Source: a virus. Taken from it: a stretch of DNA of 43,579 bases. Position 1 is the first letter of the stretch. Every line of letters starts with the position of its first letter. Of this stretch, positions 1-43,579 are shown one piece after another. The translations under genes were made by a program, and so were the position numbers. A model generated the notes under the pieces. That model was not told the DNA's origin, searched no databases, and saw only the letters and a program-made list of their open reading frames with translations. Location: the IMG/VR virus record IMGVR_UViG_3300033141_001665, positions 1 to 43,579 of that record; one strand, written 5' to 3'.

Positions 1-114
1 TATGGCTATGGTTATGGCGATGGCAGTAGCGATGGCTGTGGCTATGGCTATGGTAATGGTGATGGCTATGGCTATGGTTATGGCGATGGCGGTAGCGATG
101 GCTGTGGCTATGGC
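1..114. repeat. Terminal direct repeat, left copy
   Basis: These 114 bases are identical to 43466-43579. Because they lie in low-complexity GGCTAT-type repeats, they are either the assembly overlap of a circular contig or a real repeat copy. The reading frame is kept with or without merging. Confidence 0.85.
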
Positions 115-468
115 TATGGCTATGGTAATGGTGATGATATATGGTCAGAGGCATATCTTTCTCGGTTTAAGGATCAATGCCCGAAGGATGCAATTCTTGC
201 GTTCTGGCGCTCTCGTGCTGACGGACGTCCAGCCAATGGTGGAAAGGGGCCGCCTAGATATGCTGGGATGGTTGAGGCAGTAGGCGGCCCATTGAAGATT
301 TGTACAAGCCATGCGTTGCACGGAACGTTCTCCCCTTGGAGTTGGAAGGGCGAGAAAATATGGGTGGTTGCGTTGTTTGAGCCCGTCGTTCGGAGAGAAG
401 ATAAACTGGCATCTTTGAAGCGCAAGATTATTGCTGATGTAACGGATGAGTTCAGGTGGTGTTTGTGA
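1..468 (+). CDS. C-terminal part of the Gly/Tyr-repeat phage protein that wraps around the contig ends
   Basis: The frame is open from base 1 and stops with TGA at 466-468. It continues in frame from the GTG start at 43223. Residues 1-44 are a Gly-Tyr-Asp repeat. The rest is a compact domain beginning at DDIWSEAYLSRF, with the motifs GPLKICTSHALHGTF, SWKGEKIWVVALFEPV and DDKLA-like REDKLASLKRKIIADV. That domain looks like one I know from many phage hypothetical proteins (possibly the family catalogued as DUF7666, not checked). Its function is unknown. With the 114-base terminal overlap merged, the whole protein is 236 aa; without merging it is 274 aa. Confidence 0.8.
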   Translation, partial: YGYGYGDGSSDGCGYGYGNGDGYGYGYGDGGSDGCGYGYGYGNGDDIWSEAYLSRFKDQCPKDAILAFWRSRADGRPANGGKGPPRYAGMVEAVGGPLKICTSHALHGTFSPWSWKGEKIWVVALFEPVVRREDKLASLKRKIIADVTDEFRWCL

Positions 469-484
469 ATTGGGAGGACTAATT

Positions 485-700
485 ATGTGGGTAATTGAGC
501 AACTGAAAGATGATGGTACTAGCTATTCAAAGCTGCGCTTTGTAAAGGAGCGTTATTATGCTACTTGTTTGACTTCGGGCTGGGCTTGTGTTTCCGTCCT
601 GTTCGCCCGCAAAAAAGATGCTTTAGAAGTCCTGCGTAATTATCAAGAACACGGCGATCACAAATACCGTATTCGCCGAGTAATTCTTGAGGAGGTGTGA
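485..700 (+). CDS. Small orphan protein, WVIEQL family, 71 aa
   Basis: ATG at 485 follows GGAGG (473-477) at 7-nt spacing, so it is preferred over an in-frame ATG at 446. The protein opens MWVIEQLKDDGTSY and ends in a short charged helix (RIRRVILEEV). No known domain is recognised. Its start resembles the protein at 42673 (MRPKVWIIEELDGDKSY), so the two may be diverged paralogues in the same cluster across the contig ends. It lies 16 nt after the repeat protein and 1 nt before the next gene, as expected for one operon. Confidence 0.75.
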   Translation: MWVIEQLKDDGTSYSKLRFVKERYYATCLTSGWACVSVLFARKKDALEVLRNYQEHGDHKYRIRRVILEEV

Positions 701-701
701 C

Positions 702-1034
702 ATGCTCGTTTATGAGGTCGTGTTAGAGTTTGATGATTCGGAAGCGAAAGAAGACTTGAAATCTCGAATTGAGCGTTATCGAGGAAATCACCATGATACT
801 GAATGGCAAGAGATAATGGCAATTCAAACAAGGATAAAGCATAAGTGCGTGGTGGTTGTTTTGCCATTGCCAGAAAATGATGCGGCTGGCTATGTTCAGT
901 GTGCTGCGAAAATTGCAATTGATCGCGTGATAGGCGAAAGCGCGGATATGGAAAAGTACGCGCCGGTGATAGTGTCTATGACACGCTTGGATATGCCCGT
1001 GTTTGTTGATCCAAGGCTTGGAAGTGATTCTTGA
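702..1034 (+). CDS. Orphan protein, 110 aa
   Basis: ATG at 702 is preceded by GAGGAGG (688-694), inside the end of the preceding gene. The sequence looks like a small mixed alpha/beta protein: an N-terminal strand (LVYEVVLEF), a charged helix and a strong hydrophobic strand (KCVVVVLPLP). I recognise no family. Its tight spacing between two other orphans suggests co-transcription with the tail of the 40.5-2.6 kb cluster. Confidence 0.75.
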   Translation: MLVYEVVLEFDDSEAKEDLKSRIERYRGNHHDTEWQEIMAIQTRIKHKCVVVVLPLPENDAAGYVQCAAKIAIDRVIGESADMEKYAPVIVSMTRLDMPVFVDPRLGSDS

Positions 1035-1046
1035 GAAGGTGTGACT

Positions 1047-1280
1047 ATGCAGGATAACAATAACAAACCTGCCGCTAGCCCGTGGCGGCCGATCAAGACG
1101 GCGCCACGAGATGGAACAAAAGTTTTGCTTCGTGGAAGGTGGGGACTAATTCAAGTGTGCATGTTTTGTCGAGATGATGGGATATGGGGCGAGAGATGGG
1201 CAATCTGCGGAGGACGCGACAGCGCGTGGCGGTTTCATGATATACCTGTTGCTTGGGCGAAGATCTATAATTACGACTGA
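1047..1280 (+). CDS. Small phage protein of the 'WRPIKTAPRDGT' type, 77 aa
   Basis: ATG at 1047 sits 7 nt after GAGAAGG; a GTG two codons upstream is too close to the SD. The N-terminus SPWRPIKTAPRDGTKVLL matches a motif common in small phage and prophage proteins (W-x-P-I-x-T-A-P-x-D-G-T, often grouped with DUF551-like proteins). The end has IPVAWAKIY. The biochemical role of this group is unknown. The C-terminal VAWAxIY motif recurs in the 28-aa ORF at 1498-1584. Confidence 0.75.
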   Translation: MQDNNNKPAASPWRPIKTAPRDGTKVLLRGRWGLIQVCMFCRDDGIWGERWAICGGRDSAWRFHDIPVAWAKIYNYD

Positions 1281-1291
1281 GATGTACGTGG

Positions 1292-1501
1292 ATGATGTTA
1301 CTTAATCCACAACCAGGTACACGTGTCCGGATATGGTATCGAGCACGTTTACGTGAATGGATGCCGTATCACAATAGTGTTGGCTTTGTGTTAATATCCG
1401 GACGTGGTAAACCGAGGAACCATTTGGTGCAATTAGATGATGGGACGATGGTTGTTGTGCCATGCGGGCACCTTGTGGTAGATAATGATGGAAGCCTATG
1501 A
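1292..1501 (+). CDS. Small SH3/KOW-like orphan protein, 69 aa
   Basis: There are two adjacent ATGs (1292, 1295) with only a weak upstream GTGG, so the exact start is uncertain. The protein has a run of predicted beta strands (TRVRIWYRARLREW, VGFVLISGRG, HLVQLDDGTMVVVP) that recalls small SH3/KOW-like barrels in which a Gly turn precedes a DDGT hairpin. That is inference from pattern only. It ends in an ATGA overlap with the next ORF. Confidence 0.6.
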   Translation: MMLLNPQPGTRVRIWYRARLREWMPYHNSVGFVLISGRGKPRNHLVQLDDGTMVVVPCGHLVVDNDGSL

Positions 1502-1584
1502 GATTTTATGAACATGAGTGCGATGGAGATGAAATCAAATTAGCATTTTCGGAGCAGCCCGTCGCTTGGGCGGAGATTTACTAA
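1498..1584 (+). CDS. 28-aa mini-ORF with the VAWAEIY tail
   Basis: ATG at 1498 overlaps the preceding stop (ATGA), allowing translational coupling; only a weak GGAAG lies upstream. The peptide ends QPVAWAEIY, which matches the IPVAWAKIY end of the protein at 1047-1280. Either it is a short real gene or a decayed remnant of a duplicated WRPIKTAP-type gene whose N-terminal half is gone. The tRNA begins 12 nt after its stop. Confidence 0.45.
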   Translation: MRFYEHECDGDEIKLAFSEQPVAWAEIY

Positions 1585-1596
1585 GTACGATCGTGC

Positions 1597-1669
1597 CCGC
1601 CTGTAGCTCAGTGGTTAGAGCGGCTGTCTTATAAACAGCAGGCCGATGGTTCGATTCCATCCAGGCGGA
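1597..1669 (+). tRNA. tRNA-Ile, anticodon UAU
   Basis: A complete 73-nt cloverleaf. Acceptor arms CCGCCTG and CAGGCGG pair over 7 bp, with discriminator A at 1669. The D stem is GCTC/GAGC, the anticodon stem GCTGT/ACAGC with loop CTTATAA, the variable loop is 5 nt, and the T stem is GATGG/CCATC with loop TTCGATT. The anticodon reads UAU, which decodes AUA (Ile). CCA is not encoded. The first pair is C1-G72, unusual for bacterial tRNA-Ile. Bacteria normally read AUA with a CAU-anticodon tRNA modified to lysidine. Confidence 0.93.
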
Positions 1670-1703
1670 TGAGTTGTAATTGGATTGCTAAAGGAGGTCA
1701 AAT

Positions 1704-2084
1704 ATGGCGGCCTGCCTGAAGTGGAAAGTCGAAACGAACTTGGTGCATGTTGATTTCTATGAGCCAAGGCGCACTGTCTTTTCTTTCACTATCAGAAAAG
1801 TTTGCGATGGAACGGACGATTTGCAGGCGACGCTAAGGCACGTTGTCAGCCAAGAGTGTGAGCGGATATGGGGCGCTCCGCCCGCAAAGTGGCGAGTGTG
1901 CGCTGAGCGCAAAGGCGATGAGGAGAACGTATGGGTAGTTACGATTCGTCCGGCCTCACTGTGGGCTCAAGATAATGTGACTTGTGGCAACTCAATATGT
2001 TTGGTCGTTCTGAAGTCAGTAGTGCATGCTGCAACTATCGTGGGGACGTGGGTTGAGCTTATGGCGAGGCGTGGCGTGAAATGA
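1704..2084 (+). CDS. Orphan protein, 126 aa
   Basis: The start at 1704 has one of the best SDs in the window (AAAGGAGG, 6 nt upstream). The product is alpha/beta-like with Trp-rich stretches (LKWKVETN, IWGAPPAKWRV, VWVVTIRPASLW) and a hydrophobic C-terminal third. I recognise no family. Its stop overlaps the ATG of the next gene (ATGA at 2081-2084), so the two are probably translationally coupled. Confidence 0.75.
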   Translation: MAACLKWKVETNLVHVDFYEPRRTVFSFTIRKVCDGTDDLQATLRHVVSQECERIWGAPPAKWRVCAERKGDEENVWVVTIRPASLWAQDNVTCGNSICLVVLKSVVHAATIVGTWVELMARRGVK

Positions 2085-2341
2085 ACATCAAAGAGCCGGA
2101 TTATGATTGTGTTGCGCGCAGGTATTGCCGTTACTATTCGCAGAAGAATGAGCGACAAAGGCGAGCCACAAAAATGAGTAGGTGGTTATGGATGCCGACA
2201 TGGGAGGAAATAGTAGAGTTCATCTACTTCTTGCTCTTTGTATTTGGTGCTTTGGTATATGTCTTTTTCTATTTTGTGCCATTGATTTTGTTTTATGCTT
2301 TGTTGGTTCTTGGGGTTCGTGCGCTGGGGAAAATGGGATAG
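2081..2341 (+). CDS. Small membrane protein with two transmembrane helices, 86 aa
   Basis: The coupled ATG at 2081 overlaps the upstream stop; an internal ATG at 2174 is an alternative start. After a basic, Arg/Lys-rich N-terminus come two long hydrophobic stretches rich in Phe, Leu and Val, starting at IVEFIYFLLFVFGALVYVFF and continuing to LILFYALLVLGV. The topology would be two transmembrane helices with a short turn and a positive N-terminus. The role is unknown; holin, superinfection exclusion or host takeover are all possible. Confidence 0.7.
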   Translation: MNIKEPDYDCVARRYCRYYSQKNERQRRATKMSRWLWMPTWEEIVEFIYFLLFVFGALVYVFFYFVPLILFYALLVLGVRALGKMG

Positions 2342-2352
2342 GAGATTGATCT

Positions 2353-2568
2353 ATGGACCATCCAGAAATCAGACGGGCGATGACAACTGGCGGATTGCCG
2401 TGCAAATTGTGGAAGGGCTTAGTACGTGCGGCTGTCGTCGTAACGTATGCGTTTGATGACGATTCAAGCGTGCTGTCCGAGTATGAAGCGAAGGACTATG
2501 TTGAACGTGATCTGCGTTCAAGGTTTGAGGATGTGGAATATGAGATTGACGAAATTGAGGCTGTCTGA
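2353..2568 (+). CDS. Acidic orphan protein, 71 aa
   Basis: ATG at 2353 follows AGGAG at 2340. The C-terminal half is strongly acidic with alternating hydrophobics (YEIDEIEAV at the end), typical of small phage accessory proteins. No family is recognised. It is the last plus-strand gene of this cluster and ends 2 nt before the stop of the convergent minus-strand gene, with no hairpin visible between them. Confidence 0.7.
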   Translation: MDHPEIRRAMTTGGLPCKLWKGLVRAAVVVTYAFDDDSSVLSEYEAKDYVERDLRSRFEDVEYEIDEIEAV

Positions 2569-2570
2569 TC

Positions 2571-3107
2571 CTATTGCGGGCAGGTCTTTACACACTTGTC
2601 GCAGATTGGCTCTCCGACGCAATCATATGTAGTCGCCTTGTTTCGGCATCCGCAGGCACACGTGCACCGGTCAAGGCTTTCAATGTACAAGAGGATTGCT
2701 TTTCCGACTATCTCAGCTATTATCCTTGCAATTTCAAGGCATACAATATGTTGACATTCGTCATTACTATCAATCTTTCCATAAATGGCTTTCGCAATGC
2801 ACTCTTCTGTACTGATTCTGTTTGTTAACTTGTGAAGATTAGGACGGTTCATGACATATCGGATCGGCGTTGTGTGCATTTCAGCCGTATGCCCTTGCAA
2901 TGCACAGGCGATTTTGGACTTGTTACGTTTACAAAAACTGACTGCTTCCTGGCCGGTCATGAATGTAAATGTCTCGTTGTCTGCGCCATTTTTCCCGATT
3001 CTTGCAACCAGCTCTACTGCTTCTCTGTTGTTTCCGAGGTGCTTGATGATTAGGCGCCCAAGAAAATGTATCTGTTTGGCTGTTTCAATCGTGATCTTTT
3101 CTGTCAT
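2571..3107 (-). CDS. Protein with C-terminal Cys-rich zinc cluster, 178 aa
   Basis: The last gene of the leftward operon. Start 3107 has a GGGA-type SD about 9 nt upstream. A start at 3173 would overlap the recombinase stop (ATGA) and add 22 residues encoded by a GGCC/GAAA/GGCC hairpin, which I consider less likely. The first 140 residues are mostly helical. The C-terminus has Cys at about 148, 150, 152, 154, 163, 169, 172 and 176 (CTCACGC then CDKCVKTC), a compact zinc-binding module. Its place behind the recombinase suggests a DNA- or RNA-binding partner, but its function is unknown. Confidence 0.75.
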   Translation of the reverse strand: MTEKITIETAKQIHFLGRLIIKHLGNNREAVELVARIGKNGADNETFTFMTGQEAVSFCKRNKSKIACALQGHTAEMHTTPIRYVMNRPNLHKLTNRISTEECIAKAIYGKIDSNDECQHIVCLEIARIIAEIVGKAILLYIESLDRCTCACGCRNKATTYDCVGEPICDKCVKTCPQ

Positions 3108-3126
3108 TGATGTTTTCCCATATACG

Positions 3127-3155
3127 ACGGCAGGCCGGCCTTTCGGCCGACCCGC
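3127..3155. other. GC-rich hairpin between recombinase and zinc-cluster gene
   Basis: GGCCGGCC-TTTC-GGCCGACC folds into an 8-bp stem with one mismatch and a 4-nt loop. It lies just after the recombinase stop in the leftward direction. No U-tract follows, so it is more likely an RNA-stability or attenuating hairpin than a full intrinsic terminator. Confidence 0.5.
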
Positions 3156-3169
3156 CGCCTGGAGGTGCA

Positions 3170-3937
3170 TCATGGCGATGATGCGGACTGCGCCTTGATT
3201 TCCCGTCTCATCACGGTCATGCTCAGGCCGTGCGTACTGATCCAATTATACAGTGTACTTTCCGCTACGCCAAGTAGCTTTGCAATATGCGGCGCGGTGA
3301 GCCCCTTGGCCAGCAGTGCTCGGACCTTTTCCTCGGTTATCCGGCTCTCGCGGCGGTGCGGTTTTTTTGGCCGCCAGGGATACTTCAGCTTCGGGTTTTC
3401 AAGTATCCGTTTAACCGTCTCGACATCCAGGCCGACAAGACCTGCTATCTGGCCGACTTGGTGGCCGTTCTTGGCGAGCAGCCGAACTCTGTTTACTCGC
3501 TTACGGGCTGCTGCAAGACCTGCTTCCTGGCGTTCGCGGCGGACCTCAAGTTCGTACTCGGCCAAGCTGCTGAGTATGTGGGCCACCATTTTGCCGGCTG
3601 GTGTTGCCATGTCGATACCTTCCCGCAGGCTTACAAGCGTGACACCTTTGGCTTGCCATTCATCAAGCAGTTTGGAGAGTTCCCGCACTCGCCGGCCAAG
3701 CCGATCGAGCCGCCAGACCACGACTCTTTTGATTCGACCTGCCTCAATATCACGGAGCAGCCGCTGGTACGCTGGCCTAGTCACTCGCCGGCCGGAAGCG
3801 GTGTCCTGGTACCAGATACAATCTCCGCCGCAGTTACGTTCATATTCCCGGAGGGCCATTATCTGGCCCTCCGGGTTCTGGTCTGACGTGCTAACTCGCA
3901 CGTAGATCGCCGTCGGCAAAGTCTTAGTCCGGATCAT
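3170..3937 (-). CDS. Serine recombinase (resolvase/invertase family), 255 aa
   Basis: Start 3937 has GGAGG at 6-nt spacing; an upstream ATG at 3952 lacks this. The catalytic domain opens AIYVRVSTSDQ, with the nucleophile Ser16 and Arg14, then VVVWRLDRLGR with Arg76, Asp78, Arg79 and Arg82, and the long E-helix at about 115-136. The tail carries two helix-turn-helix segments (about 157-180 and 212-233, GLTAPHIAKLLGVAESTLYNWI-like). At 255 aa it is longer than Tn3 resolvases (about 185 aa) and far shorter than large serine integrases. It could resolve dimers, invert a segment or integrate; no crossover site is evident. It overlaps the clamp-like gene by 14 nt. Confidence 0.93.
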   Translation of the reverse strand: MIRTKTLPTAIYVRVSTSDQNPEGQIMALREYERNCGGDCIWYQDTASGRRVTRPAYQRLLRDIEAGRIKRVVVWRLDRLGRRVRELSKLLDEWQAKGVTLVSLREGIDMATPAGKMVAHILSSLAEYELEVRRERQEAGLAAARKRVNRVRLLAKNGHQVGQIAGLVGLDVETVKRILENPKLKYPWRPKKPHRRESRITEEKVRALLAKGLTAPHIAKLLGVAESTLYNWISTHGLSMTVMRREIKAQSASSP

Positions 3938-4583
3938 TGCGTACCTCCGCACCTTTATCGTGCTTTGTCAGCCAGTTCGGCAGATATTCCGCATCAATAA
4001 TGGACTCATATGGTTGAAGAGCGCTGCATGGCATCATTACGCCCAATGCCTCGTGCGAATCAACCGCGGCTCTGATCCTGATCGGCCCATTGACAAGAAA
4101 GGTGTCGCCTTCTTGGTAAGCACTGGTCTCTGGTATAATGATGGTGATCGAGTTGCTTTTGGCGCCAAGTGCGGCGGCAACCTGGTTGAGTAGCCGCAAG
4201 TCTATCACCATACATACCTTTGACTTGCTCTTGGGGATGGTCTCATAAACAGGTGGGATTTTGCCTTTTTCTATGGGCGGAACTGCCGTTGAAGTCTCGC
4301 CGGTTTTCGTGAGATACCTCAACTTTTCGTTGTTTTCTCTGAAAATCGTTACCTGCCCGTGCTTGCTTGGCTTGCCTTTCCTGGCATCCTCATATACATC
4401 CGCCGGAATCGGCGTTATACCTGTTACGCCGTCATCGTTGTCGATTGGCACGACGGCAAGGGCGCGGCCGTTCGTGGCCCAGGCCACGCTCCTATCATGA
4501 TCGACGTAAACGTTGCCAAGCTCATACTTACTCATCCTTTTGTTTGTCAGTTGTTCAAGTTTGTGTTTTGCGTCAACTTGCAT
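3924..4583 (-). CDS. Sliding-clamp-like protein (DnaN-type fold suspected), 219 aa
   Basis: Start 4583 uses the conserved leader of this operon (AAGGAGGTGCATT then ATG). Three signatures recall beta clamps and related phage proteins: AWATNGRALAVVPI (compare ATDGHRL), PPVYETIPKSK (compare the P-x-Y-x-x-V-I-P linker), and a late GVMMP motif (compare v-M-P-M near the C-terminus). At 219 aa it is shorter than bacterial clamps (about 366 aa). It may let the phage recruit the host replicase, since no DNA polymerase gene is recognised. This is inference from short motifs; a structural role cannot be excluded. Confidence 0.6.
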   Translation of the reverse strand: MQVDAKHKLEQLTNKRMSKYELGNVYVDHDRSVAWATNGRALAVVPIDNDDGVTGITPIPADVYEDARKGKPSKHGQVTIFRENNEKLRYLTKTGETSTAVPPIEKGKIPPVYETIPKSKSKVCMVIDLRLLNQVAAALGAKSNSITIIIPETSAYQEGDTFLVNGPIRIRAAVDSHEALGVMMPCSALQPYESIIDAEYLPNWLTKHDKGAEVRNDPD

Positions 4584-4612
4584 AATGCACCTCCTTACCT
4601 ATTACGAGTCCA

Positions 4613-4643
4613 CTAGCCAGCCCCGTGCTGGCCCACACGCTAG
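4613..4643 (-). other. Intergenic hairpin of the leftward operon (copy 1)
   Basis: GCCAGC (4616-4621) and GCTGGC (4627-4632) form a 6-bp stem with a 5-nt loop. CTAGC/GCTAG (4613-4617, 4639-4643) could alternatively pair outside it. It lies immediately after the stop of the gene at 4640 and before the leader of the clamp-like gene. Confidence 0.5.
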
Positions 4644-4948
4644 CACCCTGTTGTTGCTCGGCGTTCAATGCAACTTTGGCACTGGCACGCTCCCGCTGCT
4701 ACCCGGTCCAGCTCATCCGTCACCACGACGGAGTCCACGTTGTAAATGAACCCGCAACATCGCACGGTCCGGGCATCCTCACGCCAGTACCCCAATTTCT
4801 TCATTCCGCGCACGCTGCCCGTGGTGTCGATGTTGGGGTGGCAGGTGTGCCACATACCCGTTGTGCCATCCTCGACCCAGGCAATTCCTGTGCGGTCGTC
4901 TCGATACAGGTGAAGGTAAGGGCCAAGGTCTTTAATTAACTTTTTCAT
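4640..4948 (-). CDS. Small Cys-containing orphan protein, 102 aa
   Basis: The start is set by the conserved leader GTAACAGGTAAGGAGGTGCATA-ATG. The product begins MKKLIKDLGPYLHLYRDDR and ends with a Cys cluster (QCQSCIERR and a terminal Cys), plus a CC pair at about 64-65. It has the look of a small metal- or nucleic-acid-binding protein, but no family is recognised. The RDDRT motif is shared with the protein at 5550-5840 (YRDDRTEKQ), hinting at common ancestry within this operon. Confidence 0.7.
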   Translation of the reverse strand: MKKLIKDLGPYLHLYRDDRTGIAWVEDGTTGMWHTCHPNIDTTGSVRGMKKLGYWREDARTVRCCGFIYNVDSVVVTDELDRVAAGACQCQSCIERRATTGC

Positions 4949-4966
4949 TATGCACCTCCTTACCTG

Positions 4967-5176
4967 TTACGAATCCACTTTACCAATATGCCGCCAAACG
5001 GCGCAGCCGTGCTCATTCACGGCCACGTCGTACTTGTAGCTATTGAGCGTAACTGTTACCCGTGGCTTCGAAACATGCTCTGCCAGGGCGTCGGCCACTA
5101 GCGGTAGCACGGGCCGGGGGACGGCTTGAAGCTCATACCGCTTATTACCGCGCCATTCAATGACGATTGTGTTCAT
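4967..5176 (-). CDS. Small orphan protein, 69 aa
   Basis: The start at 5176 is fixed by GGAGGTGCACC-ATG; a longer form from 5197 would bypass this SD. The product is beta-rich (TIVIEWRGNKRYEL, RVTVTLNSYKYDVAV) and contains no cysteine cluster. The stop codon TAA lies inside the conserved leader of the next gene, so termination and re-initiation are closely linked. No family is recognised. Confidence 0.7.
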   Translation of the reverse strand: MNTIVIEWRGNKRYELQAVPRPVLPLVADALAEHVSKPRVTVTLNSYKYDVAVNEHGCAVWRHIGKVDS

Positions 5177-5189
5177 GGTGCACCTCCAT

Positions 5190-5462
5190 TCATGCAATTT
5201 TTATAAAACAATCTTCGCACACCTCAAAGTGATACAATTCGCCGTCTTTCCCGATAGCATGAGTGCAATAGCGGTTCCCGCCGTGCGTATCTCCGCACAG
5301 TTCGCAAAGCGACCAGCTAAACGCAGGTTCATCAGCATAATCGCCATTGTCGAGGGCTTGCTTGAGTTCTTCCCTAGACAAGCCGCTTTCGCTCTGGCAA
5401 ACTACGCATTCAGCACAGCAGCCAACCGACCAATAATTGTAATCGTTTATATTCTCTGCCAT
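5190..5462 (-). CDS. Zinc-finger-like orphan protein, 90 aa
   Basis: The start at 5462 follows GGTAGGGAGGTGCAGTC-ATG. Cysteines occur as CCAECVVC (15-22), CELC (53-56), C66 and CEDC (82-85), enough for two treble-clef or zinc-ribbon type sites. The acidic stretch between them (REELKQALDNGDYADEPA) looks helical. A small zinc-binding host-interaction protein is plausible; no specific family is recognised. Confidence 0.75.
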   Translation of the reverse strand: MAENINDYNYWSVGCCAECVVCQSESGLSREELKQALDNGDYADEPAFSWSLCELCGDTHGGNRYCTHAIGKDGELYHFEVCEDCFIKIA

Positions 5463-5511
5463 GACTGCACCTCCCTACCTGTTACGAGTTCACTAGCCGG
5501 TCCGCACCGAC

Positions 5512-5548
5512 CCGCACGCTGCCCCCCCCGCAGGAGGCGCGCGTGCGG
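5512..5548 (-). other. Intergenic hairpin of the leftward operon (copy 2)
   Basis: CCGCACGC (5512-5519) pairs perfectly with GCGTGCGG (5541-5548) around a 21-nt G/C-rich loop that includes an 8-C run. It sits directly after the stop of the gene at 5550 (leftward) and before the leader of the gene starting at 5462. The run of C/G also makes it a likely sequencing-error spot. Confidence 0.6.
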
Positions 5549-5549
5549 A

Positions 5550-5840
5550 TCAGTCAGTAAGCGCAGGATGGTTATCAGTAACCACGTAGATATGGGCATT
5601 GTCCCCAGGGCGTCGGCATGGGCGCCATGGATCACTGACAACTCGCACACGTAGCATGTCGCTACGCTGGCGTACCCAACGCTCTACCTTATAGGCGTCC
5701 TGAGGCCTACACGCCCATGCCGCATAGCTTGTGCCATTTGCGGCAAGACCCCAGCCGGATAGGACCTTGTCGGTGCCCGCAATCAAAACTGTATGGGTCC
5801 GACGTTGTTTTTCTGTTCGGTCGTCTCTGTAGATTGCCAT
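5550..5840 (-). CDS. Basic orphan protein, 96 aa
   Basis: The start at 5840 follows CGGAGGTATATT-ATG. The product is Arg-rich (WRPCRRPGD near the end; VERWVRQRSDMLRVRVV) with an N-terminal YRDDRTEKQ motif also seen in the 102-aa protein at 4640. It has no recognisable domain. The charge suggests contact with nucleic acid, which is inference only. Confidence 0.7.
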   Translation of the reverse strand: MAIYRDDRTEKQRRTHTVLIAGTDKVLSGWGLAANGTSYAAWACRPQDAYKVERWVRQRSDMLRVRVVSDPWRPCRRPGDNAHIYVVTDNHPALTD

Positions 5841-5866
5841 AATATACCTCCGTACTTGTTACTGGT

Positions 5867-6286
5867 TCACTTTGTCAAACTGTTATCTGCGGTTCCGTTT
5901 TCCCATACGATCTTGCCGCAATCGAACTTCCCGACTCTGGCGCCGACCTTGCGCCACAGTTTGATGTATTCCTGCACAGAGACGTAGTCGAAAGGTGCAA
6001 GTTCTTTGCGATCCTTAATCCACGCGTCCCGTTCGCCAGGCGCGAGGTCTACGTTGACCATCGGGCCGGCGATGGCGTGCCAGAACCCATCGTCCGTTTC
6101 GACGGCTGGACAAACGTCCAGCACGGGGCATCCCTCAAAGTCAATGTCTTGGTGGTTGGCCGGACTAGCGGCGTGTGGCTGCTCCGGCGTGCCGTATCCG
6201 CAGATTTTGAGGCGATTATAACCGCCGATATAGACCGTATCGCCGCCGCGTCCGAAAACTACAAGCTTAGCTTTTCTGATTGTCAT
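5867..6286 (-). CDS. Orphan protein, 139 aa
   Basis: The start at 6286 follows GGAGGTACATC-ATG and lies inside the end of the preceding gene (20-nt overlap), so the two are probably coupled. The sequence opens with a beta-rich, Gly-rich part (KLVVFGRGGDTVYIGGYNRL) and ends with a Trp-containing region (YIKLWRKVGARVGKF). No family is recognised. Confidence 0.7.
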   Translation of the reverse strand: MTIRKAKLVVFGRGGDTVYIGGYNRLKICGYGTPEQPHAASPANHQDIDFEGCPVLDVCPAVETDDGFWHAIAGPMVNVDLAPGERDAWIKDRKELAPFDYVSVQEYIKLWRKVGARVGKFDCGKIVWENGTADNSLTK

Positions 6287-6464
6287 GATGTACCTCCGTC
6301 ATCTTGTTTGGACAGCCGCCAACCCAGTCCTTGCACCGACAAACCAATCCAAGGTATTCGTCGGTTGCAGTTGCCCAATTGCGATGCCAGCCGTCCGAAT
6401 CGCACGTTGTATAATGGTGACCGCCACGATACACGATCGGGCCTTTTTCGAATGTTTTCGTCAT
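6267..6464 (-). CDS. Small His/Cys/Trp-rich orphan protein, 65 aa
   Basis: The start at 6464 uses the full conserved leader (GTAACATGTAGGGAGGTGCATT-ATG). A competing minus-strand frame (6283-6549) lacks any SD. The product contains CRCKDWVGGC and several His (GGHHYTTCDSDGWHRNW), suggesting one small metal site. No family is recognised. It overlaps the next gene by 20 nt. Confidence 0.65.
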   Translation of the reverse strand: MTKTFEKGPIVYRGGHHYTTCDSDGWHRNWATATDEYLGLVCRCKDWVGGCPNKMTEVHHDNQKS

Positions 6465-6523
6465 AATGCACCTCCCTACATGTTACGTTGCCATTGGCCA
6501 GCCACGCGCCGGCTCGGGCACTG

Positions 6524-6539
6524 GCCCCCCGTAGGGGGC
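6524..6539 (-). other. UACG-loop hairpin in the leftward operon (copy 3)
   Basis: On the transcribed strand this reads GCCCCC-TACG-GGGGGC: a 6-bp GC stem closed by a UACG loop, a member of the very stable UNCG tetraloop class. It follows the stop of the gene at 6546. There is no U-tract, so RNA stabilisation or partial attenuation is more likely than full termination. Confidence 0.7.
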
Positions 6540-6545
6540 TCGCGC

Positions 6546-6812
6546 TCAAGCCGGGATAGTCACACCAGCACGCTTAAGCTCGGCATCCGGCACTATTACA
6601 TCATTAGCCGATGGCGTGTCGATGTAATGGGCCGGACCGTCGAGCCGGCCCCAGCCTCTTAGAGTAGTCGCCTCGCCTACAGGGTATGCCTCGGTGGCCA
6701 CCAGCTGGTTGCACGCATAGTGATACAGCCGACCATCGAGCACGGCAACGGGCAGTTCGCGGGTTTCGCCGGCGCCGCCGTCAATCACTACACATTGCAG
6801 TACTTTAATCAT
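6546..6812 (-). CDS. Orphan protein, 88 aa
   Basis: The start at 6812 is fixed by TATGGAGGTGTGACC-ATG; an upstream ATG at 6830 would contain the SD. The product is a small mixed alpha/beta protein (IKVLQCVVIDGG at the start, DGRLYHYACNQLVATE in the middle). No family is recognised. It belongs to the run of small early-type genes read leftward from the promoter near 7790. Confidence 0.7.
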   Translation of the reverse strand: MIKVLQCVVIDGGAGETRELPVAVLDGRLYHYACNQLVATEAYPVGEATTLRGWGRLDGPAHYIDTPSANDVIVPDAELKRAGVTIPA

Positions 6813-6847
6813 GGTCACACCTCCATACATGTTGCCATTGGCCGGCC

Positions 6848-6877
6848 ACGCGCGCGCCCCCCGTAGGGCGCGCGCGT
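6848..6877 (-). other. 12-bp perfect hairpin in the leftward operon (copy 4)
   Basis: ACGCGCGCGCCC (6848-6859) and GGGCGCGCGCGT (6866-6877) are perfect complements around a 6-nt loop CCCGTA. The loop core CCCCCCGTAGGG is shared with copy 3. It lies just after the stop of the gene at 6889. Confidence 0.75.
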
Positions 6878-6888
6878 AGGTCGGGTTA

Positions 6889-7338
6889 TTACTCGATTGC
6901 CTCTAGCGCGGTCACAAGACTATCGGGCATGGGCACAAAGGCTACTACCTTGTCCGCCACACCGATTGCGCTCCACTCGTCATTTATGAGCGCAAACTTG
7001 ACATTGGCGTGCACGTCCGTAATTAGTACAGACGGCTCGTCGATTATGCATGTTGCGTCATTCGCGTCGGGATGAGGGGTAAGGCGATATGTATTAGCGT
7101 CGTGGACGGCCACGTATCGGTGCCACAGCGCGCTTGCAGGCGTGAGTTTGCCAAGGTAGTGCAATGCGCCTGATGCTAGCCGACCTACGGCAGCATACGC
7201 AGCATCATATGCTGCAAGGCACAATTCATCGCGTTTCTTCTGTTCTTCCCGCACTTTGCGCCGCAGGCGCGCCAACGCACGCGCGGCTTTTGATTCCTCC
7301 ACCTCGATCCGATGTCCACTGTACTCGATCGTCACCAT
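6889..7338 (-). CDS. Orphan protein with basic N-terminal coiled coil, 149 aa
   Basis: The start at 7338 follows GGGGGTGACTC-ATG, a slightly deviant SD. After a short strand (TIEYSGHRIEVEE) comes a long, highly charged helix rich in Arg, Lys and Glu (ARLRRKVREEQKKRDEL), probably coiled coil or DNA/RNA-contacting. A beta-rich C-terminal half follows (SVLITDVHANVKFALI, DKVVAFVPMPD). No family is recognised. Confidence 0.7.
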   Translation of the reverse strand: MVTIEYSGHRIEVEESKAARALARLRRKVREEQKKRDELCLAAYDAAYAAVGRLASGALHYLGKLTPASALWHRYVAVHDANTYRLTPHPDANDATCIIDEPSVLITDVHANVKFALINDEWSAIGVADKVVAFVPMPDSLVTALEAIE

Positions 7339-7348
7339 GAGTCACCCC

Positions 7349-7723
7349 CTATCTATTACTATAGTCGGCGCCATATAGCCAAGTTTTGAGTGCGACGGCA
7401 GCAGGCTCGCGACTATCGCACTCTAGCGTATATCGTATCATGTCGTCTAGCTCAATACGACATGAGGGCTTATCGTCATCGAGTGTGAGTCCGCATCCAT
7501 AGACGATCGCAAGCACTAGTCGTGTGCCAAGGCGCAGCACGACGTGATGCAGATCATCTCGCACGCTGCATACGTGATACACGCGTGGGAGTCGTTGCGA
7601 GCATCGTGCGCAGACATATAGCGGTGCTACTCCATCATCAGTAATGGAGTAGCGATCTACGCTACCCTGCCCGCAAATAGGGCAAGGCTCGTCTAGCGCT
7701 AACATATCGTAGTCGCGAGTCAT
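7349..7723 (-). CDS. Zinc-ribbon orphan protein, first gene of the leftward operon, 124 aa
   Basis: The start at 7723 follows GGAGGTGACTC-ATG and is the first gene after the promoter near 7790. The N-terminus has a clear zinc-ribbon pattern: CPIC (14-17) and CARC (38-41). The remainder is alpha/beta with no recognised family. As the promoter-proximal gene of a probably early operon, it is a reasonable candidate for a host-takeover or transcription-related factor. That is inference. Confidence 0.75.
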   Translation of the reverse strand: MTRDYDMLALDEPCPICGQGSVDRYSITDDGVAPLYVCARCSQRLPRVYHVCSVRDDLHHVVLRLGTRLVLAIVYGCGLTLDDDKPSCRIELDDMIRYTLECDSREPAAVALKTWLYGADYSNR

Positions 7724-7763
7724 GAGTCACCTCCATATAACTAGCCAACCAACGCCACACAGT

Positions 7764-7794
7764 AATATATACTACACGTTTGGCAGCGTGTCAA
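7764..7794 (-). promoter_or_regulatory. Leftward sigma70-like promoter
   Basis: On the minus strand, TTGACA (7789-7794, perfect -35) is followed after 17 nt by TATATA (7766-7771) or after 19 nt by TATATT (7764-7769). It lies 41-71 nt upstream of the first leftward gene. The -10 region lies inside GTGTAGTATATATTACT, a copy of the motif shared by the three palindromes. Confidence 0.75.
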
Positions 7795-7795
7795 G

Positions 7796-8210
7796 CAAAA
7801 AAAATAATAGTGTGATACTGTAACGCGAGGGTGTTAAAATGGGTAAGATGTGGGGTTGCGTTACGCCATAATTGGCAGATTCCGCTCATTCTGTGGCAGA
7901 TTTTGAAACGAAACGCGCAAAATCTATCATTGCCTTTGCCGCCGTCAGGACTTCGCCTACCAGACCAACGCATACCTCGGCCAGTAGGTCGCGGTCCATC
8001 CATAACCGCCAATCTATCGGCATGTATCAAGGGGGGATGCAGGACTACCTCGATCTAGTAGGTGGACCGCATTGGCCTGATTTGCACGCGCGATGGCGTA
8101 TAGGATCCACGCGATTCCGTGTGCGGTACGCGGTTTTCCGCCCCTGGCCGGCCTGGTTAGGTTCCCACGTCATATATTCCCCTCTCCGTTCTCGCCCTAT
8201 TTCCCGATAT
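7796..8210. other. Long non-coding or decayed stretch of the divergent control region
   Basis: No gene is convincing here. An inverted repeat GTAACGC (7820-7826) / GCGTTAC (7858-7864) frames GTTAAAATGGGTAAGAT (7833-7849), a 17-mer repeated with one mismatch at 33955. Two short minus-strand frames look partly protein-like. ORF 8045-8173 (42 aa, SD GAGAGGGG) starts MTWEPNQAGQGRKTAYR. ORF 7886-8023 (45 aa, no SD) has helices (EVLTAAKAMIDFARFV). A third frame between them reads HGIAWILYAIARANQA. Together they may be a frameshifted former gene. Confidence 0.45.
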
Positions 8211-8280
8211 AGTAGGTTATACTACACGCCTGAAATGTGTACATATGTTCACATTTCACTTGTGTAGTATACCTTACTGG
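8211..8280. promoter_or_regulatory. Palindromic element A, 59 bp
   Basis: The core 8232-8257 (GAAATGTG-TACATATGTT-CACATTTC) is a 26-bp palindrome with one mismatched pair. It is flanked at equal 4-nt gaps by GGTTATACTACAC (8215-8227) and GTGTAGTATACC (8262-8273). Each outer arm contains the GTGTAGTATA(A/C)CYTACT motif. It lies between the divergent operons and is most likely a dimeric regulator's operator. The core recurs at 34041 without a mismatch. Confidence 0.8.
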
Positions 8281-8299
8281 ACATATTATGACATGAGTG

Positions 8300-8328
8300 T
8301 TGCTTTTGCGGTCATAATGTGCTATATT
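8300..8328 (+). promoter_or_regulatory. Rightward promoter for the HTH gene
   Basis: TTGCTT (8300-8305), a 17-nt spacer, then TATATT (8323-8328), preceded by TGC, which gives an extended -10. An imperfect inverted repeat GACATATTATG...CTATATTATGTC overlaps it and may be an operator for the encoded HTH protein. The predicted transcript would start only about 10 nt before the ATG at 8345. Confidence 0.65.
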
Positions 8329-8344
8329 ATGTCTGGAGTGAGAT

Positions 8345-8530
8345 ATGGATGACATGAATAGCCGTTTTGTTGACATAAAGTGGGTAGCTACCTATTTAGG
8401 TGTCAGTTCTCGCACTATTAGGCGGTGGTTGCGGGAAGGTCGTTTTTTGGCTCCTGTTAGGGTTGGTAGGGGTTTACGTTGGCGGTTGAGTGATTTGGAG
8501 CGGTATATATCTGAACGGTTTGGTGGGTAG
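8345..8530 (+). CDS. Excisionase-like / MerR-type helix-turn-helix protein, 61 aa
   Basis: ATG at 8345 follows GGAGTGAG. The whole protein is one winged-HTH of the HTH_17/excisionase type: DIKWVATYLGVSSRTIRRWL forms the helix-turn-helix (about residues 9-29), followed by a basic wing (VRVGRGLRWRLSDLERYI). Such proteins bind DNA as excisionases or small regulators, and an equivalent fold occurs at the N-terminus of some small terminases. Here it may regulate the divergent promoters or act with the next gene in packaging. It is the first gene of the rightward late unit. Confidence 0.85.
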   Translation: MDDMNSRFVDIKWVATYLGVSSRTIRRWLREGRFLAPVRVGRGLRWRLSDLERYISERFGG

Positions 8531-8535
8531 TGGTT

Positions 8536-9282
8536 ATGGCTGATTTTGAAGTAGTTGGTGATCGTGCTGAGTTTCGGAAGCGGATGTTGCGTCATGGGTT
8601 ATGGGAGCGGGTATCGTCTGAGATTCGCCGTGATGAGAAGGAGATGGTTGATTCTGGTGTTGATGTTGGTGTAGCCAGTGTTGAGGCATGGAAGCGTGCG
8701 ATGGCGAAGTGGACGGACCCGTACATTCGTGGGTTATTGGGTGATGGTGATGTATTGGGTTTAGATGGTGTTAAGCCTTTGGTTGACTCATCTGGTCGTC
8801 CGTTACCTGAGAGTGTGGGTTATACTGAGGAGGTTCGGTGGGTAATGGCCCACATTGATGACGGGTCTGTTCGGGTGGATCAGGCCCCGTCTAAGGCGGC
8901 GTGGCAATGGTTACAGGAAGTTCGGAGTTCGCCTAAGAGCCGGCAGGACTTCTATAGGGTCCATGTAGCGAAGTTAGCGCCGAAGAAAGATGCGTCGGCT
9001 GAGGACGCGCAGCGCTGGGTGGATGATGGCAAGCCGCTGGAGTTGATTGAGCAGTTGTTGGAGGACGATTCTGTCGGCTGCGAGTTGGCTGCCGGCGAGG
9101 TTCGTGGCGAGCTGGTGACTCCGATTTTGCTGAAGCACCAGGTGACGGGCGAGCGGTTTCGGCTTGAGGCTGGTGCGATGGTGACGGTCAGGGCGGACGA
9201 TTTCAAGCTATGGGAGCCGGTGAAGGCTGATGACGGCTTATCGCTTGAGCCGGAGCCGAGTCGGGGCGTGATTGAGGGCTGA
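8536..9282 (+). CDS. Candidate small terminase or packaging protein, 248 aa
   Basis: ATG at 8536 follows GGTGGG; a GTG at 8530 is an alternative. No domain is recognised with certainty. Mostly helical and acidic, it has a beta-rich end (TPILLKHQVTGERFRLEAGAMVTV). Its place between a small HTH protein and terL is the usual site of the small terminase, so that role is proposed from context only. Codon use shifts within the gene: the first about 115 codons favour T-ending codons (GTT, GGT, GAT), and the rest favour G/C-ending ones like the structural genes, suggesting a recombination joint. Confidence 0.65.
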   Translation: MADFEVVGDRAEFRKRMLRHGLWERVSSEIRRDEKEMVDSGVDVGVASVEAWKRAMAKWTDPYIRGLLGDGDVLGLDGVKPLVDSSGRPLPESVGYTEEVRWVMAHIDDGSVRVDQAPSKAAWQWLQEVRSSPKSRQDFYRVHVAKLAPKKDASAEDAQRWVDDGKPLELIEQLLEDDSVGCELAAGEVRGELVTPILLKHQVTGERFRLEAGAMVTVRADDFKLWEPVKADDGLSLEPEPSRGVIEG

Positions 9283-9296
9283 TTTGGAGGTGCTAT

Positions 9297-9608
9297 TTGA
9301 CTGGTGACAACATTGTCGAGCAGATGGCCGAGTTGTTTTCTCTATCGTTCAGGGAGATTCTTGAGCGGTACATGGATGACAGGATCGACGGCGGCGTGTT
9401 CGAGTCGTTGCTGTTATTCGGCATTGACGTGTTCATGGACAAGGTCGGTGCTGATACGGTCATCTTCCGGCTGACTGATCGGTCGAATGGCGCTGTATCC
9501 GGCCGGCTTGCGATCGGTGGCGTGATGACACGTGCGGACTCCGTCATGGACGACCTTGAGTCGTGCGTACCGGAAGCCGGCGGCGGACGCGATTATGATC
9601 TGAACTGA
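9297..9608 (+). CDS. Acidic orphan protein with TTG start, 103 aa
   Basis: A TTG at 9297 lies 6 nt after a perfect GGAGG (9286-9290), and no better start exists. The product is helical and acidic (VEQMAELFSLSFREILERYM at the N-terminus). It is followed by a strong hairpin, so it closes the short first rightward unit. The role is unknown; position suggests regulation or packaging. Confidence 0.65.
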   Translation: MTGDNIVEQMAELFSLSFREILERYMDDRIDGGVFESLLLFGIDVFMDKVGADTVIFRLTDRSNGAVSGRLAIGGVMTRADSVMDDLESCVPEAGGGRDYDLN

Positions 9609-9648
9609 CACTTGGCAGGCTTGGCGGAGCCTTGGTGCTTCGTTTCAT

Positions 9649-9686
9649 GGCGGCCGGCGAAGCGTGGCGCTGGCCGCCTATTTTAT
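9649..9686 (+). terminator. Hairpin terminator candidate before terL
   Basis: GGCGGCC (9649-9655) pairs with GGCCGCC (9672-9678), with an internal AGCG/CGCT stem, followed by TATTTTAT (9679-9686). The GC stem with a T-rich tail fits a Rho-independent terminator ending the 8345-9608 unit. Confidence 0.6.
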
Positions 9687-9711
9687 GCATATCGCCCATA
9701 TTGCCTACCTT

Positions 9712-9744
9712 GCCTAGTTTGTCATTTCCGCCTAGCTTGACATT
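9712..9744 (+). repeat. Tandem 15-bp repeat upstream of terL
   Basis: GCCTAGTTTGTCATT (9712-9726) and GCCTAGCTTGACATT (9730-9744) match at 13 of 15 positions with an 18-nt period. A further GCCTAC lies at 9703. The second copy contains the -35 of the terL promoter, so this could be a tandem activator or repressor site. Confidence 0.6.
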
Positions 9745-9769
9745 TTGTTGTTGATGTGGTATGTATAAT
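9737..9769 (+). promoter_or_regulatory. Candidate late promoter upstream of terL
   Basis: TTGACA (9737-9742) is followed after 17 nt by TATGTA (9760-9765). A perfect TATAAT lies at 9764-9769, but at 21-nt spacing. It follows the terminator and precedes the packaging and head genes, so it is the best candidate for the main structural promoter. Confidence 0.55.
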
Positions 9770-9812
9770 ATCAGGCGGGTACTAGATATTGTGTGCCGTG
9801 GTGAGTGGAAGC

Positions 9813-11705
9813 ATGAGGGAACGGTGCCCGTATTACAAGTATGTGCCGCGCAGCGTGCGGGCGAACTTGATGTTTCGCCGCAGGCTCATTTCACGTGCGT
9901 TCGAGGATCGGGCGTTCGCCAGGGAGCTATGGGTTGCGTGCAGTCGTGACCTGCTGTTCTTCGTCAACACGTTCTGCTGGCTGTACGAGCCGCGGACGAC
10001 ACGCCGGTTGCCGTTCATCACGTTCGAGTACCAGAACGAGACGTTCCTGGAGTTGGATGACGCGATCCAGAACGGGTACGACGTTTGCTGCTTGAAGAGC
10101 CGTGATGTTGGCGCGTCGTGGATGTGTGTCACGATTTTCTTCTGGCACTGGCTGTTCCATGACATGTATCGGTTCGGCGGCATGTCGGAGAAGGAGGAAC
10201 TTGTCGATCGTAGCGGCGATCCGAAGAGCATGTTCTGGAAGTTCGACTTCTTGATGGAGAACTTGCCGTGCTGGATGCGTTTGCCGGACGGCAAGTATGA
10301 ACGCACGGCACGGCACGCACGGAACTTGGATAACGGTTCTACGTTCGACGGCCAGACGACGACAACGACTTCCGGTACGGGCGATCGCTGCACGGCGATG
10401 ATACTCGACGAGTTCTCGAAGATGGGGGTCGGCAGCAAGGGCGATGCAGGCTTCTCGATACTCCGATCGACACGCGACGTGACGCCGTGCCGGATCTTCA
10501 ATTTCACGCCGAACGGGCACGGCAACGCGGCGTATCGCGTCGCAATGAACTCGCGTATCAGGCAGATACGACTTCATTGGTCACGACATCCGTATCGTAG
10601 TGCCGGGCTCTACACGTCGAAGAACGGGAAACTCATATTGCTTGACCGCGCGTTCCGCGGCAAGGTCAAAGTGCTCAAGGACGGCCGTGCGGAATACGTT
10701 TCGTTCCCGGACGAATATACGTTCATACTCGATGGCAAGATTCGCAGCCCGTACTACGACTTCGAATGTGCGCGGGAAGATAACCCGATCAACATCGCGC
10801 AAGAGCTTGACATGGACTTCCACGGCTCGTCGTCGTCGTTCTTCGGCGAAGTGTTCATTGATGAGCTCATGTCGGAAGTCGCCGTCATGCCGTATTCGGT
10901 CGGCCGACTGGAGATCGACTACGGCGCTTGCGAGGTAACCGGATTCCAGAAGGACCCGAACGGGAACTTCTATTTATGGTGCACGCTCGACGGTGCCGGC
11001 AAGCCGCCGGACGATAGGCACTATGTCGTCGGCTGCGACATTTCGATGGGCACCGGCGCATCGAACAGCGCGCTTGCAGTATTCGATTGCTTATCGAACG
11101 AGAAGGTGGCCGAGTACGTCGATGCGTACATCCAACCGCACGACTTCGCCAAGTTCGCCGTTGCCGTGTGCCGCTGGTTCCAAGGCAAGAGCAACGAAGG
11201 CGCATTGCTGATTTGGGAGCAGACCGGTGCCGGCCGATCGTTCGGCGAGGCGGTGCGTGATGCAGGATATGGCAATATCTGGCACAAGCGCAACGCGGAT
11301 GGGTCGTGGACTAAGATACCAGGCTGGTATCCGAGCCGCGAAAGCAAGATCCAATTGTTGACGAGCTATCGGTACGCCATGCGGCAGAGGCTGTACCTCG
11401 AACGTAGTATCCCATGCTTGGAAGAATGCCGTGCGTACATCTTCATGCCGGGCGGCGGTGTCGATCATGTGGCATCGCAAACGCAGAATGCGCTCGACCC
11501 GTCCGGCGCGAGGACGAACCACGGCGACCGCGTGATTGCTAGTGCATTGACGTGGCTCGGTGCTAAGCACTACGTCGAACAGGCGGTCGAAACCAAACCG
11601 AAGATCCCGGCCAATTGCTTCGAGTCGCGCAGGCGGGACTATGTCGAGCGTATGAGACGCGACAGGCGGTGGTCGAATAGCAGACGGGAGATATTCGCAG
11701 CGTGA
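9813..11705 (+). CDS. terL: Terminase large subunit, 630 aa
   Basis: DNA-packaging motor ATPase and nuclease. The ATPase has a degenerate Walker A, LKSRDVGASW (about 94-103, the K-x-R-x-x-G-x-S-W form seen in many phage terminases), and Walker B MILDEF with Asp199/Glu200. The RNase H-like nuclease shows VVGCDISMG (Asp409), LLIWEQTG (Glu468) and NHGDRVIA (Asp572). ATG 9813 is chosen although its SD is weak (TGGAAG); GTG 9798/9801 or TTG 9789 are alternatives. Its end overlaps the portal start (GTGA). It is encoded upstream of the portal gene. Confidence 0.95.
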   Translation: MRERCPYYKYVPRSVRANLMFRRRLISRAFEDRAFARELWVACSRDLLFFVNTFCWLYEPRTTRRLPFITFEYQNETFLELDDAIQNGYDVCCLKSRDVGASWMCVTIFFWHWLFHDMYRFGGMSEKEELVDRSGDPKSMFWKFDFLMENLPCWMRLPDGKYERTARHARNLDNGSTFDGQTTTTTSGTGDRCTAMILDEFSKMGVGSKGDAGFSILRSTRDVTPCRIFNFTPNGHGNAAYRVAMNSRIRQIRLHWSRHPYRSAGLYTSKNGKLILLDRAFRGKVKVLKDGRAEYVSFPDEYTFILDGKIRSPYYDFECAREDNPINIAQELDMDFHGSSSSFFGEVFIDELMSEVAVMPYSVGRLEIDYGACEVTGFQKDPNGNFYLWCTLDGAGKPPDDRHYVVGCDISMGTGASNSALAVFDCLSNEKVAEYVDAYIQPHDFAKFAVAVCRWFQGKSNEGALLIWEQTGAGRSFGEAVRDAGYGNIWHKRNADGSWTKIPGWYPSRESKIQLLTSYRYAMRQRLYLERSIPCLEECRAYIFMPGGGVDHVASQTQNALDPSGARTNHGDRVIASALTWLGAKHYVEQAVETKPKIPANCFESRRRDYVERMRRDRRWSNSRREIFAA

Positions 11706-13408
11706 ACCCGGACAACGAACAACACGTGCAGAAATTGCGTTCGGCCGTCAAGCATAGCTACGGTAAGCTCCGACCGCTGCGCAAGCATGCCGAACGTATC
11801 ATACGCGCGTACGTCGGCGACAAGTACGGCGAAGGCCAGACGCAGCCGGTGCCGGTCAACTTCATCGAATTGACGTTGAACGTATTCTTGCAGAACCTCG
11901 CGCCGAAACCGCCGCGCGCGTTGGTGACAACGACGAACGATTCATTGAAGCCGACGGCGTCCGCGTTGGAACTCGTGCTCGAAAAGGTGACGAAGGATAT
12001 CGACCTGGCGGAAGCTGAGCGGCGGACGGTTATCAATGCACTTATTGCAATCGGCGTGATGAAGGTCGGCATGGATATGAATGGCGAGCTCTATGCCGAA
12101 CCGGTAGATATTGATGATTGGGTGATTGACATCAATGCAAGGCATTTCAGCGATGCCGCGTTCATGGGCCACAGACTGCGGATACCGTATGAAGAAGCGC
12201 TCGAACTATACGGCGATGAGGTCGGCAGGCTGAAGGATCATGCATTGACGTATGACGACCTGGTCGAAAGCGATGACCGGCTCAGCAAGATTTCGCGCGG
12301 CTCGGATTTCAAGGTCGAGGACTATCCGGACGCGTATATCGAGTTGTGGGAGATCTATAGGCCGCGTGAGAATGTTATACTCACGCTATCGCCGTTGAAC
12401 CATAGCAAGCTTCTTGCGGTCAATGAATGGGACGGTATTGAGCCGGGCCCGTACCATATTCTTGATTTTGCAATCGTTCCGGGCCAAGCGATGCCGTTGC
12501 CGCCGTCCATGTCGTGGTACGAATTGCACGACATGATGAACATGATTATGCGCAAGCTGGCGGACGACGTTGAAACGCAGAAGACGGTGTACTTGACGCG
12601 CCCGGGCGCGGTGTCCGATACGGAACGGATGCGTGACGCATTGCATGGCGACATCCTGGTCGTCGATGATCCGTCGGCAATGGAAGCGAAGCGGATTGGT
12701 GCACTCGATCAAGGCTCATTTCTGCTGATGTTGCAGATCAAGAACTTGTACAGTTATATGACGGGCGGCCTTGAAGTGCTCGGCGGGCTCGGTCCGTCCG
12801 CCGATACGTATGGGCAGGAACGAATCATTTCGACTTCTGCCAACCGTCGTATCCAGGATATGCAATCGCGGATGCTGCGGTTCCGTGAATCGGTAATGCG
12901 GTCGCTTGCGTTCTATGAGTTCAGTGCACCGAGCGGGCGGGAAATTATCAAGCGTGTCGCCGGTATCGACGTAAATCTCAAGTGGACGGAAGAAGAGCGA
13001 CGCGGAGCGTTTGAGGACTATGTTATCGACATCGCACCGTACTCGGCGACGAATCTCACGCCGTCGCAGCGATTGAACATGCTGTTGCAGATGTTGACGC
13101 AAGTGCTTATCCCGATGGGCCACAAGGTGGACCAGGGCAAGCTCGTTTCGCTGATCGCGCGGTATGCGGATATGCCTGAATTGAGTGAGTTGTTAGTGAA
13201 CGATACGCAGTTACAGCCGGAAAGCCCGGAGCCTATGCCTATTCAGGGTCAGGCGCCACAGGCTGCCGGCCCGATGTTGTTCGGCGGTCAACAGTCGCCG
13301 AGGGTGTACGTGCAGGCCAGAGCGCCGTCGGCTGCGAACTCAATTGAGAATAGGCTGATCGGAAAGCTCATTGATGGGATGGACGTGGGTAATAATGGAC
13401 GTACTTAA
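11702..13408 (+). CDS. Portal protein, 568 aa
   Basis: GTG at 11702 overlaps the terL stop, so translation is probably coupled. Size and place between terL and the scaffold/capsid fit a portal. Internal features agree: an N-terminal helical region, a beta-rich wing (YIELWEIYRPRENVIL), a long helix with MSWYELHDMMNMIMRKLADD, and a DMQSRMLRFRESVM helix. The C-terminus is Pro/Gln-rich and low-complexity, as in many podovirus portals. The ring is expected at one capsid vertex, docking the terminase and then the ejection proteins. Confidence 0.88.
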   Translation: MNPDNEQHVQKLRSAVKHSYGKLRPLRKHAERIIRAYVGDKYGEGQTQPVPVNFIELTLNVFLQNLAPKPPRALVTTTNDSLKPTASALELVLEKVTKDIDLAEAERRTVINALIAIGVMKVGMDMNGELYAEPVDIDDWVIDINARHFSDAAFMGHRLRIPYEEALELYGDEVGRLKDHALTYDDLVESDDRLSKISRGSDFKVEDYPDAYIELWEIYRPRENVILTLSPLNHSKLLAVNEWDGIEPGPYHILDFAIVPGQAMPLPPSMSWYELHDMMNMIMRKLADDVETQKTVYLTRPGAVSDTERMRDALHGDILVVDDPSAMEAKRIGALDQGSFLLMLQIKNLYSYMTGGLEVLGGLGPSADTYGQERIISTSANRRIQDMQSRMLRFRESVMRSLAFYEFSAPSGREIIKRVAGIDVNLKWTEEERRGAFEDYVIDIAPYSATNLTPSQRLNMLLQMLTQVLIPMGHKVDQGKLVSLIARYADMPELSELLVNDTQLQPESPEPMPIQGQAPQAAGPMLFGGQQSPRVYVQARAPSAANSIENRLIGKLIDGMDVGNNGRT

Positions 13409-13664
13409 TATCTGGGATCGGATAGTCCAGTACGGGTTCGCTGGCTTCGCTGTGCTGCTTTTGTGGTTCCTGTGGCGCGTGTACAGGGACATGAACGTAA
13501 TGCAGCGGGAAGTGGTGGATGTAGTCAAGCGGAACACGGAGGCATTTACTGAGTTCTCCAGCATGGTGCGCGAATTGAGGGCGGAATTGAAGGTCTGCCG
13601 CGAGGACGTTATTAGCCTACGTGACAAGTTGATTGCCAGGCCGTGCATTGCGAAGGAGGAATGA
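13395..13664 (+). CDS. Small membrane protein with coiled-coil tail, 89 aa
   Basis: ATG at 13395 overlaps the portal end by 14 nt; TTG 13371 or ATG 13374 would lengthen it. One transmembrane helix near residues 13-32 (GFAGFAVLLLWFLWRVYRD) is followed by a coiled coil (MQREVVDVVKRNTEAF, VRELRAELK). This N-in, one-TM plus coiled-coil layout resembles small phage lysis or inner-spanin-type proteins. It could equally be a virion or assembly membrane factor given its place among head genes. Confidence 0.7.
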   Translation: MDVLNIWDRIVQYGFAGFAVLLLWFLWRVYRDMNVMQREVVDVVKRNTEAFTEFSSMVRELRAELKVCREDVISLRDKLIARPCIAKEE

Positions 13665-13667
13665 ACG

Positions 13668-14045
13668 ATGCCGATTTATTGCTACAAGCGCATGCCGGAC
13701 GGCGAATCGGTTGAATTGTGGTTGAGTGTCGAGGAGCACGACAGGCTGCGTAAAGGCGATACGTTGACATTGAACGACGGGTCCGTACTGATACGCGATT
13801 GGAAGGCGGAGCACGGCGAGCCGCGTAATGCGGGTCAATGGCCTATGTGGTCGGACGCCGCCGGGGTGAGTCCGACGCAGGTGAAAGAAGCATATGAGCA
13901 TAGCGTGTCGATCGGCGTGCCGACCGAGTTCCATCCGGTCACGGGCCAGGCGAAGTTCGAGAGCAGATCGCATAGAAAAAAGTATCTTGAACGAATCGGT
14001 ATGTACGACCGTAACGCGGGTTACGGCGATCCAACGCCCAGGTAA
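13668..14045 (+). CDS. Conserved-looking head-module protein, 125 aa
   Basis: ATG at 13668 follows GAAGGAGG. The N-terminus MPIYCYKRMPDGESVELWL recalls the FmdB-type MPIY start but lacks its CxxC knuckles. A middle QWPMWSDAAGVSPTQVKEA and a late GMYDRNAGYGDP are distinctive short motifs. I associate this architecture with uncultured phage head modules, but no function is established. Its place between portal and scaffold suggests an assembly or completion factor. Confidence 0.75.
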   Translation: MPIYCYKRMPDGESVELWLSVEEHDRLRKGDTLTLNDGSVLIRDWKAEHGEPRNAGQWPMWSDAAGVSPTQVKEAYEHSVSIGVPTEFHPVTGQAKFESRSHRKKYLERIGMYDRNAGYGDPTPR

Positions 14046-14062
14046 TAAGGAGATGGTGATTT

Positions 14063-15040
14063 ATGTCCGATGAATCGCTGGTTGACAGCCTCCCCGAAAC
14101 GATTGGACCGAGCGATGACGGCCAGGCACAGAGCGAACCGGAACAGCCCGAATCGCAGGCCGAATCGGTGCTCGACGAATCTGCGCAGACATCTGCGCAG
14201 ACGGGTGACGACTTTGACGCCGTGAAGCAGGAAGCCGCTGCGTATGGCCTGTCTGAAGAAGATATTGCGAAGTTCAAGGACGCCGATTCGTTGCGAGATG
14301 CGCTGCGGCAATTCGATCGCAGCCTTATGGAATACGGACGCCAGGCGGCACAAAGTGCAGCCCAGCAGGTTGCCACACCGGTCCAGCAACCGCAGCTTGA
14401 TTCTGCGGCTGGCATGCCTCAATCCTCTCCTCCTATCCCGACGCCACAGCCGCCGGCGTCCGATATTGCACAACAGCCAGTGCTTGACCTGCCGGACGAA
14501 ATGCTGGAGATCAGCCTGGACGAAGATGAATACGGGGATGGCTTGACGAAGACGATCTCGAACGTGACTGGTGCCGTCAAGACCATCCGTGACACGATCA
14601 ACCGCGAGATCGGCACGCTCCGCCAGTATGTCAGTACAGTTGCACAGGTCGTGCAACAGCAGCAGATGGCTCATGTGCTTAACGAGTTCGATGCTGCAAT
14701 CCAGCGGGTGGGGCAGCCTGAGTTGTTCGGTGAGGGCAATACGGCCAAGATACAGCCCGGCACGCCGCACGCCGTGAACAGGATGAAGGTCCTGGACGCG
14801 GCAAACTCGCTTGCCATCGGCTATCAGATGTCCGGTCGGTCCTTGCCTGATATGGACACGCTCATCAAGCGTGCGATTGCCGTTGCATTTGATAGTAACG
14901 GCACACAAGGCCAATCGTCCGCGCCGAAGAAACGGGGCGCGACGATGCGGCCGTCACGCCGCGCCGGTGCGGAGCCGCGTGGCATGGATGCTGCGATTGA
15001 GTTCGCAGAACGAAAGAGCAAGGAGATATTCGGTAGTTAA
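14063..15040 (+). CDS. Capsid scaffolding protein, 325 aa
   Basis: ATG at 14063 follows AAGGAGA. It has classic scaffold composition: a very acidic N-terminal 80 residues rich in Ser, Glu, Gln and Pro, a disordered Pro/Gln linker (about 105-140), central helices (GTLRQYVSTVAQVVQQQQMA) and a basic C-terminal segment (PKKRGATMRPSRRAG) of the kind that binds capsid. It sits directly upstream of the major capsid gene. It would guide procapsid assembly and leave before maturation. Confidence 0.85.
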   Translation: MSDESLVDSLPETIGPSDDGQAQSEPEQPESQAESVLDESAQTSAQTGDDFDAVKQEAAAYGLSEEDIAKFKDADSLRDALRQFDRSLMEYGRQAAQSAAQQVATPVQQPQLDSAAGMPQSSPPIPTPQPPASDIAQQPVLDLPDEMLEISLDEDEYGDGLTKTISNVTGAVKTIRDTINREIGTLRQYVSTVAQVVQQQQMAHVLNEFDAAIQRVGQPELFGEGNTAKIQPGTPHAVNRMKVLDAANSLAIGYQMSGRSLPDMDTLIKRAIAVAFDSNGTQGQSSAPKKRGATMRPSRRAGAEPRGMDAAIEFAERKSKEIFGS

Positions 15041-15053
15041 GGAGCGTTGAGAT

Positions 15054-16124
15054 ATGGCAGTGAAAATCGAAGACATTGCGGATCTCGTCGCCGGTACGCT
15101 GGAGAACATGGACCCGCCAAAGTTCGTCCAGGCCGCGCAGGATCTGCATAACTACGAAATGATGAATCGGTGGCTGAAAGAAGACCGGCTCGACGTTGAT
15201 GAAGGTGCCGGTGGGACGCACGTGTCCAGGCCGGTGATGACTTCGTACCCAGATGTCGCCAAGATGGTCGGCCTGTTCGAGCCGGACGACCTTGTGATTC
15301 AAGACTCGATGAAGAAGGTCACCGTGCCCTGGGTTCATGCCACGACTCATTGGGCCTTTGAGGTTCGTGAGGTCATGGTGAACAAGGGCAAGGCGTTGAT
15401 CTTCAACGTCATCAAGCCGCGTGAGACGGGTGCGGTTATCTCGATGGCCGCCAAGCTGGAAACGAAGGGCTGGACATCGCCGTCCGCATCCGAGACGAAG
15501 GACCCATACGGCCTGCCGTACTGGGTTGTGAAGAACTCGTCTCAGGGCTTCAACGGCGGGAACCCGTCCGGCTATTCGACGTGCGGCGGGATCGACGCAT
15601 CGACCGACGAGAACTGGCGCAACTGGACGGATACGTATTCGGATATCACCGCTGCGGATCTGATCCGCAAGTTGCGCTTGGCGCACTACAAGTGTCGGTG
15701 GATCTCGCCGATCACGAAGAATGATTTCTACAATTTCCAGGGCCAGCGGTTTCGCGTGTACGCTCCGTACAGCGTCATCCAGCAGCTTGAGGAGCTTGCC
15801 GAGGGTCGGAACGACAACCTTGGTGCGGATCTCGGCCCGATGGGCGACAAGCGTGCGGCCGGGCTGTCGAACGTCGAAGGGACGATCACGTTCCTGAAGC
15901 ATCCGATTATCCCGGTCGATTACTTGGAGAATGATTCGGACGATCCGGTGTACCTGATCGACCGCGACGTATTCAAGGTTGCGGTGCTCAAGGAAGACTA
16001 CATGCGGCGCACGGGTCCGCAGCAGTATGCGAACCATCACAACACGCTTGCCGTGTACATTGACCTGACGTTCGCTATTCTGTGCCTGGATCGTCGTCGC
16101 AACGCGGTCATCTACAAGATCTAA
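15054..16124 (+). CDS. Major capsid protein, 356 aa
   Basis: ATG at 15054 lies 8 nt after the scaffold stop, behind a GGAG SD. Length, position after the scaffold and its mixed alpha/beta character fit a HK97-fold shell protein: an N-terminal helix, a beta-rich middle (FEVREVMVNKGKALIF) and a long domain ending DLTFAILCLDRRRNAVIYKI. I cannot assign a named capsid family by eye. The opposite strand carries a long antisense open frame that is a shadow. Confidence 0.87.
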   Translation: MAVKIEDIADLVAGTLENMDPPKFVQAAQDLHNYEMMNRWLKEDRLDVDEGAGGTHVSRPVMTSYPDVAKMVGLFEPDDLVIQDSMKKVTVPWVHATTHWAFEVREVMVNKGKALIFNVIKPRETGAVISMAAKLETKGWTSPSASETKDPYGLPYWVVKNSSQGFNGGNPSGYSTCGGIDASTDENWRNWTDTYSDITAADLIRKLRLAHYKCRWISPITKNDFYNFQGQRFRVYAPYSVIQQLEELAEGRNDNLGADLGPMGDKRAAGLSNVEGTITFLKHPIIPVDYLENDSDDPVYLIDRDVFKVAVLKEDYMRRTGPQQYANHHNTLAVYIDLTFAILCLDRRRNAVIYKI

Positions 16125-16145
16125 TGAAAGAAAGGAGAATGGCTT

Positions 16146-16883
16146 ATGAGCATCGCATACAAGAACACGATTTGGGGTCGGCTCCCGATCGAGGACGTTC
16201 TTCGGAACCCTGAGGTGGGCTACCTCTACTTCAATGACTTCAATCGTGAAGGCACTGGCGGCGCTCCTGAAGAATGGGTTGAGACCCAGGCTGGCAGTGC
16301 CGGCACTGCTGCTATTATTGATGGTGCCGGCGGGATCTTGGAACTCGATTCCGATTCGACGACCGCCGATCAGGGCATCCAGATTCAGCAGGTCAAGGAG
16401 CAGTGGAAGCTCCAGCCCGGTTCGATCTTTGCGTTCGAGGCGAAGGTTGCCGTGGTCGATACGCCGGACAAGGCGCAGTTTTTCTGTGGCCTGGCGGTGA
16501 CGGACACGAGCGTGTTCGCGGCTGGCGAGAACTCGACGACGGACCATATCGGGTTCGAGATGGGCGCCACTAGCTTGGCTGCCAACGGCGGCAAGGCGCA
16601 ATTCGTGAGCGAAAAGGACGGTACGCGGACGACCGTGTCCAATGTTCATACGTGGGATACGACTGGCACCGATCTGTCCACCTGCGAGTTTGTCCGGCTC
16701 GGCTTTTATTACGACGGCACGACTGTGACGCCGTATGTCAATGGCGTGGCCCAGACGAAAGTCACGACCAACATCCCGGACGATGAGGAGCTCACGCTTA
16801 CGTTCGTTTGCCAGAGCGAGGGAACTAACAGCCCAACCGCTTATGTCGATTGGGTCAAGGTGTTCAGTACGTATCGGTTGTAA
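16146..16883 (+). CDS. Lectin-like capsid decoration protein, 245 aa
   Basis: ATG at 16146 follows AAAGGAG. The sequence reads as a concanavalin-like beta sandwich: LYFNDFNRE, FAFEAKVAVVDTPDKAQFFCGL, HIGFEMG, and a late FVRLGFYYDGTTVTPYVNG hairpin typical of LamG/laminin-like folds. Coming right after the capsid gene, it is probably a head decoration protein that could bind glycans. A strong hairpin follows, which may set its abundance apart from the tail genes. Confidence 0.75.
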   Translation: MSIAYKNTIWGRLPIEDVLRNPEVGYLYFNDFNREGTGGAPEEWVETQAGSAGTAAIIDGAGGILELDSDSTTADQGIQIQQVKEQWKLQPGSIFAFEAKVAVVDTPDKAQFFCGLAVTDTSVFAAGENSTTDHIGFEMGATSLAANGGKAQFVSEKDGTRTTVSNVHTWDTTGTDLSTCEFVRLGFYYDGTTVTPYVNGVAQTKVTTNIPDDEELTLTFVCQSEGTNSPTAYVDWVKVFSTYRL

Positions 16884-16897
16884 GTTCACGGGGACGG

Positions 16898-16938
16898 CAG
16901 GGTCCGGGCGGGCTGCTCACACCCGCCCGGATGCCCTG
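16898..16938 (+). terminator. Strong hairpin between head and tail genes
   Basis: CCGGGCGGG (16904-16912) and CCCGCCCGG (16922-16930) form a perfect 9-bp GC stem with a 9-nt loop, extended outward by CAGGG/CCCTG. No U-tract follows, so it may act as an attenuator or RNA 3' protector that keeps capsid mRNA above tail mRNA. Confidence 0.6.
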
Positions 16939-16955
16939 ACCGGGTGTAATGATTC

Positions 16956-17912
16956 ATGGCTGACCTTGGTGTAACATTCACGGAATTGCGGAACGCCGTA
17001 TCCTACTTTCTGGGGTATGGTCCGACTGCGCCGACGAGCGGCACGAAATCGACGATCGTCGATAACATCGTCAAGTCCGGCTTGCGCCAGGTCTACTGGC
17101 CGCCGCCGCTCAGTGGCGTTACGCATAGCTGGTCCTGGCTCCAACCGCTCGGCTCGATCACGACGAACGAACCGTATGATACTGGCACGGTGACGACATC
17201 GGGCACGACAGTCACGTTGTCTGACGGTACGTTCCCGTCGTGGGTCGATTCGGCATGTGAGCTTGTCATTGATGACGTACCGTATGCGATTGCGTCGCGT
17301 GACGGCGATACGCAATTGACGCTCGAATCGGCGCTACCGTCTGACGTTACTGATAGTGAGTACAGTGTCATACGTCGGAAGATGATCCTGCCGGACGACT
17401 TCGGGCGCCTCGTTGGTTCGCTCACGTTTGAGGCAGAGTACACGCTGTTCATGGTCCCGCAGACGAGCGAAGGCTATATCAGGGAGTTGTACCAGACGCA
17501 GTTGCTTGAGGGCCGGCCGCAATACGTTGCGATCGTGCCCAAGAAAAGCGATCAGTCCGAACTGCAATCATTCATGTTCTTCTTTTATCCGATCCCGGAC
17601 GACACATATACGCTATCGTATCGGTACATGGTATCGCCTGACATGCTCGAATCGACTACTGGCGAACATCCATACGGGTCCGTCCGGTTCGGTGAATTGT
17701 TTCTTGAGAGTTGTCTTAGCGTGGCCGAAGAGCGGATGAACGATACCCAAGGTGTTCACAAGGCGAAGTTCATGGAACGTCTTGCGGCTGCGATTTCAGA
17801 GGACTTGCAAGCTTCGCCGAGGTACCTCGGCAGGCTCGGCAAGACAATTGAATCACAATTGAGTCGTAGTAGTTGGCGAGACAAGATTTACTATAACGGT
17901 GTGGAGATTTGA
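16956..17912 (+). CDS. Tail tubular protein A-like / head-tail adaptor, 318 aa
   Basis: ATG at 16956 has only a weak SD. The N-terminus (TFTELRNAVSYFLGYG) and C-terminus (a long helix with EELxxSCLSVAEERMNDTQGVHKAKFMERLAAAI-type heptads) match the helical-bundle ends of gatekeeper proteins such as T7 gp11 and P22 gp4. A middle beta insertion (residues about 55-125) looks like an inserted domain. It precedes a candidate nozzle protein, as gp11 precedes gp12 in T7. Called from architecture and order. Confidence 0.72.
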   Translation: MADLGVTFTELRNAVSYFLGYGPTAPTSGTKSTIVDNIVKSGLRQVYWPPPLSGVTHSWSWLQPLGSITTNEPYDTGTVTTSGTTVTLSDGTFPSWVDSACELVIDDVPYAIASRDGDTQLTLESALPSDVTDSEYSVIRRKMILPDDFGRLVGSLTFEAEYTLFMVPQTSEGYIRELYQTQLLEGRPQYVAIVPKKSDQSELQSFMFFFYPIPDDTYTLSYRYMVSPDMLESTTGEHPYGSVRFGELFLESCLSVAEERMNDTQGVHKAKFMERLAAAISEDLQASPRYLGRLGKTIESQLSRSSWRDKIYYNGVEI

Positions 17913-17913
17913 T

Positions 17914-18249
17914 ATGTCGCTATCAGCCCCGGATTACGGTTATGGTGGAATTGCTGCATCCACGGCAGCGACGAAGACCGGCAACGTCACGGATGCCAAT
18001 GGTGCCGATTTCACGTGGTCTGAACCGCAGACGCGAGTGGTCGTTCAGAACCATCCAGACGCGAGCGGATATTTGTATGTCAAGGTCAACGCGGATGATG
18101 CGGCGACGGATGACTGGGATTACTGTATCACCGCCGGTAACGCAATTACGATCGGTCCGTATGTCCGCGTGTCGAAGGTGGCTATCTACAGCGATGCGGC
18201 GTCTGAGCCGACATACGGCACGGATTATACCGTAGTCGGCTGGAGGTGA
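17914..18249 (+). CDS. Small beta-rich virion-type protein, 111 aa
   Basis: ATG at 17914 follows GGAG, one base after the upstream stop. The protein is all-beta in appearance (TRVVVQNHPDASGYLYVKVN, NAITIGPYVRVSKVAIY) and resembles small phage head or fibre accessory proteins that report material between solvent-exposed strands. No family is assigned. It lies between the adaptor and the beta-helix protein. Confidence 0.7.
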   Translation: MSLSAPDYGYGGIAASTAATKTGNVTDANGADFTWSEPQTRVVVQNHPDASGYLYVKVNADDAATDDWDYCITAGNAITIGPYVRVSKVAIYSDAASEPTYGTDYTVVGWR

Positions 18250-18254
18250 TCCAG

Positions 18255-19859
18255 ATGGCAATACGGGAATGGTATATCACGACGGATGGCGATGATAGCA
18301 ACAATAACGGGCAGTCATATGCTACTGCATGCCGCACGATCACCGGCATTCTAGGCAAAATCTCCGATGGTGGATACGCATCTGATGATAATATCGTCTA
18401 TGCCGATTCCGGCGCTTACGATGAAGGTACGATTACGATTTCAGACAGCCATATTGATGGTGGCACTCTTACCTTCACGAAGTATTCCGGTGCTACGACG
18501 AACCCGTCTTATACGTCAACGTCAACTGGCGGCATTGGCATTAACATTCAGAACTCCGCTAACGGGACGCTTGCGTTCAGCAATTGGTCGTTGAGTCGTG
18601 GGACGGCGGCGACTTGTCTATTTTATAATGCATCCGATAATATTGACATCAATATCCAGTCGTGCACATTGGACGCCAACAACGGCGGGACCTCCATATT
18701 TTATACAACGCCTACCGGCAATCGAACGCGCGGCGTTGCAGTATTGGATAGCGTTATTGAAGCTGACGGTGCAAGTAGTGCGTTCTATATGGATAGTATG
18801 GATTCTTTGGTGATTCAAGATTCAACTTTGAATGGCACGACATCGGGCATCTATGTTCGGTTGAATGATAATATCACGACAGTTCGCGTTGATGGGTGTA
18901 CTGCAAATCATGCTGGCAGCAATCCGCTTGTAGCGGTAAACGGTGCAACGAAGTCAATCTATAATATCATTATTAAGGATACGACACACACTGGTTCAAG
19001 ACTGCTTTCATACGTGACGGCAGCCGACATTGGTGCGAATGTTCTAATCACCGGCTGTACATATACTCGATCAACTGGGTCTGGAGCAGGTATTCTTGTC
19101 GGGGATGACTCTGCCAATGAAACGGACCTTTACCTATTCGGTACTGTGCAGATCATCGGCAATACGCTCAAGGCCACGAACGCCCCTGCGTCTTCTACGC
19201 ATATGGTCGAAGTGGGCGGCGGCGTGCACGGAGCTGTCGTTGCGCACAATACGATTTATTCTTCCAGCGAAGCCATTGATTATCCTATTGTGGTTAAGGG
19301 CAGATCGGCGCACGTATATAACAACATCATTTATGGCAGCTTCAATAGTGCGTTGGCCGGTACGGCGATCTATTTTGCCGGAGCTTCCGATTGTGTAGCG
19401 CACGACAATACGCTCATCATCAATGACATCCATGGCATACGAGACATTCAAACAGATTCGGTTGATCCGGCTCGGAATGCCGTGTTCGGCAATATCATTA
19501 TTCTTACTACGCCGTCTGCGACTGGGGCGCGTTATGCGTTGTATGCGTACAATGATAACTGGCAGAGTGACTATAACCTAGTGTATGTCTCTGGCAATTA
19601 TGCAAACTTTGGTTATGCAGGGGGGGGTGCAAGACAGACTCTTGTGCAGTGGAAATCCTATTGGCAATCGGTTGGCGGGATGCAACAATACAACGGTACA
19701 CATTCGTTGGATGATTCCGCCAATATCCATGAAAGTGGGAATTATGTTGGGCGTCCGTATCTAAGTAGTCCGGCGATCGGTGCTGGCCCGAATGGAACGA
19801 CAATCGGCGCACTTGAACCATTTGAAGCGCCGAAGGATTTCGTGTTTGAATTGGCATAA
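18255..19859 (+). CDS. Right-handed parallel beta-helix protein (tailspike-like), 534 aa
   Basis: ATG at 18255 lies 8 nt after GGAGG; a GTG at 18246 would overlap that SD. The start REWYITTDGDDSNNNGQSYA-type is typical of the pectin-lyase-fold 'right-handed beta helix' entry, followed by regular 20-25-residue coils rich in Asn, Gly and Thr with repeated short hydrophobic strands (LVIQDSTLNG, NIIIKDTTHTG, HVYNNIIYG). Such proteins bind or depolymerise surface polysaccharide. No catalytic residues can be placed by eye. Confidence 0.8.
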   Translation: MAIREWYITTDGDDSNNNGQSYATACRTITGILGKISDGGYASDDNIVYADSGAYDEGTITISDSHIDGGTLTFTKYSGATTNPSYTSTSTGGIGINIQNSANGTLAFSNWSLSRGTAATCLFYNASDNIDINIQSCTLDANNGGTSIFYTTPTGNRTRGVAVLDSVIEADGASSAFYMDSMDSLVIQDSTLNGTTSGIYVRLNDNITTVRVDGCTANHAGSNPLVAVNGATKSIYNIIIKDTTHTGSRLLSYVTAADIGANVLITGCTYTRSTGSGAGILVGDDSANETDLYLFGTVQIIGNTLKATNAPASSTHMVEVGGGVHGAVVAHNTIYSSSEAIDYPIVVKGRSAHVYNNIIYGSFNSALAGTAIYFAGASDCVAHDNTLIINDIHGIRDIQTDSVDPARNAVFGNIIILTTPSATGARYALYAYNDNWQSDYNLVYVSGNYANFGYAGGGARQTLVQWKSYWQSVGGMQQYNGTHSLDDSANIHESGNYVGRPYLSSPAIGAGPNGTTIGALEPFEAPKDFVFELA

Positions 19860-19891
19860 AGTAGGTCTTTAGGTACGAAGGGAGTAACACA

Positions 19892-20767
19892 ATGGAACAT
19901 CGTATTCCGTATCTGATCGAGAATGCTGATTTCCCGACGACTGGCAAGCTATTCTGGGTGCCATCCAAGGACGGCTACATGCTTGGCTGGGGTGCAGGCG
20001 CACCGACAAATGGGACAGGCAATCCGGGCTGGGCGCCAGGTGCGATTTACATTGACCATACCAATAACAAGGTCTATATCAATGAGAACACGGCGGCAAG
20101 TCCGACATGGAAGCGCGTTGAGGCTGGCGACGTAAATCTCGGCGATAACGAATATCTGTACCTTGGCGGTGACAATGATGTAGGCTTGGTTTGGACTGGC
20201 TCTGAGTTCAAAGTCGTCATTCCGGACAATACTGCGTCCGCATTGGACATCGCGGAAGGGTCGAACAGCTATATCAAGGTCGTGACGACTGATAGCGGCG
20301 AAACGATCCAAATTGGCAAACCGCCCACATTAGCGCTGGGCGCTGCGACTGCTGCTGTTGCAATGCGATTTGGTGCGTCGGTTACGGAAGGGCTGGAGAT
20401 CAAAGTCATTGACGAAACGGTGTCCACTGAGTCCGCCGTTGCAAGTATTGACTTGACTGAGGACGTTCCGAGCGGTGCTGTGATTCTCAGCGCTCAAGCT
20501 AATCTTGAGACCGCCGTTACGACGACGACGGCGACAAAGATCGGGCTCGGAATCAGCACCGACCCGGATAAGTACGGATTGACTAGCGGGTTGACGAAGA
20601 ATCTCAAGATCGACACGGTTCCTGATTGGGCCGTGCTCGGCAGCGCTGAGGATGTTCAGGTGTATGCCTGCGACAATACCGGTGCTGCGGATGGTACGAT
20701 TGATAGCGGTTCGATTCGAGTCCGGATCGTGTATGCCGTCTGCAACAGTCTTGATGATGCAGCGTAA
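19892..20767 (+). CDS. Fibre/appendage protein, 291 aa
   Basis: ATG at 19892 follows AAGGGAG. The first 80 residues look like a receptor or tail-attachment module with Gly/Trp-rich loops (GWGAGAPTNGTGNPGWAPG), then IYIDHTNNKVYINENT, a motif frequent in phage tail-fibre and base proteins. The remainder is beta-rich with long Thr/Ala strands. It probably sits on the virion surface. No enzymatic signature is seen. Confidence 0.7.
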   Translation: MEHRIPYLIENADFPTTGKLFWVPSKDGYMLGWGAGAPTNGTGNPGWAPGAIYIDHTNNKVYINENTAASPTWKRVEAGDVNLGDNEYLYLGGDNDVGLVWTGSEFKVVIPDNTASALDIAEGSNSYIKVVTTDSGETIQIGKPPTLALGAATAAVAMRFGASVTEGLEIKVIDETVSTESAVASIDLTEDVPSGAVILSAQANLETAVTTTTATKIGLGISTDPDKYGLTSGLTKNLKIDTVPDWAVLGSAEDVQVYACDNTGAADGTIDSGSIRVRIVYAVCNSLDDAA

Positions 20768-20784
20768 AGATAACGGGTAATCCG

Positions 20785-23547
20785 ATGGCAAGGGTACTTG
20801 ATATCCAGTTCCCAGCCGGCGGGCTGAACAAGGCGCTGGCGTATCAGCAGCAACCACCGTACACGACGATTTCCGCCATGAACGTCAAGCCGCGTGAGAC
20901 GTATGAGGGCCGGCTGAGGGGGGGCAGCCGGCCCGGGCTGGTGCTGGAGTATTCAGATACGAGCGGGCTGTCAATTCTTGGTCCGCCTGCGTTCCTTGTC
21001 AGCGTTGTTCCGTATTGGACTGGACTCCATGCGTACACGGGGTTTTGCCATGAACGCTATTCAATCGGCTCTGACAGAAGCGTCGATTCGCCACCGTGGG
21101 TGCCGATAAGACTTGAACAGACTGATTGGAATGCCAGCAAAAGACCGCGTGTTGAAACTATTAGCGGCACGACGTATTTCGTCGGGGCGGATTATGCTGG
21201 AGTCGGCGTCACCGTTGCGGACGATATGTTCCTTGGTCCGTTCGGTGACATGGATAAGGACACTGCTTACACGATCATCTGGGCGATCTACTGGAGCTAT
21301 AATGCATCTCACACAGGCACACTTAGTTACAACTTTTATGATCGCATGTTGTATGACAAGGCGTCTGAGCATATAAGAATGCTCACTGACAATCCCGGTG
21401 GTGGAATGCAAATCAATTTTCAGATCGCTTCCAATGTTTATACATCTTATCCTGTGCTGACAATTACGCTTTATCGCTACTCCAGAACGGGAAGTTCCGT
21501 GAGCTACGGCCCGTACACTTTCAACAGTGCCAGCAACGACATCGAATGGACGAATCCGATGTACGTCACGATCGAGTCCGGGGCTGGGAGCGGGGCGTAC
21601 AAGGCATACCTCGGACCAGCATCAAATATGCAAACGGTGACGTTATTCAATGAATCCGGGGTTAACGTCGCACATCAAGTGGATTCCTCATATGATTCGC
21701 GCACTGTGGGGATAACGCTTGAAAAAGCATACAGCGACGGAGTACATAGAGGCAGATGCACATATGTGAGCATTTCGCAAGAGGCGTCCTTGGCGCTGTC
21801 GAATGATAAGTCATTCACTGTATACTCATATGGTGGACGCATCTATCGGGAAACAGACTCTGATACATTGAGCCTCGTCAGTTTTCCGGAAGTCCTGGCA
21901 CCGGATAATTGGCTTGGTAATACGAAGTATTCGGTCGGAGATTGGGTAAAGGATATAACCGCCACGACTGAATACTATTTCCAATGTGTAGTCCCTGGGA
22001 TATCAGGAAGTTCTACGCCTTCGTGGGTGATGCACCATCAGCAGCAAACGACAGACGGCACTGGTACTCTTACATGGGAGGCATACCATGTAGACAAAAG
22101 GCTGTTAATACGGAGCGATGTGCCGATTGGAACAGTCACATATAACGGCAAGGTATATATTGCTGATTATGGCGATTCTGCTATTGTAGAAAACGGATCT
22201 GGCACGATTGCGTCATCGCAATTGAGTGACGACACTTCTGGGTTCGGCAATGTCAACCCAAGCACAGATGTGATTGTCATCACGAATCACGACAACGCCA
22301 AGGAGGGGGTGTATGTAATCAAGAGTGTCGATTCGTATAACCAATTGACAATCGACGAAACTGGAATTGACACTACTTCAACCCCATGTACATACAAGAT
22401 CGTTCGCAGTCCGAAGATTTACGATCCTGTTCGTAATGTGTTGCTCCATTGGCTGCCGTCGTCCGGAAATGGAATCATCCCGACTGGATGTCCAATCATA
22501 GCTGCATTCCAAGACCGACTGTTCCTTGCTGGTGAGAAGAATAATCAACATATCTGGTATGCATGTGCCGCCGGTGATCCGACGGATTGGGATTTCGCCG
22601 ACACGCTGAGTGGCGCGAGTCCTGGTGCCGCGGTTGCTGGGACGACTGGCGGGGCCGGGCAGATCGGTGATCCGATCACCGCAATGATCGTCTATTCTGA
22701 AGACTATATGCTGATCGCAAACCGGGAAAAGCTGTTCATTATGCGCGGCGATCCGACGATGGGCGGCGGCATCTCATTGCTATCGCATTCGTATGGCGTT
22801 ATCAGCAGGGAAGCATGGTGCTACGGGCCTGAAGGAGAAGTGATCTACTTGTCTCCGAACGGTGTCTGTTTCATCCCAGCCGGTGGCCTGGCCGTTCCGC
22901 AGTTGTTGTCCGACAAGGTGCTGCCTGAAGAACTGGTTGACGTTGATATCGAAAACACGATTGTGACAATGGCATACGACCCGGCTCAGGAGGGTATTTA
23001 CATCTTCCTGACGGACACGAGCGATGATGAAAACCCGTCTCAGCATTGGTTCATCGACTGGAAGAACAAATCGTTCTGGCCGATCCAGTTCGGAAGTGCA
23101 GACCTCGATCCAGTTGCCGTGACGCGGCACATTCCAATCCACGCAACGGAGACGAAGCTACTCATGGCTACACGTGACGGGCGGATCGTGTCGTTCGACG
23201 ATACTGCAACGGACGATGACGGCGATTCATTCAGCAGCTATGTATGGCTCGGCCCGTTTCGGCCGGGCGGGAGTGATAGTGTTGAGGGGATATTGAAAGA
23301 GATCGACTGCGTACTGGATGATTCGTCCGATGACGTGGCGTGGGAGATTTACGTCGGTGACACGATTGAGGAAGCAAAGAGCGCCGCGATATTCGATAGC
23401 GGAACGTTCTCTGCCGATAGGAGCTATTTGACTCACGTTCGGGCCCGTGGCGCGGCGTGTTTCATTAAGCTATCAGCTACCGGCAGATGGGCGATGGAGC
23501 GGTTGAAGATGGCGATCGAGCCAGTGGCAAGGTTCAGGAAGCTATGA
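20785..23547 (+). CDS. Tail tubular protein B-like nozzle protein, 920 aa
   Basis: The N-terminus (IQFPAGGLNKALAYQQQPPY and a following EGRLRGGSRPGL) is a hallmark I associate with gp12-like tail nozzles of podoviruses. It is large and all-beta, with many Trp/Tyr and Asp-rich turns. The C-terminal third contains a GDPTDWDFADT segment and QFGSADLDPVAV, both common in such nozzle proteins. In T7 order it would follow the gp11-like protein; here three appendage genes are inserted between. Its stop overlaps the next ATG. Confidence 0.75.
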   Translation: MARVLDIQFPAGGLNKALAYQQQPPYTTISAMNVKPRETYEGRLRGGSRPGLVLEYSDTSGLSILGPPAFLVSVVPYWTGLHAYTGFCHERYSIGSDRSVDSPPWVPIRLEQTDWNASKRPRVETISGTTYFVGADYAGVGVTVADDMFLGPFGDMDKDTAYTIIWAIYWSYNASHTGTLSYNFYDRMLYDKASEHIRMLTDNPGGGMQINFQIASNVYTSYPVLTITLYRYSRTGSSVSYGPYTFNSASNDIEWTNPMYVTIESGAGSGAYKAYLGPASNMQTVTLFNESGVNVAHQVDSSYDSRTVGITLEKAYSDGVHRGRCTYVSISQEASLALSNDKSFTVYSYGGRIYRETDSDTLSLVSFPEVLAPDNWLGNTKYSVGDWVKDITATTEYYFQCVVPGISGSSTPSWVMHHQQQTTDGTGTLTWEAYHVDKRLLIRSDVPIGTVTYNGKVYIADYGDSAIVENGSGTIASSQLSDDTSGFGNVNPSTDVIVITNHDNAKEGVYVIKSVDSYNQLTIDETGIDTTSTPCTYKIVRSPKIYDPVRNVLLHWLPSSGNGIIPTGCPIIAAFQDRLFLAGEKNNQHIWYACAAGDPTDWDFADTLSGASPGAAVAGTTGGAGQIGDPITAMIVYSEDYMLIANREKLFIMRGDPTMGGGISLLSHSYGVISREAWCYGPEGEVIYLSPNGVCFIPAGGLAVPQLLSDKVLPEELVDVDIENTIVTMAYDPAQEGIYIFLTDTSDDENPSQHWFIDWKNKSFWPIQFGSADLDPVAVTRHIPIHATETKLLMATRDGRIVSFDDTATDDDGDSFSSYVWLGPFRPGGSDSVEGILKEIDCVLDDSSDDVAWEIYVGDTIEEAKSAAIFDSGTFSADRSYLTHVRARGAACFIKLSATGRWAMERLKMAIEPVARFRKL

Positions 23548-23660
23548 GAGAATATAATACACACGTAAGATCGTGGGATGAATTGCGGATCGTACTGGCG
23601 ATCATCCTTGAAATCCTGAGGGATCTAGAAAGCCGCGTATCGGCGTTGGAGGGACCGTGA
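23544..23660 (+). CDS. 38-aa coiled-coil protein
   Basis: Too short for most gene finders. ATG at 23544 overlaps the nozzle stop (ATGA) and TGA at 23658-23660 lies 1 nt before the next ATG, so the ORF fills the gap exactly. The peptide (MREYNTHVRSW then LRIVLAIILEILRDLESRVSALEG) is a clear amphipathic coiled coil. It may be a small virion or assembly peptide. Confidence 0.65.
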   Translation: MREYNTHVRSWDELRIVLAIILEILRDLESRVSALEGP

Positions 23661-23661
23661 C

Positions 23662-24441
23662 ATGCCAAATCCTCTTGAAGAATGGTGGCGTAGATTGTGG
23701 GCGCCGGTGACGAATCGGATTCTTGCGTTCAATAGGAGTCTACCGTGGAATCAGACGCCGGAGATGCAGCGTAGATATACTCCGGCCAATGTTCAAGCAC
23801 AACCGCCACAGCAACAAGGTTCGCAAGGTGCTACTGGAGTCAGTCCAATTGGGCAATTGCGGCAGGCCGCTGGCAACCTGCCAGCTTCTGTGATTCGTGA
23901 TTGGCCGCAACATTTGGGGCCGCCGCCGAGCTTTGGTCCTCCACAGCCATTTACGATGAACTTGCCATTCTCGCCCGTCCAGCAAGCAACAGAAACGATG
24001 CGGGCCATAAATATGAGTGTTGGCAGATACAACCCATTGTTGCAGGCTTTGGCAAGCCAAGGGCCGTCAAGTGCCTCTCTCGCTGTCATGCCTCAAACCG
24101 CTGGGTTCGGTGGAATACCAACGCTGATGCCGACAAGTATTCCCGGCGCCCCTATAGTGGGTGGCTTTGGCGGAGCCAGTCCTTTCACCCAACTGATGGC
24201 GTCCAGCTCGCCAGCAGCACTTGCTATGGCTCAAAGTCAAATGTCTGGACGATCGACGCATAGAACCTCACCGCGTCCGGCATCACAATCTGCAACCTCC
24301 GGGCGATCGGCACGTAGAAGTTCGGCACGTCCGACAGCGCGACCCGCAACGCAGCCGATAAGTCGCCCTCCGATCAGTCGTATCGGCCGGACGCCGATTC
24401 CGATTAACCCGCTTCTGGCCATGTTTGCAGCAAGGAGGTAA
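23662..24441 (+). CDS. Pro/Gln-rich virion protein with Arg-rich tail, 259 aa
   Basis: ATG at 23662; GGAGG lies about 9 nt upstream, in the previous gene. After an amphipathic start (NPLEEWWRRLWAPVTNRIL), the protein is low-complexity and rich in Pro, Gln, Ala and Ser. It ends in an Arg/Ser-rich tract (SGRSARRSSARPTARPATQ) that looks disordered and nucleic-acid binding. Its place just before the ejection proteins suggests a DNA-associated internal or connector protein. No family is recognised. Confidence 0.7.
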   Translation: MPNPLEEWWRRLWAPVTNRILAFNRSLPWNQTPEMQRRYTPANVQAQPPQQQGSQGATGVSPIGQLRQAAGNLPASVIRDWPQHLGPPPSFGPPQPFTMNLPFSPVQQATETMRAINMSVGRYNPLLQALASQGPSSASLAVMPQTAGFGGIPTLMPTSIPGAPIVGGFGGASPFTQLMASSSPAALAMAQSQMSGRSTHRTSPRPASQSATSGRSARRSSARPTARPATQPISRPPISRIGRTPIPINPLLAMFAARR

Positions 24442-24444
24442 GCG

Positions 24445-25995
24445 ATGTCTGATGCGCTGCTACCTATCGGTTGGGGCATATTGCAAAGCCTTCTTGGCCT
24501 TGGCACGGCCGGAATGTCCGCCGAGCAAGAACGTATCCTGAATGAGCAGAACAACGCCATGCGTCGGTTTACATTGCTGAACACGCTAGCGGCGTTGAAC
24601 AATTACGCTGGCACCTCGCGTGGCGCCACGCAGTATCTTGAAGGTACTATGCCGGTCATGCAGTCATTGATGACCAAGGCTGGTATCGGAGGCATTGAAT
24701 CTGCTTATGCCGGCAACTTAAAAGATATGGGTGCGTTGTATGATGCACTCCAGAGCAACCTGGCCGCCGGATCTGAACAACTCCAAACTCTTGTGGGTCA
24801 GACGTTGGGCCGGTGGGAAACTGGCGCCGGAAATCTGCTGAGTGGGTATGACGTTCTTGCAAATCAGATCGCTAGCCGTGGCGGATCTGCGTTGGCCGCT
24901 CTTGATGAAGCTACAAATCGAATGAACCTTCTCGGCCAGCAGGCTATGAGCACGTTTGGTGGTCTCAAAGCGGAAGACTTGCTTGCTGCCCAGCAGCGGT
25001 ATGATACGACAATGGGATTGCTTGGTACACTCGGAAGCCAGACTACACAGCGGTTTGAGGAATTGATGGGCCAAGATGTCTCCGGCTATCAACAGCGGTA
25101 CAACACCGCCATGCAGATGTTGGAAGGCATGGGCGAACAGGAACGTCGAGATATTATGCGCCAGTATGACACGCTGGCGCGTCAAAATGCCCAACAGCTT
25201 GTAAGTCGCGGGTTGGGCAGCACGATCCTCATGGCTGGTAGCAAGACGGCGACCGAACGCGAACGGCGCGGCGCACTTGGCAGGCTTGATGAGCGACTAC
25301 GCCAGCAACGACTCGGAACCCATGCCGCTTTGTCTGGCGACACGCTGGCCGCTCAAGGTCGATGGACTAGTGCATTGGCAAATCTGGCAAACACCCTGCG
25401 TGGTGAGACGGTCGGAACGCATCTCGGCCTGACCGGGGAGCAGCAGCAGCTTCGACATGAGTGGAACACTGCATTGGCGAACTTGGCGAACACGTTGCGT
25501 GGCGAGCAGGCCGGCATGGCCCAAACACGGGCAGGGACTACGATTGATTTCTTGAATCAGATCACTGGTGCCCAACAGGCTAAACTCGGTACTCAGCAGC
25601 AGTTGCTTGGTGCGGATATCAATTTGTATAGTAACTTGGCGAACCAAATCTTCGGCTATGGCCAGCAATCGCGTGAAGCAACATTGAACGCGCTTGGCGG
25701 CATGGCGGACCTATCGAGTCTGTATCGAGACCGATTGTTGCAGTTTGGACTTGGCCAGATTGGGCAGCAAGGATCAATGCTTGAACACTTGGCGAACAGG
25801 CGAGTTGCTACGGAAGGTGATATCATGGCCAACTTGCAGACTATTATGACGGGCATCCCAGTCGAGCCGAACACGTATTACGGCATTGGAAACATGGGCG
25901 CGGCGCTGCAAAGCGGACTAGATACGATGTTGCAGATGTGGCAAGCAAACAAGCTGGCCGAAGCATCAAAGTCTAATAGCGGTTGGTTCTGGTGA
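24445..25995 (+). CDS. Internal virion (ejection) protein 1, 516 aa
   Basis: ATG at 24445 follows AAGGAGG. A hydrophobic N-terminus (LPIGWGILQSLLGLGTAG) precedes Gln/Ala/Leu-rich helices typical of internal core proteins. Two tandem copies of about 33 aa carry W(T/N)(S/T)ALANLANTLRGE near residues 308 and 341 (25362 and 25461). With the two following genes it forms a trio like T7 gp14-gp15-gp16, which form the ejection channel. The assignment rests on composition and gene order. Confidence 0.72.
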   Translation: MSDALLPIGWGILQSLLGLGTAGMSAEQERILNEQNNAMRRFTLLNTLAALNNYAGTSRGATQYLEGTMPVMQSLMTKAGIGGIESAYAGNLKDMGALYDALQSNLAAGSEQLQTLVGQTLGRWETGAGNLLSGYDVLANQIASRGGSALAALDEATNRMNLLGQQAMSTFGGLKAEDLLAAQQRYDTTMGLLGTLGSQTTQRFEELMGQDVSGYQQRYNTAMQMLEGMGEQERRDIMRQYDTLARQNAQQLVSRGLGSTILMAGSKTATERERRGALGRLDERLRQQRLGTHAALSGDTLAAQGRWTSALANLANTLRGETVGTHLGLTGEQQQLRHEWNTALANLANTLRGEQAGMAQTRAGTTIDFLNQITGAQQAKLGTQQQLLGADINLYSNLANQIFGYGQQSREATLNALGGMADLSSLYRDRLLQFGLGQIGQQGSMLEHLANRRVATEGDIMANLQTIMTGIPVEPNTYYGIGNMGAALQSGLDTMLQMWQANKLAEASKSNSGWFW

Positions 25996-26020
25996 TCGTT
26001 GACGCTGCGGGAGACTGACG

Positions 26021-28285
26021 ATGGCATTTCAGTGGGGACTTGCAGGGCCTATCAACTGGTATCAGCCGATGCTGGATGCATTCGATCGGCATCAGCAGGC
26101 AATGCAAGTCTATGCCAATATGAAGGCCCAAGAAGCGCAGATCAAGGCCCAACAGGCTGCGCAAAATAGGCTATCCGGTCTTGGCGCATTATGGGCTGGT
26201 TCGATGCTTCTTGGTGGCGGACTGGAACTTGCCGGCCTTGGCGCTGTTGGCGCGCCGATCATGGGGGCCGGAACTGTTTTGGCTGCGGCATTCGGTTTAC
26301 CGGCTGCACAGGCTGGTTGGCGAGGTATGGTCGCCAAGGACGTGACAAGGGCCGAGTATGCCGAACGCGCCAAGTATGCCCAGATGGTTCATGGGCAACG
26401 CAAAGAGCTTGCCCAAATGGGGCAGCAGAGCGCGCTCGAACGCGAGAATGTCAGATTTGAGCATCAGAAAGGATTGGAGGAGCTCAGGCAACAAGGTGTA
26501 CAGGAACGCTTGCAGGCGCAGCAAGAAGCGTTCAGTCAGTTAAGCAGTGTACGCGCACAAAATGAGATTACAGTTGACGAAGCCAGGAAAAAGAGTTCAC
26601 TAGACGAATATCTTTTCAAGACTACCAACGGTATTTATAGTAGCGTCGAAGACGTAGAAAAAGATGCAGAAGCGATATCGGCACAAACGGGCGTAAAGGT
26701 AGAGCCTGCCGATGTAATACGCTATACGATTGCGGCCAATAAGAATGTCGCATCGAAAAAAATAAGGCAGATTGCAGGTTCCAACTGGGCCGATCCATAT
26801 GCCAGTCAGTTCACTGGGTTTCCCGAAATCCCGCCAACCGTCGGCGTGCCGGCACCGAATCCTGCCGTAACGAGCTTGTTGACGAGCAAAGCCGAAGGCG
26901 TGCTGAAGGACCAGCAACCCGGCGAGAGCCCCAAGAGCGCAATCAGCAGATTATTGGGCGCGTTCCCTGGCGACCACGCGGTCAATAACGCTGCAAGCAT
27001 TGTGAGCAGCGTTGCTGATGGCAATTACATGCGGCAGCATCTGGCGCGGAACTCTGCGATCCAGATGCCGCCTGAAGCAAGAGATATATACAACGAGTGG
27101 CAGGCGAAACGGAAGGGAATCTGGGCCGACAGGCAACTAAGCAGTAGGCAAAAAGCAATTGCTATCGGCAAACTTGACGATGAATACACTTCGCGGTTGA
27201 TGCCTTACCGCCAGTGGGTTGACCGGCAGCCGACTGCGCAGGATTACGTCAATCAATCGCTGGTCAACGTCAATGGCCGGCAGTTCTACTTCAACCCGAA
27301 CAACGGGAGTCTCAACCCGCTTGACGATGAGGACTTTGTCCGCGTCCATCCATCCTTGCCGTCAGTCCCGATTAGGCGCTACAACATTGAGTATGAGACG
27401 GCGAAGCAGCAACTTGAAGCACAGGGCAAAATCCCGACTGTTGGGGCGATTAACGCGCTTGTTGCAAGGCAGATCGCCAAGAATTATGGCATGGATGTCG
27501 ATATTGAAGTCCCAGAGTTGCAGGATGCCAGGGCCGCGTTGAGCGAGAAGGCCAAGCTGGAGTTGACAAAGATCGCAATCGACAAGTACAGCGAGGAGCG
27601 CAGGAACGCGCCTGATCCGTCGGCCGTTGATCCGGACGAGATAGCCAATGCCGTATATAGGATATATCAAAACTTCGGCGGTGGCCAGGCGGCGCCAGGC
27701 GGAGGTGGCATTGCTGGCGCTGCCGGTGGCGAGGAGCCGCCCAAGGACTTCAAAGTCCGATTGTTCGCAACGTACAAGCCGAGCCCGCTTGCGGTCGAAA
27801 GTATCGCAAAAGCCGGCGTGCAGCCTGAAAGCGTATCCAAGGACGAGTTCGCTGCCGCAACGCAATACTTGCAACAGGGCGGTACGGCGTCCACGTCGTT
27901 CGTGAAGACACTGATGTTGAACAAGTGGAGTATCAACGACATTGACGCCTTGCTGAAGGTGAACATGCAGAACGTATCAGACGAGCATCGCAAGGCAATG
28001 ATCGCCCATGCATTCAAAGATATGTCCAAGGACCAGGCAGTAAGCATTCTTTCGATGGTGATTGACCCGCACAATGTCGGATTGGATAAAGTTCCACCTG
28101 AGGTTGCCAAGCAGCGACTGGAAGCACTGCCGCCACAAACTCGGAATGCACTTATCGCTGCCGTGATGACTGCCAGCAAGAAGCCGTTGCTTGAACGACT
28201 ATTCAGTGGCGCAGCACGTGGGCCGAGTGGTGGAACAATGATTGGCGCGCCATATGCGCCAGGGGCACGGTATGAGCGTCAATGA
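26021..28285 (+). CDS. Internal virion (ejection) protein 2, 754 aa
   Basis: ATG at 26021 lies after GGGAG. The first 150 residues are helical and Gln-rich, with a Gly/Ala/Leu hydrophobic stretch (about 52-100, GSMLLGGGLELAGLGAVGAP). Its length is close to that of T7 gp15 (747 aa) and it holds the same gene order. Long charged coiled coils (LERENVRFEHQKGLEELRQQ) continue to about residue 190. It probably builds the ejection tube with its neighbours. It ends 14 nt inside the next gene. Confidence 0.72.
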   Translation: MAFQWGLAGPINWYQPMLDAFDRHQQAMQVYANMKAQEAQIKAQQAAQNRLSGLGALWAGSMLLGGGLELAGLGAVGAPIMGAGTVLAAAFGLPAAQAGWRGMVAKDVTRAEYAERAKYAQMVHGQRKELAQMGQQSALERENVRFEHQKGLEELRQQGVQERLQAQQEAFSQLSSVRAQNEITVDEARKKSSLDEYLFKTTNGIYSSVEDVEKDAEAISAQTGVKVEPADVIRYTIAANKNVASKKIRQIAGSNWADPYASQFTGFPEIPPTVGVPAPNPAVTSLLTSKAEGVLKDQQPGESPKSAISRLLGAFPGDHAVNNAASIVSSVADGNYMRQHLARNSAIQMPPEARDIYNEWQAKRKGIWADRQLSSRQKAIAIGKLDDEYTSRLMPYRQWVDRQPTAQDYVNQSLVNVNGRQFYFNPNNGSLNPLDDEDFVRVHPSLPSVPIRRYNIEYETAKQQLEAQGKIPTVGAINALVARQIAKNYGMDVDIEVPELQDARAALSEKAKLELTKIAIDKYSEERRNAPDPSAVDPDEIANAVYRIYQNFGGGQAAPGGGGIAGAAGGEEPPKDFKVRLFATYKPSPLAVESIAKAGVQPESVSKDEFAAATQYLQQGGTASTSFVKTLMLNKWSINDIDALLKVNMQNVSDEHRKAMIAHAFKDMSKDQAVSILSMVIDPHNVGLDKVPPEVAKQRLEALPPQTRNALIAAVMTASKKPLLERLFSGAARGPSGGTMIGAPYAPGARYERQ

Positions 28286-31200
28286 CTATCTGAGGCGTCT
28301 CTATAGTGACGACGAGCTTCGTGCAATGGTCCAGCAGGCGGGCGGTAGCCAGCAGCCGCCGGAGATCGTCATGGAGCCTGATACGGTCCCTGTCCGCAAT
28401 ATGGACACAGACGAGTTGCTTGATACGATCCGCGGTGCGATTGGTGACGAAGAATACAATCGCATTATGAAGGCTACCGCAATTGCGAATGGAGTTGTCA
28501 ACGAGTCATTCCCTGCCACGTCCATTTCAGAGCAACTAACGCCGGAGGAACAGCAGCAATACTTCATGCCGATATTGAGACAAATGGCCCAGGAAAAGGC
28601 CTTAGAGCCGCATAAAGAGTCGGTGCTGACGAATGCGACCAAAGCCTTGCTTCGTGGCATGCGGGACGAATACCTTGCATTTGAGGCTTATACACCGGCT
28701 GGCTCGCAAGTCGAACGCGAGGCCGCGCGGATACAAGATGCTGTGAATCCATTGAGCGGCGGGATCATTGCGCAAGGATTCTATGGTGCAGTACGGATGC
28801 TGCCGACGATCGGTGCTAGCATCGGAGCTGGTGCTGTCACTGGCGGAGTCGGTAGTACGGCTTATTTGGCCGCACGGTTCGCACCTGACGCTTATGACCG
28901 TGCTGTCGAAGCAGGAGTGAGTAAGCCGGCTGCACTGGCTCTTGCCGGGGTTGAGGGGCTTGTCAATGGTGTATTGGAGCGACTTCAGATTGTCAAATTG
29001 TTGCCGCCCGAAGCAGTCGGCACTGCCGGTAAGCTATTGCGACAGACACTTGTCAAGCATCTTGCTAGGGTCGGCGGCAAGAATGCACAACGCATGCTTG
29101 ACGCAGCCGTAAAGGCAGCCGCCAGGGAAACTGCATTGCCTGAAATTGTAGGTAGAATGCTATATGGTGCTGGAGCATTTACACAGGAATCCTTTATTGA
29201 GGCAGCCCAACAGGCGGTTTCTGAGTTCGGCACTCATGTGGCACACCTTATCGGAGGAACGGAACGCCCCGCTCTGAAGCAGTCATTGAAAAACATCAGC
29301 GATTCCTTCACGGGTGCGCTTGCAGTCTTCCCGTGGCTGCTTGCACCGAGCATGTTCGGCGGTCTTGGGGCGTCTGTTGCTAAGTATCGCCGGCAAGCCA
29401 GAGATGTACTATTGCATGACGACGGTGCCGTCGAGATGTTCGTCAGGACGAACCCTGACAAGGCGAAGGCCATGATCGACTCCGGCGAGACGAGCCGGTC
29501 GGCGTTGTGGCCGTTCAGCAGGGTATTGAGCGAAAGCGATCGTGCCGTCTTCCTCGGCAAGCTGCGGGATATCTATAACAAGCTTGTCGGGAAAGGCGAA
29601 CTTGAAAAAGGGGCACAGCAAAATGCCGAAGGAACTGGAACGCAGGCTGAAGCGACAGGCCAGGAAGCGGGGGTTAAAGCCGGGCAGCAAGAAGTTCAAC
29701 GCTTACGTGTACAAAACGTTGCAGAAAACCGGCTGGAAGCCGCACCGCAAGAAACGGAAGCGCAAGTGACGCAGGAAGTCGTTTCCGGCATGGCCGATAC
29801 GGCGGTTGACAATGCGGCCGCTAGGGTGGCTGAGAAGGGCCGCATTGCGCCAGAGGATGCGATGCCGCCATTGCAGTCTGCCGTTACTGAGCTTTTCGGC
29901 ATGGATCCTGCCGACTTCATCAAGGAGACAAGAAAGAAGGTCAGGAAGTTCGATGTTGATGCGTTGCGGCAGGATGAGAATTACATGACGGCCATGAAGC
30001 AGTACCTTGCTCTGCTTCCGGCCAATACGAACATCGTCAAGAGGTTAATGAAGGACTTTGACCTCAGCGCAAGCGAAGCACAGTCTGCCGCACAGGCGTT
30101 GTTTGGTGCGGATGTTGATGCCGGCTGGAAAGGTAAGGTCTGGCGTCAGGACGCGAAGAATATCAGGAAAACACTCAAAGAACAGGGGATCGACAAGAAA
30201 AAAGCGAAAAAGAAGCTGGGCAAGTTGTTCAAGGAGATTCCAGACGAGTATCGCGTCCTGACCGGCGAGGAAAAGCCGAAGAAGCTGAACATCAAGGAAG
30301 CAAGCGAGGTCAAGCAGCAAGTCAAAGCGGCGAGGCAGGAGGCAGAAGCGGCTAGCGAGCCGACGCTGTTTGACATGACGAAGGAAGTCAGTCCGGACGA
30401 AATCAATGCGTTCATGGCACGCGAGCCGGCGGCAATCAGGTTATTGCTTGATGGCATTCCGGTCGTCAAGCGGTTCGCCAAGAAGGCAGCCAAACGATTC
30501 AAGAACCCATCCGATTTGCCATATCCAGCATGGGAGGTAACGCAGAAGTGGGAAGGGTTCATGGCAAAATGGATGGCATACGGCGAGCTATTGGCCAAGA
30601 AACTGATTGCCGCACACAAGCAAGCACTCGGCGTAACGGCGGACTTCAGGCAGTTATACAAAGACCCGCGTGGATTCGCGCAGGCAGCAATTGAGGGGAT
30701 CGCACCGGAATATGGACGTGTGTACAACGAGATATTGCAAGGCAAACGTCCGCTTGAAGACGCTCCGGAGCACGTCAGGCCGATTCTGAAGGAAATGCGG
30801 CTCACACTCGATTCGTTCAGCGCATTGCTCACAAGGAGCGATGTCGTCCCGGACACGTTCAAAGAGACGGTCATCAATAATCTCGGCGTATGGCTCAAGC
30901 GCAGTTATCTAAAGTGGGCTGACCCGAAAGCGTACACGAAGTACGTCAAAAACCTTTCGGCTGAGACGGTCGAGAAATTGCGTAGTACGGTACGCAATAT
31001 CCTTGAGGACCAAATCCGCCGTGAGAACAGATTGCCCGAAGATGCGGACGTGAGCGATTATATTGAAGATGGCGACCTAGAGGCGATGGTCGAGCATATT
31101 CTGTTCTCTGGGATTGACGAACAGACCGGCCAGCCGATAGGTGTGGCAAGGGCGTTCGATACTCTGAGCCGCGTGACACGCCGCGATTTGCGCACGCTGC

Positions 31201-33464
31201 TCAGGCGGAAGGACCTGGACGAGGCGATTCGCGTTGCATGGGGCGAGATCGACAATCCGATCTACAACTTCATGTCGTCACTGCATCGGGTCGTACAGTT
31301 CGTTTCGTCTGACTTCGCGCTGAACGATTTGGTGAAAACGGGGTCCGGCAGATTTCTATTCACTAAGCCGACGATCGGCGAAGACGGTACGCAATATATC
31401 CATGCTGTCGATCTTAAGCCGAGAATGGCTTTCTCGCCACTTGTCGATCCAAATATGTACGCAGGCAAGAAGTTCTACACGACGGCCGAGATCGCCAAGG
31501 CGCTGTCGAAGTTCCAGTCCATCCCGATGAAGGAATACAGCGCGATCGTTCGCGCGTACATGAGCATGATCGGCTTGGCGAAGCGTGCCGCTACGATTTA
31601 CTACCACACAGCGCAAGTAAGGAATCATATTGGGTCGTTGTTCAAGTACATGGAGAACGGCCACTTTGATATGAAGGATTGGCCGCATGCCGTAATGATT
31701 GGCTTGCACGAGTTCGGCCCGAACTGGGCCGCCAGGTGGGGTGAGCTACTCGGCAAGACACCGGAGCAGATCGCAAAAGCCGAACGGCAATATCTGCAAT
31801 CGGTCGAGTCCGGCCTGATAGGCAAGTCGCCGGTAATCTATGAAGCGATGGCGCTCAAGAAGGGTGCTATCACACGCGACTGGATGATGCAGCAGATGCG
31901 GCTGGCCAACCCGAACATGTTGAAGGCCCTAATCGACACGTATGGTCGGCGAAAGATACTCGGATTCATGAACACGTTGTATTCGTTCGGCGACGACGTG
32001 CCGCGTATCATGTTCGCCATGTCCGAGTATCGCAAATACCGGAAGGTGTATCCAGAGTTACCTGAGAACGAAGTATGGAAGATTGCGGTCCGGAATACGC
32101 ACAATTTATTCTGGAATTATGATATGACTCCGGCCTCGATCAAGGAGTTCGGCCGGCTGGCGCCGTTCGGCCCGTTCATCGCGTTCCGGGCCGAAGCGTA
32201 CCGGACTGCGGTCAACCTGGCGGACCAGATCATCACGGAGCTACGCAATCCGCGAACGAAGGATATCGGCGTGCAGAGGCTCGCATCGGCGCTTGCAATG
32301 CGAGCGGTGATGCCAGCATTGCATTACTTTTCAAGGCTATTGCTTGGCGTCACGAATGATGAGGACAAGGCGATCCGCGAGTTTTTGCCGTCATGGTCGC
32401 GCAATAGCTTCCTGTTGTACCTTGGCAAGGGGCCGAATCGAGGTCAATACAAGTTCATCGACCTTACGTGGTCCACGCCGTACCAGGAGACGCAGAAGGC
32501 GATCATGGCGCTACTCAGAGGCGATAACGTCCGAGATGCCGTATGGGATGCATTTCTTGAATTGACTGATCCGTTCCTTGATCCACAGGTAGCACTTGCG
32601 CCACTTGAGGATGTCATCAAGTACAATGCACCATCAAAATATGAAGACTCGAAGAAATGGTTGTATGACGTTGTAACACGGTTCGGTGAAGCGTTTGTGC
32701 CGGGTTCGTTCAAGGCGTTGCAACGGCAATGGCATGCATTCACTGGCACGGTCGAGCGATCCGGCATTCAACGTAGCCCGTGGATTGAGTTGTTCGCCCA
32801 GTTCGGGTTCCGCACAACGAGCATCAACATTGATGAGCGTATGGGCCGACGGTTCTGGGAACTCGGTAGCCAATTGGATGAAGCGTACAGGCGGTTCAGA
32901 CGGATTGCCGTCTCGCCTGGCACGGTGGACGAGGGCGATATCGTTTCCGCTTACCAGCGCAGTATTGAGGAATCCAAGCGCATTGCGAAACGGATCGCAA
33001 CTGCGGCCGAGCGCGCGATGCGGTCAGTGGACGACCGCGACCGTGTGATTGCCGCCATGACTTCGGCCGGCATGAGCGAGACGCTTGTGAAACAGGCTTT
33101 GCAGGGCGAGTTCGTGCCGTATTTGCCGACCCGCAAGCTTGAGGAAGCCGTGCTCATGCGAGCACCGGAGAAGGAGGCCGAGGGCCGTATCAAGCTGCTC
33201 CGGTCGCTTTACACGAATTACCTCAAGGAATACATGCCGACCAAGGGCAGCGAAGCGTGGCGCAAGGCGTTGGAGCCGCTGTTCAGGGCACGGTTCTCGC
33301 ACAGGCCGAGAAGGACCAAGCGTGAAACGGATGATATGTACAGGCGTCGTGTGAAGTTATGGGAGGACCGGCGGGACTGGGCTTCTCAGACGATCAGGGA
33401 GCTTCACCTGACGAACCTGGACTATTCATGGTACAAACGTTTGCAGAAGGAGGACTTCAAATGA
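28272..33464 (+). CDS. Very large ejection/polyvalent protein with LPD38-like region, 1730 aa
   Basis: ATG at 28272 follows AGGGG and overlaps the upstream stop. Likely injected with the DNA, as T7 gp16 is. Hydrophobic segments lie at about 177-215 (TIGASIGAGAVTGGVGSTAY) and 348-370. A disordered Gln/Glu-rich linker (about 443-500) overlaps an embedded ORF. Basic helices follow. Residues about 1300-1530 (FRAEAYRTAVNLADQI, FIDLTWSTPY, DPFLDPQVAL) resemble LPD38, a domain of phage polyvalent proteins known to accompany injected effectors. No lysozyme motif is seen by eye. It is probably membrane-active in the host envelope. Confidence 0.8.
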   Translation: MSVNDYLRRLYSDDELRAMVQQAGGSQQPPEIVMEPDTVPVRNMDTDELLDTIRGAIGDEEYNRIMKATAIANGVVNESFPATSISEQLTPEEQQQYFMPILRQMAQEKALEPHKESVLTNATKALLRGMRDEYLAFEAYTPAGSQVEREAARIQDAVNPLSGGIIAQGFYGAVRMLPTIGASIGAGAVTGGVGSTAYLAARFAPDAYDRAVEAGVSKPAALALAGVEGLVNGVLERLQIVKLLPPEAVGTAGKLLRQTLVKHLARVGGKNAQRMLDAAVKAAARETALPEIVGRMLYGAGAFTQESFIEAAQQAVSEFGTHVAHLIGGTERPALKQSLKNISDSFTGALAVFPWLLAPSMFGGLGASVAKYRRQARDVLLHDDGAVEMFVRTNPDKAKAMIDSGETSRSALWPFSRVLSESDRAVFLGKLRDIYNKLVGKGELEKGAQQNAEGTGTQAEATGQEAGVKAGQQEVQRLRVQNVAENRLEAAPQETEAQVTQEVVSGMADTAVDNAAARVAEKGRIAPEDAMPPLQSAVTELFGMDPADFIKETRKKVRKFDVDALRQDENYMTAMKQYLALLPANTNIVKRLMKDFDLSASEAQSAAQALFGADVDAGWKGKVWRQDAKNIRKTLKEQGIDKKKAKKKLGKLFKEIPDEYRVLTGEEKPKKLNIKEASEVKQQVKAARQEAEAASEPTLFDMTKEVSPDEINAFMAREPAAIRLLLDGIPVVKRFAKKAAKRFKNPSDLPYPAWEVTQKWEGFMAKWMAYGELLAKKLIAAHKQALGVTADFRQLYKDPRGFAQAAIEGIAPEYGRVYNEILQGKRPLEDAPEHVRPILKEMRLTLDSFSALLTRSDVVPDTFKETVINNLGVWLKRSYLKWADPKAYTKYVKNLSAETVEKLRSTVRNILEDQIRRENRLPEDADVSDYIEDGDLEAMVEHILFSGIDEQTGQPIGVARAFDTLSRVTRRDLRTLLRRKDLDEAIRVAWGEIDNPIYNFMSSLHRVVQFVSSDFALNDLVKTGSGRFLFTKPTIGEDGTQYIHAVDLKPRMAFSPLVDPNMYAGKKFYTTAEIAKALSKFQSIPMKEYSAIVRAYMSMIGLAKRAATIYYHTAQVRNHIGSLFKYMENGHFDMKDWPHAVMIGLHEFGPNWAARWGELLGKTPEQIAKAERQYLQSVESGLIGKSPVIYEAMALKKGAITRDWMMQQMRLANPNMLKALIDTYGRRKILGFMNTLYSFGDDVPRIMFAMSEYRKYRKVYPELPENEVWKIAVRNTHNLFWNYDMTPASIKEFGRLAPFGPFIAFRAEAYRTAVNLADQIITELRNPRTKDIGVQRLASALAMRAVMPALHYFSRLLLGVTNDEDKAIREFLPSWSRNSFLLYLGKGPNRGQYKFIDLTWSTPYQETQKAIMALLRGDNVRDAVWDAFLELTDPFLDPQVALAPLEDVIKYNAPSKYEDSKKWLYDVVTRFGEAFVPGSFKALQRQWHAFTGTVERSGIQRSPWIELFAQFGFRTTSINIDERMGRRFWELGSQLDEAYRRFRRIAVSPGTVDEGDIVSAYQRSIEESKRIAKRIATAAERAMRSVDDRDRVIAAMTSAGMSETLVKQALQGEFVPYLPTRKLEEAVLMRAPEKEAEGRIKLLRSLYTNYLKEYMPTKGSEAWRKALEPLFRARFSHRPRRTKRETDDMYRRRVKLWEDRRDWASQTIRELHLTNLDYSWYKRLQKEDFK
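29623..29769 (+). CDS. Embedded out-of-frame basic mini-protein, 48 aa
   Basis: Lies in the +1 frame inside the 1730-aa gene. ATG 29623 has AAAAAGGGG about 9 nt upstream and stops at 29767-29769. The product (MPKELERRLKRQARKRGL then FNAYVYKTLQKTGWKPHR, ending in Lys/Arg) looks like a real small basic protein. I recall similar Y-V-Y-x-T-L-x-K-T-G-W-K-P tails in small phage ORFs, not checked. The host frame there is a low-complexity linker, as expected when a second gene is overprinted. Confidence 0.6.
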   Translation: MPKELERRLKRQARKRGLKPGSKKFNAYVYKTLQKTGWKPHRKKRKRK

Positions 33465-33856
33465 GAGTGTTGACTGGCGTCTTGCTAGCCTTGATCTGCG
33501 GCTGCGGCAGTTCGCTGTTCAGCTCGCACGTCAAGGAAATGGACCTGATGCGCGGCATGGCTGCCCAGGCCGCCATGAGCTTGAAGGACGGTGCTGTTGG
33601 CCAGTACACGGTCAGCGGCCAAGCGATCAACCCTGGCGTCCAGGTCGAAGCTGCAATCAAGTACAGCGCGTCTGCCAAGTACATCGGCCTTGCGGGCGGA
33701 TTTGGCGCGGCTGGTCAGGGCGAGCTTGGTGCGGCCGACAAGGATGCCGTTTACAGCATCATCCAGAACGCTTCGTTGAGTGAAGCGGAATGGCGCAACG
33801 TCTTGCAGGAAATCTTGAAGAAGATCGGCGAGGCGGCCACGCGCCCCTCTGACTAA
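33461..33856 (+). CDS. Lipoprotein-like small protein, 131 aa
   Basis: ATG at 33461 follows GGAGG and overlaps the upstream stop (ATGA). It begins MRVLTGVLLALICGCGSS: a short positive end, a hydrophobic core and a Cys that could be lipidated (ICGC, an atypical lipobox), so it is probably exported to the envelope. The mature part is Ala/Gly-rich and helical. Position after the ejection proteins would also suit a lysis or receptor-masking lipoprotein. Confidence 0.7.
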   Translation: MRVLTGVLLALICGCGSSLFSSHVKEMDLMRGMAAQAAMSLKDGAVGQYTVSGQAINPGVQVEAAIKYSASAKYIGLAGGFGAAGQGELGAADKDAVYSIIQNASLSEAEWRNVLQEILKKIGEAATRPSD

Positions 33857-33867
33857 CATAAGGACGG

Positions 33868-33946
33868 CTTATGCCTATCTCCGCATACCATAAGCAACAC
33901 GCTGGTGCAGGATTCCCCCCTTGCTTACACGTTTTGCCTCGTGTTG
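33868..33946. other. Two inverted repeats after the structural genes
   Basis: CTTATG (33868-33873) / CATAAG (33889-33894) form a short hairpin. CAACACG (33895-33901) and CGTGTTG (33940-33946) are perfect complements 38 nt apart. No clear U-tract follows, but together they could end the late transcript. Confidence 0.4.
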
Positions 33947-33954
33947 CCACTAAT

Positions 33955-34017
33955 GTTAAAATAGGTAAGATTGTGACATCGTGAAAAGCGGAAGATAGGT
34001 AAAATAGGTAAACTGGG
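33955..34017 (+). repeat. Iteron-like AT-rich repeats
   Basis: ATAGGTAA occurs three times (33961-33968, 33995-34002, 34004-34011). It begins with GTTAAAATAGGTAAGAT (33955-33971), which matches 16 of 17 bases at 7833-7849 near element A. An AT-rich, iterated stretch next to the replication module is a candidate origin or regulator site. Confidence 0.5.
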
Positions 34018-34287
34018 ATGGTAGAGCATACTACACAGTTGAAATGTGAACATATGTTCACATTTCAGGGTTGTAGTAAAACCTACTATGCATGTTTTCT
34101 GTCTGTTTTCGGCTGGTGGGTTTTGCTGGTACTGGTGGTGATTTTAGCCGTCGGATGCGTATGCGGGGACCTGGTGATGGTGAAGGTCGCGCCGTCAGCG
34201 GCGAAAGCCAACGAGGTCGAACGCAAGTATGAAGCGCAGACAATGCCGGCGGCTGAGCCTGAGGTGGAGGTATATATCAATGAATAA
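34018..34287 (+). CDS. Small single-TM or lipoprotein-like membrane protein, 89 aa
   Basis: The only ATGs in frame are 34018 and 34054; 34018 has AGG at 9-nt spacing, but both lie in or next to palindrome B, so the start is uncertain. A strong hydrophobic helix (FGWWVLLVLVVILAVGCVCG) is followed by a charged, Glu/Ala/Pro-rich tail. The Cys after AVG could be a poor lipobox. Together with the next gene it could form part of a lysis pair (spanin- or holin-like), which is inference only. Confidence 0.5.
   Translation: MVEHTTQLKCEHMFTFQGCSKTYYACFLSVFGWWVLLVLVVILAVGCVCGDLVMVKVAPSAAKANEVERKYEAQTMPAAEPEVEVYINE
34021..34089. promoter_or_regulatory. Palindromic element B
   Basis: The core 34041-34066 (GAAATGTGAACAT-ATGTTCACATTTC) is a perfect 26-bp palindrome. 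At equal 4-nt gaps it is flanked by CATACTACAC (34027-34036) and TTGTAGTAAAACC (34071-34083), copies of the TGTAGTA motif also found in elements A and C. It probably binds a symmetric regulator. It lies between the late genes and the replication genes. Confidence 0.8.
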
Positions 34288-34450
34288 GTGGAAGGTGCCG
34301 ATTGCGTTTGCGGTCATGGCAGCGATCTACGCTGCGAATGCCGCCGGCTGGTTGGACGATACGATGACGGCCTCTCTGGTCGCAGCGCTGGGGGCGATCA
34401 CTGGGGTTCAGGTGTATCGGGAGAAGAAGCGCGACTCTGCTCGGCAATGA
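34280..34450 (+). CDS. Holin-like small membrane protein, 56 aa
   Basis: ATG at 34280 follows GGAGG at 10-nt spacing. Two hydrophobic segments (VPIAFAVMAAIYAANAA and MTASLVAALGAITGVQVY) are separated by WLDD, and the end is basic (REKKRDSARQ), a layout frequent in small two-TM phage holins. No endolysin is recognised nearby, so the call stays tentative. Its last 53 nt overlap, on the opposite strand, the gene at 34398-34760. Confidence 0.5.
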   Translation: MNKWKVPIAFAVMAAIYAANAAGWLDDTMTASLVAALGAITGVQVYREKKRDSARQ

Positions 34451-34760
34451 TTGTCGCCGCTTCCTTGATCTCGGCCAGTACGTCATCGTCGCGTCGGCCG
34501 TGAGTCGCCTTCGCCATCTCGTAGGCGATTGAGAACTCGCGTGCTAGGCGGCGCATGCGTTCTTCCGGCAGTTCGGCTGGCTTGCCGCGTCGGATGCGGA
34601 CGACGGCTGTGACGGCCATTTCCTGATATCGTGGCCCCATGTGGTACATCAGCCAGATGGCAGCCTCGATTACGTTGCGTTGCTTGCCGTACCGTTCGAT
34701 GAGTTCATCGAACATGTCACGGACAGGCTGGGTCAATGAGGTTGCAACAGTTGTTCCCAC
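34398..34760 (-). CDS. Ribbon-helix-helix-like DNA-binding protein, 120 aa
   Basis: GTG at 34760 has GGAG 8 nt upstream; the out-of-frame ATG at 34765 would give only 10 codons. The first 50 residues (TTVATSLTQPVRDMFDELIE then RNVIEAAIWLMYHM) match the beta-helix-helix pattern of RHH repressors (Arc/CopG type): a basic strand followed by two helices. Alone on the minus strand between two rightward units, it is the best candidate for a regulator binding nearby operators. It overlaps the holin-like gene tail-to-tail. Confidence 0.6.
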   Translation of the reverse strand: MGTTVATSLTQPVRDMFDELIERYGKQRNVIEAAIWLMYHMGPRYQEMAVTAVVRIRRGKPAELPEERMRRLAREFSIAYEMAKATHGRRDDDVLAEIKEAATIIAEQSRASSPDTPEPQ

Positions 34761-34770
34761 AGCATGATCT

Positions 34771-34800
34771 CCAAAAAAGTCCTAAAAAAATCTTTTTTGG
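34771..34800. promoter_or_regulatory. Inverted repeat CCAAAAAAG / CTTTTTTGG
   Basis: CCAAAAAAG (34771-34779) and CTTTTTTGG (34792-34800) are perfect arms spaced 12 nt apart, between the RHH gene and the replication promoter. It may be the RHH protein's operator; a terminator is less likely because the stem is AT-rich. Confidence 0.5.
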
Positions 34801-34802
34801 CC

Positions 34803-34830
34803 TTGACAATCCGGCGTTACGGTGTATTTT
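34803..34830 (+). promoter_or_regulatory. Replication-unit promoter
   Basis: TTGACA (34803-34808) is a perfect -35, followed after 16 nt by TATTTT (34825-34830). The predicted transcript would begin about 34837, 36 nt ahead of the GTG at 34873. Confidence 0.6.
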
Positions 34831-34872
34831 ATTAGAAAACGCGGTCAGAAACAAGGCGTGGGAGAAAAATAA

Positions 34873-36255
34873 GTGGGAATCTCAGACGGCATCAGACAGC
34901 GAGTGGAGCATGTCCGGGAAGTCATCCAAACAATCCAAGCACTTCACAAACAGTACATGAAGCCTGATGTTCATTATGCGGTAATAAATGACCGCAAGGT
35001 GCTGCTCCAGCCAGGGGCGCAAATGATTGCATTGGCACTCCAATTGTCGCCGAAGTTCGACGTATCCGAGAGACGGTTTATCGTCGGCGACAACGAGCAT
35101 GTTGAGTACACTGTCAAATGCACGTTGCAGAAACCTGACGGTGCCGTGGCCGGCGAGTATTACGGTGTATGCTCGACGGCAGAGCCGAGGTACCGCTTCT
35201 CGACGAAGGTGGTAGGCGAAGTTCCGTCAGAGTATTGGAATGATCGTGACGTGCGCCGACTCGGCGGCGAAGATCGATTCGTCAAGAAGGTGGGCGATAA
35301 GTGGTGTGTATGTGTACAAGTAGAAGCCGAGCCGGCGCCGTTTGTCAATACCGTCCTCAAGATGGCATGTAAGCGTGCGTTTGTCGGGGCTGTCATCTCT
35401 GTATCGGCTTGCAGCGACATCTTCACGCAGGACCTTGAGGACTTCACGCAGGATATTATTTCAAGCCTGATGGGCGACGGAAAACCGTCAACCGCCAAGG
35501 ACCGAAATGCTCGGACCGGGGCCGCTCCCGCACCCACTGCCGAGGCCCATGCCGCTACTCCTTCTTCCTCTCAGTCCCGCGGGGGCGGCCCATTTTCAAA
35601 GGAGCGTGCCCGGAAAGAGCTGCGCAAACAGGTCGATGAGATGCTCGATCATGCAGCCGAAAAGGCCGAGCAACAGCCAGATGAGCAACAATTGGAGCCG
35701 GAGTCTGAGCCGCCAGTTGAGCCGGACGTGCCGATGTTCCGCGTAGCCAATGTGCAGATGGTGAAAGAGGGCACGACGAAGGCCGGTAAGCCGTACAAGC
35801 TGTTTGCGATCGACACGATTGAAGGGTTGTCCGTCAGAACGTTCGACATGGCCAAGGCCGAGACGGCACGGGCCGCAATGATCGCGCATCGTGGCGTGAA
35901 CCTGGCGTTTCGGGCCACAAAGTACGGGAACGATTTGACGAATATCCACGTTGGTGATAAGTTCGAGTCGGGTGAGCCAGAGCCATTGTTCGGCGTGACA
36001 GTTGATAACGTCAGCGAGCAAAAGCAAGTCTATGCTGGTCAGGAATATCATTACTGGACCGTTTCCGTGTCAAGCGGCGATTCCAACATGGAGCTTTGCT
36101 GTTTCGACAGGAAGCATGCGTATAACGCATCGCAACTTCACGGCGTCGAAGGTGGTTCGACGATCTACTACGTCGAGCACCCAATCTTCGGGAACGTGCT
36201 CACAAGCTTTGAAGATATTTCATCTTTACCAGGTGACGATGACGCGCCGTTCTGA
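34873..36255 (+). CDS. DNA-binding recombination/replication protein with OB-fold-like tail, 460 aa
   Basis: GTG at 34873 follows GGGAG at 8-nt spacing. Residues 1-210 match a widespread phage family (KPDVHYAVI, LLQPGAQMIALALQLSPKF, EYYGVCSTAEPRYRF, VNTVLKMACKRAFVGAV, DIFTQDLED), often encoded near recombinases. It is loosely like annealing or single-strand DNA proteins, but I know no firm function. A Pro/Ala linker follows. The C-terminal 170 residues have two beta-rich parts (RVANVQMVKEGTTKAGKPYK; FGVTVDNVSEQKQVYAGQEY), possibly two OB folds. It probably binds single-stranded DNA in phage replication. Confidence 0.75.
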   Translation: MGISDGIRQRVEHVREVIQTIQALHKQYMKPDVHYAVINDRKVLLQPGAQMIALALQLSPKFDVSERRFIVGDNEHVEYTVKCTLQKPDGAVAGEYYGVCSTAEPRYRFSTKVVGEVPSEYWNDRDVRRLGGEDRFVKKVGDKWCVCVQVEAEPAPFVNTVLKMACKRAFVGAVISVSACSDIFTQDLEDFTQDIISSLMGDGKPSTAKDRNARTGAAPAPTAEAHAATPSSSQSRGGGPFSKERARKELRKQVDEMLDHAAEKAEQQPDEQQLEPESEPPVEPDVPMFRVANVQMVKEGTTKAGKPYKLFAIDTIEGLSVRTFDMAKAETARAAMIAHRGVNLAFRATKYGNDLTNIHVGDKFESGEPEPLFGVTVDNVSEQKQVYAGQEYHYWTVSVSSGDSNMELCCFDRKHAYNASQLHGVEGGSTIYYVEHPIFGNVLTSFEDISSLPGDDDAPF

Positions 36256-36263
36256 GGTGTGGC

Positions 36264-36773
36264 ATGAAGACGTTGCTCCAACTTCAGCAATCACTTGAAG
36301 CGTTCGAGCAGTGGCTTGACGAGCTACCGCCGGATAAGCTGAACGACCCGGAGACGATTGAGGAAATCCATACCTTCTATGATTCGTTTGAGGAGGACTT
36401 CTCGAAAAAAGTCGGCGGCTACGTCCGCATGATCCGCGAGTTTGAGCTTCGTGCGAAGGCGATCAAGGAGGAAGCCGATCGGTTGGCCGCTAAGGCCAGG
36501 TCAGCAGACAAGAAGGCCAAGTGCCTGAGGGAACGGCTGAAAGAGGCCCTCGCCAACGTCGGCGTCCATTCCGTCAGGACTCCATACGGCGAATCCGTAA
36601 CGCTCAAGGACGGGCCGCCGAAGGTCGAGATCATCGACGAGTCTGATATCCCGTCCAAATATCTCATATATAGTATCGCGCCGGACAAAAGCCTCATCAA
36701 GAACGCTCTCCAGTCCGGTGTCGAGTTGGGTTTCGCAAGGTTGGTTTCTGAAAAGGTGTTACAGATACGATGA
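36264..36773 (+). CDS. Siphovirus Gp157-family protein, 169 aa
   Basis: ATG at 36264 follows a GAGG SD. Middle and end match Gp157 well: the charged helix KAIKEEADRLAAKARSADKK, then RLKEALANVG, a conserved DKSLIKNAL and a final LGFARLV strand with GE-like turn. Gp157 proteins are common in phage replication/recombination modules and are thought to help resist restriction or recombine, with no settled mechanism. The stop overlaps the next ATG (ATGA). Confidence 0.85.
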   Translation: MKTLLQLQQSLEAFEQWLDELPPDKLNDPETIEEIHTFYDSFEEDFSKKVGGYVRMIREFELRAKAIKEEADRLAAKARSADKKAKCLRERLKEALANVGVHSVRTPYGESVTLKDGPPKVEIIDESDIPSKYLIYSIAPDKSLIKNALQSGVELGFARLVSEKVLQIR

Positions 36774-37567
36774 CTACGGATCTCAGTGTTCCGCTTACGA
36801 ATGAGGAAATAGCAGAACTGACGAAGTGCGAGCAAGTAATTGAGGCTGGCTTACAGACTGCGGTCGAGGTTGGCTATGCGTTGGCCAAGATCAGAGATGC
36901 CAGGCTTTATAGGGCTAAGTTTAGAACTTTTCGGGACTATGTTGAGCATCGCTGGGGGTTCACAGCCCGACGTGCATACCAACTTATCAAGGCAGCCGAC
37001 GTGCAAGCGAAGATGCTGGAGGCTGGCGACAAGGCTGCTGATGAGCCTGTCTCGGACTATCAAGTGCGGAAAATCAATGCAGCAAGTTCGGCGACGGAAG
37101 ATAGTGACGAGGTGATCTCCGTCGCCTATGACGAGGAAGACGGGCAGCAGGCCGACGGCGAGGGCGAGCCACTTCCGGTCATAAATGACTGCGAGACATC
37201 GACGATACAGGAACCGGAATCGTATGTCATGGACGATTCCGACGAGGAAGGAGAAGTCCCGCTGATCGACGCGCTTGGCAACGAGGTCGATCGTGAGCCG
37301 GCGATGTCGGCGTTTAGGGACCGGCGGAAGTTGACCGATTTGATTATCGAAATTGTGTCGTTGGCCAAGCAGGTCAACGAGTTGCGCGGCCAGGCCGTTG
37401 CAAGCTACCTGCCGTTCGAGTCGATCCTTGCCGCACTGAACCAGGCGCGGAACGCGGTGCGGTCGGCGATGCCGTATGCGGTTACGCCGGACATGCCAGG
37501 GATCGACGACAAGTACCTGACGATCGGGTTCGTGACGGAATCGCAGTACAAGCGCTTGGCTACCTGA
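36770..37567 (+). CDS. Replication-module helical DNA-binding-type protein, 265 aa
   Basis: ATG at 36770 overlaps the Gp157 stop. The N-terminal 80 residues contain CEQVIEAGLQTAVEVGYALA, LYRAKFRTFRDYVEHRWGF and ARRAYQLIKAADV, a pattern seen in plasmid and phage proteins next to partition or replication genes (YR-x-x-TF-x-DY-x-x-x-RWGF). A long acidic linker (about 100-170) follows, then helices. Probably DNA-binding; the precise role is unknown. Confidence 0.72.
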   Translation: MTTDLSVPLTNEEIAELTKCEQVIEAGLQTAVEVGYALAKIRDARLYRAKFRTFRDYVEHRWGFTARRAYQLIKAADVQAKMLEAGDKAADEPVSDYQVRKINAASSATEDSDEVISVAYDEEDGQQADGEGEPLPVINDCETSTIQEPESYVMDDSDEEGEVPLIDALGNEVDREPAMSAFRDRRKLTDLIIEIVSLAKQVNELRGQAVASYLPFESILAALNQARNAVRSAMPYAVTPDMPGIDDKYLTIGFVTESQYKRLAT

Positions 37568-37569
37568 AG

Positions 37570-39291
37570 ATGAACCTAGTTGCCAAGACAACTGAGTTCA
37601 CGCTGCGGCCCTACCAGCAGGCAGGGCTCGAAGCGCTGTTCAAGGCGTTCCAGACGCACACAAGCGCTTTAGTCGTCTGGCCGACCGGCACTGGCAAGAC
37701 GGTGATGTTCACCGAGGCGGCCAAGCACGTCAAAGGCCGTGTCATGGTCATCGTTCACCGCCAGGAGTTGCTTCACCAGGCCGTCAGGACGATCTATACA
37801 TCGACGGGCGAGTTCGTTGGGATTGAAAAGGCGGAGATGATGGTCGATGAGACGGTCGTCCACAAGCCTCGAATCGTGGTCGCCAGCGTCCAGACGCTTA
37901 ACAGCAAGCGGTGGGGCGCCAGGCGGCTTGAGCGGTTCGATCCAAACGAGTTCGATCTTCTGATCTTCGATGAGGCTCATCATGTACGGGCCCGGACATG
38001 GGAGCGTGTCACGGAGTGGTTCAAGCGGAACCCAAGGCTCCGCATTGCCGGAGTGACCGCGACGCCTGACAGGTACGACATGCGGTCGCTTGGCAAGATC
38101 TTCGAGACGGTGGCCCACCAGTACGAGATCGCCGATGCCGTCAATGACGGCTGGCTGGTGCGGCCTGTCATCGACATCCTATACGCCGACTACATCGACC
38201 TGAGCGTGGTCGGGGTCAACAGACGGGATTTCGTCGAGTCCCAGTTGGCGGCCGAGATGGAAAAGGAGCGCGTCGTGGCTGGCATGGCGAACGAGATCGT
38301 CAAGCAGTTGCCGGACAAGCGAACGCTGATCTTCACTGCTAGCAAGCAGCAGGCGGCCCGTATGGCCCTGGTGCTCAACAGCCTGAAGCCGGGGTCGGCT
38401 GACTACCTCACGGACGACACGCCGGACAACAAGCGTCGGCTGATCCTGGAGCAGTTCGCCAACCGCGAGATCATGTACTTGGCGAACGTGGCGATCTGCA
38501 CGGAGGGCTTCGACGATCCCGGCATCGAGGCGATCGTCATGGGCCGGCCGACGATGAGCCGGGCTATGTACGCTCAGATGATGGGCCGCGGGCTGCGGCC
38601 GCTGCCCGGCCTAGTTGACGGGGTGCTGGACGCCGAGGCCCGCCGGCAGGTGATTTCGGCCAGTAGCAAGCCGAACGTGCTGGTTCTCGATTTTGCCGGC
38701 AATTCGGGCAAACACAAGCTTGTAACGGCATTTGACGTGTTGGCTGGGTCAGAGGACCGGGCGGTTGCCGATCGCGCCTCAGAGGCTGCGAAACGCAGCG
38801 GAAAGCCTATTGACGTGATCGAAGGATTGGAAAAAGAGAAGGCTGCGGAGCTTGAGCGGAAGCGGAAGGAAGCCGAGCGGCGGCTGCGGATCAGGGTTGA
38901 GGCCCGGTATCGGCGTCGGCGGGTTAACCCGTTTGACGTGCTGGACATTGAGGACACCGGCGACTGGAAGGCGGCAAACGGCCCGATACCGGACTGGTTG
39001 GCGTCTTGGCTCGAATCGCGTGGCGTGCCGACTGACGGCATGTCGTACCGCGAGGCGATGATGCTGAAGCAGGAGATGCTCAAGCGGCACGAGATGGGCC
39101 TGGCGACGTACAAGCAAGTGAACGTGCTCAAACGGTTGGGTCTGAAGAACGCATCGCTTCTGACGAAGGGGCAGGCCGGATACTTGATCTCGAAAGCCAA
39201 GGCAGGCGGCTGGCGTCTGCCAGGGTATTTGCTAGACAAATGGTCTAGAGTAGGACGGGTAGATGAGCGATCTGCTGCAAAAGTTTGTTAG
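37570..39291 (+). CDS. SF2 DEAH-box helicase, 573 aa
   Basis: ATG at 37570 lies 2 nt after the previous stop. All hallmark motifs are visible: Q-like LRPYQQAG, Walker A PTGTGKT (38-44), Ia IVHRQELL, DEAH (134-137), TATP (163-166), TEGFDDPGIE and arginine-finger motif VI QMMGRGLRP (336-344). The C-terminus (about 480-573) holds a helical, basic extension (ATYKQVNVLKRLG, TKGQAGYLISKAK) of the type found in phage helicases. Probably unwinds or translocates on DNA during phage replication or recombination. Confidence 0.95.
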   Translation: MNLVAKTTEFTLRPYQQAGLEALFKAFQTHTSALVVWPTGTGKTVMFTEAAKHVKGRVMVIVHRQELLHQAVRTIYTSTGEFVGIEKAEMMVDETVVHKPRIVVASVQTLNSKRWGARRLERFDPNEFDLLIFDEAHHVRARTWERVTEWFKRNPRLRIAGVTATPDRYDMRSLGKIFETVAHQYEIADAVNDGWLVRPVIDILYADYIDLSVVGVNRRDFVESQLAAEMEKERVVAGMANEIVKQLPDKRTLIFTASKQQAARMALVLNSLKPGSADYLTDDTPDNKRRLILEQFANREIMYLANVAICTEGFDDPGIEAIVMGRPTMSRAMYAQMMGRGLRPLPGLVDGVLDAEARRQVISASSKPNVLVLDFAGNSGKHKLVTAFDVLAGSEDRAVADRASEAAKRSGKPIDVIEGLEKEKAAELERKRKEAERRLRIRVEARYRRRRVNPFDVLDIEDTGDWKAANGPIPDWLASWLESRGVPTDGMSYREAMMLKQEMLKRHEMGLATYKQVNVLKRLGLKNASLLTKGQAGYLISKAKAGGWRLPGYLLDKWSRVGRVDERSAAKVC

Positions 39292-40399
39292 GGTAAGCCG
39301 TAACCGGCGCTGCCCTATCTGCGGCAAGGCGGACTGGTGCCTGGTTGCCAGGGATGGATCCGCTGCGATCTGCCCGCGTGTCGAATCTGATCGTCCAACG
39401 AAATGCGGCTATTATCATCGGCTGGGGCCGGGCTATAGGAGTGTCCGTGTAGTGGGAACGCGCTCTGATGTTAGTGGTGCGAAGGGTGTTCGCAACCGCA
39501 ACTGGGTGGAAGTCGTTGATCGGCTGCAAGGTGCAGCCACCACCCGAACCGTAGCTCGGCTGTGCGGCGTCTTGGGTGGCGTCGTGACGCCGGATGCGGT
39601 GAAAAGTTTGGGTATAGGATTTCACCATGTCCTGCAAGCCTGGTCCTGGCCGATGTTTAATGGCGCTGGCCGGCCGATTGGCGTGATGCTGAGGTTTTAT
39701 GACGGCAGGAAGCGGTGTTTGAAAGGTAGTAAGCTAGGTTTATATATTCCAGGAGACCGAGGCTTGACCCTATCGAACCGTCCTGAATCCCTATTGCTGG
39801 TGGCCGAGGGAGCCACCGACACCGCAGCCGCGTTGAGCCTCGGTTATCACGCCATAGGCCGACCGAGTTGTCAGGTCGGCGATTCGTATGTTGTGTACTA
39901 TGTCCGCAGGATGCAACGACGCGGCGTGCTACGGCCGGATGTGAAGATCGTCGTCATTGCCGACGGAGACGGGCCCGGTATCAACGGTGCCGTCGGCCTG
40001 TTCGACAAGCTCATACGTTGCCGGTTCGACGCCAGACTAGCGTTGTTGCCGGATAAAGATATTCGTGCCTGGCTGTTGCATGGGGCAACGGCTGGAGACT
40101 TTGCTGCGTTGATCCGCAGCGTGTTACAAAGTGGTTTCGGGCACCGTCTCCGACCACGCTGTTTTGCCCAGAAAGACGGTGGAAAGAACCGCCCACGACG
40201 AGGGGATGCCGGGCCGTGTGATCGGTGCACACGGTGGGCAGACGGCAGAGGTACGCAACCCCGTTTACAATTGAAATCCGGGCTCCGCCAAGCCTGCGAC
40301 CCGGTGGCGACCAGGGGTGCGTTTTGTATGCCGTCGGTGTCGGTGACAGAACCCTATCAGGGAAACTGTGTAGTAAAACCTACTGTTTCAGCTATGTAG
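39263..40399 (+). CDS. Zinc-finger/TOPRIM primase-like protein, 378 aa
   Basis: ATG at 39263 overlaps the helicase end by 29 nt and has GGACGGG upstream. A zinc finger (CPIC 17-20, then C26 and C37) is followed by a TOPRIM-type domain: LLLVAEGATDTAAAL with Glu182, and VVIADGDGPG with Asp234 and Asp236. This is the phage primase layout, lacking a fused helicase. The last about 85 residues are Arg/Pro-rich, of doubtful reality, and end inside palindrome C; a frameshift near 40130 is possible. It would prime DNA synthesis. Confidence 0.8.
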   Translation: MSDLLQKFVRVSRNRRCPICGKADWCLVARDGSAAICPRVESDRPTKCGYYHRLGPGYRSVRVVGTRSDVSGAKGVRNRNWVEVVDRLQGAATTRTVARLCGVLGGVVTPDAVKSLGIGFHHVLQAWSWPMFNGAGRPIGVMLRFYDGRKRCLKGSKLGLYIPGDRGLTLSNRPESLLLVAEGATDTAAALSLGYHAIGRPSCQVGDSYVVYYVRRMQRRGVLRPDVKIVVIADGDGPGINGAVGLFDKLIRCRFDARLALLPDKDIRAWLLHGATAGDFAALIRSVLQSGFGHRLRPRCFAQKDGGKNRPRRGDAGPCDRCTRWADGRGTQPRLQLKSGLRQACDPVATRGAFCMPSVSVTEPYQGNCVVKPTVSAM

Positions 40400-40420
40400 T
40401 ATATTTTACTATTCAGTTTC
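40362..40420. promoter_or_regulatory. Palindromic element C, 59 bp
   Basis: GAAACTG (40362-40368), 3 nt, AGTAAAA (40372-40378) mirror TTTTACT (40404-40410), 3 nt, CAGTTTC (40414-40420). Inside lie CTAC/GTAG. It has two copies of the GTAGTAWAMCYTACT-like motif (40366-40386, 40392-40412) and the same overall 59-bp span as element A. It lies at the 3' end of the primase-like gene, just before the RuvC-like gene. Confidence 0.75.
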
Positions 40421-40483
40421 TATGGGCAACTGGTAGGGGTCGCCGGAATGGCTCACCGTATAGGCTTGCGGTAGAGGTTTAAA

Positions 40484-40951
40484 GTGGTACTTGGAATTGA
40501 CCCAGGTTTGAAGTGTGGTTGGGCGGTGTTGGATGGTGGCGGCGTGATTGTGGATTGTGGATTGTGGCGTCTGGATCGCGGGAAGGAATCGAGGCGAAGG
40601 CGGTATTGGCGGTTGTTTCATTTGCTATTGGACTTGCTTGGCGATCGGCCGGAGATTGCTGTTGTTGCTGTTGAGCTTGTCATGCGGCACAAGGGAGCGG
40701 CTGCATCGCATGTCTATGGTGCGATCCTTGGCGTGATTCAATTGGCGTGTGAGATGGTTGGCGTTCGATGTGTAACAGTGGCGGTATCGACGATCAAGAA
40801 GCACGCGACTGGCGACGGGCGCGCAACGAAAGACAAGATGTTACGAGCGGCAAAGCGACGGTGGCGTAATGTCAAGTTTGAGACGGATGATGTTGCTGAT
40901 GCCGCATGGATTGCGTCGTATGTTTTGGAGGATGAGCATGAGAAGGCCTGA
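40484..40951 (+). CDS. RuvC-like Holliday junction resolvase, 155 aa
   Basis: GTG at 40484 follows GAGG at 6-nt spacing. The start VLGIDPGLKCGWAVLD has the catalytic Asp6 of RuvC, then VAVELVMRHKG (Glu64), STIKKHATGDGRATKDKM and TDDVADAAWIA (Asp135/136 and Asp139). Length and order match bacterial and phage RuvC-type resolvases (about 160-190 aa). It would cut branched DNA from recombination-driven replication before packaging. It is the first gene of the small-gene cluster. Confidence 0.9.
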   Translation: MVLGIDPGLKCGWAVLDGGGVIVDCGLWRLDRGKESRRRRYWRLFHLLLDLLGDRPEIAVVAVELVMRHKGAAASHVYGAILGVIQLACEMVGVRCVTVAVSTIKKHATGDGRATKDKMLRAAKRRWRNVKFETDDVADAAWIASYVLEDEHEKA

Positions 40952-41219
40952 TGATGCGTTTGTGAAGCGTGCGTTGTCTTACGTCCCGTTTGTCAGGTGT
41001 GGCGTGACCTGTCAAATGATTGCGGACGAAATGTACGGCGGTGATCCACCACCAAATGCCGCAGCGAGTGTGTGGAAGGCGATCGAATCGGCAGCGGAAA
41101 GATGGCATTTGAGCATTGCGAGAGTGGCACATGGTACGAGTAAGGACAAGTATTATGAAGTGTGGGTTGAGCCTGACTCGCATTATATTGTGAACAAGAT
41201 TTGTAAGGAAGTTGTGTGA
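40938..41219 (+). CDS. Orphan protein, 93 aa
   Basis: ATG at 40938 has GGAGG 6 nt upstream and overlaps the RuvC-like stop by 14 nt; longer forms start without an SD. The product opens MRRPDDAFVKRALSYVPFVR and has a possible helix-turn-helix-like middle (CQMIADEMYGGDPPPNAAASVW). A wHTH of the type seen in small replication or regulation proteins is plausible. Its tight overlap with the RuvC gene suggests a shared task. No firm family. Confidence 0.7.
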   Translation: MRRPDDAFVKRALSYVPFVRCGVTCQMIADEMYGGDPPPNAAASVWKAIESAAERWHLSIARVAHGTSKDKYYEVWVEPDSHYIVNKICKEVV

Positions 41220-41267
41220 TCGTGTTCATGGGGTAGCGTTAATCTGGTGCGCGTGAGCGTCAACTTG

Positions 41268-41313
41268 AATGGGTTGAGTCAATTGTGCTGTCAGCACCAT
41301 GAAGGAGGATGCA
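41268..41313 (+). other. Short gap with a hairpin before the SD
   Basis: GTGCT-GTC-AGCAC is a 5-bp hairpin with a 3-nt loop, placed right before the SD of the gene at 41314 (GAAGGAGG). It may tune translation. The rest of the 94-nt gap shows no gene or clear promoter. Confidence 0.4.
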
Positions 41314-41688
41314 ATGGGATGGGCGGTAGATTTCAGTAATTTTAATAATGCAGTGTATTACATTTCCGTTCATTACCGTGAAGACATTGTTAAACGTAAA
41401 CACCTTCCGACGCTACTGAAAAACGTTGGCAGGAAAATTGAGACTGCTGGGTGGAAAATACTTCTATGGGAATTGATCGCTATAGAATCCGGCGATTTCG
41501 GTTGTTGGAGTATCACTTTGAGCCCTGTTGTTTTTAGTAGGGCGGTTAATAAGGTATGGAGTAATACTTTTGCTAGTGGTATAGGTGCTGAGCCCTCTGA
41601 AATGCTTCCTGAGATCGGGCGGCTGATTGAAATGCGGTATGCAGAAAAGGGAATAGTTAATAGCAATAACGTTAAAGGAGTTGTGTGA
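41314..41688 (+). CDS. Orphan protein, 124 aa
   Basis: ATG at 41314 lies 5 nt after GAAGGAGG; the in-frame ATG at 41299 precedes this SD and is not used. The protein begins MGWAVDFSNFNNAVYYISVH and has a helix-rich centre (LPTLLKNVGRKIETAGWK) with several Trp. AT-rich relative to the late genes. No family is recognised. It ends in a TGATG overlap with the following gene. Confidence 0.7.
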   Translation: MGWAVDFSNFNNAVYYISVHYREDIVKRKHLPTLLKNVGRKIETAGWKILLWELIAIESGDFGCWSITLSPVVFSRAVNKVWSNTFASGIGAEPSEMLPEIGRLIEMRYAEKGIVNSNNVKGVV

Positions 41689-42089
41689 TGAGCTTGAAGA
41701 CATGGAAGCGCGAATTCTATCCTTTGCCGGCGTCTCGCGTATCTAAGAAACGTGCACTTGAGCATACATATCGTAAGTGGCGTGGCGCTCAGAAGTCAAA
41801 ACTTCGGAAGCATAATGTATGTCTTGCTGAGTGCGAAGGTTTTTGTTGTGGCATAGCGGACGGGGAAAAGAAGTTTTATTTCAATCGACATTCTTGTGCG
41901 TTGTGTTTCTGTTACGCGGAAACGACAGCTCGCTTTTGTCCTAAATGCCCGCTTGTGATTGTCGGCGGCGCGGACGCGTGCTGTCTGGAAGATGGATCGC
42001 CATATGAACATTTTAAGAGAACGGGTGATCCAAAACCCATGCTTCGCTTGTTGCGGAAGTGCATGAAAGTTTACGGTGAAAGAAAATGA
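41688..42089 (+). CDS. Zinc-binding phage accessory protein, 133 aa
   Basis: ATG at 41688 has AAGGAG 8 nt upstream. A basic N-terminal half (WKREFYPLPASRVSKKRALE) precedes Cys motifs: CLAECEGFCC, CALCFC (70-75), CPKC (84-87) and a later CC. The last third (SPYEHFKRTGDPKPMLRLLR) is helical. I associate the layout CALC-x(10)-CPKCP-x(8)-C with small phage zinc proteins of unknown task. It overlaps both neighbours by 1-4 nt. Confidence 0.72.
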   Translation: MSLKTWKREFYPLPASRVSKKRALEHTYRKWRGAQKSKLRKHNVCLAECEGFCCGIADGEKKFYFNRHSCALCFCYAETTARFCPKCPLVIVGGADACCLEDGSPYEHFKRTGDPKPMLRLLRKCMKVYGERK

Positions 42090-42439
42090 GCGATGAAATC
42101 CAAGTGTCGATAAGTGGCCTTTGTTTCAACGTTACTGCGCGCGATGATTGGGACGAAGAGTCGCCGAATAATGACGAATTGATTGGTCAGGTGCTTAGCA
42201 TGGCGATGGCGATGGCGGCCATTCACGTACATGACGTGATGATGGTGATGGCATCGGCCATTGATTCGCTAGCGGAGTTCGTGCCGGATGGCCCGTATGT
42301 CGAGCCTGAGGTTGACGTGTTCATTGAGGCCGCAAGGCGATATATGAGGGCGAAGCTGGCGTCGAGGGATAAGGCTTACAAGCAACTTAGGGAGTTGCCG
42401 CAATCAAGGGAGGACGGCAATGATAATCTGGCGCATTGA
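42086..42439 (+). CDS. Acidic orphan protein, 117 aa
   Basis: ATG at 42086 overlaps the upstream stop (ATGA) and has GTGAAAG just upstream. Met/Ala-rich middle helices (LIGQVLSMAMAMAAIHVHDVM) follow an acidic start (DDWDEESPNND). The C-terminus is charged. No family is recognised. It overlaps the next gene by 20 nt. Confidence 0.68.
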   Translation: MSDEIQVSISGLCFNVTARDDWDEESPNNDELIGQVLSMAMAMAAIHVHDVMMVMASAIDSLAEFVPDGPYVEPEVDVFIEAARRYMRAKLASRDKAYKQLRELPQSREDGNDNLAH

Positions 42440-42698
42440 GGCAAAAGATGACTTTGATGGGAGTTCCGAACCTAAACGTTATTTGCACTCAATTGAGTTC
42501 TGTGGCGGCAGGGGGGTGATATGTATAACTGAGGAACCAGGCGAGGCGTTCTATTTGCGGGAAGATCGCGTGATAGATGCGGACAGGCTTGCGAAGTCGA
42601 TAGCGTATCTTGCCGGTTTGATGTCGGATCATACTTTTTCGCCGATAAGGCTTGTTGTGGAGGAGGTGCATGATGAGGCCGAAAGTGTGGATAATTGA
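42420..42698 (+). CDS. Orphan protein, 92 aa
   Basis: ATG at 42420 follows GGGAGG inside the previous gene. A beta-rich start (IIWRIEAKDDFDGS) is followed by ICITEEPGEAFYLRED and a helix (RLAKSIAYLAGLM). Its start recalls the protein at 42673 (VWIIEELDGDKSY), so it could be related to it and to the one at 485. No known family. Confidence 0.68.
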   Translation: MIIWRIEAKDDFDGSSEPKRYLHSIEFCGGRGVICITEEPGEAFYLREDRVIDADRLAKSIAYLAGLMSDHTFSPIRLVVEEVHDEAESVDN

Positions 42699-42942
42699 GG
42701 AGCTAGATGGCGATAAGAGTTATAATCCGCCACGATATGTCAGCACATTTGATCCGGCGGACCCACTCAATTGTGTGCGCCTAACATTCAATCACGGCAC
42801 GGCTATTTGGTTTATGGAGAAATGGCTTAAACACGCAAAGAAAGCTGCTGTATTGATGGCTCGTTTACTCAATTTGTTTACGGGCCGCAAGTACAGAGAA
42901 GTTGGTATCTATATTGAAACTTGTAATGACGAGGAGGACTGA
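42673..42942 (+). CDS. Orphan protein, WIIEEL family, 89 aa
   Basis: Two adjacent ATGs (42670, 42673) follow GGAGGAGG; 42673 has the better spacing. The start MRPKVWIIEELDGDKSY parallels the 71-aa protein at 485 (MWVIEQLKDDGTSY). A helix rich in Lys (WFMEKWLKHAKKAAVLM) and a final strand (VGIYIETC) follow. Overlaps the previous gene by 26 nt. No known family. Confidence 0.68.
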   Translation: MRPKVWIIEELDGDKSYNPPRYVSTFDPADPLNCVRLTFNHGTAIWFMEKWLKHAKKAAVLMARLLNLFTGRKYREVGIYIETCNDEED

Positions 42943-42944
42943 TT

Positions 42945-43235
42945 ATGGCAACGAAAAAAGAAATTCCGTTGGTTGTCACGACAGCTCATCGTGGCGTGTT
43001 TTTCGGGTACGGTATCCCATCTGATGCGGATACTATCAAGCTGAAGCGCGCCCGCATGGCTGTTTATTGGCCTGCTGAGACTCATGGTGTAGTCGGTCTT
43101 GCTTCTGATGGCCCGCCCAAAGATGCGCGAATCTCGCCTGCAGCGCCCGAGATTATTCTGCGCGATGTGACTAGCGTCATGGCGGTATCGCCCAAGGCTG
43201 TTAAAAGATGGGAGGCGGAGCCGTGGGCGAAGTGA
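42945..43235 (+). CDS. Conserved small phage protein of the 'VVTTAHRGVFFG' type, 96 aa
   Basis: ATG at 42945 follows GAGGAGG. The protein (LVVTTAHRGVFFGYG, KLKRARMAVYW, PPKDARISPAAPEI) matches a motif set I know from many phage small proteins, possibly the family catalogued as DUF6948 (not checked). It is often encoded next to Gly-rich repeat proteins, as here. Function unknown. Its last codons overlap the start of the repeat gene. Confidence 0.8.
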   Translation: MATKKEIPLVVTTAHRGVFFGYGIPSDADTIKLKRARMAVYWPAETHGVVGLASDGPPKDARISPAAPEIILRDVTSVMAVSPKAVKRWEAEPWAK

Positions 43236-43579
43236 TTGATGGCTATGGTGAAGGTTGTGGTTGTGGCTATGGCTATGGCGATGGCTATGGCTGTGACAGT
43301 GGCGATGGTTATGGCTATGGTTATGGCTATGGTTATGGCTATGGCTATGGCGATGGCGATGGCTATGGCTGTGACAGTGGCGATGGTTATGGCTATGGTT
43401 ATGGCTATGGTTATGGCGATGGCAGTAGCGATGGCTGTGGCTATGGCTATGGTAATGGTGATGGCTATGGCTATGGTTATGGCGATGGCAGTAGCGATGG
43501 CTGTGGCTATGGCTATGGTAATGGTGATGGCTATGGCTATGGTTATGGCGATGGCGGTAGCGATGGCTGTGGCTATGGC
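43223..43579 (+). CDS. N-terminal part of the Gly/Tyr-repeat phage protein (continues at base 1)
   Basis: GTG at 43223 lies 7 nt after GGAGG (43211-43215) and is preferred to ATG 43208, which has no SD. The sequence is almost entirely Gly with Tyr, Asp, Cys, Ser and Asn. It has a 22-aa (66-nt) unit with DGSSDGCGYGYGNGDGYGYG and an earlier type (YGCDSGDG). It reads in frame into base 1 and so to the C-terminal domain at about 45-155. The repeat could be an elongated, possibly metal-binding or phase-separating segment. All of that is inference. Confidence 0.8.
   Translation, partial: MGEVIDGYGEGCGCGYGYGDGYGCDSGDGYGYGYGYGYGYGYGDGDGYGCDSGDGYGYGYGYGYGDGSSDGCGYGYGNGDGYGYGYGDGSSDGCGYGYGNGDGYGYGYGDGGSDGCGYG
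43238..43579 (+). repeat. Tandem GGCTAT/GGTTAT repeat tract
   Basis: A hexamer-like GGCTAT/GGTTAT/GGCGAT pattern organised in 66-nt units, continued at 1-132 after the circular join. Copy number may vary by slippage and is easily misassembled from short reads. Confidence 0.85.
43466..43579. repeat. Terminal direct repeat, right copy
   Basis: Identical to 1-114 (see left copy). Likely the circularisation overlap of the assembly; merging the copies keeps the Gly/Tyr gene in frame. Confidence 0.85.

Follow-up and report, generated by a model that had tools for sequence, protein, structure and literature searches.

A linked phage gene pair of DUF6948 and a Gly-X array with conserved composition and variable end domains

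An unbroken Gly-X repeat gene spans the contig ends

At the two ends of a 43,579-nucleotide viral contig (IMG/VR record IMGVR_UViG_3300033141_001665, positions 1 to 43,579; hereafter the window), Gly alternates with a small set of other residues in a long repeat, which raises the question of whether this is a genuine gene and, if so, which of its features are maintained across phages and what they suggest about its role. A preliminary description had proposed an in-frame repeat of 22-aa units without a hydrophobic core, ending in a structured domain and preceded by a DUF6948-type gene. The locus is organised as follows:

42945..43235, + strand: DUF6948 gene, encoding the 96-aa constant partner (PF22253, E 1.3e-21)
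43210..43215, + strand: GGGAGG, a good ribosome-binding site for the repeat gene, with a 7-nt spacer to GTG 43223 (from the sequence)
43223-43579 and 1-468, + strand: (Gly-X)n repeat gene, open frame unbroken across the contig ends
43223..43579, + strand: GTG start, short leader and opening stretch of the (Gly-X)n array
43466..43579, + strand: end overlap within the array, 114 bp identical to 1-114, possibly counted twice
1..135, + strand: remainder of the (Gly-X)n array, X being Tyr, Asp, Cys, Asn or Ser
136..468, + strand: C-terminal domain of predicted DUF7666 fold, DIWSEAYL...FRWCL, stop at 466-468 (48-member alignment, AF2, BFVD Foldseek)

The (Gly-X)n repeat gene is genuine: its frame runs on across the contig ends, the repeat is also in frame in relatives, and the absence of a hydrophobic core was borne out. 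The GTG start at 43223 overlaps the DUF6948 stop (43235), and the alternative start, an in-frame ATG at 43208, is weaker. TRF identified a 66-bp (22-aa) period, built on a 6-bp unit, with 4.1 copies (92%) at 43311-43579 and 2.0 copies (93%) at 1-131; the proposed 22-aa register holds in the distal array only, and proximal units deviate from it. Because both contig ends sit in the array and share 114 bp, array copy number is uncertain from this assembly, the protein measuring 274 aa if the ends are concatenated and 236 aa if the overlap is trimmed; as the overlap equals 38 codons, the frame is unaffected. In a relative, IMGVR_UViG_3300034164_000003 (49,654 bp), the contig likewise ends inside the repeat gene and its ends overlap by 127 bp; DUF6948 lies at the right end and precedes the repeat gene, which is intact across the join and thereby supports the end-to-end join of the window.

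The contigs of many further relatives break within the array, and since arrays break short-read assemblies the module is probably under-counted. End overlaps of circular-looking contigs (1-114/43466-43579 in the window, and another in contig G001) fall at or in the array, and such overlaps, together with contig stops in arrays, imply that terminal-repeat completeness calls may be assembly effects. Elsewhere, the window carries DNA helicase, terminase and portal genes (37570-39291 and 9789-13408), and the named relatives of its large terminase are all distant (<60% identity, with coverage above 80% in no record).

DUF6948 and the array form a two-gene unit

DUF6948 and the (Gly-X)n array form a two-gene unit whose close linkage holds in widely differing phages. 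The window's DUF6948 is a true PF22253 member (76.9 bits against a gathering cut-off of 27 bits, model positions 4-85 of 85), and its association with the repeat, which the preliminary description had noted for other phages, proved recurrent. Counted as loci rather than independent lineages, and in three sets that overlap, DUF6948 lay upstream in 36/36 loci chosen by the C-terminal domain with enough upstream DNA; an array of at least 8 Gly-X steps lay no more than 700 nt away on the DUF6948 strand in 148 of the 160 loci chosen by DUF6948 (two scans, partly identical contigs); and among at least 80 loci chosen by array DNA, an iterative HMM search placed a DUF6948-like gene upstream in 55 of the 63 with room. 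Arrays elsewhere at the DUF6948-chosen loci numbered 3 in 1.14 million strand-bases. Most exceptions among these 160 loci end too soon, and two (L156, L229) hold degenerate Gly/Tyr-rich genes at the expected place; by eye, 5 of the remaining 8 array-DNA loci (L241, L253, L271, L265, L276) show a similar-looking, more divergent small gene. Another gene separates DUF6948 from the array at 2 of the 36 C-terminal-domain loci; in the one cluster member read, its product is of HNH type.

The same arrangement extends to named phages, with a Gly-rich array adjoining DUF6948-like genes in all 13 GenBank phage records inspected and at both DUF6948 matches in bacterial genomes. The pair is found in Rheinheimera phage Barba28A (gp018/gp017; 115 Rheinheimera records matched), Rhodobacter phage RcapNL (AFA44887/AFA44886, the latter an array of 75 aa), Eggerthella phage PMBT5 (gp37/gp38), Chlorobiaceae phage CV-1-33, Pectobacterium phages Abuela and Sabo, Dickeya phage Setonix, Vibrio phage IKEMa6-1 and Iodobacter phage PhiPLPE; Pectobacterium phage Abuela and Chlorobiaceae phage CV-1-33 also carry PF22253 members. 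The closest queries matched no cultured-phage pair, whereas divergent DUF6948 queries did. Gene order is reversed in Podoviridae sp. ctRVW222. A PF22253 survey of two phyla yielded matches in 2 of ~780 genomes, none of them in one of the phyla, which does not prove absence there. RcapNL is already known as a source of AcrIC9 (PMC7391736).

Several loci depart from the simple two-gene layout. At L058, L068, L119, L241 and L217, extra genes separate DUF6948 from the array gene or follow DUF6948 immediately; where read, they encode HNH-type endonucleases. Paralogous array genes occur in tandem at L275:10828-11641 and L276:11873-12651, and in L276 a small gene is sandwiched between two array genes.

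End domains are swapped or missing

A folded C-terminal domain, DUF7666-like in the window, follows the array there and in most close relatives. Scanning IMG/VR with the motif ALH[AG]T..P..W.G returned 63 stretches, and nearly all true members of the domain family bear an N-terminal (Gly-X)n array; the same pattern retrieved just 2 MAG contigs from genome contigs. The AF2 model built from a 48-member alignment is compact (pLDDT 93.7, pTM 0.87), as expected from the structured domain first described. In BFVD, Foldseek matched this model to phage and giant-virus proteins with the DUF7666 fold (prob 1.00, TM 0.57-0.63, E 5e-3), several of which are likewise joined to a repeat region, made of ankyrin or pentapeptide repeats in place of (Gly-X)n. 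HMM searches gave weak matches of PF24703 (DUF7666) to 6 of the 48 members, all below the curated cut-off (best E 0.0051), and for the window's own domain no Pfam match above cut-off and no PHROG or NCBIfam match. The domain is thus predicted to have a DUF7666-like fold without membership by the curated Pfam cut-off, and its initial assignment to a widespread phage type stands at the level of fold but not of curated family. Comparison with PDB structures revealed nothing similar (best E 1.4; PARP15 at rank 9, probability 0.08), a PDB sequence search returned no match, and PADLOC HMMs for anti-phage defence matched neither this domain nor DUF6948 with any family up to E 1.

Across the wider set, the array is the constant part, and the end domains are swapped or missing. 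A second, unrelated C-terminal domain follows the array at L088, L134 and L144, and a third at L257 and L364; L084 and L112 have an N-terminal instead of a C-terminal domain, and L101 carries DUF7666 at the array N-terminus (PF24703 E 6.8e-6, 26.9 bits against a cut-off of 27). Some arrays behind DUF6948 have no end domain at all, and the pairs in GenBank phages mostly have no C-terminal domain. The C-terminal domain, initially taken as a defining part, is therefore ruled out as the core of the system, as it is replaced, moved to the other end or lost while DUF6948 and the array persist. These distributions also bear on the idea that the array is a mere flexible spacer for an end domain. The folded domain in the window and most close relatives fits this idea, which is nonetheless decidedly improbable given the domain-less arrays of RcapNL, Rheinheimera, Pectobacterium and other phages and the constancy of both the Tyr/Ser/Asp mix and the DUF6948 partner.

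Two loci show other arrangements of the DUF7666-like domain. At L069:307-4158, three tandem genes encode it followed by pentapeptide repeats in place of the Gly-X array, an exception to its near-constant association with the repeat. On a contig represented by both L025 and L138, the C-terminal domain is out of frame with the array (Leu-Arg read-through), owing to a frameshift or a sequencing error.

Array composition is conserved while order, length and codons vary

Among arrays, the Tyr/Ser/Asp composition and the alternation with Gly are conserved, whereas order, length, codons and end domain vary. The X position is Tyr, Ser or Asp at fractions of.39,.31 and.24 in 267 distinct arrays, and nearly the same Tyr/Ser/Asp mix recurs in four codon backgrounds (.39/.30/.25,.35/.35/.24,.40/.31/.24 and.38/.32/.22; backgrounds GGC-NNC, 172 arrays; GGC-NNT, 40; GGG-NNC, 34; GGT-NNC, 17). 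In these 267 arrays, neighbouring X codons differ at the first two bases in 70% of cases and at the third base in 3.7%, and neighbouring Gly codons differ in 2.6%. Silent sites are homogenised, and variety at the amino-acid level is retained. We infer that frequent out-of-register recombination homogenises the silent sites and that selection holds the composition.

These codon patterns also speak to a DNA-level origin, in which the repeat would be a slippage product, a hypermutation target or a binding site and its translation accidental. The hexamer units, the homogeneous codons and the 56 of 152 long arrays with internal repeats longer than in shuffles are all features that such an origin could produce. 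We regard it as very unlikely, because four codon backgrounds give one amino-acid mix, because the frame, the start site and the fusion to the C-terminal domain are preserved, and because silent changes are rare in the 17 GGT arrays, contrary to an untargeted A/T mutator. In the latter arrays, T-to-G changes are rare at the Gly third base (purity 0.97) and common at X, where they convert Tyr to Asp; untargeted A/T hypermutation is accordingly ruled out as the source of the Tyr/Ser/Asp mix.

The order of X residues is near random, with a significant period at lags 1-15 in only 9 of the 152 long arrays. The 56 arrays with longer internal repeats indicate that block duplication occurs, as in the window, but simple tandem duplication is insufficient as the full source of order. 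Identical neighbours are slightly avoided (DD 0.78, SS 0.90 and YY 0.92 of expectation). This avoidance, along with the strict alternation of Gly that most arrays keep up for as many as 160 residues, would fit an ordered beta structure of silk-like strands. Gly would then line one face and Tyr/Ser/Asp the opposite one, and the product would be a fibre or rod, not a fluid condensate. We consider such a structure unlikely: X order is near random in most arrays, Asp at 24% of X without Lys/Arg disfavours stacked sheets, and alternation is broken in the relaxed arrays L156 and L229, which have lost strict alternation and are still Gly/Tyr-rich.

Charge and cysteine content were tallied in 133 arrays. 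Lys plus Arg is zero in 128 and Cys in 119; Asp is present in nearly every array, and two lack any Asp/Glu. Metal binding through the regular Cys and Asp had been suggested, and the window units do carry one Cys per 22 aa. The rarity of Cys, the two arrays without Asp/Glu and the lack of RTX GGxGxDxUx units in the arrays read make this role extremely improbable, Asp being one of three interchangeable letters rather than a universal ligand.

Many arrays are preceded by a short leader such as ILRGExP (L062, L043, L058). An xG..P motif occurs in 92 of 139 leaders and is possibly a binding motif.

The partner is predicted to adopt an Sm-like fold

The AF2 model of DUF6948 (pLDDT 91) resembles a small beta-barrel of the Sm/LSm type: Sm/LSm chains make up nearly all of the PDB matches listed by Foldseek (TMt about 0.5-0.7 and E values 2e-3 to 2e-2, at prob 1.00). 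The model differs from these chains by an inserted helix and by having its last helix at the C-terminus. The likeness lies in the predicted fold only, as a profile search of PDB sequences with DUF6948 matched no Sm protein and Pfam SM-ATX reached E 0.034, below significance, against one relative; by eye, DUF6948 has a partial Sm1-like spacing and lacks the Sm1 Asn.

Such a partner could point to an array that acts as a nucleic-acid mimic, or as a ligand that would fill the Sm-like ring of DUF6948 or occupy another nucleic-acid-binding protein, with Tyr standing in for stacked bases and Asp for phosphate. The near-obligate neighbour with its predicted Sm fold would suit this proposal, as would an acidic array free of Lys/Arg. 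It is quite unlikely, given that the Sm fold is a prediction, that two arrays have no Asp/Glu and that Gly alternation is left unexplained.

A composition-driven chain as a tentative model

The reading we favour, at a probability of about 0.42, is that of a composition-driven, self-associating low-complexity chain working with a small beta-barrel partner, DUF6948, and with optional client domains. The array would be an acidic chain of the 'sticker and spacer' kind, without fixed structure, and self-association of its tyrosines would produce a condensate or gel inside infected cells. DUF6948 may bind the chain and/or nucleic acid and so position or limit the array, and an end domain, where there is one, as with the DUF7666-like domain of the window, would recruit a client to the assembly. 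The arrays have the properties of sticker-and-spacer sequences, in that composition is kept, order is not, and the stickers are aromatic; the Gly/Tyr-driven condensation raised in the preliminary description is the leading guess. Against this reading, tight linkage might equally reflect shared timing, the Sm likeness of DUF6948 comes from a predicted fold (best E 2e-3), strict alternation exceeds the regularity that a composition-only model requires, and a very short array of about 6 Gly-X steps (L364) is short for a condensate scaffold.

A more specific version appears rather unlikely, namely a phage mini ribonucleoprotein-granule in which an Sm-like RNA-binding protein and the Gly/Tyr/Ser/Asp chain co-condense and plug-in end domains pick the client. 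Were it true, the hosts of such phages would range from Proteobacteria to Chlorobi and Actinobacteria.

Known low-complexity proteins offer parallels to the array. FUS/TAF15-type domains are rich in Gly, Tyr and Ser; Gly/Ser separate their Tyr residues, a hydrophobic core is lacking, and composition prevails over order. The phage array is alike in character without homology, and differs in its strict Gly alternation, absence of Gln/Arg, acidity, phage encoding and separate partner gene. The Gly-Ala repeat of EBNA1 and silk are likewise low-complexity viral or fibrous sequences of alternating Gly-X; they are unrelated to the phage array, in which X is Tyr/Ser/Asp instead of Ala.

An apparently undescribed module

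As anatomy, leaving mechanism aside, the DUF6948-array pair is apparently an undescribed module. DUF6948 and single arrays are already in databases, the Pfam entry for PF22253 stating no function, and we found in the open-access literature no description of the pair and no paper on DUF6948, DUF7666 or the repeat strings, or naming the array partner of DUF6948. With ~95% Gly/Tyr/Ser/Asp, a random-like order and a composition that stays fixed in phages infecting unrelated hosts, the array is an unusually clean natural example of selection on protein composition, and its near-fixed, predicted Sm-like partner provides a first handle on its role. The presence of the pair in cultured RcapNL, a prophage of Rhodobacter capsulatus SB1003, makes the possible use of low-complexity condensates by phages a directly testable question.

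Public records label the proteins of this module hypothetical, 'lamprin' or 'adsorption protein'. The latter two names are given by GenBank to array proteins at L356:2731-3045 and L361:1788-2114, and are probably composition-driven misannotations.
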